Below are positions 1 through 64,000 of a DNA stretch of 64,000 nt, in pieces. The notes under the pieces were generated by a model. It had not been told where the DNA came from. It searched no databases and saw only the letters and a list, made by a program, of their open reading frames with translations. The DNA is from Heligmosomoides polygyrus polygyrus (taxonomy: Eukaryota; Nematoda; Chromadorea; Rhabditida; Heligmosomidae): the NCBI GenBank assembly GCA_947396885.1, contig OX377203.1, forward strand, positions 7,936,001-8,000,000. The letters run 5' to 3'. The position numbers were made by a program, and so were the translations under genes. Within the stretch, counting starts at the first letter, position 1, and every line of letters begins with the position of its first letter.

Positions 1-123
1 AAGACCAGTAGGATCCATTCAATCATTCCCGTTCTATGACCCAATTCTTAAATATTAACGCTTAGAAGCGCTTCCGTTCAATTTTCTCCAAGAAAAAATC
101 GAAGCAATACATAGAAGACTCAC

Positions 124-3100
124 ACTAATGACGTATTGCATCTGATTCCCAAGCTCTGACTGGATGCGAGGCTTCTCCTTGAACATGTACTGCAGGTCGA
201 ATGCAATCTTTGGTGCCTCGTCAACTCGCAACGTCGACAGCACCCTTGACCCCTGGGTTATGTTGATCTCTGAAAGACAAAAGTATTTCTCAGGTACACT
301 TCTGAAGAACCGAAAGAAAGAGCCGTACTTTTCCTGTTCCGCATCGGATTGTTGATGAGCTGGTAGAGATCTGGTCCGTAGCCCATTTCTCCTCGTTCGA
401 ACTTCTCCTTCTGCAAAATACCTGGGAATACTTGAGGGCTTGAGACTACGGCGTTTGAATATTGTACCTCTTCCTCGAGCTTCGAAGCGACCTCCTCTTT
501 CCTTGCATTTTTCTTCATTCTGTCTTTCTCCTCGCGACGTTGTTTTACAGCGACAAACTCCAGAAAAGAAACACGCTCGGCAACCGTCTCAGTAGTGTTC
601 AGAATGCTAAAAGCTCGAAAATGGAATACTCTTTCCTGTTTAGGCATATACGGCCGGCCTAGTGGGCCCAAACACCGCTGTGGATCTCGAATAGACAGTG
701 TTCTAGGGATGTAACGGGCGACACTTGATCATGGATATTAAACGACGTGTTAGAAATCTGTTCGAAACCTAAAAGCTGACCGTCACCCACACTTGCTATG
801 ATTTAAAGCAATCGTGACTTCGCGAAGATCCACTTCTTATTGCTCTGCTTGTTTACTGTAGGGTTGAACTCGAATTGGAGAAGATACGAGCTTTGTTGAT
901 CGACTGACCTTTCGGCGATGAGTCTCAAAAACTAACGGTTCAATTACCCAAGTTTGAGAAGAAGGCGACATCGTTGAAACGTGAGCCGAGCAATAAACCT
1001 TGCACATCTCGGATTCGAGTTCAGGACTACAGTAAACAAGTGGATATCGGTCAGAGACGAGACTCGAGAAGGGTCGAACTTGGCAGCTACTTCTTATTGG
1101 GTGCTAAAGAGATGTAGAGCATGGTCGCATAAAGAGAAGCCTAAAGAAGAATAGGTTGCCAATTAAGAAATAATCGTCTTGAAAGTATGTCTATCTGCTA
1201 AAACTACGCTATCAATAAGCTCAGAGAACTTTGGTAACCATTTACAACTGCTCAAAAGACTTACCGGAACCAGTCGTCGTCCGACAACGATTTTGGCACG
1301 AATGTTCCCATGTAAGCGAATATCTGAAGAAAACAGGAGGAGGCTATAACATAGTGCTGAAACTCACGTTTTCAATGATTACGCCTACCTCCAGCTCCTT
1401 CATAACTTCCTTGAGCTTCTTGTGGTGCTTGAATGGCGTCACCGACCAGACTTTTTCCGACGGCATCAGAGCTTTCAGCTGCTCCTCATAATCTACTTCG
1501 TTGGTAGACTGCGTCTCTTGTTCACCGGTCGCTTCCGCCTCTCCGTACCTACACAGATTTATAATAACAAGCTTATTGATTGAAAATCATCGGCAAACAA
1601 CTAGACATCTTCAAAGAAAACCAGCGTTGTGGAGTGTAGTTTTAGCTGGATGTGACAAACCTCTACAACCCTGGCGTGACATAAAGTATGACATATGATG
1701 GTACATTGAACCACGCCATCTCGATATACAGGGTGCGCCAAAATTATGGCGACAAGGTTTTCAATTCGCCGAGAGAGAAGATGCGGTACTTTCGAAAACC
1801 CAACGATGAGATAATGTTTACCAGTCTATTGTAAACTATACGCAACATTGAGATTCGAAGATATCTCCATCGGCATCGATATAGACTTTGAGACGCTTCG
1901 GGAAGGCATCGACGGCGGCGCGCAGGTAAGGTGCGTTGAGCTCATCCCACGCTTTTCTTCAAAGGATCCACGGGGCGGTGAGGTTTCCCGCAGGCTTCCA
2001 TAGCTGGCCAGACAGTGTAATCCATCGCATTCAAATCCGCAGAGTTGGCTGGCCACTCGTGGAAGCTGATGAATTGCGGAAAGTTGCCTTTGCACCAGTC
2101 TTGCAGCATTCTTGCTCTGAGAGCTGGAACTCCTTCCTGTTTGAAGGTCCAGGAGGGTGCACGTAGATCTTCTTGTAGGCTTTAAGTTTCAATTTACGGA
2201 AGATTCTTCTCAACGACGTCTCCATGATGTCCATTTTCCCGACAACCGGCGGACCGAGCGCGCCGGCCCCTCCGAATCCGTTCACTTACCTTCCTAATGT
2301 TGTCCGTAGTTGTCACAGATACGTGTCTTTCCCGTCCGGATCTATCATCCTCGGTTCCCAGGTCTTCTTAGCGTCTGATGGACCTACTCATAATACTCTG
2401 ATGAACTCCAAGACGGTGGTGAATGTAGCGTGCCGAGAAGCCTTGACGGCAAAGCTAAATGATTTAAGAACGGTGGCACGAACGCTTCACTATCTTGGAA
2501 AACGACAAAACGACTTATTGTTATGTTTGACTGAGGTAAGCACAAACTAATTGACTCAATAAAACAATAAGAGCACGAAAAAAAGCAGACGCCCCGAATA
2601 AAAGGTCAAATTGTTTGTGCATGTGCTGTCGCCATAATTTTGGCGCACCCTGTAATTTCACATAGGCTAGCAACACTTGAGTTTATTTCTGTTGCAGCGG
2701 CAGTTGTTGAAAATAAAACTAGGTGCATGTCTCCTGCCAACTTTACGGTGCAATCTTAAGGCGGGAAAGCGGCACCTTATAACGGTATCTGAGCCCTACC
2801 CCTCGTTCTTCCGGCACGTCAACCCCCACCCTCAACCCCAGAGTCCTCTGATGACCTAACAATATACAGAACAAAAAGAAAGACGGGAGCAAACAATAAA
2901 AAGCAAAAAATACGCCCCAGGCGTCCCGGATCATCTCTACGTATCGCCCCACGGTGAATCAGTCGACGCTCACGCATTGGATAGCGCGAGAATCTAAACG
3001 GGGATTGGCCAGTTGAGCCTTTTCATGCTTTTAATAACTAATTTTTTCAATATTCCGACCATGGGACCCGCTGTTTTCACGGGAGGGCATAGGTAAGCAC

Positions 3101-4158
3101 TTTTATGTTATTTTATGTTGTGTAAGTTTATCTTCAAATACTATTTACAAGTACTGTCTATGGAGTGCCCCCCCCCGTCATGGGATTGCAGCAACTTTAC
3201 TTGCCCAAAGCATTGCTACTACAGTTATAATGTCTGTCTATCCACTCTCAGCATTTTCATCGCACCAGTTTCTGGACAAAACCCTCGGGCTTTGCCGAGC
3301 ATAGTAAGTAGAACCCCTTTCTAGTCTTGTAGGCGTAGATTGGCTTAGAGGTGTTTCCTTGTAGGACAGCCGTATACAACTTCTTATACGAAATTAGAAC
3401 TTAGGCAGTACGGGTGTGTTCGATCCCTATGACGAAATCAGCCAGGCCATTTCTGATGTAATTGGACATACATGTGCCTTCTTAGCAAACGAATGTCCAC
3501 TGATAATAAGTATCCCCCTCAGCATGCTTGCTCTGAGTTGCGCGTAAAGCTGTTTCTGACGCCAATAAGGTCTGGTGTAAAAAAAATGGCACCAAAATAG
3601 AGTGTTTGATAAACTTACAACCGGAAAAAAACAGTCTAGGCTGAACATCGTTGCTTCGGAGTGAAATTAAGGGAAATCTTTACGGGACCACGCAATTGCC
3701 TATCCGTCTGCTAATCAGTCGCTGCAACCAGCGATATTTGCGTGCTTGTATGGCGCAAATAGGATCGGGGGGGGGGGAGTCTTCTGATGGGCAGAAAATC
3801 TATAGAACGTCCTTAATGTCCCTCATCTCTGACTCCAACGTATAGAGCCTGTAGTAAGAGCGTTCCATGGTTAACAAAAATCAGGTTTGAATCGCGCGGT
3901 TGTGGGCGTTGCGCACAGGACAACTCGGACAGATTTTTTCCGGTTGAGAGGGTATTGGCGAGTCCAAAACAGACAAATGCATGTAGAAAAAATAGAAAAA
4001 ACATAGAATTGGCGTAAAACTCACGGTGGAGGATCCTCAGCAGCTTGTACAGAATACATCCTTGGCTGGACTTGTTTCGTTCTAGCACATATCGGCCGTA
4101 GGAGATTTAGTTCTGTCAGACAGCGAAATACAGAGCGTGATATCATTGGCAGAAGCAT
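124..4158 (-). CDS. TRM10 / mitochondrial RNase P protein 1-like methyltransferase, 5' exons (3' part off window)
   Basis: I join four exons: 4158-4025, 1548-1389, 1323-1265 and 606-124. All have GT-AG borders and every junction keeps phase (CC+G, 0/0, CG+C). The ATG lies three bases after a TTCAG, which suits trans-splicing. Residues 1-45 are rich in Arg/Ser/Leu with no acidic residue before Glu16, like a mitochondrial leader. Next come an acidic linker, a segment with FVPKSLSDDDWFR, a basic helix (FLEFVAVKQRREEKDRMKK), and the start of what looks like the SPOUT fold (PKIAFDLQYMF). In the TRM10 family this layout belongs to tRNA m1G/m1A9 methyltransferases; the mitochondrial member is an RNase P subunit. 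One base seems to be missing near 356, where the frame must shift once; this is a sequencing error or a real lesion. The gene runs off base 1, so the SAM-binding knot is not visible. The family call rests on pattern memory; the exon structure is firmer. Confidence 0.6.
720..1100. repeat. Imperfect fold-back sequence with SL1-like segment, in intron
   Basis: Two diverged arms (about 845-930 and 950-1040, sharing TTTACTGTAG and its complement) flank a loop inside the 658-bp intron of the TRM10-like gene. Positions 937-958 match the 22-nt nematode SL1 leader at all but its fifth base (C for T). No GT donor follows (the next bases are AAGAAG), so it is not a working SL RNA gene. Confidence 0.5.
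1729..2652 (-). mobile_element. Mariner/Tc1-type transposon relic, internally deleted
   Basis: Matching 25-bp terminal inverted repeats (1729-1753 and 2628-2652, starting CAGGGTGCGCC) are flanked by TA on both sides. Minus-strand fragments recall the paired-domain region (KMDIMETSLRRI around 2230) and the C-terminal transposase signature (SADLNAMDYTVW around 2030, then ELNAPYLRAAVDAFPKR near 1920). The central catalytic region is missing and stops interrupt the frames. At 924 bp it is shorter than a typical 1.3-kb mariner. It is a dead copy inside the first intron of the TRM10-like gene. Confidence 0.85.
2653..4024. other. Intron 1 remainder of TRM10-like gene
   Basis: The stretch lies between the mariner relic and the first coding exon. 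I see short open frames but none with splice sites and a protein-like sequence. A G-run near 3770 follows GCGCAAATAGGATCG, a motif also present at 18561, so a fragment of that repeat lies here. Confidence 0.5.
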
Positions 4159-4526
4159 TTCTGAAGCACTCTTCAAATTTCTAGCAGTACATTATCAATG
4201 CTGTTCACGTGCACATACTATTTAAACGATAGGTGCGAAGAAAAAGGAAGAAATCAACACAAACTAAACGGTAATGAAAGCGCACACTGCCAAAACTGAG
4301 AATTAAACACCTTCGTCGGTCCTGACTAAGGTTTTCCTGCAAACTAATAGTTCCAGTGGTTAAAAGTGAACAGTGTATCCGTAGAACAGACAAGTACCAC
4401 CTCAAAACTGCCTGAAGTATCGCGAAATCAAAACGATGCAAAGCAAAAAAAAAAACATGCTCTGCAATCGCGGCAGAAGCACCTAAACTCACGCCTGCAA
4501 CGATTTGAACAGTACCGTACCCACTG

Positions 4527-5355
4527 TGGTGTAGATGACTTTAGCCAGCGGAACGTCTACAGGGGAGGGGCTAACCGTGCTGTACAAGACGTGCGTTTAT
4601 GAGATTGCGTTTACCTTCTTTCTCACTTCTGTTCTTTTTCACTTTGTTAGTGAGATTGGGCATCTCCACTGGATCTACGGTTTGTTCCACTGGAACAACA
4701 AAGTGTGGATGAAAACACTAGTCAGCCATCCAGTGCTACAGCTACTGGGCCACTCCCTCGTAATCCCCTTTTTTATGAAATTGGACAGCCAGCTAGCTGA
4801 GCTGTCGTCTTCGTGGAATCGGGAAGCCAGGGTTGCGTTTAGTTCTGTAGCACGTTCCAAATGCATTGCTCCAATTTGGTCGGAAGCTTTTAAGGAGCCA
4901 TTAGGCGCAATCCTAGTTGGAACAGGTCGCATCTTAACGACCTCGTTGGAGGTGGATATGTTCAGTCTATCTATGTATCGCTCCTAGCGGCGCGTGTAAC
5001 GCAATCGGAGAAGGCGCCGGCTGTCGCGTGCACTCGATACCAGATCCCTGGTTCGGATTCCAACCCCTCCATCCCTTTCGCCCAGTAAGGAACGCTTTAG
5101 AATATCTGAAAAGTATCTTTCAGGCGATCGCTACGGGACCGTTTTTTTATCTGGTCAAGCAAACATGTTCTGCTCATCTTCGATGGGCTCGTTTTCTAAT
5201 CGGATTGCGTTAATATACACTTTCTCTTTCCTCCTGCTTTACAAGGCAGCAAGGTATCTGGTTTATATTCATTTCTATCATTATTTCTCATCTTATTTTT
5301 AACGTTTCTTGTCCATAATAAGAGAGCTCATAAGAGTATATATGTTAATGTTGCT
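4527..5355 (+). repeat. 829-bp duplicated unit, copy 1 (second copy 50411-53170)
   Basis: The sequence is nearly identical to 50411-51061 joined to 52966-53165. It contains an open frame of about 150 codons (4535-4987) that survives in both copies with only a few changes, all near its start or midpoint. The frame has two hydrophobic stretches near its N-terminus but matches no family I know. A tRNA-like segment follows (about 4985-5090, with a B-box-like GGTTCGGATTCC). Few differences mean recent duplication, so an open frame is weak evidence of coding. A SINE-like or composite non-autonomous element is the likeliest reading. Confidence 0.6.
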
Positions 5356-5376
5356 GCAAGAAATTAAGGCACTAGT

Positions 5377-5520
5377 TAAAAGTTCCGACTCCACCGACAA
5401 GACTTCGGTCGAAAAAATTTTTTTCGCTGAAACTTCGTCTAGGGGGGTTACTTGGGGTGCTGATCACGAATCTGATATCCGTTTTTCACGATTCGGTCGG
5501 AGACCACCCATACCGTGAAA
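5377..5520 (+). repeat. Dispersed 145-bp-unit element, partial copy
   Basis: It contains the family core GCTGATCACGAATCTGA and the preceding GGTTACTTGGGGTG. It directly precedes the large palindrome. Confidence 0.6.
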
Positions 5521-5589
5521 CTCGCGTCTACGTTGCCACAGGTAGCGACCAGTTGTCCGGGGCGGAGTCGGAACAGTTGTCCTACAGTA

Positions 5590-8500
5590 CCCAGGCGTTC
5601 GTTGCGGGACCACCTGCTTCGTTAGCTCAACAGCTGACGTGGTGTGTTCGACGGTGAGGCCGTCGGCTTCTACTCGTTTTTATGTTCATCTTCCTCCGTT
5701 TCGCGTAGTTTTTTCTTGTTTCCCCAGCGTCGTCTTCTTCTGCATGTGTTCCTTGGTATCTTCGTGCGCACCTTTTTCGATTTCTTGCCGTTTTTCCTCG
5801 TTTATGATGCCGTTTTATATTTTATCCGCGGCCTCACACTTTTCGCCCAATTTTCTCTTGCATTCGCGGTCTATTTGTTGTACAGAGTATCCTTTTTGTT
5901 TATAGATGCGCATTTTCAGGTCAGTTCGCCTCTACTGCTGGTACTGCCCTGCTGTCTACAACGGAGTTTGCCCATATTCTTTCTCATGTATTCTCCCGTC
6001 CATATTCTTTGCTCTACTCATTCTTTGCTGACATTCTGCCCACTTCTCGCCGCTGTTATGCACAGGTATGTTTAAAAATTCATTCATTATCAAATAAGTT
6101 TTAGTCATCCCCAGCCCCCCCCCCCTCTGCGATACGCATATTCTCAGGCGTACCCACGATCCATTACTGACCTCTAGGATCAGGAATGGCCCGTGAGCGC
6201 TTGAGGCGTATCCATCCGATGACCCTTACCATCTCCAATGCCTAGAGAACGCCAGAGGCGTATTAGATAGCTTCCAATGAAAGAGTTGAAAATGTGCTTC
6301 CATGAAAACTGACGAAACATCTTTTTTTCAGCTCGGTTCGCTGCCTGATACAGCCCTGCTGTTTCAACGGCGTTCGCCTCAATCCCCTTCCCATTTATTT
6401 TCTCCCATATTCCCTACCAATTCCTTCTTCCTATTCTGCTACCTACTGCTACATCTCTATTCTTTACTCTATTGCCCCCCCCCCCCCCCCCCGATAACCC
6501 ATATTCCGTCCAACACTCACTGCTGATATTCTGCTCCCTTTATTTCCTTCCGTCCATATTCTCTATATTTATTCACTGCTAATATTCCGCTCAATTCCTC
6601 CTGCGACAGTTATGGCAAGGTATGCTTGAAAATCCATTCTTCCATCTTTCTGCAATGATTTGGTGAATTTGTTCATGTGTGTGCAGTTGTCTAGTACGAG
6701 GTGGACTTGCGGCAGAACTCATGAAGATTCTCGCCCATTTCTCCCTTGCACTGGGTCACACGTACTATTCAAAAAGTTAGGATATTCTTCCAGATGCCCT
6801 TTGTCTAGCATCCTATTGCTGTCTGCAGGTTGTTTACGCGGTCTGTTTCGTCGACATTGGAAGATGATGAAATCTGGGACTCTGCCTCAGACATACAGTA
6901 CCTAGAGTAGAGGGAGGATGGTAGAAATGTTTCGCAAGAACTAGGCAGACTAACTCCTTTCACCACAACATAAGGCAGTCACACGACGTACTTTACAGCA
7001 CTGGTCTGCTCTCTGGTTAATTCGTGGAGCTGTCGATTTATCGTTCTTTCCTCAGAACTTCACGTAACCTTTTTTTAACAAAACCTATTCAAGTCCTATC
7101 TCAGTTTGCTTGTTAATACTCCGAGGTCTACTACATTCGGTTTCACTGAAGTTTTCAACATCCCTTTCAACACCCACAACAACACAGAGTTAGTCTGCCT
7201 AGTTCTTGCGAAACATTTCTACCATCCTCCCTCTACTCTAGGTACTGTATGTCTGAGGCAGAGTCCCAGATTTCATCATCTTCCAATGTCGACGAAACAG
7301 ACCGCGTAAACAACCTGCAGACAGCAATAGGATGCTAGACAAAGGCCATCTGGGGCCGGATTCATCAAAGTTACTGCAGTAACTTTGATGAATCCGGCTC
7401 CTGGAGGATTATCCTAACTTTTGAATAGTACGTGTGACCCAGTGCAAGGGAGAAATGGGCGAGAATCTTCATGAGTTCTGCCGCAAGTCCACCTCGTACT
7501 AGACAACTGCACACGCATGAACAAATTCACCAAATCATTGCAGAAAGATGGAAGAATGGATTTTCAAACATACCTTGCCATAACTGTCGCAGGAGGAATT
7601 GAGCGGAATATTAGCAGTGAATAAATATAGAGAATATGGACGGAAGGAAATAAAGGGAGCAGAATATCAGCAGTGAGTGTTGGACGGAATATGGGTTATC
7701 GGGGGGGGGGGGGGGGGGCAATAGAGTAAAGAATAGAGATGTAGCAGTAGGTAGCCGAATATGAAGTAGCAGAATAGGAAGAAGGAATTGGTAGGGAATA
7801 TGGGAGAAAATGAATGGGAAGGGGACTGAGGCGAACGCCGTTGAAACAGCAGGGCTGTATCAGGCAGCGAACCGAGCTGAAAAAAGGATGTTTCGTCAGT
7901 TTTCATGGAAGCACATTTTCAACTTTTTCATTGGAAGCTATCTCAATACGCCTCTGGCGTTCTCTAGGCATTGGAGATGGTAAGGGTCATCGGATGGATA
8001 CGCCTCAAGCGCTCACGGGCCATTCCTGATCCTAGAGATCAGTAATGGATCGTGGGTACGCCTGAGGATATGCGTATCGCAGAGGGGGGGGGGGGGTTGG
8101 GGATGACTACCAAACTTATTTGATAATGAATGAATTTTTAAACATACCTGTGCATAACAGCGGCGAGAAGTGGGCAGAATGTCAGCAAAGAATGAGTAGA
8201 GCAGAGAATATGGACGGGGAGAATACATGAGAAAGGAATATGGGCAAACTCCGTTGTAGACAGCAGGGCAGTACCAGCAGTAGAGGCGAACTGACCTGAA
8301 AATGCGCATCTATAAACAAAAAGGATACTCTGTACAACAAATAGACCGCGAATGCAAGAGAAAATTGGGCGAAAAGTGTGAGGCCGCGGATAAAATATAA
8401 AACGGCATCATAAACGAGGAAAAACGGCAAGAAATCGAAAAAGGTGCGCACGAAGATACCAAGGAACGCATGCAGAAGAAGACGACGCTAGGAAAACAAG

Positions 8501-8597
8501 AAAAAACTACGCAAAACGGAGGAAGATGAACATAAAAACGAGTAGAAGCCGACGGCCTCACCGTCGAACACACCACGTCAGCTGTTGAGCTAACGAA
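5590..8597. repeat. Large palindrome, arms of about 1.4 kb, cut by the assembly gap
   Basis: The left arm (about 5590-6950) and right arm (about 7190-8597) are reverse complements over most of their length, around a spacer near 6955-7185. The mirror includes an 18-base C run (6475-6492) opposite an 18-base G run (7701-7718). Open frames on each arm mirror one another, are hydrophobic and low in complexity, and resemble no family, so I do not call them genes. The right arm ends exactly at the N gap, so the true outer end is unknown. It is a giant fold-back element or an inverted duplication. Confidence 0.85.
7351..7403. repeat. Small palindromic insertion, GGATTCATCAA family
   Basis: About 50 bp are present only in the right arm of the large palindrome; the left arm (near 6785-6805) lacks them. 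The insert is itself a near-perfect palindrome and is flanked by CTGG on both sides, so the empty and filled sites can be compared within one window. Confidence 0.7.
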
Positions 8598-8797
8598 NNN
8601 NNNNNNNNNNNNNNNNNNNNNNNNNNNNNNNNNNNNNNNNNNNNNNNNNNNNNNNNNNNNNNNNNNNNNNNNNNNNNNNNNNNNNNNNNNNNNNNNNNNN
8701 NNNNNNNNNNNNNNNNNNNNNNNNNNNNNNNNNNNNNNNNNNNNNNNNNNNNNNNNNNNNNNNNNNNNNNNNNNNNNNNNNNNNNNNNNNNNNNNNN
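8598..8797. other. Assembly gap (200 N)
   Basis: Exactly 200 N at the outer end of the palindrome; the size is probably a placeholder. Confidence 0.95.
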
Positions 8798-8819
8798 TGT
8801 ATTGATTAATGCCTCTATA

Positions 8820-9110
8820 TATAGGCCTGCCTTTACTGGTCCCCCTTGCTGTTCCCCCATTACTGGTCTCCTCTTCACTGATCACTCATCGGTGACACCT
8901 CTTCTGAAACCACACACCCATTGCGCGACATCGGTGACAGGTCTTCTGTATCCGGTCATCCATTGCGCGACATCGGTGACACGTCTTCTGTATCCGGTCA
9001 CCCATTGCAGAACGGCTGTTGCGGGACGCGGCTGGGACGGAACGGCTAAATAGGTACGCGGCTGGGACGAAACGGCTGTTGTGGGACGCGGCTGGGACGC
9101 AACGAGTGTC
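8820..9110. repeat. Compound minisatellite, locus 1
   Basis: Degenerate TTACTGGTC units are followed by about three ~44-bp units (ATCGGTGACAGGTCTTCTG core, 8888-9015), then about three ~31-bp units with ACGCGGCTGGGACG (9020-9105). A similar order recurs at 39000-39240. Confidence 0.7.
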
Positions 9111-9112
9111 TG

Positions 9113-9372
9113 AGATTCTAGCCGTAGTGGTAATCGTTTCCGTGAATGATAGCTTGCAACAACCAACGCCTTTCTGTAAACTTTCTTGACAGAACCGACC
9201 AGTCTTTCCCGAACAACGCCCATCCACGGATCAGTTGGTGGATTGAGAATCAATTTGATACCAGCGGATACGCAATAAGACATCAGCGAATCGTCAATTG
9301 TTGTATCGTTGTCGAGCATAATGCCGATCATTTTTGATCCTAATTTAAAATTGGATCCACAGCAGGGATGGG
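9113..9372 (-). pseudogene. BEL/Pao LTR-retrotransposon integrase relic
   Basis: The minus-strand frame reads through a segment resembling the end of the BEL/Pao integrase core, with PWMGVVRERLVGSVKK corresponding to the family's conserved PW-x-G-x(3)-ER-x(2)-SVK motif. No LTRs, reverse transcriptase or protease are adjacent, and the frame runs on into the minisatellite. It is an isolated, non-functional fragment. Confidence 0.7.
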
Positions 9373-9510
9373 CGGAAATTTTGGAAATTTTCTCAGAAAA
9401 CAGAAAACAGAAAATCGCTTTCGTCAGAAAACAGAAATCAGAAAACAGAAAGGCCAAAAACGCCAGAAAATCAGAAAACAGAAATCAGAAAACAGAAAAT
9501 TTCGAAATTA
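9364..9510. repeat. CAGAAAACAGAAA polypurine array
   Basis: Irregular repeats of CAGAAAACAGAAA, preceded by GATGGGCGGA. The same combination lies in both arms of the fold-back at 13846-14880. Confidence 0.7.
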
Positions 9511-9572
9511 TCACACGACCTAATTATTATACCCAAACATCTATATTTCCAGTAGCAAATGCTTTTGTATGA

Positions 9573-10165
9573 CTAGAAATGTAGTCGTAGACTAGCGTTT
9601 TAATTTGCAAGCGTTTATAAAAATTTCTATTAAACTCCAGTGTACTGCAATCAGCATGTTGTAAATCTTGACTGATAGATCCTAGGAATCTCGACAATTG
9701 AAGTATACAACATTACTCATCAGCTCCGTTTCACCGCTAACGCCTCAATTAGAGAACGGTCCCACTAGTAAGAAACTGGCCTTTTAGAGTACCGAACACG
9801 ATGAAGGCTCAATGATCACTGTTTGCATCAACTCAATTGCTAGAGTTTGTAGACACACTCTCGCAACATACTCTAAAGCTGTGCAGAGATTCGTTGGTAT
9901 TACTGACTCTGCCAGAATCTGTATTCCTAGTTCGTTTCGTTCCTCGGGAATACCTTTCCTTGTAAGTGGCCTAGCTGAAAATTTTCAGGCCAACATAAAT
10001 GCTCTTTACAGCACCTTACTACTTAGCCGACTAAAGATGTGAATTTCACAGAACAACACGAGATTGTGTCTGAGGGGGGCTGTCAGCACAATAGGTCTTG
10101 GGCGGAGGTGCTTTCTTGAATGCGTAGACACCATATAATGAAGACCGAGCATAGCGTATACCCTC
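9573..10165. other. Unassigned intergenic stretch
   Basis: I see no coding exon, inverted repeat or known element here. Confidence 0.5.
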
Positions 10166-10169
10166 TCCA

Positions 10170-10172
10170 TCA

Positions 10173-10209
<37 letters not shown>

Positions 10210-10211
10210 TC
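10170..10211. repeat. (ATT)n microsatellite
   Basis: About 13 copies of ATT just upstream of the RTE-type relic. Confidence 0.95.
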
Positions 10212-10259
10212 TCCTTATATCTACATATCATATTACATATTACATCTCAGTGGAAGACC

Positions 10260-11580
10260 AGAAGAACCGCCTTGGTGTACAGAGGAGTGCACGGCATTAG
10301 CAACAATCGCGCGATCTGCCTGATGCTCGTAGTCTACAAGCTGTTCACTCGAGTCATCCTGAATAGGGACAGCAATGCGAACGGGCAGAATTTCAGAGAG
10401 GATTCAGCACGATCCTCCACACACACCATTACGAAGCTCATCGAAGTGTCGCGAGAGTAGAAGCTGCCGCTGTGCTTTACGTCGATCTGAAGAAGGCATT
10501 TGACTCTGTCGAGACTGAAGCGGTCATCGAAGCCCTGCTCACTCAGGGCGTTACTACTCTGTACGTCAGAATCCCTCGAGAGCTGTACAGTGGATTCACG
10601 ACAAAGGTTTCGCCACTCTACAACAAGTCGATGCCAACGTGAACAGAGAGGTTCGATGAGGTTCGATGAGAGAGTATCCCCGGTTCTCTTCAGCGCCACC
10701 CTCAAAAACGTCATTCGCGAACTCGAATGGGAAGACACGGAAGTGAAAGACGACGGACGACAGCTACACCATCTAACACCGAGCTCTAGCGAGGAGGAGC
10801 GGATGCTGTCCGACTTCGATCGTTCACATGTGTGGGAATGTTGGACTGCAGCTGAATCTTACGAAGACGATGTTCATGAGGAACGGACGAGTTTCGGATG
10901 CCTCATCCCCCTCAACGGAACGAACATTTTCGAATGCTCCAGACACGTGTATCTGGGTCGCGAAGTCAACATGACCAACTAACTAGCGCCGGAGCTGAGC
11001 AGGAGGAAACGAGCGGCTTGAGGAGCTGTCAAGAGTGTCGAAAGAGAAGTGGGGAAGACGAAGTACGTCGGGGCTCCGTACCTACCTTTTCGACTTCACT
11101 GTTCTTCCTGCCCATACGTATCAGAGACCTGGGCTCTACAAAGGCAGGATGAACAAGCGATCAGTACCGCGGAATCGAGAGGGCAATGCACGGAGTGACA
11201 CGACTCACACAAGTGAGAGAAGGCCACGAGACTTCCGAGCTTCGCCGACGTTCGAAGATCAGAGATGCTGTCGCATGTCCAAGTCGTCGAAAATTAGATG
11301 GGCCACGTAATGCGATTCGCAGACACCCGCTGGACGAGAGCCGTCACAGATTGGATTCCGCGGGATGTCAAAAGAACACCAGGACGCCCACCAACGCGTT
11401 GGTCGGACTTCTTCGTGAAAGCCCTGAACGACCGATATGACGCTCTTCGTGTCCCTCGAGCGAGGAGGATCCATTGGACCACTCTGGCACGCGACAGGGA
11501 CGAATGGAGACGCTGCTGGCGCCCGCTCGAGCAAGTCGATGATCAACGGGACGACAGGTGATACAGGTGATACAGGTGAA
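10260..11580 (+). pseudogene. RTE-type non-LTR retrotransposon relic
   Basis: The three forward frames in turn show pieces of an RTE-like reverse transcriptase: AICLMLVVYKLFTRVILNR (about 10310), the catalytic-core motif with DLKKAFDSVETE (about 10480), LHHL near 10770, NGTNIFECSR with YLGREVN (about 10917), and the C-terminal [18 protein letters not shown] and [19 protein letters not shown] (about 11298-11440). Multiple frameshifts, stops and small deletions break the frame, and the YxDD box is not recognisable. The 3' end has short tandem GTGATACAG repeats (11555-11580), like RTE tails. It is a dead, strongly decayed copy. Confidence 0.85.
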
Positions 11581-11621
11581 AATCTCTACACCCCTCAAAC
11601 CAGTACTGCGGCTGTCTCTAG

Positions 11622-11983
11622 CAAGGGAAGGGTCTGAAGCGTATGTCTAAACCGGGGAGCGAGTCATATAGGAAGAATCTTCATCCCTCATTTGGTTTCG
11701 AAATGTGTTTATTTTTTGCTAAGTCGTTAAACCCAAGGAGTAAGGGGTCAAACGTTGGGATACGGCGCAGCACGCGTTTGGGGTCTTGTACGCCCGCGAT
11801 GCTTCCGCGGGCGTACAAGACCCCAAACGCGTGCTGCGCCGTATCCCAACGTTTGACCCCTTACTCCTTGGGTTTAACGACTTAGCAAAAAATAAACACA
11901 TTTCAAACCAATTGAGGGGTGAGGATTCCTTCTATATGACTCGCTCCCCCCCGTTCAGACGTACGCTTCAGACCCTTCCCTTG
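11622..11983. mobile_element. Fold-back element, CAAGGGAA family (Tc4/Tc5-like)
   Basis: A near-perfect palindrome centred near 11806 with ends CAAGGGAAGGGTCTGAAG and its complement. It is flanked by TAG on the left and TAA on the right, close to the TNA duplication known for Tc4/Tc5. It has no transposase and depends on one elsewhere if mobile. Confidence 0.75.
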
Positions 11984-11986
11984 TAA

Positions 11987-12113
11987 GGCCTTTGTTATAC
12001 CGCCCAGCAACGCCTACTGATACGCTCCCATATCGATCCCATCGCGCCGCCCGAGCGATATGGGAGCATATCATTAGGCCTCGCTGGGGGTGAGCGATGA
12101 CATAACAAAGGCC
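11987..12113. mobile_element. Palindromic MITE with TAA duplication
   Basis: Ends GGCCTTTGTTAT and its complement are flanked by TAA on both sides (11984-11986 and 12114-12116). The left TAA also flanks the preceding fold-back, so one element sits at the edge of the other. The TWA duplication and GG-starting ends fit Tourist/PIF-Harbinger MITEs. Confidence 0.7.
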
Positions 12114-12425
12114 TAAATGTTGAAGGGACTGTTGGTTTCAAGCTTATACAAGGTGACCTATGTAAACTAATGAAAACAGGGATAGATTTCTGGAGTGCTA
12201 AGATCGGATTAGAGCACGGCTTCTCTCGCGTGAACGCTAAACACTGATGCTACACACATTTCCATTTTACGATTCTGGGAGCACAAAGCGTAGGACAGGC
12301 AAGAAACTCCGCTATGAGGTCCGTCTAATTAATTGTGCCAAAACTGTTCATATTAGCTCATCCGGAAAGTGTACAGTTGGGCTCTGCATTCTTCGAGCTC
12401 GGAACCAGACAAGGGAAGAAACTCA

Positions 12426-12560
12426 AGGAGCCAGATTCATCAACCGCTTACCTCTAATGGTGAAAATATCGTCAAATCCCCAGATATGACATTTATCAGC
12501 ATCAGGTTTGTCGGTATTTTCCCCTCTACAGGGTGTTAAGCGGTTGAGTCTTGCCCAGGA
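12426..12560. repeat. GGATTCATCAA-family MITE, decayed
   Basis: It starts AGCCAGATTCATCAACCGCT and ends with the diverged complement AGCGGTTGAGTCTTGCC. Internal sequence (GGTGAAAATATCGTCAAATCC) matches the copy at 26050-26212. Confidence 0.6.
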
Positions 12561-12734
12561 TGTGGTGCATCTAGCTATCCTTGCCGAAATTTGTAGTGCC
12601 AAGTGGCTTTGGGGGAGGGGTTCACCTTGTCAGTGATGGTATAAATGTCCCTGCTAGCGCGGCATGAGTATGTTATGGAGGGTTATTTCACATGCTCGTC
12701 TGCTTTGCGCTCTCCTTTGCGACAGGCCAGTCTA

Positions 12735-13062
12735 GAGGCCTCCGCACACTTTTGTGGCAACACGGCAGACGGCACAGCAAAATTGCCTCATGGGCGGCAA
12801 AAGTGCCACGTGGAAGGCATTCATCCTCAGGTTTGCCACCCTACTCCATCGCCAATGCGGTTTCATTATCATTATCACCATCAGATCATTATCAGTTCCA
12901 TGGCAAAGCGGCTGCAGCGGCAATAATGCCTTGAATAGTTATTGCTACAGCTGCGTTGGCGGTACATCCGCTGGTAGCTCTACGTATCTGTCCTATACTT
13001 ATGGATACTATTAGATATAGATAGGGCTGCCGCGTTGCCGCAAAATTGTGCGGAGGCCTTAA
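12735..13062. repeat. Fold-back MITE with CCTCCGCACA ends
   Basis: Inverted ends (AGGCCTCCGCACA at 12736 and TGTGCGGAGGCCT at 13047) enclose GGCAACRCGGC motifs and a CATTATCATTATCA tract. A related copy is at 27434-27872. Confidence 0.7.
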
Positions 13063-13212
13063 ATGAACAGAGAAACTGCGTTGGTGCGATATCAATGATC
13101 GATCATCCGCATGGACGCCGACGCAATCCAAGTGCGGCGTGTTGACCTCCAAGAAGCGCGCTCTGATTTCATGTTGACGCTCCAATGCAATCATTCGCCC
13201 GAGTCTGCCTTA

Positions 13213-13434
13213 GGGCCTGTTCATACTTCGCGACAAGAGGGACAAGAGCGACAAGTGCGACTGGAGCGACTGTGGCTACGGACATAGTGTGGTGTACGTA
13301 AATAATTGCGTACTCCACACTCCATCCGACGAATGTAGTGTGAAATGCGTAATTATTTACGTACACCACACTACATCCATCCCCAGTCTCTTTTGCCGCT
13401 CTTGTCGCTCTTGTCGCGAAGTATGAACAGGCCC
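13213..13434. mobile_element. Palindromic MITE, GGGCCTGTTCATACTTCG family (PIF/Harbinger-like)
   Basis: A 222-bp palindrome flanked by TTA on both sides (13210-13212 and 13435-13437). Subterminal GCGACAAGAGCGAC-like repeats and a core ACGTAATTATTTACGT-type region are shared with 18241-19116 and 58023-58239. Confidence 0.8.
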
Positions 13435-13499
13435 TTAGTTTTCTTAACAATTTACAGCTTACACCTATAGAATGCTAAAGTTGATTGGCGTTGTGCGGG

Positions 13500-13845
13500 T
13501 TGAGGGACATTCTCTCATAGGGGTCGTTCAGAGCGTTCGCGTGGCGACGCGAAGCATACTGTCGAAGCGACGCGATGATCGCGTCGCTCACCATCTGGAA
13601 GTCACTACGCTATGAATGGCACGCCACGGGATAAACATCTTAACATAATCTCCAACATCTTATCATAATCCACCCCATATCGTATTAACATTCGCGTCGC
13701 CCCGTCGCGAGGTGCTCACACCTGTTCTGCAGCGAACACCTTATCGCACGAAATTATCAGCATCGCCACGCGATGAAAATACCGCCCCATTTCAAGCAGC
13801 GATGAAGTCATCGCGTGGGGATGCAATTCTTTCGCTCGTCACCTA
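13500..13845. repeat. GC-rich short palindromes with TCGCGTCG motifs
   Basis: Several short inverted repeats such as GCGACGCGATGATCGCGTCG (13567-13586) and CATCGCGTGG. No defined ends or coding signal. Confidence 0.4.
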
Positions 13846-14880
13846 TACCTTACATCATATGTCTATCCGAGCGTGTACCTGCTCTACGACATCTATAAAG
13901 TCATTTTTTAATTTCAGGAATCTTCTGAGGAGACCGGCAATAACTGTTATTTCTGGTGTTTTTTCAAGGTTCTCTACTATCTCGATTTAGAAGTTATCTA
14001 ATTAGTACTAAGATTGTTCGACGCAGATACGGTCCGGGAGGGGGATGGGGTTACAATCAGAGATGGGCGGACTTTCTGTTTTCTGATTTTCTGGCCATTT
14101 TGGGCGATTTTTTCTGTTTTCTGGCAGAATGGACAAGAAATGGGTCAAAAAATTTGGGTGTGCTCCGAGATTGTTCATGGCCGTTTACACTCATATGAAC
14201 GCATTTTCTCCCCCGCTGACGGAGAGCATATCGCAGGACTAGGCAACGTAATGAACTGGGGTCTGGCAGATCCAACTTACTCATTTTAGGATACCTTGCA
14301 GGTGTGCAGCGGGCTCTAGCCCGCTTATATCGCTTCTGCTTTTTTGCATTGACATTTTCGGCTCATATTACGATGGTGATCCATCGTTAAGGTTAGTACT
14401 TCTTATACTGACTACAGATCACATGCTTGCAATTTAAAATACTCTAGAAACATTGGAATCAAATTCATAATTTTATAATACTTTTTGGATTCCGTTTATT
14501 GGATTCTCATTATATAATTTTCTTCGCAACTATATGTTCTGTTTTCTGACCCATTTTTTGTCCATTTTCCCAGAAAACAGAAAAAACCGCCCAAAATGGA
14601 CAGAAAATCAGAAAACAGAAATTCCGCCCATCTCAAATTGTGACCCCACCCACCCCCCCCCCCCCGGACCCTATCTGCGTCGAACAATCTTACTACCAAT
14701 TATATAATTTCTAAACCGAGATAGTGGAAAACCTTAAAAAACCTTACCAGAAATAACAGTTATTGCCTGTGTTCCCTCGATCTCCTTAGAAGATTCCTGA
14801 AATTAAAAAATTACGTTATAGAAGTAGTAGACCGGGTTCACGCTCGGATACATGTATCATGCTGGATATAGGTGGAGAGA
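13846..14880. mobile_element. Fold-back element of about 1 kb
   Basis: The left arm (about 13846-14165) and right arm (about 14541-14880) share TTCGACGCAGATA, AATAACTGTTATT and GAATCTTCT blocks in inverted order and carry the GATGGGCGG + CAGAAAACAGAAA module. The central part includes TTAGGATACCTTGCAGG (14286-14302), which resembles 54243-54300. No transposase is present. Confidence 0.7.
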
Positions 14881-14924
14881 AAGAATTGCATACCACGCGA
14901 AAACCTTATCGGTGGTTGAAATGA

Positions 14925-16384
14925 GACGATATCTTCCCCAAAAAAACCCCGTTTGATGATCCCAGGAATTACCGTCCAATCAGTATAACCTCAGTTTTCG
15001 CAAGAACGTTCGAAAAAATTGTCAAGAAAAATATTTTGCAGCATATCCACGAGCACAACATCATTTCTAAAGAACAGTTCGGGTTTTTGAAGGGACGTTC
15101 AGTGGAGACTGCGGTACTTAGTTCTCTGAATGATTGGACAAAGGCTATAGAACGTAAAAACCGAACGGATGTAGTCTTTTTCGACTTCTCTAAGGCTTTT
15201 GACAAAGTCCCGCTGGAAAAACTGTTAGCCAAAATGAAGGTAGTTGGAATCCACCCCATGATCATAAACTGGATCAGGAGTTTCCTCTCAGACAGGACAT
15301 TTCAAGTCAGAGTTGGCGATGATTACTCAGCGATGCATTCAGCGCCTAGTGGAGTACCGCAAGGAGGAGTTTTGTCACCACTGCTGTTTCTGTTGTACAC
15401 TTTCGAGCTCCCTGATTTTGTTTCAAGGTTTGGTGTCAAATGCAAGATGTATGCGGATGACGTTAAAATTTACAAGGAAGTAGATAAAAGCGGTGCTTCC
15501 AGTGAGGTTCAAGATGCCATTGATTTTGTAGAAAAATGGGCAGACGACTGGGAACTTCCTTTAGCGGTTGAGAAAACACATTGCTTTGTAGTTCACCCAA
15601 GGCGTCAGCCCCATTTTCCAATCTACAGGCTCAAAGGCATTGATCTGCAGCAGGTTTCGGAGGCTCGAGACTTAGGTATTCTAATAGCTAGTGAATTGGA
15701 TTTCAATCTACATTTTAAAGCCCTTGTAAGGTCAGCTAACTATCGAACGTATAACTTGTTCAAGACTTTAAAAACTAGTGATCCTCGGGTTCTCCTGCGT
15801 GCATACAAGTGCTATGTTAGACCCGTTATGGAGTTTTGTACCTCCGTTTTTAATCCTTGTCTGAAGAAACACATCCAATTACTTGAAAGCGTTCAAAATA
15901 GTTACACACGTAAATTATTTATGAGGTGTTTCAAGCTAGGATATGCGGACATACCAAACGGAGTTGAAAGAGCCAAGCAACTTGGCTTACCCTCCCTACG
16001 CAGCAGAAGGAAAAGGGCTGATCTAATCATGCTTTTTAAAATTCTCACAAACAGAATTTCCATTGAAAGCATAGAGTTTTTTGATGTCCCCCTAACGAGG
16101 AGTAGAGGCGGAAGACTTAGATTGTATCCCCAAGTGCCAAGGTCACAGGTTAGGTCTAACTTCCTCACTTATCGGAACCTTAAGGACCTCAACCTGCTTA
16201 TAGGCGAATCTGAAGGTTTTCATAACATGTCTGTCTGTCAGTTTAAGAACGTTTTAACCAGAAAGGGTTTTTTGTAGATGGTTTTAGTTACATATTTTTA
16301 TATTTGTTGTTTGAGCTTGTGTCTTACACGCGTGTGATTGATTGTAATTCACGCCATAAATAAATAAATAAATAAATAAATATA
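14925..16384 (+). mobile_element. CR1/Jockey-like non-LTR retrotransposon, 5'-truncated, RT frame open
   Basis: The frame is open from 14925 to the TAG at 16275-16277, but I see no ATG start, so translation from this copy is doubtful. Counting from 15036: the catalytic Asp motif FFDFSKAFDKV at residues 48-58, SGVPQGGVLSP at 105-115, and YADD at 139-142, all intact, then the thumb region. Upstream, DDPRNYRPISIT (about 14955) is the start of the RT fingers. The endonuclease and first ORF are absent. The 3' end has a short UTR and an (AAAT)n tail at about 16360-16382. The open frame marks a relatively young copy. It abuts the fold-back at 13846-14880. Confidence 0.9.
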
Positions 16385-16834
16385 GACAGATTTTGAAGAT
16401 ATCTTAAAATGTGTCCCCGTTCTTCACTGAGCCACGGGAGGAGCATTACACAAAGGTTTTCGTACTGAAGATAGTGGCGAAACGAACCTTCTATAATCTT
16501 ATTTTAGTGTGTTTTGCTCATTAAGTATTGCTCATTAAGTAAAAATGAAATAAGTAAACTCTTTACATCTTTCCCTACTTCTTTAAAATCAATATTTGCT
16601 GTTTTATATTTTTTATTGCATGTTGTTGTTTCTTTTTATGTTCCTTCTGGTCTTGGTCATTCTTTGCCATAACGACAACTGAATAAACTTTTCGATCATC
16701 CTATGATACGCAATAGCAATTTCGTTGCGCCGCGTCGCTGCGCCATTTGCCCGAAAAATACCTAAACCAACAACGCCCGACATCTCATTCCCCTATTCTT
16801 CACCCTGCTATCACGCCGTAGTACGTAAAACAAC
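16385..16834. other. Unassigned AT-rich stretch
   Basis: No exon, inverted repeat or known element recognised. Confidence 0.5.
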
Positions 16835-17100
16835 ATTTCGGCACTACTGTCCCTTCGGGATTCCAGAGGTCAAGGAGAGGTCGAAAAATCGCCCAAGCTT
16901 CGCCTAGGGGGTTATTTGGGGTGTTGATCACGAATCTGACATCAATTTCTGAAATTTCGGCCGATTACGGCAGATTACGGTTGGTACCGGTGACTAAGGC
17001 TGACGAGGTCATAATCACCGATTTCGCCCAAACTTCGCCTATGGCTATGGGGTTATTTGGGGTGCTGATCACGAATCTGACACGCTACGTGTCTTTCACG
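16835..17100 (+). repeat. Dispersed 145-bp-unit element, about two units
   Basis: It begins with the family end TTCGGGATTCCAGAGGTC (16855-16872) and contains two GGGGTGYTGATCACGAATC cores (16918 and about 17058) with CGGCCGATTACGG between. Confidence 0.8.
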
Positions 17101-17690
17101 TCGTTGTCAAGTTCTAAACATCAAAAAAGCAGATAAAAACAGACGTGTGCATGGCGCAATCTATACGTTCATACGTCAAAAAATTCCTATTTGCTTAAGA
17201 TTTTATATGAGCATTTAACTTCTTCAGTACCTTTTTGTGACCAAAGTTATCACCTTTCTAACAGTGCATTCATTTCTTGAGACACCCAGTATTATTAGAA
17301 TTAGGCAGTATAAAAAAAACACTCACTTCCGTCTATCAGGTAGAGATACGTATATTTTTATGCCTTTTTTCTGTTGAAACTCTGTTATCTGCCTCAATTT
17401 CGTTGTTTGTTAAAGAACACACCAAAGTAACTTTTTACATATTTTTCTGCAAGCCTTAAAGAAAACATTTTTCGTTGGAATAGAACTGCTACATATTAAA
17501 AACCACAAGAATTCTGTGAAGTCCTCATGTGACTAACTTTAAATGGACATGAAGAGTAAAAAAGGCACCATTTGTGCCCGCAAGATGGGCGTTTTTGCAC
17601 TTTCGATTTCGTAATTCGAGGTCCGCCGAGGATGTTGACAGTGCCGGGAACGAAGAACCCACCCACAAACAAAATACTCCCTCTGAGCGC
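17101..17690. other. Unassigned stretch
   Basis: AT-rich sequence with no recognisable exon or element. Confidence 0.5.
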
Positions 17691-17925
17691 ATTTTTTCCC
17701 AGCCTTGAATGAGGCCGGCGACGGCCCGTCGCCGTGCACAGCGTGGCGACCGACCCACGGACGACGTCGGCGGCGGAAGCATAACACCCCCCCTGCGGAG
17801 CTCTCGGCGACGTCGTCGGCGACACTGTGTTGGGCGGGCTGCCACGCAGTGCGTAGCTGCCCGCAAAGCACAGCGTCGCCGACGTCGGCCGACGCGTCGC
17901 CGAAGTATAACATTGGCCTTAGTCA
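17691..17925. repeat. GC-rich MITE-like block ending in GCCGAAGTATAAC
   Basis: Dense GGCGACG/CGTCGCC inverted motifs and a terminal GAAGTATAACATTGGCCTTA. The end resembles the ATACTTCG MITE group, but the left end is unclear. Confidence 0.45.
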
Positions 17926-18240
17926 CCGGTACGTACCGTAATCTACCGTACTCCAGCGTAGGACGAAAAACAGGTGTCAGATTCGTGATCAGCACCTCAA
18001 ATAACCCCATAGGCGTAGTTTGGGGAAATCGGTGATTATGACCTCGACAGCCTTAGTCACCGGTACGCACCGTAATCTACCGTAATCGGCAGAAATTTCA
18101 AAAACGGATGTCAAATTCGTGATCAGCATCCCAAATAACCGCATAGGCGAAGCTTGGGCGAAATCAGTGTCTATGACCTCGACATCCTTACAAGGGAACT
18201 GTCTGAACGGTACGCCGGAACGGCAAGAACGAGTACTATA

Positions 18241-19116
18241 GGGCCTGTTCATACTTCGCGACAAGAGCGACTTGTCGCCCGTGCAAAACATGCATATCGA
18301 TTAAAACCGAGCGCGCGCCGCCGAAAAGTGTTCATACTCGAGCGCCGGAGCCGTCGCTCCAGTCGCTCTTGTCGCTCTTGTCGCCTGTTCATACTTCGCG
18401 CCGGCGCCGGGAGCGACTGGGGCGACGAATGTAGTGTGGTGTACGTAATTACACCGCACTACTGCTGGAAGACGCATTAGTGCTGGAAGGAAACGATTCC
18501 TGTTGTGCCGTTTTTCATACAAGGGTAAGGAGTGCTTTTATGTTTCTTTTGAGTGCCAGGGCGCAAATAGGGTCGGGGGGTGGGGTCACGATGGCCGGCC
18601 GCGACGAGTAACTACATACAGCGCATGTAGATGCAGTTTTATCTCCTTGTTTCGATTACATATCCGAGTTTTATCTGCTTCCGAATTGGGCAAGGGAGGG
18701 AACTAAAGGATGCAGGTAATTTTAACACGGGCGCGTCACTCGAGTCACACCCTGGAGTTCCTTCTCCTGCCCAAATCTGTGCTCTCCTCCGCTGACGCGG
18801 AGGAGAGCACAGAACAGAGCTGTATCATTGTTTGCACCTTTTCTTTAATATCAGTGTGTTTTGCCTTCTTGTTCTTGTGTTAGGGACACTTTTTAGGAGG
18901 TGACCCCCCCCCCCGACCCTATTTGTGCAATTACGTACACCACACTACGTCCGTCACCCCAGTCGCTCTTGTCGCTCTTGTCGCTTTTGTCGCTCCTGTC
19001 GCTCTTGTCGCTCTTGTCGCCTGTTCATACTTCCGCGCGCTGCGCACGCCGAGCACGCCACGCGCGCTACGCTCTCGTCGCTCTTGTCGCTGCTGTCGCG
19101 AAGTATGAACAGGCCC
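18241..19116. mobile_element. GGGCCTGTTCATACTTCG MITE inserted in the fold-back's left arm
   Basis: Inverted ends lie at 18241 and 19116 with ATA on both sides (18238-18240, 19117-19119). The right arm of the host element shows the empty site (TAATATAGGGAGAATCC read on the minus strand). GCTCTTGTCGCT repeats are prominent at 18360-18390 and 18960-19020. Confidence 0.8.
18561..18929. repeat. Inner inverted repeat, GCGCAAATAGGGTCGGGGG ends
   Basis: Opposed copies of GCAAATAGGGTCGGGGG at 18563 and 18912 (inverted), lying inside the MITE at 18241-19116. The matching GTGGTGTACGTAATT and AATTACGTACACCAC of the MITE arms lie outside it. One end of the same sequence is seen alone near 3755. Confidence 0.6.
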
Positions 19117-20900
19117 ATAGGGAGAATCCTCGTCCTCCAAATAGAAACAGAACATGTCTTGTTTCTGCCGAATCCTTGAGGCAAACGAATACGAGGGTGT
19201 GATGATTAAGGGTCCGCAGAGCGAGCTCTTCACGGCAGCGCAAGATCCCTGTTGTGGACTGGATGGCGCAGTGATAGAGGGTACGCCTCATGTTCGTGAG
19301 GTCTAGGGTTCGGTTCCGATGCTACATCGCGTTTTTGCACTTTAACCATAGTATCGGATTTCCATAGAGATTTCCATATCTGAGCTTGTGTTTGGCTTCA
19401 CAGTTCCTGCCCAGTGGTAATCCGCTGCAGCCCAAGCCTGGAATCGCGATACAGTCCACTTTCCCCAGTTCTCAAACTTGTATAGTATAACAATTCTAAA
19501 TAGCAAAGCCAAATCTTTTCTTCCGAAACGATCTGTCCTCCCGAAAAAGTGATAGTGCCTTCATTGGTTAGTGGTGCCGTGACTCCGGCACAATCCTCTT
19601 CTGGTTGAAACTATTGGTCCTCTTCTTCCACTACCTCCAACTTCTCCACTTCGTCGATTACCAGCTGCCGCGGTTCGAAATCCTGAGGATACTTGCTATC
19701 CTTTCCGCCAGCTTCATTTCGTCTCTCGAAGCGACAGCATCCAGTGGAGATCCGCACTTCAGAGTCAATAGGTGAATGACCACTCGAGGGTTAGCAGACA
19801 TCGTAGAGGCAGTGTTGGCGGCAGCAGCTTGTTATAACCGCGCGACTTTGTAAGCATAACAGAGGCGAGAATATTGATCGAGGCGGTAGGTCAAGTTGAA
19901 GATCGTGTGGTCCCCTCCCACACTGTGAGTACACTGGTGGCACTTACCTCACTGATACCAATAAATTGCATTTGAAGAATTTTTCTGGCATTCTGCCGCT
20001 GTTTCATGTTGTTCCTGTGTCAAAATTTCTTACATTGGCAATGAGAACAATTTATTGGAGTAAAAGTTTCATACAAAATCGCATTTGGCACATTTCGGAC
20101 ATTGCTGGTGAATTACGAGATGTCGACAAATAATATGTAATAAAAACATCTTACCGTAGCAAACCCCAAAAACAAGTTCGGTTATGGAAATCTCTATGGA
20201 AATCCGATATTATGGTAAAAGTGCAAAAACGCAGCATAGCATGGGGACCGAACCCTAGACCTCACGAACACGAGGCGTGCCCTCTACCCCTGCGTCACCC
20301 CGCCACTCAGTCCATGACACCGGGATCTTGTGATGCCGTGAAGAGCTCGCTCTGCGGACCCTTAACCATCACACCCTCGTATTCGTTTGCCTCAAGGATT
20401 CGGCAAAAACAAAACATGTTCTGCTACTATTTGGAGGACGGGGATTCTCCCTATATTACTCGTTCTTGACGTTCCGGCGTACCGTTCAGACAGTTCCCTT
20501 GTTAGTCGCCGGTATCTACCGTAATCGGGCGAAATTTCAAAAATGGATGTCAGATTCTTTATCAGCACTCCAAACAACCCCCGGGCGAAGTTTGGAGGAG
20601 ATGCCTGATAGGCTAAGCACACGTTTATTCTTGGACTCACCTCCCTTGCTTTAAGATTGCTAGTGTCCTGCTGAGGCCAGATCGCCATGTATCTGGGCTG
20701 GAAACCCGAATGGCGCAGAAACCACTTTCAGTCTCCGCAAAGGCCCACTGTCAGCTCACACTTCCGCCGACGGCGACAGCGAAGTGAACAAAGGCGCTCG
20801 AGCGAGAATGTCCGCGACGTGTCCGCAAGAAAAGACGCGTTTCGCCTCCGATATACTCCGGCGAAACTTTCGCTTTGAAGTTTCTACACATAGATCGGAA

Positions 20901-21402
20901 GGAGAAGGCTTTATCTCTCGTCGTCGTGCAAGTATACGCTGGGCGCGTTACTCGTTATACATGGTATACGTTTACATACATGCGAAATGCGTAGGACATA
21001 CGCGTACTGAGGCGTGGCAAGTAGTTATAATGGTCATGACGTAACGTCGCTCCGATCCGGTGGATTATAAATGTAAGGCATGAGAAGATTAGGAGTAGCA
21101 ATATCTTTTAACAACGATTATCTCACGAATTGATATATTGACTATGAACGTAACACCTCTCTGGTGCAATGAATTATACATGTAAGGAATGAGAAGACTA
21201 TGTGTACAGCAATATCTCCTAACAGCAAATATGTCATGATGCGTCCGTGGGCGTCGGTCGAAAGCTGGCGATGCTGTAGTGACGCCGACCATGTCCGCCA
21301 AGATGCTACCGGCACTGTGAAGAAGTGGACGTACGAGCTGACCGCATCTGCAAGGAAGAACTAAATTCCCCGAGGGGTTGGCCCGTTGGGACTATGCTCC
21401 CA
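20901..21402. other. PAT-like element 3' non-coding region
   Basis: About 500 bp between the recombinase stop and B2. It holds an imperfect direct repeat (ATAAATGTAAGGCATGAGAAGATTA at 21067 and its relative near 21172-21200) but no frame of note. Confidence 0.6.
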
Positions 21403-22284
21403 CTACGACGCCAATGGGGACGGTTCTATGTAGCATCTAAAAGCCTCGAAGGACTTCCAACGACCCGCTAGCATGACTCTCCCAGTGTCGATACCGGTCC
21501 TTACTGCGTGAGTAGCCGCGCCACCTCTAAATGAATGCGGTGTCAACCTTTTATGTCCCAGGCCGGAGAGCGTTAGGGACTTTTTAATGACCCGAGCAGC
21601 AAAATCTCTAGTCGGCTTACCTCCGTTGCGCGAACTGAAAAGAAAAGACTGTGGCAGCAGAGGACCTCTAATTTTGCAGAATCTCTGCCATAATAAGGTC
21701 TGGGTCAGGTCTAATTTAATGGCCACGTTAGTACCTACTCCCGCCTGATCGGTCTTGGACCTAGCGATCAGTATCCACCATATGCCATCGCCTCTATAAG
21801 AAATGTGTTGGAACTGAAGCGCGCAAAGCTCACTAATCCTTAGCAGCCCCTGGAAAGCGATAAGGACCATGGTTGCCCCTATGACGGCTTGGTCCGAACT
21901 TTGGTCGAGGGCAGTTTTAACTATTATATCTAGATCGGACTTGGAAGCCTTGGGGTGATGCTTGGCAGGCGGTGAAGACTTACTGGCCATCCTAAGCAGC
22001 GCTTTCAAAACGTCTGCATCGTCCGAAGGCAGAGGACCGAAGAAATGTGCGAGGGCGCTGATATGGTATCCTAGAGATCTAGCCTTGCCTAAGTGGATTA
22101 GGTGAGCCACAAAAACGTTCCTCAGTTTAGAGAGGCCTGATATGGGAACCCGAAACTTGGAAATAAAATCCAAGAACTGGGTCTTCACTCGCCGGTAGAT
22201 CTTGAGCGTCCCTGGTGCTACGGCAAGATCGATACAGGCCTCGATAATGGAGGCTACATGCTGAAGGCCCACTGCTGACGCCAT
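21403..22284 (-). CDS. PAT-like element tyrosine recombinase (phage-integrase fold)
   Basis: A 293-codon frame. Tyrosine recombinases of this order integrate a circular DNA copy by strand exchange without target duplication. Residues 1-100 form the SAM-like core-binding region; the catalytic half has Arg149 (LLRISELCALQ), His250-Ser-Phe-Arg253 (HSFRGGAATH), Trp276 in the second His/Trp position, and nucleophile Tyr285 (FRCYIEP). Every expected catalytic residue is there. It is separated from the RT by the B1-A2 repeat, so it probably has its own promoter or is read from a downstream start. The ATG follows A2 by about 110 bases. Confidence 0.92.
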   Translation of the reverse strand: MASAVGLQHVASIIEACIDLAVAPGTLKIYRRVKTQFLDFISKFRVPISGLSKLRNVFVAHLIHLGKARSLGYHISALAHFFGPLPSDDADVLKALLRMASKSSPPAKHHPKASKSDLDIIVKTALDQSSDQAVIGATMVLIAFQGLLRISELCALQFQHISYRGDGIWWILIARSKTDQAGVGTNVAIKLDLTQTLLWQRFCKIRGPLLPQSFLFSSRNGGKPTRDFAARVIKKSLTLSGLGHKRLTPHSFRGGAATHAVRTGIDTGRVMLAGRWKSFEAFRCYIEPSPLAS

Positions 22285-22684
22285 GCAAGCCGTGTCGGAG
22301 GCTGCCGTCTGGCGTAGGCCGTGGATTACAGCTGTAAATCATATTTTATTTCATTTCGTTTTACACTTTAACTTAAATGGGAGGGCGGGTGGGGTCGCTA
22401 GACGAGAAAAAGCCGGAATGGGTTCGGCCGGGGCCCCTCCCTCCTCGTCAGCGCCGGCGCTAGCTGACCTCAGCTAGCGCGAGGCGCTGCCTCGTGACAC
22501 CGCAGGTGCCGGTACCGTATCGCTGGTACCGGAACCTGCATTCGGGGCCGAATGCATCGACCGCTGTCGATGACAGAAGACATGTAGAAATTCAAACCAT
22601 CATTTTCGCCTCCGATATACTCCGGCGAAACTTTCGCTTTGAAGTTTCTACACATAGATCGGAACCATTAAAGCCCGGAGGGGG

Positions 22685-24778
22685 TTAAAATGATATTAAA
22701 GCGAAAGCGAAGTCGAAATTGAGGGTGGGACCACGAAATGTAAAGGAGAGAGCACTTGCTTGAAGCACCGGTGACCCTGCTGGAAGGATAATTAGGCTTT
22801 TGATTTCGGGGATCCAGGAGTCATTAACCCTAAGGAGGGGGAAGAACAGGTTTGATTTCCACATGGGAAATCCTAGAATTCCTTTACAGCGATGGGACTT
22901 TGCCCAGCGAAGGGTTTTGGGTATTAAATGGGGAGGAGGAACCAACCAAATGAGTCCTTGGTTCCATAGCGCTCCAGCTTCGTGCCCAAATGCGTACACT
23001 GCGTATGCGCCTTCGGAGGCCCATCTAGAAACGAAAATCGGACATTTGGCTGTACGATTACTTGCGAACATGTCCACTGAACAAGAGCCCCATGAGTCTC
23101 TGAGTTCAAGGTAAATCGCGTCTGATACTGCCCAGTCATCTAGGTCGACGAACCTGGAAGCTGAATCTGCTTCCGAATTCAAGGATCTTGGGATCCAGAT
23201 AAATTCTATCTTGAGCGCTAGTGCTTCACAAATGTCCCAGATGCTCACCGCTAACTCTTGTAGCTCTGTTTTACTACTACCCTTCTTAAGGATAATTACT
23301 GCTGCTTGGTTATCGCAGTACCAGATGCATTCTTCTGAAGAAATGAACTTCGCGAACGCCTTAATCGCTGAGAAAATAGCATACATTTCTCGGAAAGTCG
23401 AAGATAACTCTAACGTAGATGAAGGGAGGAGCGATGAGAAAGTTTTGGATGAATGATTATGGTAAAGTACTGCCCCCATACCGAAATGTGAAGCGTCTGA
23501 TGACACGATGAGCGCGTTCTCGGAAACTTCATGGGGTGCTTGTAGCGAAATTCCTTTAAATGAATTTTCGAATTCTAACCACTTTCTTATCTCACCTCTT
23601 TCCTGCTTGCTTAAGTTCCATCTGAAGGTTAGAGCAGTCTGGACACTTTGCTTATCAGCTATCTCTCCAATCGTGGCTCTCCACCGCCTCTTCAGATCTA
23701 AAGGAATGACAAGATGCATGGAGGAGATAAAGCCTTGCCATTTGAGTCGCTGCAGCAAAGAGGGGCTGCGGGTCTTTAGTAACCTCATACCGAACTCTCT
23801 AGTTCTGGCTCTTCTTTCACTAGTGAGGTCTAGTACGAAATCTTCCAAGTCTATCGTATGGCCTAGCCATGTTAGCTTCTGGGTTGGGACCCAGCAGCTC
23901 TTGTCTTCGGCTATCGAGAAGCCAGCAGAGTCGAGATCTGCACGTATAGTCTTCACCGACTCTTCGCACCAGTGTGCGGATGTGCTCCAGATTAGGCCAT
24001 CATCAAGATATATGGCCACACAAATGCCTTTGGCTCTCCACTTTTTTAGGAGAGGTTTTAAAAGCTTGGTAAAAATAAATGGAGCTAATGACATCCCAAA
24101 GGGCAGAACGACAAACTTAAAAAACCTATTTCTCCATTTGAAACCCAGGAACTTCGAGAAGTCCTTATGCATCATCACATGATGGAAACCTGACTTTAGG
24201 TCGAAAGACGCCATAAATCCTCCCCTCGGGAGCAGAGGAGCAACCTTCCTCATATCTTCATATTTAATCCCAACTCTTGGGAAACATCTGTTCAGAACAG
24301 AGAGATCAAGTATCAATCTCAACTTCTTACCTTCCGCGACGGAAAGTGGGTTGACGCGAATCGAAGAACCGTCTCTGACCTCCTCGACAGCTTTTGAGAT
24401 CAATAGGCGATCAATTTCTGAATCAATAAATGCAGCATTTATAAAAGCTGAAACCGAATTTTGCTTGCTGAAATTTAGTGAAGGAACTTCCACACAAAAC
24501 GGGTTGAAGCCGTGCAAAATAACCGATCGGATTAACTCAGACGGTCCCAATCTAGACCAAAACTCCTGTTTAGTGTGGATGTTCCCGGCTACGAACCCAC
24601 CTGTTATTTCTTGGTGATCTACAGTCGCTGCTGAAGTGCCCGAAGCGGCCACAGTTGTAGCACATCTGATGTGCCTTTGATTTGTCGACATGACCTTTGA
24701 AGTGCGAGCCCATGTAGCTCTTATCTTGCTGGCGTGGGTAGTTTGGTGGAGGAGCGAGGGCCCAAGACGCTCCTCCAT
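22685..24778 (-). CDS. PAT-like element reverse transcriptase / RNase H
   Basis: A 697-codon frame, open throughout. It copies the element RNA into DNA. Visible parts: RT fingers with LRLILDLSVLN (153-163), the first catalytic Asp in SFDLKSGFHH (191-200), LPFGMSLAPFIFTK (225-238), and YLDD (257-260). The RNase H has its four acidic positions at Asp428, Glu464, Asp489 and Asp538 (SDAS, FREMYA, YCDNQA, SEADS). The C-terminal 150 residues carry the DIRS-type extension (SVDMFAS near 570). No methyltransferase domain, unlike DIRS1, is seen. The frame starts inside gag. All catalytic residues are present, so this copy may be active or recently active. Confidence 0.92.
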   Translation of the reverse strand: MEERLGPSLLHQTTHASKIRATWARTSKVMSTNQRHIRCATTVAASGTSAATVDHQEITGGFVAGNIHTKQEFWSRLGPSELIRSVILHGFNPFCVEVPSLNFSKQNSVSAFINAAFIDSEIDRLLISKAVEEVRDGSSIRVNPLSVAEGKKLRLILDLSVLNRCFPRVGIKYEDMRKVAPLLPRGGFMASFDLKSGFHHVMMHKDFSKFLGFKWRNRFFKFVVLPFGMSLAPFIFTKLLKPLLKKWRAKGICVAIYLDDGLIWSTSAHWCEESVKTIRADLDSAGFSIAEDKSCWVPTQKLTWLGHTIDLEDFVLDLTSERRARTREFGMRLLKTRSPSLLQRLKWQGFISSMHLVIPLDLKRRWRATIGEIADKQSVQTALTFRWNLSKQERGEIRKWLEFENSFKGISLQAPHEVSENALIVSSDASHFGMGAVLYHNHSSKTFSSLLPSSTLELSSTFREMYAIFSAIKAFAKFISSEECIWYCDNQAAVIILKKGSSKTELQELAVSIWDICEALALKIEFIWIPRSLNSEADSASRFVDLDDWAVSDAIYLELRDSWGSCSVDMFASNRTAKCPIFVSRWASEGAYAVYAFGHEAGALWNQGLIWLVPPPHLIPKTLRWAKSHRCKGILGFPMWKSNLFFPLLRVNDSWIPEIKSLIILPAGSPVLQASALSFTFRGPTLNFDFAFALISF

Positions 24779-25355
24779 ATCGAAAGGGCTGGGGCTCCCT
24801 TGCTCCGTATGGGTGGGGCCGCTTCCAAACCACGGCCTTCGACTCCTTCCTAGGAGTCTCTTTCTTCATGTTCTTCAAGAACTCGGCCAAGGCTGGGTTG
24901 GACGTTTTAAAGCTCGCTGCCTTCTCATGTTGCTCAACGAAGTCCCATACTGCTGGGTCCTTGTCAGCAACGACGATAATCTCGTTCCGCTGGGAAAGTA
25001 GCTGGATCGCTTTCGCGATCGTCGCTTTAATACGATAGTCCTCGGGAGCTATCGGCAACAAAGGGCTAATCAAAGCCAGCACATCACTATTGAACTCATA
25101 CTGCTTCTCGAGACCTGGTCTCTTGAAGACAGGTTTACTCACGGTCGAAGTGGGCATCATCGTTGAAAGGAGATCGAACTCCTTGGCGACATCTGCGGCT
25201 TGTGCGACAGATGCGGACTCTCCAATTGATGACGATTGTACCAAAGCGGCAGCGGCTTCGGCTTGGACGTTTGCTCTACAGCAGAGCTCGTCAAAGGTGG
25301 CTTTAGGAATGGTAACCTCTGACGTGACGAAGTCCTGACTGTTAGTAGAGGACAT
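24570..25355 (-). CDS. PAT-like element Gag-like protein with CCHC zinc knuckle
   Basis: A 261-residue frame starts at an ATG 14 bases inside the A1 repeat. The N-terminal half is Ala/Ser-rich and probably helical; residues 170-225 are basic and Pro/aromatic-rich. A retroviral-type zinc knuckle has Cys232, Cys235, His240 and Cys245 (CYNCGRFGHFSSDC), which in Gag proteins binds element RNA. The stop lies 209 nt inside the next gene's frame, so the two overlap in different frames; the polymerase would need a frameshift or internal start. No protease is visible, as is usual for DIRS-order elements. Confidence 0.85.
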   Translation of the reverse strand: MSSTNSQDFVTSEVTIPKATFDELCCRANVQAEAAAALVQSSSIGESASVAQAADVAKEFDLLSTMMPTSTVSKPVFKRPGLEKQYEFNSDVLALISPLLPIAPEDYRIKATIAKAIQLLSQRNEIIVVADKDPAVWDFVEQHEKAASFKTSNPALAEFLKNMKKETPRKESKAVVWKRPHPYGAREPQPFRYGGASWALAPPPNYPRQQDKSYMGSHFKGHVDKSKAHQMCYNCGRFGHFSSDCRSPRNNRWVRSREHPH

Positions 25356-25580
25356 AGCGCGACAACCAGTCGCTAGACGAGAAAAAGCCGGAATGGGTTC
25401 GGCCGGGGCCCCTCCCTCCTCGTCAGCGCCGGCGCTAGCTGACCTCAGCTAGCGCGAGGCGCTGCCTCGTGACACCGCAGGTGCCGGTACCGTATCGCTG
25501 GTACCGGAACCTGCATTCGGGGCCGAATGCATCGACCGCTGTCGATGACAGAAGACATGTAGAAATTCAAACCATCATTT

Positions 25581-25975
25581 CTCATTCGGTCAGGTTGTGA
25601 AGCACAGCTTCTCGCTGTTGCTGAACAATTTGCTTACGGAATCAGGAGCTGCTGAAGGCGTTGGATTACATCCTGCCCGCCATCAATGGCATTCGCTTCG
25701 GAAGGCGGCACCAGCAAGGTCATCAAGTAAGTATTTCACTTTTGTGATTGTTGCGCTTTTGTAGATTTCCTTTTCTTTTTGTTTTGTTTAGCACTATATG
25801 ACACATGGGGAGCGGACAACCTTACAGAAAGAAATCCAGCAAAAAACCTACAAAAAGAACCGATACATGCTAATAACAAAGAGAGCAACCACAAGGCAAT
25901 ATAACTGCTTGATGTTCTACGCCACCATCCGTTGACGCAGAGTAGAGCACAGAATTGCTTGGACAATAGGTGGGA
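25581..25975. other. Flank of the PAT-like element
   Basis: No element or exon recognised; a possible donor at CAAGTAAGT (25724) has no convincing partner exon. Confidence 0.4.
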
Positions 25976-25978
25976 CTC

Positions 25979-26060
25979 CGGATGTGGCCAGATTAACCTA
26001 CCTGTGTTAGTATTGACCACATCCAATACTAACACAGGTAGATTAGTCTGGCCACATCCT
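25979..26060. repeat. Perfect-type hairpin, GGATGTGGCCAGA ends
   Basis: Arms GTGGCCAGATTAACCTACCT and its near complement surround TAGTATTGACC. It lies immediately beside the next MITE. Confidence 0.8.
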
Positions 26061-26212
26061 GAGGCCAAATTCATCAACTGCTTACCGGCCGGTAATGGTG
26101 AGAAGTACCGCCAAATCCCGAATCCCCTGGTATGATATCCATCTGCATCAGTTTTGGCGGTGCTTTTCACCGTTACCGGCCGGTAAGCGGCTGATGAATC
26201 CAGCCCCAGGAA
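26050..26212. mobile_element. GGATTCATCAA-family MITE
   Basis: Ends CTGAGGCCAAATTCATCAAC and its diverged complement (GATGAATCCAGCCCCAGG), with an inner inverted TTACCGGCCGGTAA pair. It is related internally to 12426-12560. Confidence 0.7.
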
Positions 26213-26464
26213 ATCCTTACGCACTTGTACATGGGGTGAAAGCTGAGCGGACGTGGGTCAAACGAGGCAATAAAAGCGCGTTAAAAAGCGCTGCATGAAT
26301 TCACGCATCATGCATGCGAAAATGTTAACAATACGTGACATAAGGTAACGGCGAATGAAAGCAAGTCCAAGGGATTGGACATACCGTGAAATAGGGTACT
26401 GTAGCAGTGCAGGCCCATTTAGGTTCGCTATCCCTAAACTGAGCTGCACCATCGCTTGTAAGGC

Positions 26465-27172
26465 ACTTTTGCGTATAGGGATTACTTGGGGTGCTGATCA
26501 AGAATCTGACGTTCGTTTTTGAAATTTCGGCCGATTACGGTAGATTACGGGTAGGTATTCGTGAGAAAGGCTGTCGAGGTTATGATCACCGATTTCGCCC
26601 AAACATCGTCATCGCCCATCGGGGTTACTTGGGTAGCTGATCAAGAATCTGACGTTCGTTTTTGAAATTTCGGCCGATTACGGTAGATTACGGGTAGGTA
26701 TTGGTGAGAAAGGCTGTCGAGGTTATGATCACCGATTTCGCCCAAACATCGTCATCGCCCATCGGGGTTACTTGGGTAGCTGATCAAGAATCTGACATTC
26801 GTTTTTGGCGTTTCAGTGTAGTACACTAGGATGAAGTAGGTGATCATGACCTCAACAGCCTACTTACCCGCACCCTCTGTAATCTATCGTCGGCCGAAAT
26901 TTCAAAAACGGATGTCCAGTTCGTAATTACCACCTCAAATAACACCCCATAGACGATGTTTGGACGAAATTAGTGGTTATGCCTTCGGATGCCTTAGTCA
27001 CCCACGCCTACCGTATTTTAACATACTCCACTGTAGTACCTATTTTAACATACTCCACTGTAGTACCTATTTTAACATACTCCACTGTAGTACCTAAAAC
27101 AGATGCTTCCCCAAATAACCTCCATAACCTTTCGATCTCTGATCGAGCTTTGGAGCCGTGAAAGTACAATAA
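26465..27172 (+). repeat. Dispersed 145-bp-unit element with tandem units and a 27-bp array
   Basis: Three cores GCTGATCAAGAATCTGAC lie at about 26495, 26637 and 26779, a period of about 142-145 bp. A diverged minus-orientation part follows, then three 27-bp units ACCTATTTTAACATACTCCA (27030-27095). It ends GAGCCGTGAAAGTACAAT (27151-27168), the family terminus in inverse orientation. Confidence 0.8.
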
Positions 27173-27433
27173 AGCCCAGGTCATTTTTATAGATCTTACC
27201 TATCGACACGAGTCCCTCATAGGAGATTTCTTTTTATGCATTAAAATATTTGTAATGCAAAGTCATGGCCTAGGATGGCCTATGAGTGGTTCACTGAATG
27301 GGTAGCCCACGCTTAACTTTGCATGCTCACATTTCCATTAGGCTGTTCATTTACTGGAGGAATCGAAACAGAACTATGTGGAGGGTCAATCCGTCTTCTG
27401 ACTGGGTATGTTTGTCCTCCTTGCACCAAGGAG

Positions 27434-27872
27434 ATTAAAGTCCTACGCACAGTTTTGCGGCAACGCGGCACGCGGCAGGCAACAAAACCGCCTCGCAGGA
27501 GGCAAAACTGCCGCTTAGGTGGCACTCGTCCTCAGCATTGCCGCCCTCTCCATCGCCAAAGCGGTTTCATTATCATTACCATTATCAGTTTCCATTCTAT
27601 TTAGATCCCACCACGATCAGCTAGAGCCCAGACAGAAGTTGTCGGCAGCAAATCGGCTGCAGCGGCAATAATGTCTCGATGCATTGCTGCCGCAGCCTCG
27701 CTTGCGGGAGCTACTGCCGCTTTGACGGCACCGTGCTTGCCGCGTAGGCGGCACATCAGCGGCACTTCGGACTGGGGTAGTTTTGCCTCGCGCGGCGATT
27801 CTGCGCCTCTGCCCTATGCTTAAAGATAAGCTGCCGCGTTGCCACAAAAGTGTGCGTAGAGCTTAAGTGTTT
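27434..27872. repeat. Fold-back MITE with CTACGCACA ends
   Basis: TTAAAGTCCTACGCACA and TGTGCGTAGAGCTTAA enclose GGCAACGCGGC/GCCGCGTTGCC arms and CATTATCATTACCATTATC. It is related to 12735-13062. Confidence 0.7.
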
Positions 27873-27989
27873 CGATAAACTGGTTCTAGAGTCGGTCTTG
27901 TTCAGTTGATTGGCTAAAGAGCTTATGTGGCCGATCCAAGTAGCGACAGCTACCATTTATACTCACAATGTGGTTGATTGTTTCTGTTA

Positions 27990-28090
27990 GTGGACGCGTG
28001 TTAGCGCAGTCGGAGGAGGCGCCGGCATTTGTATGTATTCTTAACTAACTGGGATCTTGGTTTGTATCCCTCCCAGGCCAGCCCAGTCTT
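27990..28090 (+). repeat. tRNA-derived SINE-like segment
   Basis: Contains GTTAGCGCAGTCGGAGGAGG (A-box-like) and CTTGGTTTGTATCCC in the B-box position. Related to 4985-5090, 38040-38110 and 50869-50980. Confidence 0.5.
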
Positions 28091-28429
28091 TCATCTCTTC
28101 GGGCTCGGAGAATTCATGCCGGACGTGACTGCGAAGATAAAACTCTGAGTTGTCGATCGACCTGTCACCACGGGCTATTGTTTAGGCCAAAAAACCTTTA
28201 ACTCGTCCCCACAAGTAGGCGTAATATATATTATAGTTAACGGCGAATCCTGAACAGGATTGATTAACTCCATTTTCCTCCTTTTCTCCCCATGTGTTTT
28301 AATATAGTCTTCCATTATGTTAGAATAGGCGTTCACATCGTGTTCACATAGGATGTCTCAGATTCGACAGAGTAGAAGTGGTAATAGACTGCCCGCTTAC
28401 GAAGGAATCCACATTTCGTTCCACACTTA

Positions 28430-28710
28430 TCGTTAGTCCTTTTAAAGTTTCGGCCGATTACGGTAGGTACGGGTGACTAAGGCTCTCTCGGTTATGTTAA
28501 CCGATTTCGCCCAAACTTCGGTTATAGGGGTTATCTGAGGTGCTAATCACGAATCTGACATCCGTTCTTTGTAAGACGCAGGATTCGGTAGCTTACAGTA
28601 GGTGCAGGCGACTAAGGTCATAGTGATCTAGACTGCTTTAGCCATCCGCACCTGCCGAAATTTCGAAAACGAATGTCACATCCGTGATCTCTAGAGTCAT
28701 GAAAGTACAA
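28430..28710. repeat. Dispersed 145-bp-unit element copy
   Basis: Units in both orientations around 28570; the right end CTCTAGAGTCATGAAAGTACAA is the family terminus. It lies just upstream of the first exon at 28756. Confidence 0.75.
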
Positions 28711-28755
28711 CGGTTCCGAAACTCTAACCTGAGACAGAAGCTTTTTTTTTCCTAG

Positions 28756-31509
28756 TTTCAGCACTTCGTCATACGTGGTCGTTGGAGTCGGTACCCTCGA
28801 GGAGTGTGGCAGGCTCTTTAACTTATTGGTAAGTGTTAAGGTGTGCATTCAATACCACAGACAACTACCTCTTCTAATCAGCTTCTTTTCCAGCTGGCGA
28901 ATGGGTTCACGAACGTGTCGTTCTTTAACGATTTTCCAAGTGTGAAGGCGAGTACCTTTGCTTAAATTTCACATGTTAGTTCCTGAGAAAAACTTGTTTA
29001 GGAAAGCCAAGAGCCTACAGCTCCCGCTGAGGAATATATCTCAGGTAAACTCCATCCCTCTGTGTTACTACGTTATCCCATAAGTCCTCGCGGTTATTTT
29101 CAACAATTCACTGTGGATTTCGCCGGCAGTCTCTTGCATAGCGCTATAAAGCTTTCGAAAGAGAATGATTTGCTTTATCAGAACATGTATTGCATTTCTT
29201 TTTTCATCCTGAATTTTTCAATTTTTAGGACGTTAAAGTGAAAAGTGAAAAAGTGGCAATCTGCGCACTTGTTCTGTCCGCTCAAGTTTGGAATTTTGCG
29301 CAGTTTTTCACAGCATTTGGAAGGCAATGTTCTGTACTATAAGAATGCGTGTTGGTCCTATTTGCTCACTTGCTCTTTATTGATTTTCAGGCCGTCACAA
29401 CGATGTTTTGTTGCGATCAAAACTTCTAGCGCCAGGCGGGACTCGAACCCGCACCTCCCTCTGACCGGGCGGGAGTGCTCTACGCTTTTACACTACCGGC
29501 GCCGTTTGATCGAACGCAACATCCACACCCCGTATCCGGTATGACCTGGCCGCTGATATCAGCATGGAACCAGTAAAGCTGATGGTCTTGATAAAAACAT
29601 TTCAAATCAGTTTCCTTAAGCCATCAAGACCATCAGCTTCACTGGTTCCATGCTGATATCAGCGGCCAGCTCATCCCGGATACGGGTGGGTGCTGATCGG
29701 TCCCACGAGGTGTGGATGTTGCGTTCGATCAAACGGCGCCGGTGGTGTAATGGCGTAGAGCATTCCCGCCCGGTCAGAGGGAGGTGCGGGTTCGAGTCCC
29801 GCCTGGCGCTAGAAGTTTTGATCGCAACAAAACATCGTTGTGACAGCTTACTACCTCGATACCAGCCACTTGAGGCTTAAGGAAACATTTGGATTTTCAG
29901 GCCATCAAATTGGGACGTCCGAAAGAGAAGATTTATTTTTACCGACAGCTCCTGCTCTCTGGCAGGAATTTTTTGCTCGGTGTTATATGTCCGTCGGAAG
30001 AGAATGTCTTGCTCTATAAGAATTTATGTCCGTTTATTGGCTCATGCTGATTTCTATCGAATATCAACAAAATTCCAAAAAGAGAAAAATCATGTTTACC
30101 AACAACTCCATCTCCTTCAGTTGTTGATATTCGACCGAATTCAGCACAAGTCAATAAATGCGACACAAATTCTTACTGAGCAAGACATCCTCTTTCGAAC
30201 GACATATAACACCAAGCATAAAAGTCTAACCACAGAACCGAGTGTCGGTAAAAATTCGGACGTCCTTTCGTCCTTTGTTCACCTAAAATTCAATTAAGAG
30301 CAAGTTAGCAAATAGGACCAACACGTATTGTTGTAGTACAGAACATTGTCTTCCAAATGCTATGGAAAGCTGTGCAGAAAATTCCAAACCTAAGCGAGAG
30401 AAGCGGATGCGCAGATGGCCGCTTTTTCATTTTTCACTTTAACGACCTAAAAATTGACAAGATTAAGGATGAAAAAAGAATTGCAATACATGCTCTGATA
30501 GAGCAAATCATTCTCTTTCGCTGTATAGGCTATGCAAGAGACCGCCGGCGGAATCCGCAATGAATCGTTGAAAAAAAAATGGTGGAGACTTATGGGACAA
30601 CCTAATAGATAGTGTGGAAGATAGGTATCGCATTCTTAGTATTGGGGACGTGATTTGGGTGAATTGCTACCAGTATTACCGTTTCTTATGCAGTGTTCTT
30701 TTCAACCAGTACCTTTTCCCACATTTGCTCGTTCGTGTTTTTGTTGACGACTAACCATCTTTCCTCCACCATCACTATCAATAGGCAGACCTGCATTTCT
30801 ATCTCTGAAACGGCGCTGTCGCAAAAGGCCAATGCCATTCTCTCTCCACATTCATGCCAAGGTGCAGGCGCGCACGTAGAAAAGAGAGTCCACCCTCATT
30901 ATCTGCCAGAATTCTAGGAATTTGTTCGAATGCCTTTAAAATGGAGATGATGTGCTTGAACACAAATACATTGTAGTTCTTGAAGAGTCTTCTAAGCCTG
31001 TTTCGATTCCAACACTACACGATTCAACAGACAGTTTGGGAGGGTAGATGTACAGCGTTTACCATGTCGAAGGGCTGCGGTGATGAGTTGCATCATTGAA
31101 TACGTCAAGCATACGAATTACTGGGCAAAATTGCACTTCTTTCGTAAATATTGCCAGTACAGTGCTTTAGTTGTTAGTTCTTTTCCAAAACCCTAGGTCA
31201 TCGTTTTATGCAGCGTTTTCTACAGATTTAGTGGAGCCAACAACTTCAACGGCAAGCTGTTCTGCAGTCGCTCAGTCTGCGCTAATGCCTGAAGGTTTGT
31301 TTTGTTCTTTGTTAGAAACGGTTCAGAACTATCGCATTGGTCGAATGATCTCGTTTCTTTTCTTCAGCGGTCCAGTTGTTTTCATTTATTCACATTTATT
31401 CACTCATTTCATCAATTGCAGCTCCTTCGTTCAGCGAAGTATCTTCATTTGTCGTCAAAGAGGAGATCTGTGAAGAAGCATCTGTAGTGGAGAATAACGG
31501 TCCCCATAG
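28756..31509 (+). CDS. Unrecognised host gene, five internal exons (28756-31509)
   Basis: Exons: 28756-28828, 28894-28939, 28980-29044, 30785-30861 and 31226-31509 (as 31226-31294 plus 31422-31509). Borders are GT-AG with acceptors such as TTTCCAG and ATTGCAG. Phases agree across 1-2, 2-3, 4-5 and the final junction; between exons 3 and 4 they do not, so an exon is missing or one border is wrong. The first part is Gly/hydrophobic (YVVVGVGTLEECGRLFNLL, then NGFTNVSFFNDFP). The later part is Ser/Thr-rich and acidic, with FVVKEEICEE, a sumoylation-type motif found in nuclear regulators. I do not recognise a family. The 1.7-kb intron between exons 3 and 4 is filled by a fold-back. Confidence 0.55.
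29076..30602. mobile_element. Fold-back element inside intron, carrying a tRNA-like palindrome
   Basis: The left arm (about 29076-29395) and right arm (about 30297-30602) are reverse complements, ending CCCATAAGTC and GACTTATGGG. Between them lies a second palindrome (29395-29844). No transposase frame is visible. Confidence 0.75.
29395..29844. repeat. Palindrome with a tRNA-like gene in each arm
   Basis: Copies on the minus strand (29503-29429) and plus strand (29735-29810) are each about 76 nt. Acceptor-like ends GGCGCCG and TGGCGCT can pair (two G-U). The plus copy has an exact A-box match (TGGTGTAATGG) and both have GGTTCGAGTCC as B box. The anticodon arm does not close on a 7-base loop with T33, so I call these tRNA-derived sequences, not tRNA genes. 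Confidence 0.65.
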
Positions 31510-31565
31510 GTAATCGTTTATGCGTTTATTGCTTTATTTTTGTTACCTAGTCAGTGTTACATCTC

Positions 31566-31624
<59 letters not shown>

Positions 31625-32262
31625 TTCAATACGAACGCGATAAGCGCGGCCGCTAGATACACAGAAACACAATAGAACAGTACAACCGAAGCGTAGCATA
31701 AAAAACAAACCTAGGGATAAACCGAAAAACATAGCAAGAAATCAAATGGAATGAAATGTCAGATCTGCAGCCAAGAATAGCACAATGCAGCGCACCTAAC
31801 GCGCAACCCAGAGTCGAAAAAATATAAAACACCTCAGTCCTAAACATCATAACTCAGCAACGACTTTTGGACTGACCGCTTAAGCTGCTCCAGAGAAAAG
31901 GAGGATTGCATGCACTTCGTCACCCTAAGATAAGCGCTTGCTGCCCTGTGAGGGAAGAGGCCTACTTTAAACCTGCTCCTAGGGCAGGAGAGGAAAATCT
32001 TTTCTTGTTCTCCTTTAGTGTGAGAAGCTCGCACTGTAAAGAAACTGGATTCCCTATGATGTGGCTGGTGGAGTAACTTATAGACCATGCAAATGTCAAA
32101 GATTTTTCTACGAGATGCCAGGGAATGGAGACCTAGGTATTTATTCCTTATCGAGGCTCTAGGTACCCTAGAGTACAAAAAACCTCCAATACGAATAAGC
32201 ACCTTGCGAGTAAAATTATTCTTGAGCGATAACGTTGCACCCTTTTTCACATGCTTGCTTTT
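31566..32262 (-). mobile_element. CR1-like non-LTR fragment, heavily 5'-truncated
   Basis: A minus-strand frame (32250-31840) matches the C-terminal part of the CR1-like ORF at 15036-16277 in layout (RKVLIRIGGFLYSR, LASRRKIFDICMVYKLLH). The 3' end is a (TAAA)n tail of about 15 units (31567-31625 on the plus strand as TTTA). It sits in the intron after the exon ending at 31509. Confidence 0.75.
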
Positions 32263-32559
32263 TTAACAAATGATGTTATTAGTTAGTTATTAGTTATTCA
32301 TGTCGTTGTACTGCCGCTCTTCAAGCAAAATGCTTCGCACTCGTTTTGCGAGCACAACGAGCCATTTCTCAACTGAATTGTCGCTTGCGATAAGAAGTGA
32401 GTCCTCTACGACGCAGGAAGTTTTCTGAAGGGTAGATAGAGTAGATGGCTTCATAGCCATTTTTTGAACACGAATCTACCAACAAAAGTAGTTGTGATCA
32501 CTGTTCCACTGCCATCATTAGTAGCAATGTACTGGAGCCTATACACCACCACCCCATCT

Positions 32560-32830
32560 TCCAACGGCGTCCTTTGCTGCTGTGCCACCTTAGCGCATAG
32601 TTCTAAATAACGTCATTCCACTTTTTTGCGCTGCTCGTTACTTATCAATGCATCGACAACCTTGTTGGATGTTCTTCCTGTCTTCCTCAGAATGTGCTCA
32701 TATTTCCTCAGGTGCTGCCACCTTAGCTTCAATGGATACGGGTTGTCTTAATCACTGCCCTGACATTCTCGTTCTGCGCCCTGTGGTGTCGGGTCCATCG
32801 ATCTGCCCATCTGAGCATCCTCATATCAGA
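32560..32830 (-). pseudogene. RTE-type retrotransposon fragment
   Basis: Broken minus-strand frames show MLRWADGSTRHHRAQNENV, recalling the RMLRW...R-R-RNE block near the C-terminus of RTE-type polyproteins (compare 56760). Stops and shifts are frequent. Confidence 0.5.
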
Positions 32831-32839
32831 AGCGCACAG

Positions 32840-33815
32840 CTGCCGCCCGTGTCCAAAGTCCACCACTCACTCACTTCAAAAAGACGAAGACAAATGTACC
32901 GGACTGTAGAATTTTCCTTTGATTGCTCTAGAGCATCTGAGACACAGAAGCTTCTAACGAGCGCTCACCACTTCACTCATGCTCTATTCATCTGCCACCT
33001 GAACACCTAGATTGCACACTCCTTCTAGGTGAGATCACTCCCGAGGTATCGGAGTCCCTACGTCTACTCTGTGACGCTCTGTGGCAGTCCAGTACAGGTC
33101 CGGCGCACTATCCAAAGCCGGCAAACTTCGTCTTCTTCACATCCAACCCGCATCGCGTGATCTGCGAGGGCTTTCGACCAAAGCTGCCCCATCTTCTTCT
33201 GCTCCTCCTGGCTGTAGGCTAGTAGGGCGATGTTATTCATGTCAGAACTTAAAATCCAGCCTTGGTGAACCACCACGGGTATTTCCACATGTCAGCTTTC
33301 TTCGTAATCTCACTTCCTGTTCCAGCCTAGGATCTTTCATACCTGCCTTTTACGGCCGCGATGAGAAAACCTTCGGGAAATATTATCTCTTTGTCAGTCC
33401 AAATTCTTAGCCGAGCTCGAATTTACCCATAGACTCGAAAAGTCTAGTATATATACATAGCGGAATCGTTGTCTTAGCAATTTGTCGCCGAAGTTAAATT
33501 CAAAATGGTTTAGTTATGTTGACAAAGTTGTCTTTAAACTGACCATATCTTACAATTAGTTTGAATGTGGTGTGATGGCTTGAACTCGCTGTCGTCTTCG
33601 ACCAAATAGATGTATTCTTCATTTGCCTCCTGCTTCCTCTTCATAAAAGCGTCATTGTTTTGATTACGTTGCTTTCCTAGCTTCCCTGCTTTCTGCCAAA
33701 GATAGGCCCAAGGAAGTAGAATTCTAGGCCTCCAGCGAATCAAGCTTTGACGCGTATAATATTAGGGACTATGTTAGGAAGGTTCATAACCCTGAAAACG
33801 TAAGCAGCCTCAGGT
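32840..33815. other. Unassigned stretch
   Basis: Short open frames on both strands, none with convincing splice sites or family likeness. Confidence 0.4.
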
Positions 33816-33821
33816 CTATAT

Positions 33822-33867
33822 TATACTTCGTGTACGCTGTTGTCGTCGACGTCGCCGAAGTATAAAG
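33822..33867. repeat. Short ATACTTCG palindrome
   Basis: TTATACTTCG and CGAAGTATAA enclose GTTGTCGTCGA, as at 42981-43024. Confidence 0.6.
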
Positions 33868-33876
33868 ATATACGTT

Positions 33877-35095
33877 TATTTATTTATTTATTCACTACAT
33901 GGATAACCATGCAAAAGAAAAACAAGGTAAAACTAAACAAGTTAAAGTAATTCTAAACAGGAAAAAACAGAAAAAAACAGAACAGGCAACAAGTATCAAC
34001 ATAATACAGTTGAAAACTACTAAACTGCATCCTGAAGATATCGGTCAAGAAGTTTTTTATACTTCTTTAAGGAATTTGGTATAATGTGTTTTTTTGATAA
34101 CCTCAAAAAATCAGAGCCAGCACGGCAAGTGAAAAATTGAGACCTTACACTGTTTTTTGCTCCAGGAAACTGAATCTTCCACTGACCACCCCTTGTGTTC
34201 GATGAAGAAAAGGTATAGAACTCATGGAGGGGAATACGAGTAAGACCGTGTATCATCTTATATATCGCAATTAAATCATTTCTTCTCCTACGACGTTCAA
34301 GGGTATGTAGATTGAAGAATCTGTTTCGTGAAGCCGGTGAGGGGATGGTGTTGTAATCATACCCATGTACTCGTATCCATAGCTTTCTCGTGAAGCTGTT
34401 TTGTACAGATTCCAGCCTGGCAATTTCACGCTTATATTTGGGACTAAAAATTGTGGTGCCATATTCTAGAATTGGTCTAACATACGACTTATAGGCAATT
34501 AATAGGTGTTGTATTGAATTTGTTCGCAAACATTTGAAGAGGCTGTGCACAATTCGTTCAGCTTTTTTCGATATTGTTTCAATATGTTCCTTGAACGAAA
34601 GTTGGGTGTCCAAAATAAAGCCCAAATCACGCAGGGAAGTTGTACTACTAATATGCATCTTGTCAAGGTAGTAAGGATATCTACCTACCTGCTGCCCTAG
34701 ATAAAGTACTTGTGACTTTTGCGGAGATAGTGGAAGTTCCCATTTTGATGACCAATCCGCAATTGCATTTATTGCTGATTGAAGAGAAAGATGGTCTTCT
34801 CGAAGAGCAATATTCTTATAAATTTTTATATCGTCAGCGAACATTTTACATGAAACACCAAGCTGATTAACTAAGGACGGAATTTCAGAGGTATATATAG
34901 AAAAGAGGATTGGGGACAAAACACCGCCCTGAGGAACACCACTTTTAATAGAATGACGTTCAGAGAATGCGTCATTTACCCTAACTTGAAAAGATCTACC
35001 AGATATAAAGTTTTTTATCCATAGAGTAATTCTATGATGATGTTTATAAAGATTCTTTCTAGAAGTGTTTTGGTTGCATCCTTTTGAGGCTATTA
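33877..35095 (-). mobile_element. CR1-like non-LTR retrotransposon, 5'-truncated
   Basis: A 299-codon minus frame (34919-34020) is open, and its first residues continue upstream in frame with GVPQGG (about 34945) and an ISGRSFQVRV-like stretch to about 35080. FADD occupies the YxDD position near residue 28. The thumb and C-terminal parts (YKSYVRPILEYG, ESVQNSFTRKLWIR) align with the copy at 14925-16384 but differ at many residues, so two subfamilies are present. The 3' tail is (TAAA)n at 33877-33893. The fingers and endonuclease are missing. Confidence 0.88.
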
Positions 35096-35151
35096 TGGTG
35101 GACCGCTAGTTGTTTTGAAGGTCACAGTTTTCGCCCTTTCATATTCTTCAG

Positions 35152-35586
35152 ATGCCCGAACGTTGCAGAAGGATTGAGCAAGAACCTGAAAAGTATGAGC
35201 ACGTCGAAGCGTTAGGCCTGATAAGGTCCGCCGTGACAACCTCGGAGGGTTACAACCAGGGCTTCCATAATGGTTTTAGATAGTGGGTACGGTAGCGTAG
35301 AAGTACCTGAGGCCTGTTTCGGAAGCCAGTAGGCATTCAAGATACTCGACGCAAGGCAAAGCCTAAATTGCGTGACACATAAAAAGCAATTATCTTTACG
35401 GAATTAGGTTTGAAATTATTTTCGTGTTGTTCTCGCACCAAATAGACGTTTTTTAGCCCAACGTTTCCTCGAACTGAAGCTGCTGATTTACGGTCTGACC
35501 TGGAAAAGATGCTGGAAAAATTGGATGATGGGCACAAGGATTCACCACACAATGAATTTGACCACGACGACTCGTCTCTGCTACCG
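35152..35586 (+). CDS. Two unrecognised coding exons, possibly the 28.7-31.5 kb gene continued
   Basis: Exons 35152-35225 (acceptor TTCTTCAG, donor AAG/GTCCGC) and 35457-35586 (acceptor TTTTTTAG, donor CCG/GTAGGT) join in phase (AG+C). The product is charged, with a probable helix (EQEPEKYEHVEAL; then DLRSDLEKMLEKLDDGH) and an acidic end (EFDHDDSS). Orientation matches the gene that ends its visible exons at 31509, and only a CR1-like copy and an RTE fragment lie between. Joining is not proven: the phase after 31509 (2) does not match this exon (0). Confidence 0.45.
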
Positions 35587-35626
35587 GTAGGTGTTTTACT
35601 GATTAGATTAAGTGGCCATTATATGT

Positions 35627-35830
35627 AGTTGTGCTCGAATGAGCTATTCGAATAGGAATTTGAATGACTGTCATTTGAATTTGAATGTTCAAATTCGAAT
35701 ATTCAAAAAATCGCATCTCTAATGTGTTCGAATTCGAATATTGAGAAAACCCCATTTCGTGAATGTATTCGAAATTTGTAAGCATTCGAAACCATTCGAA
35801 TATTTGAAAAAATTTCGAGAGCACAACTAC
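35627..35830. repeat. TTCGAA-array element
   Basis: Ends GTTGTGCTCGAA and GAGAGCACAAC (inverted) enclose irregular ATTCGAATATTC repeats. Related to 60250-60660. Confidence 0.75.
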
Positions 35831-36489
35831 ACACTAGACATAAGAAACTTGGATACGCCTGGAGTAACCTCCCTAAACACGACTTCCTTCGATTCTTCGC
35901 CGGTTCGCCAGTGTTTTTATGGAAAATGCGAAATTTTCAAGAGCACAACGACAGTGGTCATCAAAACAGAATCCTTCTAGGGTCTCTCAAAAAAAAATGA
36001 ATGTGCTGTTTGTGAGGTCAAAATATTTCACCTTTTTAATGAGATTGCAGGTTAGTGATACAGTGCGATTACAGAAGGTCAGGTTTATAGCTTCTTTTAT
36101 ATGGCAGAAAGCGAAACCATTCTAATATGTCAATCATGGAGAATGTGCCATGAACTAGTCCAGCGTTTTGGGGCGAACTCCAATCACTTTGGATTTTTTG
36201 ACGAACGATACCTTGAATCTCAGCGTTTGTTTTTGTTTAATGTTCAATTTGATCCACAATAGATCACCTCTTTGGTGCTTCGAAGAGATCCAAAAGATTG
36301 GCTAGCTGCGTTATTTTCTATTTCAACCGCAATTCGTGATGTCGTATTTTCACGGGAATTTGGACACTATATCAGTCGAGGAACTTCTTTCTTGAACGAG
36401 AAATAAAACGTCTGTCCAAATTTTTAATCCACCTCGAGGCACCAGTTGTGGGTGAAGGGTTTGTAGGGCTCTTGGTCAATTGAAATTGT

Positions 36490-36775
36490 TTATCAAACAG
36501 AAGGCCGAGCAAATCTAAAACCAATCCAATCAAAATCGCGAGTCCGAGCAAACTTCTTCACCTACAGAAATTTAAAGGTTCAACCACATTTTGAGTGCAA
36601 ATTTGGAAATCTTAGGCTCATCTTTGTGTGGTTTCAAGACGCTGATTTTGCGTCAATCATGAGTGTCTTCAGTTGTATTTATTCATTTTTGAATGAGTTC
36701 GTTGGTATTTTATTCTAAATTTGTATCTTCGCGTGTGGCCTCGGTTCACGTCATGAATAAATAGACAAAATAAAA
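36490..36775 (+). mobile_element. CR1-like 3' end fragment
   Basis: The frame shows SRVRANFFTYRNLKVQPHF near 36540, matching RSNFLTYRNLKDLNL at the C-terminus of the 14925-16384 copy. The TTCACGTCATGAATAAATA tail (36747) resembles that copy's 3' UTR. Confidence 0.7.
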
Positions 36776-37100
36776 TGCAGAGGCAATGCACCCGTTCCTT
36801 GAAAATCCAAGTATCTGTTGTTTACACCATGAGAAAAAAGATTCGCAAATTTGTGCCCGAGCGCATGGCGAAATCGTAGTTTTTAATAGGTGAGGACTTA
36901 CCGCTTTCTTGTTTTTTGGTGAAGCCGCCAGTTTTTTTTTTTGCGACTGGAGTGATAAGAGTTTTATGTGCCTTCAGACATTGTATGCATTTCTTGATAC
37001 ACGACACAACTGGTGCTAAGCACTTGGAAATTTACGAGCCCATCGTTCTTTTGTCAGAAGAACTCTCCAAACTCTTCGATCGCATAGATTCAACAACTAA

Positions 37101-37356
37101 TTTAAGGCGAATATTGTCAAATCGCTTCTCGATAATGAGATCGAGCTACCAACGAGTCACCGGCTGGTGGAGCTGGCCGGGCCAAGAAAATCAGTTCGAA
37201 GGAGGTGCGTCGGCTGCTACAAACGGTTGACTAGAGATCACGGACGACCTTATGCACTGAATCATACGAGGCGTGTGTGCCTAAGGTGTAGTGAGTGTCG
37301 CAAGCATTTCTGTCCAGACTGTTTTCAAGCGTTTCACAAAACGTGTGTGTTGTAGG
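37101..37356 (+). pseudogene. piggyBac-like transposase C-terminal fragment
   Basis: One open frame from 37101 to the TAG at 37353-37355. It contains IELPTSHRLVELAGPRK, then a cysteine-rich end: RRCVGCYKRLT, RVCLRCSECRKHFCPDCF, which fits the zinc-binding C-terminal domain of piggyBac transposases. The DDD catalytic core is not found upstream (a stop lies at 37098), and no TTAA-flanked inverted repeats are evident. A domesticated exon cannot be excluded. Confidence 0.65.
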
Positions 37357-37359
37357 GCT

Positions 37360-38040
37360 TTCATGTTGTACATACATAATCACTGAGGTGATTTGTCATA
37401 TTTCTTTTTGCCAAACATGTAATAAAGTTTCGGTATTTTGATATTTTGGTGTTATAACGGAAGCCAATAACGCATGCATTCATTCATGCAACTATAGATC
37501 TCTCGTATAGTTTCAGCTTAAAGGCGAAGGTCTGTACACTATAAGAAAGCGCTCGTTGGTGCTACGTTGACTCACCCGTTATGAATTCAAGACGCTTCTG
37601 CCTTCTGCAACCTGAGCAATTTTTGGGCTCCATCAAGAATCCGTTTTGATCTTCCCTAGAATAGATGTAGCATGTTTGTCTATGGTTCAGGAAGTCGTCC
37701 ACAGCTATCGCTTATAGCTCCTTGAGACAGGCAATAACTTAGGAGTAGGCGGACCTGAGTCTGAATTGTGAGTAAGCTTACAGGACTAGTCCATGAGCTT
37801 ACCCTGGGTAGGTGGACAAAAAGGTAAAAATACCGAGGCGAGGTATTCTTCAACTATTCTGCCCACGATCTCATGGTACGTTGCTGGGCTAGAGTCTGCC
37901 CCACGATGGAGTCGGGTAATCTGGCTTAGCCAGGGTGGTTTCGCGTTCCATCGCTGATATAGAGCTCTCTTGAGATACAAGTTGCAGCAGCTCGTGACTA
38001 AAATTTATTCGTCGACATTTTCCGTATGCAAAGGAAATTG
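37360..38040. other. Unassigned stretch
   Basis: No exon or element recognised. Confidence 0.4.
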
Positions 38041-38110
38041 GTACATGGTAATGCAGGCGAGAAGGCGCCAGCTGTCGTGCGCACTCTGATTCAAGGTTGT
38101 TGGTCGTGTT
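38040..38110 (+). repeat. Decayed tRNA-derived SINE-like segment
   Basis: GCAGGCGAGAAGGCGCCAGCTGTCGTGCGCACTC-type sequence parallels GGAGAAGGCGCCGGCTGTCG at about 5002. Confidence 0.5.
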
Positions 38111-38418
38111 TCTTGCCGAGGTCAACAAACTTTCGGGGTCGCTTAATTGGTGCCAGACTTCTCTGAGAAGGATGAATTGTTAAATTGTTCATCAGTTGAT
38201 CACCGCAAGTCATTGCATGGGCAAATACGAATTAAAATTGTCTCCACTACATCGCGTAGAAGTAGAATGCGTGGCGCATCCACTAAAAGGTTTGATTAAT
38301 GCCGTCCCTTATTCTCTATTATTATCCTTAAAGATAATTGTGGAATGTTGGAGTACTCGTGTGTGGTTGGTTCGCCACTGCTATGATAAGTAAACCTTCC
38401 TTCAATTTTCTATATTAG

Positions 38419-38885
38419 GTGACGTCTTTAAGATTAGCTACAGTTTTGTTATCAAGTGAGGCTTTTCTAGGTGATGTGATAGTTTTATTAACCCTCTTGA
38501 AATCTGAACCTGAGATTCCTAGACATGATAAAGGGTGTAGGAACGCATTAATCTATTCCTATTCGGGATGCGCCACGTGCTCTACTTCTATCAGATATTG
38601 TGAAGACGATTCGAACACAATGACTTGTGGTGTCCATTGGATGCTCAAGTCAATGTTTTATCCTTCCCCAACAAGGCTGATACCAGTTCACCTACTCCGA
38701 AGAGGTGGAGCGGTTCATTGGCAGAAACCACAAACGATTCGATTCGGAGTACTTGAGCCGGCGCTTCCTCAGACAGAGCTACATGCGGCTAAATTGGGCC
38801 TAATCATTATGAGGTACAAGTGCTCCGTCACACCTATCGGCGTGCCTCGCACTTGCGCGCTTCGCGCGATGTTGCAGTATCACTA
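38419..38885 (+). pseudogene. Possible retroelement fragment (BEL/Pao-like)
   Basis: A frame of about 155 codons includes GVLEPALPQTELHAAKLGLI, which resembles the LPQLEL-type motif after the reverse transcriptase of BEL/Pao elements. Nothing else of the element is recognisable, and no LTR is seen. Weak. Confidence 0.3.
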
Positions 38886-38999
38886 AGCTAAGGACAATCA
38901 CATCGAGCTAGCTGCTCTATTTGTACAGCTTTCTTCCCTACCTAGGAGTACAAAAGGCTCTCATTACGTGCAGTATATAGCATGATAGGGCGATCTATT

Positions 39000-39240
39000 G
39001 GTTCTCGCTACTGGTCCTCCTTAGTGGAACGGTCCCCATTACTGGTACTGGTTCCCCTCAATGATCCCCTAAGCGGACGACGTCTTCGGCACGTCTTCTG
39101 AATCCCCAGGCATATTGGACGACGCCTTCGGCACGTCGACCTGAATCCCCAAACACGTTGAGCGTCTTTGGCACGTCATGCGACGTATTCCGCACCTCTT
39201 CAGAATCCCCCGGCACGTAGAAGACGCCTGGGTATTTTCC
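39000..39240. repeat. Compound minisatellite, locus 2
   Basis: TTACTGGTMCTGGTTCCC units followed by about four ~42-bp units with TCTTCGGCACGTCTTCTGAA. Same order as 8820-9020. Confidence 0.65.
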
Positions 39241-39279
39241 GCTATTTTTGCTTCCCGTAATTTGATCAGTATCAATTGA

Positions 39280-39615
39280 CAGCGATCGAAACTTCAAAAA
39301 CGAACTTCAGATTCGTGTTCAGTGACCTCGACTACCCATGGGCTGAAGTTTCGGACCGCTTGAACGAAATCCACAAAAGATCGATACTTTGATCAATATC
39401 GATTGATGGCGATCGATACCTCGAAAACAAACTGCAGATTCGTGTTCAGCGATCTCGATTACTCCCAGGGCTGAAGTTTCAGACCACTTGAACGAAATCC
39501 ACAAAAGATCCATATTTTGATCAATATCGATTGATGGCGATCGATGCCTCGAAAACAAACTGCAGGTTCGTGTTCAGCGATCTCGATTACCCCAGGGCTG
39601 AAGTTTCCAGGCACG
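39280..39615. repeat. ~128-bp tandem repeat (three units)
   Basis: Cores GGGCTGAAGTTTC and CAATATCGATTGATGGCG recur at about 128 bp. The array at 41525-41790 is related. Confidence 0.8.
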
Positions 39616-39957
39616 TAGAAGACGTCTAGGTATTTTCCGTAATTTTCCCCCTCCCCCCTATTTTCCTACTGATTTTTCCATCCGATTTTAAGACTAATTT
39701 CCGCCCTATTTTATGACTCATCGCTTAGCGGATTATTATATAGAATGATTGTTCAATTAATGGGCTTCACTGCGTGTAATGTCCTACATATTCTTGGGAC
39801 AACGAAGAGCGCCTTTGGAGGAGATGTGCGTTTGTGTTCTCTTTATTGACGACTGCCCTCCCGCACGATTCGTGCTTTGACCAGAACTGCTTTAGGCGTT
39901 GGTGGAATATGGGCGGGTGGCTGTGCTTTTTTTTTGTTAGAATTGAGCTGTGATGAA

Positions 39958-40260
39958 CTCATCGATACGCTGAAGTCTCATAATTGTGATCCTTAAAATC
40001 CCAATGGATGGTGGGGTCCACCTTAGGGCCTGTCCATACTTCGCAACAAGAGCGACTCGCCGCCCGTGCAAAACATGCATATCGATTAAAACCGATATGC
40101 ACGCACCGCCGAACAGTGTCCGGTTTTAATCGATATGCATGTTTTGCACGGAAGGCGAGTCGCTCTTGTTGCGAAGTATGGACAGGCCCTAAGATGGACC
40201 CCACCACCCATTGGGATTTTAAGGATCACAATTATAAGAATTCAACGTATCGTTGAGTTC
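39958..40260. mobile_element. 300-bp palindrome with GGGCCTGTCCATACTTCG core
   Basis: Outer arms (ATAATTGTGATCCTTAAAAT and complement) enclose an inner inverted repeat GGGCCTGTCCATACTTCG (40026 and 40189). Either one long MITE, or a MITE sitting in a larger palindrome. Confidence 0.8.
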
Positions 40261-40261
40261 A

Positions 40262-40620
40262 TCAGGCTGCGGGAGATTATGTACGAATGGTCGCCGCGGA
40301 CGCGGCGGATAGCGCGGCAGAAGACGTCGCAATTGGGTGACTTCAGCGGCCAGTGGTATCTAGACCTGCATCAAAACTTGCACATCAACTGTTAGGAAGT
40401 GTATACAAAGTCAGTTTCACTGCGATAGTGTGTCATATTTCCATCTTTCCTAAAGAAGCATCATATAAAACTGAGCATTAGAACGTCCTTTAGCTTTGTA
40501 ACTCGAACTCAATTTCTGAACCAGAGCATGTTTTCCCGCAGCTCCTGCAACACCAGAAAGGGATATCAACAACTCAAACCTAGCGTCTGCAGCAGGTCAT
40601 GCTCAGAAAACTGGAGACAA
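40262..40620 (+). repeat. Repeat with conserved small reading frame, copy 1
   Basis: Matches 59330-59695 in inverted orientation. An open frame ends at 40393-40395 with MYEWSPRTRR, QKTSQLGDFSGQWYLDLHQ and a final Cys. The second copy keeps frame and differs by conservative changes (D/E, I/V). I do not recognise the protein. Confidence 0.6.
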
Positions 40621-40659
40621 GTTACTTGTGGCTTAAAACCTCCAAATTAACTAACCTGG

Positions 40660-41400
40660 GCCCCGAAATACTAGGAAATCAGTAACTTGTATCTTTTCGA
40701 TGACCTATGTAAGTTACGTAAGGGGTCTAAAATGGCCTTTAAGGCGCAGTTTACTTGTGCGTAAATAACGGAAAAGTGCGTAAGTTAATTGAGAGCTAGT
40801 GCGCAAGATGCGTAAAAGTGCGTAAGTTAATTTTCACTGCTTAAGCCCGCAAGTAACATGCGTAGGACGCGAAAGGATACACGAAAGCAAATGGTCACCG
40901 TCTCGGAAGCTTTAGGTAAGATACTTGCGTCTTAAGGGCTGCGAATTAACTTACTTGTGCCTCCGTACGTTGCGTACAAGTTACTTGTAGCGTATTTCCC
41001 GCGGTTAAGTAACCTGCGACACGCCACGCTAGCATTCCGCGAGGTTCGTCTAGGGCCCTAGAAGTGCATGTTACGCGCAACTAGCGTGCAAGTAGATGAG
41101 GAGGCTCAGAGGGCTTTTTCACTTACGCGTAACTAACCCAGAAGTGACTAAGTACCTTGCTAGAGACTAGACTTGCACGTAGCTCACACAGGACGTGTAA
41201 AGATGCACGAAAGGGTTGACTAAGCGTGATCAGGAAGGGGTAAGGTCGCATGTAAGCAAAGTATAACATACTTACAATATGTACTACTTACAATTAAGCT
41301 AGCCGGAAGTGTGTAAGTTACTTACTGCGTAAGTTACTTGCGCAGGGCTTGCGCGTAACTTGCACAGGACGTGTAAAGATTCTCGTAAGGGATGACTAAG
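40660..41400. repeat. AAGTTACTTGCG-rich repeat
   Basis: Dozens of degenerate GTAAGTTACTTGCG / ACGTAACTTGCAC words in both directions with no fixed period. The same words appear at 48940-49290. Confidence 0.7.
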
Positions 41401-41524
41401 CATCACCGACTCATTTTTCCGTCTGCGGCGGCCGGGAGCGGTCGTGCCAGCGCCCGCTAGCCATCTAGAAGCCGCGAAACCCCGCGAAGTGCGGGTTTTC
41501 GCGGCTCTGTCTCTATCTATGTCT

Positions 41525-41790
41525 ACGTCTCTATGTCTCTTGATGTCAATTGATGCTGCAAAATCAACTCAGGTTCCGTCTTCAGCGACCTCGAATTCCC
41601 CAAGGCTGAAGTTTCGAGCCGCTTCAGTCACATTCACGAAAAAGCGATAATTTGACCGATATCTCTTGATGTCAATCGCTGAAGATGAAACCAACTCAGG
41701 TTCCGTCTTCAACGACCTCGAATTCCCCAAGGCTGAAGTTTGGAGCCTTTTCATTCACATTCACGAAAAAGCGATAATTTGCTAAATATT
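41525..41790. repeat. ~140-bp tandem repeat (two units)
   Basis: ACTCAGGTTCCGTCTTC, CCCCAAGGCTGAAGTTT and CACGAAAAAGCGATAATTTG each occur twice (e.g. 41568 and 41693). Confidence 0.85.
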
Positions 41791-42595
41791 GTGTCTGGAA
41801 GAGCCCGGAAACCCCCATGGGACAGGTCCCTTACCTGTTTCCTCTCTTATTTTTGGAGTATCGATTGCCATCAAGGGATTAGAGAGATGATTTCGCCGTA
41901 CGACCGCAAAATCTACATCGTAATGTTTTTAGGCGTGATAGGGTGCATGTTGTGCAATTACAGAAAAATTCAAATGGCGCCCCGCATTCACGCGTTTTCA
42001 CGCGTTCATTCGGAGGATTGCGGGCGGTTGTGCCTTTCAGATGTGCTGTGCGGTTCAGTGCCTCAGTTTGCTCTTGTTCCTTTCTTTCTTCTCGCTGTTC
42101 CGGTGAAGTGCCGGTGATTCCGTATGAGTTGCGGTGGTATCGTGGCATGTAATAGGGACGAGAGAGGCACTCGTAGGGACGAGTGAGGCACTGGTCCCTG
42201 TGTCTGTGTGGCGGATTCATGAGAACTGTTCCAGTTGTTTCTGGTTAGACTCCACTGAATTGATTAGCCGTTCCCTGACAGTGGAACTTCTAGCTTGAAT
42301 GCTAAATGCAAAGTCGCATGCCAGAATTACGTCTATTAGATTGGATGGAGTGTTTTGCTTTCGTTCATCTTTTTCCACGTTCACATTTTGACATCTTCTC
42401 TGAATGTTACTAGTTTGTGTTGCGTCAGAATAGTTTGACGCTCCCGGTAGATTTAGGGATGTGATTCCACAATTTTGTAACGTCTACTGACTCCTTTTTC
42501 GCAGTACCAGACTAAAACGATTAATGTATATTTAGACGGATATTCTTTTTGAAGGGAAAACCTGCCAAGAGTTCGTATTGCACTCCTCACACTTA
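41791..42595. other. Unassigned stretch
   Basis: An open frame at 41740-42117 has no splice or family support; nothing else recognised. Confidence 0.4.
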
Positions 42596-42599
42596 CACT

Positions 42600-42789
42600 T
42601 TCTTTTGTACTCTCTTTTGTATCTCATGTTTACGCATTATGTTCATTTGGAGGCGCTAAGAAGCACAGCTTCTTCTTAGCGCCTCTAAATGAACATAATG
42701 CATAAACATGAGATACAAAGAGGGATAACCAGTGAATACAGGGTGACTTGACTCAGAGATCAGGTCATCCTGTATTCGCTGGTTATCCT
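42600..42789. repeat. Two adjacent hairpins
   Basis: 42600-42722 is a palindrome centred in GAAGCACAGCTTC, with TTGTATCTCATG arms; 42724-42789 is a second one with ATAACCAGTGAATACAGG arms. Confidence 0.85.
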
Positions 42790-42969
42790 CTTCCTTGGTA
42801 AGAAGCCCATTTACATCAGCAGTGAGCTGAGTTCAGCAAAGAAATAGAACATATGTTCTATTTCTTCCTTTTTTCTTTTCTCAGTGCTGCACAACAGTTT
42901 TAATTTGATGTAACACATCAAATTCATTGATCCATTTAGCGCCCATCTTGTTTTAAGGCGCACACACAC

Positions 42970-43035
42970 TTCACACCTATATGTTATACTTCGGCGACGC
43001 TGTTGTCGTCGAAGCTTAACATATAGGTGTCAAGT
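42970..43035. repeat. Hairpin with ATACTTCG core
   Basis: ACACCTATATGTTATACTTCG and its complement surround GACGCTGTTGTCGTC; arms include CACACTT/AAGTGTG. Confidence 0.8.
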
Positions 43036-43139
43036 GTGTGTGCAGTGTGAAGCAGTGGTCAGCGCCAGTGCAACAATATCGCGCCCCAGTCCACCAAACC
43101 TCCGGGCGCTCCTGCTTTTTGCTTTTAGAAGACCTGGAA

Positions 43140-43300
43140 AACCTCACGTTCAAATACCCGCGTTATTTGAACGTTCAAGCAACCACGTTCAAACGCGTTG
43201 AACATCCTTTGAACGCGGTTGTTTGAACGGTGTGTTCAAACAAACGCGTTTGTTGTTTGAACGGCGTTCAAACAACCGCGTTCAAACGCGTTTCGGCGGG
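43140..43300. repeat. GTTCAAACGCG/CGCGTTTGAAC array
   Basis: About ten alternating-orientation copies of an 8- to 12-base word built on GTTCAAAC and AACGCG. Confidence 0.8.
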
Positions 43301-43524
43301 AAGGACCGCGGACGTTTCCGCTTGGTGACGAATATTTCGTATTATACATCGTTCGTCCGTTACGAATGTCATACTGCTCTCTCTATTAAGTGCTTCTACT
43401 GATGTTTCTGATCTCTGTCTCTTCGGAACTCAACGATCTCCGCTCAAGTCGACTGAATTATAAAAGTCAACCGGAATCTGCTGCCATCGTAATCCGGCGT
43501 TCGTTTGAATTGACGCGTGAGCGG

Positions 43525-43585
43525 TCCTTTAAACCTTCGCGACCCTACTGCGCTGTACGCAGTAGGGTCGCGAAGGTTTGAATCC
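43525..43585. repeat. Perfect hairpin
   Basis: AAACCTTCGCGACCCTACTGC and its exact complement around GCTGTAC. Confidence 0.9.
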
Positions 43586-43589
43586 ATTT

Positions 43590-44685
43590 TGGCTCCATTT
43601 TGAATCCATTTTGGCTGCTTTTTGCTCAGGGGTGATTAAACTTTGCGGCGTGCCACTGTTTCTTTTTGGCGTGTTAGTTGGCTCTTTTTATGAGGTCGCC
43701 CAACTACCAGCGCGCCCAACATTCTTGTTTTGTGAAACCATAACGGCATCAAGTGATGACTAATGAGTTTCTACAATGCAGCTGCCAGTAGGGGTAGCAT
43801 GCTGACCTGGTTTCGCGTCTCATTCGTACGATCTCGTCGTCATATTTATTTCAGTCTTTTTCCAAGTTAGAGCCGGAGGGGGGAGCTTTCCTACAGAGCT
43901 TACTTTCGAAAGGAGCCGCCCTCTTGTACTGAGTACATGATGATGACCCATCGAACCTATTTGCAAATATGAATGTGTTCTATCGTGTGGGGGGGGGGGG
44001 TACGGACTTCTGGGGCCGTATGCTTGTCTACCCTGAGCCTCCCCCGATGGGGGATGGGGTGCCCCGGCGCGTCTCTCCGGTATGCTCGTCTCTCGTCTCT
44101 CCCAGAAAACGAACTGTATTGGCCGTGTTTGAGGATGGCACGTAAAAACACCCCCCAGTGCAATCGATTGGGTCAGGCCTTCGCGATGGCGCGCGCTTGC
44201 GCACCGTGTAGTGGGGCCGATGGCGCGGGATCGTCCGCTGGCTTAGCAGCCTCGAAGGCAACAGAAATATAGATACCTCAGAACAGTACCCACTGAACGT
44301 AATCTGAAATTAGGCATGCGGCGTACTTGACAAGCCGTATTTCGCGGTAAACGCTAAGGAAAAGCACTTTGCAACAGTTGTTACGAAATTGGGACAGCCT
44401 AAATGCTGAGGAAATGCACACTGGACCTGCTATTACGATCCGTGGTTGTGAAATTCAGTTGCTTACTGAGTATGTGCGTCACACAGTCAGTTTTACTCGT
44501 GCAGCCCTCTTAGAATCCAATTTTTCAAAGGATTAGCATCCGTTTCGAGGTTGTTATTCCGTGAGTTTGGTCCAAAAATGTTGGATTTGAGCAATTGCCT
44601 TCGCTCAGAGTTAATCTTAATGGTCACCAAAAGAATCTGCATGCTCTGAATTGCGCTGATTCTTACTGTCCTGAACAAAACGGCA
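43590..44685. other. Unassigned stretch
   Basis: A G-run at about 43990; an open frame at 43973-44272 lacks any family likeness. No element recognised. Confidence 0.4.
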
Positions 44686-44689
44686 CTAT

Positions 44690-44800
44690 AGTACTTTCAG
44701 GACTCCAGAGCTCTAAGAGAAGTCGAGAAAATTTTTCGCCTAAACTTCGCCCGGGAGGGAGGCTATTTAGGGTGCTGATCACAAATCTTTGTTTTTGTTT
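44690..44800 (+). repeat. Dispersed 145-bp-unit element, terminal part
   Basis: Starts GTACTTTCAGGACTCCAGAG (44690) and runs through GGGTGCTGATCACAAATCT, giving the family's left end and first core. Confidence 0.8.
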
Positions 44801-45011
44801 TTACGTGCCATCCGTGTTTGAGAGGTAGACCTGCTGAACGTGAGCCAGCGATGCATGAATGTGGATTCCTTGTTTTAATTGACCATCTCTTCGTGTTGTG
44901 CTATGTTCTACACATTCCGAACCATAAAATCGAACTGGCTCTGTGATAACTCAATATTTTGTTGGTATTGAAGAAAAAAGGGGATGTTTCCAGCAACCAT
45001 AAAGAAAGCCA

Positions 45012-46370
45012 GGTAAAGCAGATTCTAAGGTCGAGGTAATTGATGCTCACGATCTATTTCGTGAGCTCGATGCACTGCCGATAGTTAGAGCGCCGCAACG
45101 ACAAATTACGGTAGCGGCTTCTTTGGAAAGTAGGCTCTGTATGAAAGCTCCGGAGGAGGGGCAGAAGTTCATGCTTGTCCTCGATGGAACCGAGAACCGT
45201 TTTTTGCGTTCTCATATTCGGAATGATCTCGGTTTTTCCGAAAAAATGTTCTGTTTCATGTGGAAGCCGGTAGGCATGAGAGAATCGAACATTGATCCAC
45301 TATCTAAATATGTTCGTTCCGTTTCTATCGTTTGTTTCGTTCGTTTCGTTCGCTTCCTTCGTTTCGCTCGTCTCGTTCGCTACGTTCGTTTCGTTCGTTG
45401 TTAATTGCCAAAAAATAAAATAGAGAAAACGAAACACGAACTCGAACAAAACGTAACAAACGCAGAAACAGCTAAAACAAAAATAATGAAATACAATGCA
45501 ATACAAAAGCAAAGTAAATTATTGTAGAGGACGATGTGGAAGACACTGTGGAAGTGGAAAACGGCAACATCGGCGCTCAGGAATTTGGAGATGTATCTGA
45601 AGGGGACAATGTCATCCTAGAAGGCAATCAAGCAGTGGTGGAAGCTGTTGAATACGACAACCCTTTTCGAGGCTTAAGCTGGGTGAAGTTGGAGAAGGCG
45701 GGTTGGATCGCCGACAACTACTGGCGGGGAAATGAACTGAAGAGCATCTTGACGTTTGCTAACACGGGTTGCTCATGTGACGCACGATTCACTTTCGAGG
45801 ACTTGAAGCTCATAGAAGAACACGTATGTGAAGAGATGCAGTTGCAACGCACAGTACTTTGTGCCCGATGTGCATCATCTCTGCAGAGCTCTACTGATGT
45901 ATGCAAGGTCGACGGCTGTCCCCTTTTCATGTGGGTCTTTGGACGTAGTTATAGGTAGATGAGGTAGATGTTGGAAGATTGGGATTCGATGCAGGCACTT
46001 CGTTTTTGCAGGGTCCCTCCGAGAGCGAGGATACGTGACAAAAGAATAGTAGTCGAAACGGTAAACTGCGTGAAGCAGTTGACATACATTCTTCTCGTCA
46101 ACATGGATGTAAGTAAAGTAACGAGGTACTCTCTCTCTCTGGAACATCTTTTATTCAGAGTCATTTATTTAGGAACTGATCGCGGCCCATCGTAGCTGGT
46201 CCCGCCAAAGGTTCACTAAGAATAGGAGAGATTCTAGGGACTGCCAGTCGTTCCGATCAAGCATTGAGAAAATGGAGGAATTCAAGGCGCAAACAATTAA
46301 CGTACAGCTCCTCTCTGCGAATGGATTCTGCATCAAGGGCCATCAACGGTATTCATTACAATGGTGCTAA
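45012..46370 (+). pseudogene. Unrecognised multi-exon gene or transposon-derived ORF
   Basis: Exons: about 45012-45269 (donor CCG/GTAGGC), 45530-45954 (unusual acceptor TAGAG), 46012-46108 (TTTTTGCAG; donor GAT/GTAAGT) and 46173-46348 or on to a stop at 46368. Junction phases agree. The protein has an acidic stretch (VEDTVEVENGN), a cysteine cluster (TVLCARCASSLQ, CKVDGC) that may bind zinc, and a basic helix (AHRSWSRQRFTKNRRDSRD). After 46349 the frame breaks (a missing base would restore QWC-LITIVN). It may be a transposon-encoded zinc-binding protein of the kind common in nematodes; I cannot name it. The intron at 45305-45405 holds a TTTCGTTCG minisatellite. Confidence 0.45.
45305..45405. 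repeat. (TTTCGTTCG)n minisatellite
   Basis: About ten imperfect TTTCGTTCG units, followed by diverged complementary AACGAAAC words. Confidence 0.85.
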
Positions 46371-46884
46371 TTACGATTGTTAACGCGTGGCTGTCTGTCT
46401 AGTGGCATCTCTTGGATTATTTCCTGCAAGGGTACGGACCGACCGAAGGTGAAGCGAAGTAGATCGCGATAATACGCTTAAATCCAAGAAATATCCTTCT
46501 CGTTTCAAAGTATCGGCCGGAATTCGAAACTGACGTCAAGATAACAGGCAGACGTGTTAGCTTATAGAACTGAAAATTTTGTTGTCGAACACCTTAGCGA
46601 CAAGGCATGGTGGCAGCCTGTGGAATGTGATGTTTGGAGAAAAAGTAATGCTAATCCCCAAGGAGTTCGCCGATGTCTATATTTCTAGACCATCTCGAAC
46701 ATGAATTTATCAAAATGTCTCCTACTGGTAACCTGAACGAGAGCTGCGGTGCAGACTGCAGGACTCCAGTAATCATTTCTCGGGATTCGTGGTCTCCTCA
46801 AGGTTCTTAATCACAAGGGCAGGAGAACATGGAGCAACTGTAAACTTTGCTCTCTCATGATGTACTCAACTTCGTCTCTAGCAG

Positions 46885-48153
46885 TTCACTTCTGTTGCAT
46901 TCACCTTGAGGATCCCCTGGTTAGAAAGCTGGTAGAGATGCAGAAGAGAAACAGGATGGCTGACGAGGAAATATTGGTAGTTTTTTCATAAAGCTTTGGT
47001 TTCGGTTCCTTCACAGCAACTACAACTGAGCACTTCTCCCTTCAGAATGCGGTTAAGGACGACATCTTTCCCATGGACCTCCCCGCCTTGTCGACGACGT
47101 CATTTCTGCACAGAATGCTGAGGAGATAGAACGCCGCTCGATGCACTTAGAGTCGGCCATAACAGCAAGTTTTCAATATTGCGAACGAACCATCTCTGGT
47201 TAATGTAGTCGGCTTCTCTGCTCAGCTTCGAGTCCTTCGAGGCCGAGTGAAAACCTTGAAGGTTGCTCTGTCGGTGGTGAAGAAAAAGGTTTACCAGAAA
47301 AACCGCGAAGAGACTTTAATGGCCTCGAAAGACTCCGGTGCACTAGATGTGCCTCCAGGAGATTTCACGATCCCGCCTTCGTCATACGGCCCTGGTGAGC
47401 TTTCGAAGTCCTATATGCCCAATTTCCCTTGTTATCTTCTTCTCGACACTTAGCATGTGTCTTTGAAGGAGGTGACCTGTCCGCCCTCTACACTCGGCTC
47501 CAGCGCACATCTCGGGTGCCCTCGTCGACCTCGGAATACGTCAGTTTCTTCAACAAGTTCATCCACCACATCGTGTCGGAGGTTGGTGTTAGATGCCCGT
47601 TTGCGTTAGCCTTCTCAGCTTAAGGTGTATCCCACATAAGCATCTAATCCTTTAGATGTATTCTCGTGACGTGTGGCCCCGACTTACGGCGCGCACCAGA
47701 AAAAGAAAAAACCAGTACGTCGACTTCGAATCCGATCTGGTCATAAGTAAGTAGTGACATTACTCGAACACATGTTTCTACAACCAACTCATCACCTTTT
47801 AGATTTCGTGAAGGCCATGTACGAGAAGGCAAATAAGGAGGTCCGCACGTCCTTCTACTTCGACGTATTCCAGATGATAACTGTGGCGCTGTACGTAATA
47901 AATTGAATATTCACAATCCACATTTCTACACAACAAAAACAGTTGTTTTAGCACCAACTTCCGCCGGAACATGAAAAGTCACGAAGCAGCGGAGCAGTCC
48001 ACCAGCTATGCCGCCATCGACAATGACACAATTCCGTCGCGACCCTCCTCGCAGAGCACCGACGGCGGACTGGAAGCGTCGCAGCGGAGTGTGGACTCGG
48101 CGGAGAGTGATGCCAGTATGGCGCTGAGCTTCTTCGACTACAGTCAGGAATGA
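46885..48153 (+). CDS. Unrecognised host gene, last six exons with stop
   Basis: Exons: 46885-46976, 47046-47394, 47454-47581, 47656-47746, 47803-47890 and 47952-48153 (TGA). All introns are GT-AG, 56-75 bp, and all phases agree. The product includes a charged helix (VRKLVEMQKRNRMADEEIL), QLRVLRGRVKTLKVAL, then SEYVSFFNKFIHHIVSE, a basic patch (RLTARTRKRKNQ), SFYFDVFQMITVAL, and a Ser-rich tail ending FFDYSQE. In the second exon the frame is displaced between about 47090 and 47162 and returns, so two compensating indels (errors or lesions) are implied. A poly(A) signal AATAAA lies at 48278. I know no family for it. The 5' end could lie upstream among the 45-46 kb exons. Confidence 0.6.
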
Positions 48154-48277
48154 ACCCGCACCACAACCTCTACATTGCCACTTCTTCGTTTCACGATATC
48201 ATGTTCGATCTCCTGTTGTGCATTATATGCACTTCAAAACACACGTTCTTATACTGCTATGTGGAGTAGTTTATGTG

Positions 48278-48283
48278 ACAATA
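48278..48283 (+). terminator. Polyadenylation signal
   Basis: AATAAA 125 bases after the stop at 48153, followed at once by the arm of a large palindrome. Confidence 0.5.
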
Positions 48284-48325
48284 AACTTTATGGAAGTCAC
48301 GCGCATCTCAAAAAATATTCAGAAA

Positions 48326-48990
48326 CGACAACACATTTAATTTCAATGTCGCAAGTAACAACACATATCAACCGGGACATAAATTGTAAAACGAATAAAA
48401 ATACAAACATACGCAAAAGCTAGCGTGGCATGCAACTAGGTGTGATATCTATGTGTGACTAGGCCCGTGCTCCCAGTCTACTCGTGAGGCGCAATATACT
48501 TCACGTTGGATTGTCGTAGGGAGCCCGCTTGCCGTTAAGTACTGCTAGCAGGTGGTTTGAAGCTGGGGGCTCCAGCAGCGCTGAGCACACTATGGATTGA
48601 CATTTCGGTCGTACGCCTTGTTCAGACATATTTTGTTTATTTTCTAAACAGTTTGAGAGTCTCTAGAGATATTGAGACACTACTCAAACTGTTTAGAAAA
48701 TAAACAAAATATGTCTGAACAAGGCGTACGACCGAAATGTCAATCCATAGTGTGCTCAGCGCTGCTGGAGCCCCCAGCTTCAAACCACCTGCTAGCAGTA
48801 CTTAACGGCAAGCGGGCTCCCTACGACAATCCAACGTGAAGTATATTGCGCCTCACGAGTAGACTGGGAGCACGGGCCTAGTTGCATGTAGATATCACAC
48901 CTAGTTGCATGCCACGTTAGCTTTTGCGTATGTTGCTTGCTAGTTACAAAACGGAGTAAGATACTTGCGACATTGAAAATTAAGTAAGCT
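48326..48990. mobile_element. 660-bp near-perfect palindrome
   Basis: Arms mirror around about 48672 (GAGTCTCTAGAGATATTGAGAC); the central 500 bp are almost exact. The ends share TTCAATGTCGCAAGTA words with the repeat at 48940-49290. High arm identity means a young element or gene conversion between arms. Confidence 0.9.
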
Positions 48991-49290
48991 ACATGCGAGC
49001 TTATAGTAAGTTACATGTATGTTGCATGTAAGAAAGCGAACCTTAGGGGACCCCGGGGGAATTTCCCCCTGGGGGCCCAGATTTCTAAGTTAGTTACATG
49101 CGACCTTAGTTTAAGCTACTTCCACCTTACATGTAAGGTTATACAACTAGGGCCCCCGGGGGCCCTAGTTTTGCTTTCTTACATGCAAGGTGCCTGTAAG
49201 TTACCTAAACCTTGCGCTTTTCTGGCGTGAGGCAATCATTTACTCGCGCTAATCGAGCAAGTAACTTGTCTCCAGTTTTCTGAGAACCGT
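48940..49290. repeat. AAGTTACATGCG repeat with inner palindrome
   Basis: TTGCATGTAAGAAAGC (49022) and GCTTTCTTACATGCAA (49176) are inverted around GGGGGAATTTCCCCC and GGCCCCCGGGGGCCC blocks. Related to 40660-41400. Confidence 0.75.
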
Positions 49291-49544
49291 AGGGAGAGTT
49301 GGTGTCGCAACGAGTCGACAATTTAACGAGTGTTGGTTGTGTTGCAACTGTTTTATTGATATGTAAAAGAAAAAAGGGAACTGAAGTGATTTAGCCCGAG
49401 GTTTGCGTGCGGTATGCGCTTGGTTCTCCCTAATTTGAAGTATGCAGTGACCCGCTTACCCGTAAAGTTTATCTTCAACGTCACAATGGCAATACCAATA
49501 ATACCATGAGCAGGAAAATAAAAACAAAACAAATATCACTAATG

Positions 49545-49790
49545 TACTAATCTATCGGCAAGTAATCGAGGTGGTCCTTGCATTCTCTTCTAGTAGGAGG
49601 CCGGCCTTCGGTTCTCAGAAATAGGAGGAACCTTAAGAGCTCGGTGAGCACTTCCACTTGTTGTTGCTCATCAGTCCTGATGTGCCGTGGTGCAACTTCA
49701 TCTTGACGAAGTTTTATGCCTAATCCTAATACTATAAGATGGCGTGCGCTATGATTTAGCCGCTGGACTTGACTGACCCAGCACACAGCA
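49545..49790 (-). pseudogene. Transposase-like C-terminal fragment (paralogue of one inside the MULE-like element)
   Basis: The minus frame has RFLLFLRTEGRPPTRRECKD, paralogous to RFKEFLQADSRPPTTRECKN read on the minus strand near 51600-51690. Both end shortly after HLDxL. A MULE transposase tail is likely because the second copy sits between MULE-type ends. Confidence 0.4.
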
Positions 49791-50410
49791 TTCGTCTCGC
49801 AGGGATGTGGTGAGATAGCAGGGTTGGTTCCAAAACGCTGCTTGGATTAGCAATTTCACCCTGCTTGGCCGTTTCGTAGCATGTAACTGCAAGGTCTGAA
49901 GTGCCTGTTATACTTTCCTTGAGAGCGCAGTGACACTGTGTCAAAGCTATGCATTAGTCTTCGTTCAGTTACTCTCACAGTAGCCTCAACAGAGGTGTAA
50001 TGGGGCTCTGAAGATCTGCAGCTACATTAGATGTCGTCAATGTTTGTTACAGGTGTTTGTGCTAATTTGACCAATCGGTCTACTTATAAGGTCTATTATT
50101 GGTCGCGCTGGTCTCTCAGCTGTTGTCGCTATTTGACTATGCTCATTGCGTCTTTAGATCATCTCCACTAGTGGCAGTCTCGCACCCAACTTGCACGCAC
50201 GTGGCCCCAACGGGAGAGTTGTAGGCAGTGCGCTCATGAGTGAGAGGCCTATAGGTTAGCGAGAAGTCGAGGTACATGTTCAGTGTGAGAAGCGGCAGAC
50301 GCTAAAGACACGAGCGGGATGCATGTGAGGCGCGAGAGGGCGCGAGACATGGCGGCAGAAAACCCGCGCGCCGCGTTGGCACCTTGCCCATGGACCAGTT
50401 CTCCGGCAAC
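49791..50410. other. Unassigned stretch
   Basis: No exon or element recognised. Confidence 0.4.
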
Positions 50411-51061
50411 GGCTGTAGATGACTTTAACCAGCGGAACGTCTACCATGGAAGAGCTAACCGTGCTGTACAAGACGTGCGTTTATGAGATTGCGTTTACCT
50501 TCTTTCTCACTTCTGTTCTTTTTCACTTTGTTAGTGAGATTGGGCATCTCCACTGGATCTACGGTTTGTTCCACTGGAACAACAAAGTGTGGATGAAAAC
50601 ACTAGTCAGCCATCCAGTGCTACAGCTACTGGGCCACTCCCTCGTAATCCCCTTTTTTATGAAATTGGACAGCCAGCTAGCTGAGCTGTCGTCTTCGTGG
50701 AATCGGGAAGCCAGGGTTGCGTCTAGTTCTGTAGCACGTTCCAAATGCATTGCTCCAATTTGGTCGGAAGCTTTTAAGGAGCCATTAGGCGCAATCCTAG
50801 TTGGAACAGGTCGCATTTTAACGACCTCGTTGGAGGTGGATATGTTCAGTCTATCTATGTATCGCTCCTAGCGGCGCGTGTAACGCAATCGGAGAAGGCG
50901 CCGGCTGTCGCGTGCACTCGATACCAGATCCCTGGTTCGGATTCCAACCCCTCCATCCCTTTCGCCCAGTAAGGAACGCTTTAGAATATCTGAAAAGTAT
51001 CTTTCAGGCGATCGCTACGGGACCGTTTTTTTTTATCTGGCCAAGCAAACATGTTCTGCTC

Positions 51062-52965
51062 GGTTGACGGGCAACTCGGCCCCGCTCGTCCCCGCTACTG
51101 CTGAGTCACGTCGATTTGCAGCGTGTCTGCCACCTCTCGCTGCCTCTCCGCTATTTCGCGCGCCTCTACCGTCTCGCGTGGGAACATGCTCTTTCTTAGC
51201 GCTTTGCACAACCGGCATCTCATCATCGCGTGATATATTTCCACACCAATCGTACTGTTGGTGATGTCACTGAGGAAATAAACCGTTCCAGCCACAACGG
51301 TAACTGAGTTTCTGCAGGATGTTTAGCAACATGTTTGAGACTTGTCTTCTGTTTGAGATAAGTATTTCAGAACACTCTTTATCAAAGCGTTTGAAGTACG
51401 AATGGCAACATACGAATAAAAACAACTGCATCGTGTGAAGCATGAGATTGCATTTGTGAGCAAGCATATACCTGAATACAAAGGCAAGTGTGCTAACAGT
51501 TCCCTCACGGAATGGGCAGGATGACATGCGTAGGGCTCTTCAGAGGTACAACGAGGGAACGGGGTCACATTGAGAGCTAACTAGTGGGCAATGTTGCTGG
51601 CTAAGGTATCAAGGTGATTCTTACACTCTCTTGTGGTAGGTGGGCGACTATCCGCCTGGAGGAACTCTTTGAAGCGTCTCATCTCATCGTGTATTTTATT
51701 TTGCCTGCAGGCTTCGCGACTTCAGATGTATCTTGTCGCCATTCCCCCATATGCTATAGGCAGGATCTGCGATTTGGCCATAGTTAACTGTGAGGCCAAA
51801 AACTGTAATAGAGCTGCCATAGCAGGGGTGTCAGTAGGAAACGCCCTTCGAAGTTTACTGTGAAACCCTTCAACGAAGTTCGCAGATTATCCTGCCCCTT
51901 CCGTGAGGGAACAGTTAGCTGTTTCACCATTGCCATCCGCCAGGGGCTGTGAAAGTATCGCCTGAAACCATAAATGTCGTTCTCTAAACAGTATTTGTTC
52001 TCATGCGTCGCCTTAGGCCGGGGGCATACTTCCATCGCCGCGATGCCATCGCGGCGCTCAGTTCATGGCCATTCCGCCGCACGCGGCCGAATAGTCAAAG
52101 AAAACCTCGCCGCGGCCGCCGCAACAGTGGCGGTCGGCATGCGCGATGGCTTCCCGCGCCCATCGCGGGCATGGCATACTTTTTCGCGCCGCGCGCGGTG
52201 TTTAGCGTTGATCCTGGACGGATCGCCGTCGCGCTCCCTTGCAGAGCGATGGGCGATGCGACGAGCACAGAGAAATTCAAATTCTTTCGCGTCGCTCTGC
52301 AAAACTCATCGCCGCGATTCAATCGCGGCGACGGGAAGTATGCACGAGGCCTTACCGAAGCGTGGCTTGCCATATCAGCTACTAAGCCTTGGATAACGTT
52401 GGTTGGAGTTCCCGTATAGGGTTGTGCCCTAAATTCGTTGCACCTTTCGATCACACTACGGCGCATAATAGAACGAGGGGCGCTTCTTGGCCCACAGAAG
52501 TGGGGGCGAACCGGATTTGCAGGATCCGTTATGAAGTGTCCACTTCTGACTTTGCAGGAAGGCACAGGCTGATTTTACACCTCGCGCTCTCGATCCTTAA
52601 GCGATCGGTATCCACAGCACACAAAGGTGCTGGTCTCTCCGTCTGAGAGTGTCTTCCTATACGCCCACTCATACACAGCTGACGATCTCGAGGTAGGATA
52701 TATATGGCCATATCTCCACCCCTTTGCCGTGAGGGAGCAAACATCACTCGAACCGGTTCGAACGACGCCATTTCGCAATAACGGTACTTCCAACATCTTC
52801 TTTCTTCTGGATCTCATGTGAAGTCTCTCCATCGTGGGGAAGCAATCGCATGAATTGCACGTGCGGCTAGAGATGTGGGGTCGGCGGAGGCGCCGGCACT
52901 CTTCCGTCTGGGATCCGCCCCGCCGCGATGACTCAGCATGCTCGGGGCCGAGCTGCCCCGTAATC
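51062..52965 (-). mobile_element. MULE-like DNA transposon, 1.9 kb, 9-bp target duplication
   Basis: The 9-bp duplication GTTCTGCTC (51053-51061 and 52966-52974) is proven by the empty site in copy 1 (near 5167). Terminal inverted repeats of 23 bp match at 18 positions (inner ACTCGGCCCCG/GCTCGGCCCCG). Minus-strand frames start near 52976 with a stretch having FVCCGYRSLKDRE and SSAVYEWAYRK, like an N-terminal FLYWCH-type zinc-finger part, and end with the RPPTTRECKN segment near 51640. No complete DDE core is seen; 9-bp duplications are typical of Mutator-like elements. Confidence 0.8.
52015..52354. mobile_element. GC-rich palindromic MITE inside the MULE-like element
   Basis: GGCCGGGGGCATACTTCC and GGAAGTATGCACGAGGCC, flanked by TTA on both sides. 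Its ATACTTCC motif and TTA duplication put it near the GGGCCTGTTCATACTTCG family. Confidence 0.7.
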
Positions 52966-53513
52966 GTTCTGCTCATCTTCGATGGGCTCGTTTTCTAATC
53001 GGATTGCGTTAATATACACTTTCTCTTTCCTCCTGCTTTACAAGGCAGCGAGGTATCTGGTTTATATTCATTTCTATTATTATTTCTCATCTTATTTTTA
53101 AGGTTCCTTGTCCATAATAAGAGAGCTCATAAGGGTATATATGTTAATGTTGCTGCAAGAAATTAAAAATAGGAAAGTAACGTCCTACACGTCTTGACAA
53201 AAACTTGGGTGTCTATCCTAGTCGGGGGGGGGGGGAGGGGGCACATAACTAAAAATTATGCAGCCAATTGACTTGAGACTCGCGGAGCCGCTTCAAGAGG
53301 ACAAAATAGGAACCAAAAAGCAATCAAACAAACAAACAAGAAACAAAAAATCACCGCGGTTGTAAAGACGTCTCTGCGGGCAAAGCGCATTCAATATTCA
53401 GCCGACCACCGCCAGACATGTTATAACCGGGATCTATCATATGAGGGTGGCACATACCACCGTATGCCGCTTGCTGACTGCAGCCTGACAAGTTACAGCC
53501 GAGTTCCATTGGG

Positions 53514-53658
53514 GTAAATGCCCGTTTACACTTCGACGCCAAGCGACGCGACGCCACGTATAGTGCCCACATTGATCGAGCGACGCGATCGATCAATTTG
53601 GCCACTATACATGGCATCGCGTTGCTCGGCGTCGGAAGTATAAACGGTATCCTAAGGG
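53514..53658. mobile_element. Palindromic MITE, CCGTTTACACTTCGACGC type
   Basis: CCCGTTTACACTTCGACGCC and its diverged complement flank GCGACGCGA words. Very similar to 61042-61175. Confidence 0.7.
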
Positions 53659-53659
53659 T

Positions 53660-54945
53660 AAACAGATAGCTTTATCTGTTTACAACCATGGCGGAACCAA
53701 ATGCATTTTTTATGATTTTTTCAGCATAGATCATATTTTGTTCTCTAGAAGCCGCTCCGTGTAGCGCACGGCAATTTGTTACATAATTCTTAGTTATGTG
53801 CCTCCCCATCTAGGATAAATCCAAACTTGCCGAAGAGGACGAGGAAAAAATGTTTGCTTGGCAAGATAACTTCGCTCAAAAATGCGTCAGCCGTTCTGAT
53901 AGAGGTCTTCGCATAATGTGCCTTATTCTGGTTTCTGCATAATTCTACACCATTCCTTGGTTTGTTTAACGGAAGAGATCTTTTAATAATAAAAAATGCT
54001 TTAATAAAAAAATAAGATAAATACAATTTCGATTTAATAAGATATTCGAATTGCGCTAGACTAGCAATCCATGATAAGCTGGAATCGTCGACGTCAAATG
54101 AGTCCAATGAGAATCGATCCTTCAAGAATGTGTAGACTGGTCCCGCTCCTGGCCGGGGAATGCTTACACGCTGACGCGTAGGAAAGCCCAGAATAAGGCA
54201 AGGGAAGGAACTCCGTGGTGTGGTTGATCTAACTTACCGGTTTTAAGATACCTTGCTGGAGTGCAGCGGGAACCAGCCCGCGTAGTACCGAATTAGAATA
54301 ATTCTTTCTTTCGCAAAACTATTCAGATGCTTCCAGTAATCGTAAATTATTCAGTTTTAGGCGACTTGTAAAGGAGTGAACGGTATACATTCATAGCTTC
54401 CCATCCGCAAGTGATGTGATATCTGAAGCGATATCTGAAGCCGAGGACGAATAGCTTAGAGACGGCTGCTGCTCTATCCAAACGGTATAAAAGTGGGTTT
54501 CTTAATGATTTTCGAAACGGATTGCTTTTTAAACCTACTGATAGATAGGAGAGAACTTAGCAAAGCAGTCTCCGATTTCGAAACCAAGAGGGTTCTGAAC
54601 GGGTACTAACAAAATGGGACAATAAGGAGGTGTTGCTGTAGATGAGACCAAAGAACCGCATCAGTGGTGTACTACTGACATGCTGGTCTTCAAGAATTAA
54701 GGCGGAATGAGAGGCGTGAAGGGCGAACATCATCTAATCCTTAGTGTATACCTTATACGGCCGGTTATTGGGCTGTGGGCAATGGTGTAGCCGTCGGGTA
54801 CGTCACCGCAGATGACCCAGTAGGACCTTCAATAGAGGCCATAAGAACATGCCGATGGCGCAAGCGCCGTCGTAATTAATCGCCTGATTGAGAACGGCAG
54901 CACCGCTAATTGTAACGTACAAATGAGGGACACCGTTAGCGTTAC
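53660..54945. other. Unassigned stretch
   Basis: Contains TTTTAAGATACCTTGCTGGAGTGCAGCGGG-type sequence at 54241-54285, similar to 14284-14320; no exon recognised. Confidence 0.4.
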
Positions 54946-54949
54946 GACA

Positions 54950-55595
54950 CTGTTGTGCTTTCGGGACTCCAGAGGTCGAAGAAAAATTTTCCGCCTAAAC
55001 TTCGCCTATGGAGGCTATTTGGGGTGCTGATCACAAATCTGACATCTGTTTTTGAAATTTCCGCCGATTACAGTAGGTTACAGTAGGCTCGGGTGACTAA
55101 TCGTAAGGCGTCGAGGTCATACTCACCGATTTCTCCCAAACTTCGCCTAGGGGGTTATTTGGGTTATCTAGATTCTACGGTGGTGGCAAAGGATGCAAAC
55201 CGTCCCGTAGCAATCCCCTGAACGATACTTTTTCAGATATTCTGAAGCGTTCCTAACTGGGCGAAATTCGGGCGAATTTGGTGGCCATATCTCAGTCACC
55301 GGGACCTACCGTAACCTACTGTACTCCACCGTAAAACGAAAAACAGATGCCATATTCCTCAGATCAGCACCCCAAATAACCTTCCTAGGCGAAGTTTGGG
55401 CGAAATCGGTGATTATGACCTCGATAGCCTTAGTTACCCGCACTAACCGTAACCTACCGTACTCCAGCGTAAAACGAAAAACGGATGCCAGATTCGTGAT
55501 CAGCACCCCAAATAACCCCTGACCTCGACAATCTTAGTCACCTGTACCTACCGTAATCGACCGAAATTTCAAAAAAAAAAACGGAAGTCAGATAC
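54950..55595. repeat. Dispersed 145-bp-unit element, four or more units
   Basis: Starts TGCTTTCGGGACTCCAGAGG (54955), has GCTGATCACAAATCTGACAT (55027) and two minus-orientation units at 55290-55520. Flanking repeats (GCCGCGGCTGTAAA, TTCTAGAGCACAAAA) at 55625-55730 resemble 53280-53360. Confidence 0.8.
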
Positions 55596-56260
55596 CAAAC
55601 CCAAAATTTTGTAACAAGTTGACTTCGAATTCACGGAGCGGCTTCTAGAGCACAAAAAAAGGAACGTAACTGGCAAAATTCACAAAAACAATAAAATTAC
55701 GTTCGGTTTCGCCGCGGCTGTAAACAACAGACAAAGTTGTGTGCCCCCCCCCCCTTCACACTACAGATCCGTGTTATGACGTGTCGGGTGGTGGCCAGCT
55801 GTGTTTGAATGCGCTTCCCGTCGAGACTTCTTTACAACCGCGGCGATTTGTTTGTTTCTTGTTTGTTAGTGTTTTGGTCCTATTTTGTCCTCTTGAAGCC
55901 ACTGTGTGAGCCTCAAGTCAGTTGGTTGCATAATTTTTAGTTATGTGCCCCACCACGGCTAGAATAGATCCGACGAGTGAGCTTGGCTTTAAAAAAATGC
56001 TTTCTGTTCTAGATTTCACTGAGGACTGGTCTAAAACCGGGAACTTGAAAAACAGAAATCACATTTCACTGTAACAGTCAGGTGTCAAAGCTATTCTCTA
56101 GCCCAAACTTAGAAACACTAAGCAATAATTCCTGTTGCTCGAAGTGTTCATATAAACCAAACTGCTGAGATTACCCTAAAAAACATGTGGTGTTCCATCT
56201 GTTCTTTCGTAGCAATTGCTGTTTAAAATCTATCATAGAATTCATTACTGTTTTGACTAC

Positions 56261-56261
56261 C

Positions 56262-56292
<31 letters not shown>

Positions 56293-56294
56293 CT

Positions 56295-56333
<39 letters not shown>

Positions 56334-56440
56334 TCTTCCTCTTCTTCTTCCTCTTCTTCTTCCTCTTCCTCTTCTTCTTCCTCTTCGTCTTCCTCTTCTT
56401 CTTCTTCCTCTTCTTCTTCCTCTTCCTCTTCCTCTTCTTC
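56261..56440. repeat. (CTT/CCT)n pyrimidine tract
   Basis: About 180 bases of pure pyrimidine on the plus strand, adjoining the 3' end of the RTE-type copy, so probably its expanded (GAA)n tail. Confidence 0.9.
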
Positions 56441-57596
56441 AGCGTTTGTCCCGCTTCGTGTAGGGGTCCGCTATTCTGGTGTTATGACGCCACCTTTCCT
56501 GATCCAGCGCTAGATCAGGGTGGACACCAGCAACTTTCAAGTCCATATGTAGCGTATCAGCCCAGCGCTGCTTCGGGCGCTCTCTACGCCGCTTTCCTAT
56601 TACTTCGAAGTTAAGGCCTATCTTGCGGACGCTATCTTCCTTTCCACGCAGAACGTGGCCGTACCATAGCAAGCGAGCTTCGCGCATCTTGTCAGCTATC
56701 GGCGCGACACCGAACTTCTGCCGAATGACATCGTTTCGGATGCGGTCCATGCGCGTGACTCCAGCCGTCCAGCGCAGCATCTTCGTCTCCATGACGCTGA
56801 GGCGCGTTTCAACTTCCTTAGTCGCAGGCCAACACTCAGTGCCGTACATCGCTACCGGGCGGACGATTGCTCTGTAGAACTTCGACTTGAAGGGCTCTGG
56901 TGCCTTCTTGTCGCAGAGCACGCCAGTCAACGAGCGCCCCTTGGATCAAGTCGCACTCACGCGTGAATTAACTTCGACCATCAGTCTGCCGTTAGACGCG
57001 TTAGTCTGCTGATCCCAGGTACTTAAAGACCGCAGTACGTGGAAGCTCGATGCCGGTAACCTTGATGAAGCTGGACTCAGTAACGTCCATCGTTAGATAT
57101 TCGCTCTTCTTCACGTTCAGTTTAAGTCCTCCAAGCGATCACACCAAGCTTGCACCTGCCGCTCGAGATCATCTTTATCTTCGCTAGCGAGCATCACGTC
57201 ATCGGCATAAAGCAACGTCCAAGGGACGGGCTTCTGAAGATCTCGTGTGATGGCACCCATGACGACAATAAAGAGAAGTGGGGAAAGCACAGAACCCTGA
57301 TGTACCCCGACAGAAATGGGAAACTCCATCGAGGTTCCAGCTGCAGCTTGAACTCGACTCTTTGGACAAGAGTAGAGAAATCGCACCCACTCTATGAGCT
57401 CTTCAGGAACTCCATGATGTCGCAAGGCTTACCATATCACTTCACGCCGTACGCGGTTAAAGGTTTTCTTAAAGTCGGGAAAGGCGATATTCACTGGCTT
57501 CTGTTTCTCGCGATGCTTCTCTATCAGGAGGCGTGCGTGAATGGCATCAATGGTGTTTTGACTACCGCTGACAGAGATAAATTTGCTGGCTTCTTA
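56439..57596 (-). pseudogene. RTE-type non-LTR retrotransposon, decayed
   Basis: Minus strand from about 57570: frames show a catalytic-core piece near 57500, then HQGSVLSPLLFIVVMGAITRD (about 57300), LLYADD (57200) with the YxDD box intact, then in another frame YRAIVRPVAMYGTECWP (56870) and KRRRERPKQRWADTLHMDLK (56560). Frameshifts and stops separate these parts. The copy is distinct from the 10.3-11.6 kb relic. Its 3' end runs into the pyrimidine tract and its 5' side stops at the fold-back at 57597. Confidence 0.88.
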
Positions 57597-58621
57597 CAAG
57601 GAAAGGTTCCCAACTCATGGTGAGCTTTTGCGATGTTATTTTGACAGGATGTAGAGCCTTGTGAGCGGAGTCCAGAAATACAGTTAGTTTTGCTGAACGC
57701 TTTTTAAAGACCTGAAAGAGGGATGTGAAAATGTATGCCCAACACTCATCAACCCCTATGGCACCCCACGAGGTGTGCCTCAGTGGAACAGTGGGTGGAA
57801 GTGCCGCTTCATAGGAGCACACCGGTGGTATCTTGAGTTCGATTCCGCGTACTGCTACTGCTTTCGCTCATATTAGTTTGTTGTTATTACGCTTTCTCAT
57901 GATCAGGAGTCAATTTTAGGCTCAATCAATTTTTTAGTACACTGGTATGGTCTTGGTTCATAATATTCAACCGTAACATATGCGTGTTTGTGTGCAGCCA
58001 CGGTAACATTGGTGACATGTTAGGGCCTTTTCATACTTCGCGACAAGAGCGACTGGAGCGACTAGAGCGACAAGAGCGACTGGGGCGACGGACATAGTGT
58101 GGTGTGCGTAGATAACTGCGTACTCCACACTCCGTCCGTGATGAACGTAGTGTGAAATGCGTAATTGTTTACGTACACCACACTACATCCGTCGCCCCAG
58201 TACCTCCAGTCGCTCTTGTCGCGAAGTATGAACAGGCCCTTATGTGGTGCTCGTGCAGATACGCATCTAGACAGCCTTGGTTTGCTGTAAGCATTGATGT
58301 TCTAAAATGGACTACTGTGATCATGAGAAAGCGTAATAACAACAAATTAATATGTGCAAAAGCAGTAGCAGTGCGCGGAATCGAACTCAGGAGCCCGCCA
58401 GCTCCTATAAGAGGCACCCCCACCCACTGCTCCAACGAGACACATCCCGTTGGGTGTCATAGGGGTTGGTGAATGTTGCGTACACGTTTTCACACCTCTT
58501 TTTCAGATCTTTAAAAAAAGCGGTCAACAAAAACGAACTGCGGTTCTGGACTCCTCACACAGGGCTCTACATCCTGTCAAAATAGCACCACAAATCCCCA
58601 AGAGTTGAGAACCCTTCCTTG
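57597..58621. mobile_element. CAAGGGAA-type fold-back with tRNA-like arms, interrupted
   Basis: Ends CAAGGAAAGGTTCCCAACTC and its diverged complement, flanked by TTA on both sides (57594-57596, 58622-58624). Each arm carries a tRNA-like segment with GAGTTCGATTCC (about 57740-57850 plus; 58445-58365 minus, where TGGAGCAGTGGG is A-box-like). It sits in the RTE-type copy and itself holds the MITE at 58023-58239. Confidence 0.85.
58023..58239. mobile_element. Palindromic MITE, GGGCCTGTTCATACTTCG family
   Basis: A 217-bp palindrome flanked by TTA (58020-58022, 58240-58242), closely similar to 13213-13434. Confidence 0.85.
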
Positions 58622-58629
58622 TTAGCTGA

Positions 58630-59220
58630 ACGGTTAGATATGATCCCTGATTCTTAGTTCGTCGAACGGTTCGATACTAGACGATAGAACTGTAACGCCT
58701 GTTCCGCAACGATCGTATCGATCGATCGTGTGGTATGCTATGGGGAAACTGCTCCATATCGCATAAGGGTTTAGTCGCAGCTCATCAAATTTTCGCTATT
58801 CTCAACCGTTTTTAAGTATGCTCTTAAACTGTCAGGAAAATGCCACGAATTCCAGATTTGTACTGAATGTGACGGTAATCAAGTGTAACGAAACGTTTAT
58901 GGATTTAGTCACGACAGTTGTCATGACATGTCGGAAAAATATGTGCAAAGAGATACGCCATTTCACGTCATATAACAATATGATTTCAAGTCGCAACAAT
59001 CGCAAGCAAATAGAAATACACCACATTCAAAGATAGCGTTATACATGCGTCTGGGATCCACACAATGAATCTCCCGTCCGTAGAATAGCGAAACGTTCCT
59101 GAGGAGACTAGTAACAAAGTAGTGGGACGACGAAGAAAAATATTAGTCGAATATAATAGTAATTCATTCAAATCGAACACATCACTGTTTACACGCTTAA
59201 CATAAGCTCATACTCAGACA
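58630..59220. other. Unassigned stretch
   Basis: No exon or element recognised. Confidence 0.4.
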
Positions 59221-59224
59221 CGGC

Positions 59225-59770
59225 GCCGTGGCGCGCGAGGGGCGGTCTTTATGTACGAATGGTCGCCGCGCCCGCGACGACGACTGTCGCGTGCGCGATG
59301 AGCTCCGCAGCGGTCGTGGGAGCTGTGCCTCATGACTTGCTGCAAACGCTAGGTTTGAGTTCTTGATATCCCTTTCGGGTGTTGCAGGGGTTGCGGGAAA
59401 ACAGGCTCTGGTTCAGGAATTGAGTTCGAATTATAAAACTAAGCAACGTTCTAATGCTCAATTTCATATGATGCTTCTTCAGGAAAAGCTGAAAATATGA
59501 CACACGATCGCAGTGAAACTGAGTTTGTAAACACTTTCTAACACTTGATGTGCAAGTTTCGATGCAGGTCTAGATACCACTGGCCGCTGAATTCACCCAA
59601 TTGCGACGTCTTCTGCCGCGCTCGCCGCGCGACTCGCCGCGTCCGCGGCGACCATTCGTACATAATGTCCCGCAGCCGTGGCGCGCGCGCGCGGTCTTCG
59701 ATCCTGGCGCACCGACTTTCGTGGCGGGACCCATTATCCATTTCACTATACAGCCATATTAACAAAAGTA
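59225..59770 (-). repeat. Repeat with conserved small reading frame, copy 2
   Basis: The minus frame (59765-59538) ends RLRDIMYEWSPRTRR...QKTSQLGEFSGQWYLDLHR and Cys, matching the 40262-40395 frame in reading frame. A further short inverted copy (MYEWSPRPRR, plus) lies at 59248-59280, so the locus is itself a partial fold-back. Confidence 0.6.
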
Positions 59771-60249
59771 CTTAGCGGAACGTGTTAAATTCATGTAAGA
59801 GTAAGCATTGAACACTTGGAGCATCATCTACTATAAGAACTGGAAAGAACTTGGGCTTTCGTAGAGGACCCGGTGGTGTGAGAGAGGGAGTGGGATGGCA
59901 TCTGACAGAAGAAGTTATCACTGAGCGAGCGACTAAGCCGGCTACACAGCTACATACACATTCGGGCTCGCTGCGGCGAGTTACTCGATGTTCGATACCG
60001 GTCACGGTAACCTTTGTCGTGTGAGAATTAGTCGTTCTAGTGGGCTAGAGATCCGCACTGCCTGAAGAAGCCGGCCGTCTTCTAGACTTCGGGGCGATCA
60101 GTAGTGGTCCTGCTGAGGTCTTCTTCTTTTATGACCGGTGGCGACAACTCAACAGGCGAGTTTCGCGGCTCCATCTCTGACGAGTTGTTGCGCTCGTCTT
60201 CCATACTGCAAAAAAATCATGTGCTATAACGAAGGAGCTGTTATTCTTG

Positions 60250-60660
60250 CTGAGAGCTTAAATTTTGGGCACTTTGGGCATCTCACGAATTTTTTTCAAT
60301 TTTGGGTGTCTCACGAATATAGTAGTGCTCTCAAAATTTCGAATGTTCGAATTCGAATATATTCGAAAACTCCAGTTTTTGTGAATATTCGAATTTAAAC
60401 ACATTCGATAAGCGCGATTTTTGAGTATTCGGATCCGAATGCATTCGAAAAAGGCGATTTCTTGGCAACTCGAATAATACAATACATTCGAAAACGAGAT
60501 TTTTTTTTGCAAATTCTGGTTCGTCTACATTCGAAAAATATAATTTTTTGAATTTAATACTTCGAATACATTCGAAAAACACGATTTTTCGATTACTTAA
60601 TTTCGAATAGAAATCACTCGAATACTTACTCGAATATATCATTCGAGCACAACTATACTC
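60250..60660. repeat. TTCGAA-array element
   Basis: More than twenty ATTCGAA/TTCGAAT words; the right end CGAGCACAACTA matches the end of 35627-35830. Confidence 0.8.
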
Positions 60661-60837
60661 ACGCACTACGCAACTAATCGCGTGGGTATATCGATTGCCT
60701 CGCGACGCTATCGATTTGCACTGCGGGTACGATGAACGCACACAATGTATGACCTATGGCAGAATCTTACCGAGTACAATGCTCATGAAGGGGTGGTCAA
60801 AGAAAGCACATCTAGGCGCAGTTGATGTTAAGGGGTA

Positions 60838-61014
60838 CCATCCTGGGGTAGGATTCATCAACGACTCACGTATCTTTAACAGAGAATTCACAGCGGATAA
60901 CTCAGATAACGCGGCTTATCAAGCGATATGGTGAGCGATAAGCCGCGTTATCTGAGTTTGCCGCTGTGAATTCTCTGTTAAAGTTATGTAAGTCGTTGAT
61001 GAATCCAACCCCTG
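60838..61014. mobile_element. GGATTCATCAA-family MITE
   Basis: A palindrome with ends CCTGGGGTAGGATTCATCAA and complement; arms GCGGATAACTCAGATAACGCG are almost identical. Confidence 0.85.
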
Positions 61015-61041
61015 AAGGATACAGGATGGTCTGCCGCCTTA

Positions 61042-61175
61042 GGGCCCGTTTATACTTCGACGCCGAGCGACGTGATTCCACGCATTGTGGCCAAATTGAT
61101 CGGACGATGCGATCGATCAATTCGCCCGTTATACATGCCGTCGCGGTGCTCGTCGTCGGAAGTATAAACGGGGCC
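61042..61175. mobile_element. Palindromic MITE, GGGCCCGTTTATACTTCG type
   Basis: Flanked by TTA at 61039-61041 and 61176-61178. Interior GCGATCGATC words. Confidence 0.85.
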
Positions 61176-61178
61176 TTA

Positions 61179-61332
61179 GGGTCTGTTCATACTTCGCGAC
61201 GGGACCGATTAGCCGGCTAGGAAAATCATATATCGATTTTTGCCGAGCGATCGACCAACAGAAATCGATGCGTATGATTTGCTGATCAGCCAATCGATCC
61301 CGTCGCTCTTGTTGCAAAGTATAAACACACCC
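61179..61332. mobile_element. Palindromic MITE in tandem with the previous one
   Basis: GGGTCTGTTCATACTTCG to GTATAAACACACCC, with TTA at 61176-61178 and 61333-61335; the left TTA is shared with the neighbouring MITE. Confidence 0.8.
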
Positions 61333-61569
61333 TTAGCCTCATCTGCACCCAAATCTCTTCTTCTATTGCTACATTTTGGATATAATCGCATTTTATGCTG
61401 CAAGGCTTCCCTTTCAGGATGAACAACCGAAGACATACCGAGCGTAGGTGATTTGTGTGCCGTCACAGCGAGAACCGGATGAACGCCGCCTTCCCGACAT
61501 GTTACGCACCAGTGTGGCTGAAAAGGTGGAGCTTTAGGCTTTAGATAAGGTGTGCTAAGGAGGAGTTTG

Positions 61570-63575
61570 CTATTTGAAGTTTTTTTTTAACCTACAAATT
61601 CGTCGAACAAATTCGCCCAGGGTTTCTTCTGGCTCGGGCTCACGTGCCCATTCCTGAAAAACGACGTCATTAGTCGACAGATTTCCTAAATTCTTGCGGC
61701 GGGGCTTTACCTACACTATGGATTTGCTCTAACTAATCAGGGAAGTGCCTTATGGTCAGTGGTATGTCTGAACGGCAAAATGAATACCACATCGGGAATC
61801 TCCACCCCTCAAATAGTAGAAAAATATGTCTCGGTTTTGCAAAGTCTTTGAGTTTACCGAGTTAGAGGGCTGAACGTTTGCTATGGAATCGCACTGTCGT
61901 ATAAGGTAATACCTTTCAAACATTGAATATGCAGGAAAAACAAAAATGCTGCTCCACAGGCTGTTCAATTCTTTGTCTTGCAGCATTTTTGTATTTTTCT
62001 GCACGTTCGATGTTTGGAAGGCGTTGCCTGTGCTACTGCGCGATTCCATAGTAAACTATCGGGGCCTCAAAATCGGTAGTTTCATGAACTTTGCAAAAAT
62101 GGAACATATTTTTCTACCATTTTGAGGACGAAGGTTCTCCAAGTGGTTTCCGTTTTTGACGTTCAGACATACGCCTATGACGCCGTCCTGGTAAGGTTGC
62201 TAGAGTAACCATGTATTAAATGGAATTGGAAGATATTAGGATGTGTTCATAGTCGGCGACTACAGCGACCGAGCCACTCGTGCAAAATGTATGAATCGAT
62301 TAGTGCCTATCGATCGTGCGGTAAAAAAATCGATATTCGCGTTCACTACCGCTGCTGCTGCTTCGAGGACTATGGACAGGTCCTCCTTTTAGTCCCAAGG
62401 GCGGACTAAAAGTATGAGTATGTATGAGGTAATTTTTCTGTAGGTGTGATAGAGCGACTTTGTCAAAGGAGGGTTGTCATCTGTGGAAAACTGACTGTTT
62501 GAACTGCGAAAAAAATTGGGTGGTACTTATTGGTTTTTTCCCAACTAGACTGGGTCACAGGTCAGTTAAGCGAATCTGAATAGATAGCTGGTGTAGTCCA
62601 TTCTCTGAATGGTTATCGCTCCCTTCATCAGCTCGGGCGAAGCCCCGATAAGTACCGATTGACTTTATTCTGCTTTGAAATAGCGCTACGTCATATGAGG
62701 TAAAATAATCGATATTAAGCCTTCTTGAAGTGGCGCTGAAAATCTTACCTGCACTTCTCCTTTGCCGAAGAGTAAGAAGAAGATGATACCGAAGACGTCA
62801 ACAGACATAGCCAGTAGGAAGCAGTATTTCCAGCCGGCGGGGTTCTGAAACATTTTTTGTTGTCGTTGCGAATATTGTTTTCTTTGCATTTTTAACCACT
62901 GTTGTTGTTAATTTTTCCAAAAACCACGGTAACACGGGGCTAATATGGTAGATACGGTAGATACAAAGTCGTCTGAGCCTTGAATTACCAAAAAGTGAAG
63001 TGTGCGTGGCGCAATCTCAGACAGGTTGCTAATTTAAGCCTGAGAAGCACATTGTTTATACATAACGCTCCTGGCAGCATTGTTGTGTAAGAGCCGTTTC
63101 GGTATCGATTGTTTCCAATTTCTAATCGATATCGAACCGGATCTCGCGCTGTCGCACCACATGGCAACGCAAGCATAAACAGTGTCCTATCCGCTTATAT
63201 TCTCTGACGAAAACGTGCCATTACTTTTGCATAGCTCTAAAATTCTTAATTAATTAAAAAATAATCGATACAACGTACATTCACTGTAAGGTGCTGCGTG
63301 ATGAAGCCGCCAAGACCAGCGAGCGCTCCAAAACCATTCGAAAAGCCCATCAATATAGAGGCGTAACGTGGCGCGATATCGAAGTGGTTGACGTTGAATC
63401 CTGAAGAGAGTACATTGTCAATAAATCGATCGAAATCAATCGATTGATGGCTGCGAAATTTCACCGGCAACGTTCATTCCACTGAGCGTGGCAGCACTGA
63501 CGAGGCAAGTGACGGCCAGTGTTGGATCGTGGATGAACGCCAGCATAGCCAGGAACAGCGCTTCCCCGGTGAATC
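61570..63575 (-). CDS. SLC17 family (VGLUT/sialin-like) transporter, last four exons
   Basis: Exons 63575-63465, 63400-63279, 62844-62749 and 61653-61570 (TAG) join with matching phases (G+GA, 0, 0). SLC17 proteins are major-facilitator carriers that load glutamate into vesicles or move other organic anions. The second exon has the family signature [19 protein letters not shown] with AGLGGFITQ; the third has [30 protein letters not shown], the final membrane helix; the last encodes a Glu-rich cytosolic tail ([15 protein letters not shown]). The first visible exon is a further membrane segment ([14 protein letters not shown]). The N-terminal helices are off the right edge. C. elegans eat-4 and relatives are the closest type I can name; which subfamily is unclear. 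The last intron contains two MITE-like inserts. Confidence 0.85.
61745..62195. mobile_element. Decayed fold-back in the SLC17 intron
   Basis: GGTATGTCTGAACGG (61761) and its complement near 62157, with arms TCTCCACCCCTCAAATAGTAGAAAAATATG and diverged partner at 62095. The TCTGAACG subterminal motif links it to the CAAGGGAA family; the end itself is degraded. Confidence 0.6.
62229..62390. mobile_element. Decayed ATACTTCG-type MITE in the SLC17 intron
   Basis: GTGTTCATAGTCGGCGAC to GGACTATGGACAGG, with GTGCAAAATGTATGAATCGATT inside, as in 40060-40085. Confidence 0.5.
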
Positions 63576-63579
63576 CTGA

Positions 63580-64000
63580 ATGACAGTGATATAAATGAAC
63601 GTCACAAATCAAGCATGAATCGATATTATCGATCGATATTGATCGATTTTAATTAATCAATGTCGATCGATTTTTGTAGCTAAAGAACAGTCATTCGGCC
63701 ACTACTTTCGCGTAACCTTAAGGATCACCAAGAAACGAAAATCGATTTTATCGATAATGTGTTCAAATCTGCTCGGATGTATACACAGATGCACAGATGG
63801 ATTGACTATTTAACATATAGGCTTTAGTATACTGTCACTGACTGTGGTTCTGCTAGTGGTTGCCTAACCATAGATATAGGGAACGGTCTGTGAATAAATT
63901 CACTCATCCCGATGTAAAAACCCATTATTATCAATCGGTATTGATCGTTTAATCGATTTTTTCGTTGTAGACCAAATGTAGAGTTATGTTCTTTTCACAA
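63580..64000. other. ATCGAT-rich intron sequence
   Basis: No further exon is visible. ATCGAT and its overlapping forms (CGATCGATATTGATCGATTTTA) occur many times, also in the 64-bp intron at 63401-63464. Confidence 0.5.

Follow-up and report, generated by a model that had tools for sequence, protein, structure and literature searches.

A probably recent insertion of a nematode-form Pat1-like retrotransposon with a palindromic repeat junction in Heligmosomoides polygyrus polygyrus

The window, by which we mean the whole analysed stretch of 64,000 nucleotides, contains an element that we assign, with a probability of about 0.8, to the nematode-form Pat1-like retrotransposons of the order DIRS, recently inserted and with a proposed cycle through a circle. 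It occupies 20840..25580 on the minus strand (4741 bp, 5' end at 25580), limits that have been set by the repeat boundaries, by a second copy at C27:25619012-25623757 and by an empty site (L069), and the order along the minus strand is A1-gag-pol-B1A2-YR-B2, YR being a tyrosine recombinase. The split direct repeats, all on the minus strand, are A1 (25369..25580) and A2 (22394..22605) of 212 nt, and B1 (22604..22664) and B2 (20840..20900, the terminal repeat at the 3' end) of 61 nt; a repeat search of the window has found both pairs 100% identical base by base, and two bases are common to B1 and A2. The first-pass annotation of a complete PAT-like element with exact A and B pairs, and with the recombinase between A2 and B2 behind the internal B1-A2 repeat, is borne out by repeats, frames, the boundaries common to the C27 copy, and the empty site. 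Nine inverted pairs of at least 25 nt have been found in the search, none of them inside the element, which is accordingly without the inverted terminal repeats or internal complementary region of DIRS1-like elements.

Three frames are open, as had been claimed, and their strand, which the first-pass annotation did not give, is the minus. The gag ORF (24570..25355, counted from the first ATG at 25355 within an open frame of 25448-24570) carries a CCHC zinc knuckle (zf-CCHC, PF00098, 26.5 bits against a cut-off of 20.8), the pol ORF (22685..24865, +1 frame relative to gag) comprises RT, RNase H and an MT-like region, with Pfam matches to RVT_1 and RNase H, and the YR ORF (21403..22338) matches Phage_integrase. 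Regarding the catalytic residues, the YLDD motif of RT is found at pol residues 286-289, those of RNase H are D457/E493/D518/D567 (given earlier as 428/464/489/538, with numbering from a Met at 30), and the recombinase retains R167, K195, H268, R271, W294 and Y303 (earlier R149/H250/R253/Y285, numbered from a Met at 19). After RNase H, where the nematode Pat1-like form has a putative MT domain, Pfam calls no MT family in the window copy's pol; the relatives to which this C-terminal region can be aligned include some with PF05869.

Taking order, zinc knuckle and same-strand YR together, the element fits the nematode Pat1-like form, and the PAT-like identity proposed at first is further borne out by the split direct repeats and the internal repeat before YR. 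The descriptions available from PMC4157794 share with it the A1-B1-A2-B2 split direct repeats, the Gag zinc knuckle, the same-strand YR, the lack of an integrase and the internal repeat between pol/MT and YR, and against them no difference of order has been found; the kind is already known, though little studied, and this element is a further member of it. Ngaro elements, as far as PMC4157794, PMC8547959 and PMC9210276 describe them in part, have split direct repeats, RT-RH and YR in common with it, but place the internal repeat downstream of YR, where here it precedes YR, and are without an MT domain. Kangaroo of Volvox shares the internal repeat between MT (putative here) and YR, whereas its YR is inverted and a zinc finger is missing, according to the relevant part of PMC4157794. 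DIRS1-like elements share RT-RH-MT (MT being putative here) with YR and insertion without target duplication, a 3-bp circular junction being listed as a further likeness; they differ in that inverted terminal repeats, with complementary regions inside the element, take the place of split direct repeats (PMC3266345, in part).

The trait of the order DIRS, insertion without target-site duplication at a short common core, has been observed at one empty paralogous site. L069 matches the left flank at 97.1% over 1500 nt and the right flank at 95.5% over about 690 nt, and it runs unbroken through the insertion point with TT, so that an empty gacgcg-TT-ctcattc faces a filled gacgcg-TTT...TTT-ctcattc; the last bases of the left host flank thus fall at 20838..20839 (no strand assigned), and the insertion is precise, with only the TT core common to both. 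Of the 7 B2 ends examined first, 5 had C at their 3' flank, a preference that has been dropped since it fell to 9 of 19 when later ends were added. Two near-identical relatives differ from the window copy by only 0.1-0.5%, from which recent movement is deduced: the C27 copy (25.6 Mb) differs end to end by 5 substitutions and one 5-nt insertion, and the C13 copy (41.5 Mb) by 24 differences over 4614 nt, its B2 end lying at C13:41533781-41533908 beyond an insert of about 1.9 kb. The pol of each of these copies contains a stop codon, and one is interrupted by the insert as well.

The earlier statement of intact catalytic residues holds for RT, RNase H and YR and falls short at pol residue 624 in the MT-like region, where the window copy alone among the sequences compared has Tyr. 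The aligned relatives have Asp (7), Asn (3) or a gap (1), both near-identical copies have Asp, and the other genomic loci read have D or N, except for G in the decayed L013 and gaps in L016 and L024. This Tyr may disable the window copy, and that the copy is already dead through loss of a needed MT-like function is a serious possibility, somewhat short of even, against which it counts that, with no function known for the MT-like domain according to part of PMC9210276, the effect of Tyr 624 is unpredictable. Because no relative compared has Tyr here, neither intactness nor mobility of the window copy is proven; of the suggestion that it may be mobile, recent movement of the element has found support in the near-identical copies and the empty site.

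Intact copies of this order had been called rare; that the order is unusual is not supported, and in this genome it is common: behind the best-scoring pol matches, which are no random sample, 26 of the 29 other distinct places examined have YR following pol in the same orientation (L033 and L034 duplicate L004 and L005, and each place counts once), and the order corresponds to the published nematode form (PMC4157794, in part). The same placement attaches YR to the element and rules out an unrelated insertion. Rarity does apply on another scale, as the part of PMC4157794 concerned reports YR elements to be rare overall and Pat1-like elements to be absent from 23 of the 29 rhabditid species that were sampled.

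Where B1 meets A2, the element has an imperfect palindrome (22576..22657, minus strand) whose outer arms are split between B and A, with an inner 7-bp stem in B and a 13-nt loop; B1 thus comprises the left palindrome half, inner stem and loop. The arms co-vary across 8 families: among 276 cells (12 sequences, 8 families) 86.2% are paired, compared with 33.0-48.9% when slid by 1-3 columns, and 15 of 23 pairs have changes on both sides. None of 500 shuffles has matched the percentage paired, the both-side changes or the covariation score, while the further pair types in the covariation count do not rise above shuffles (314/500 as high). A model built from the 12 training sequences has detected the junction in 30 of 32 sources, two of which repeat others, and in 18 of 20 outside the training set. 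At 12 further places it has found nine full and one partial match, and none at L107 and L112; nearly all belong to one family and therefore add places and hardly any new arm sequences. Such a palindrome has not been found described in the open-access literature searched and is possibly a new structural feature.

Probably the palindrome serves as a circle-joint or recombinase signal, and the form of such a signal can be read in several ways. An ordinary double-stranded recombinase site, whose inverted binding sites at the termini (B supplying the left arm and A the right) co-evolve with YR specificity, is a tenable reading that we regard as less than even; the dyad spacing is constant, all pairs predicted by RNAalifold summing to alignment column 83, and the cells are mostly Watson-Crick, but the element ends sit off the dyad centre, on one side and between the inner and the outer arms, and in the window's own family a single bulged base interrupts the outer arm. 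It is on balance unlikely that the palindrome works in RNA, as a hairpin that assists packaging, template switching or the pairing of ends in reverse transcription. In the sense strand of the 12 sequences, once the window-family bulge is realigned, G.T (G.U) exceeds A.C by 6 cells to 1, very small counts that A.G mismatches (10) exceed; of 8 families tested, 6 show strong structure in the adjoining A repeat and 2 none that is significant, and the raw pairing energy is unexceptional, the junction ranking about 70th among some 930 overlapping segments and the pairing of B2 with the start of A1 reaching -18.2 kcal/mol against -32.2 for the best of 236 tested stretches. Within A1, a chain of predicted RNA hairpins lies directly 5' of the gag ATG (z -3.56). 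For L010, one of the 8 families, the fold of lowest energy is a different one.

By analogy, the B|A hairpin might be a folded single-stranded recombination site, a eukaryotic counterpart of integron attC in which the folded cDNA strand would be recognised by the element's YR and inserted through one strand exchange at the spacer between the stems, and the B repeats would then exist because they form the left half of that site. We consider this improbable. The attC sites, as part of PMC2727003 presents them, resemble the junction in two stems split by a spacer, a bulged base (in the window's family), a crossover on one arm near the spacer and a tyrosine recombinase, whose role at the junction here is conjectured; attC is bacterial, however, with proven single-strand use that is only conjectured here, and its spacer is unpaired, whereas some families here (L012, L026) have a paired spacer.

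Where the YR frame begins, a 3' splice-acceptor-like TTTACAG (22331..22340, minus strand) recurs with the same phase in most relatives, in a raw count of 18 of 20 loci (phase 1, at most 12 nt from the expected place); at L026 the script picked the acceptor wrongly. No conserved donor has been found, by scoring with an approximate matrix, in the 5' leader, near the end of pol or near the gag start of families other than the window's own.

Sixteen loci resemble A-YR-(B) without gag-pol, beginning with A at an unrelated flank and having neither B1 nor a pol end in the stretch read; nine have both exact ends. Recurrent A1xA2 recombination, comparable to solo-LTR formation, is the likeliest origin that their structure suggests, because they do not form one clade: in a tree of 11 such loci and 8 full copies the two interleave with at least 5 changes, and a single clade of 10 is rejected (AU p 2.4e-07), which rules out one Crypton-like lineage. 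That they are instead mobile in a Crypton-like manner, or left by YR resolving a circle and not by chromosomal A1xA2 recombination, appears very improbable to us. The start of all 16 at unrelated flanks, the nine with exact ends, and two loci (m13a and m13b) 94.8% alike at different sites speak for mobility; besides the interleaving, the three in which the YR frame was inspected all have it broken, 28 of the 30 distinct pol places searched show B1 running into A2 (the others being L011 and L025) with the reciprocal A-gagpol-B form not seen in those 28, and part of PMC8547959, reporting solo AB repeats of Ngaro, gives them a recombination origin. As these remnants can resemble Cryptons, annotation should avoid miscounting them as such. 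The portions of PMC4157794 considered mention neither the palindrome at the junction nor the splice acceptor of YR nor remnants of the A-YR-B type.

In the proposed cycle, RNA would be transcribed from A1, gag and pol would be translated from their overlapping frames, and YR would come from a spliced message (cis or spliced-leader) via the acceptor at its start. In reverse transcription the ends would be completed from the internal B1A2 copy, giving a circle with one B|A junction, which YR would recombine with a host site; only the AA/TT core being common to the two, no target duplication would arise. The palindrome, which gains its outer stem only from the meeting of B and A, could signal circularisation, recombination or both to a presumed binding partner, and after insertion A1xA2 recombination may repeatedly leave A-YR-B remnants. 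The review PMC5633606, in the part concerned, states that circular intermediates of DIRS-1 are verified and that end completion and site choice of YR retrotransposons are modelled and not fully proven even there; the family-specific arms that co-vary, together with a clean empty site and the naturally occurring A-YR-B remnants, make this step testable here.

Many related families are present in this genome. Most of the named YR relatives, and the closest named ones of RT, are from strongylid nematodes, and the host looks like a strongylid. A search of genome contigs for outside relatives has returned 8 loci in bacterial MAG records, and one of viral contigs none; the A1-B1A2-B2 arrangement has not been recognised in the four bacterial MAG loci checked for repeats (L035-L038). 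Around the match in L038, direct repeats lie about 4.8 kb apart.

On the minus strand, the element extends from window position 25580 to 20840, and in its own sense it is composed of A1 (1-212), gag with its ATG at 226, pol (716-2893), B1 (2917-2977), A2 (2976-3187), the tyrosine recombinase (YR, 3243-4175) and B2 (4681-4741). The first-pass annotation had described the split repeats as exact, and base-by-base comparison has revealed no divergence, A1 being identical to A2 over 212 nt and B1 to B2 over 61 nt. Zinc knuckle, RT, RNase H and Phage_integrase domains all score over the Pfam cut-offs, and Cre is the top match of the YR among solved structures. The catalytic residues of RT, RNase H and YR have all been found in the window copy, with the residue numbers proposed earlier being correct when internal methionines are taken as the start of the count. 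To this extent the element deserves the description as intact that it had received, which becomes doubtful at pol residue 624 within the methyltransferase-like C-terminal region, where the window copy carries Tyr and its near-identical copies on C27 and C13 carry Asp. Outside relatives have Asp (7) or Asn (3) in the ten sequences aligned there, with one gap, and the other genomic loci read at this column have Asp or Asn, the exceptions being Gly in L013, a decayed locus, and gaps at L016 and L024. Given this Tyr, the window copy appears not to be fully intact. The A repeats (window 25369-25580, and those of other families) form chains of predicted RNA hairpins directly 5' of gag and again before the YR, with z below -3.5 in 6/8 families; such chains could act as a leader or packaging signal.

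The order A1-gag-pol-B1A2-YR-B2 is the nematode form of Pat1-like elements, 142 of which are counted in a survey that calls YR elements rare and gives Pat1-like ones as without occurrence in 23 of the 29 rhabditid species sampled (PMC4157794). Among the 43 proteins of the YR search, the best relative reaches 67%, and the relatives named belong to Ancylostoma, Ostertagia, Cylicocyclus, Cylicostephanus, Oesophagostomum, Cooperia and Haemonchus, together with one from Caenorhabditis (33%) and weakly matching bacterial integrases. The best 120 of 286 pol relatives include Oesophagostomum, Cylicostephanus, Ostertagia, Necator, Cylicocyclus, Ancylostoma and a brittle star. The host is probably a strongylid nematode. 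At 29 other distinct related places examined, the YR lies downstream of pol in 26 and the A pair spans pol in 24. The element is a young, well-preserved nematode-form Pat1-like retrotransposon of a known kind, and a mechanistic feature of it deserves testing.

Two near-identical relatives of the window copy have been found, making three such copies. The one at C27:25619012-25623757 matches the window copy end to end with 5 substitutions and one 5-nt insertion, has a stop at pol codon 502, an identical A pair and a B pair identical over 59/61 nt. That at C13:41.53-41.54 Mb differs at 24 positions across 4614 nt, has a stop at pol codon 244 and retains its B2 end past a ~1.9 kb insert; its A1 equals A2, both differing from the window's A at one common position. 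Two more loci derive from this young family, one of them an A-YR-B remnant (C52:68.74 Mb) and the other a partial copy (C13:102.86 Mb). The pol protein search of the 656-Mb genome gave at least 81 matches with 62 of 1251 candidates scored, all counts being lower bounds, and B1A2 junctions at 85-93% identity (at least 41 matches, 40 of 290 candidates scored) outnumber the near-identical copies.

A search with 400 nt of the right flank as query recovered, besides the window itself, a single paralogue at C1:20692217-20692614 (96%). This paralogue runs uninterrupted across the insertion site and resembles the left flank at 97.1% over 1500 nt and the right flank at 95.5% over ~690 nt, the extents compared. 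The empty site reads gacgcg-TT-ctcattc, and the filled site shows TTT at either element end. At this one site the insertion is precise, with a two-base core and no target duplication, which is what a tyrosine recombinase using a circular substrate would be expected to leave. The first host base after B2 is C in 9 of the 19 ends read (window, L031, L033, L034, the remnants m52, m13a and m13b, and 12 further units), and any site preference there is weak. Beside the insertion lies a host repeat (window 26475-26829) of two tandem 143-nt units, 97% alike, and a partial third, with an inverted partner (85%) at 20509-20581 on the element's other side. In two different PAT families (L020, L027), nearly the same host repeat lies upstream of A1, which starts at the same base (..CTACGACT[GC]CGGAG|AAGTGG), hinting at a possible target preference.

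The B|A junction (window 22576-22657) is predicted to fold into a two-stem hairpin. Its outer stem pairs an arm from B with one from A, and its inner stem (~7 bp), with a loop of 13-14 nt, lies entirely in B. This two-stem fold is the one of lowest energy in 7/8 families, L010 differing, and the palindrome is mostly or partly lost in the decayed L013 and L023. Across 12 sequences from 8 families (23 pairs, 276 cells), standard pairs occupy 86.2% of the cells, compared with 33.0-48.9% when the partner is slid by 1-3 columns, and 15/23 pairs have changed on both sides. The covariation score of 0.430 compares with 0.200 for shuffled data (0/500 shuffles as high), and further pair types showed no excess over shuffles (25 vs 25.1; 314/500 as high). 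RNAalifold independently recovers a nearly identical structure, and the window junction has a DNA-fold z of -6.06. A covariance model matches the junction in 30/32 sources, 12 of them its training set, the palindrome being absent from L011 and L025; at 12 new places, nearly all of one family, the match was full in 9, partial in 1 and none in 2. A purely energetic reading is disfavored by the pairing of B2 with the A1 start, which reaches -18.2 kcal/mol against -32.2 for the best of 236 stretches, and by the rank of the junction, ~70th by RNA energy among ~930 overlapping windows. The covariation is compatible with duplex, single-stranded DNA or RNA as the acting form. The element ends map between the inner and outer arms and, in the two families with a delimited B, B starts only ~6-9 nt ahead of the outer arm, so that it comprises hardly anything beyond the palindrome's left half together with the loop and inner stem. 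No description of a hairpin at a split-repeat junction was found in the open-access texts searched; as most subscription papers lay outside this scope, we claim no priority.

Three A-only matches of the B1A2 junction search with no B1A2 listed nearby were fetched, and all are A-YR-B units without gag-pol. The YR DNA search gave at least 47 matches (40 of 165 candidates scored); of 15 picked for having no B1A2 listed nearby, 13 show A straight after unrelated flank (~190 nt read), one carries B1 and the pol end, and one has no A. Three loci for which B1A2 or pol was listed were read as controls, and all of them carry B1 and the pol end. Among eight whole units fetched, six stop precisely at B and two have no B. 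Altogether 16 loci look like A-YR-B remnants, with both ends seen in 9. On a tree built from 11 remnants and 8 full copies, at least 5 changes are required, and a single clade uniting 10 of the remnants (all but m52) is rejected (AU p 2.4e-07). The origin of the remnants is most simply read as recurrent A1xA2 recombination. Solo AB repeats, to which these remnants may be likened, have been reported for Ngaro (PMC8547959).

In 18/20 loci, an acceptor-like motif of TTTCAG/TTACAG type stands at the YR start in phase 1, no more than 12 nt from the position predicted from the window. The 20 loci are separate places, near-identical copies among them, and the pattern is permissive; L016 has the motif out of phase, and in L026 the script picked a different AG. 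No conserved splice donor was found for the YR, whose message may thus arise either by spliced-leader addition or from a donor that is poorly conserved.

Distant pol relatives also occur on four bacterial MAG contigs (L035-L038), possibly eukaryotic contamination. L037 contains several inverted repeats, and on L038 there are direct repeats ~4.8 kb apart. Elsewhere in the window, two tRNA-Thr (GGT) genes lie in opposite orientation (29427-29503, minus; 29735-29811, plus) with ~230 bp between them.
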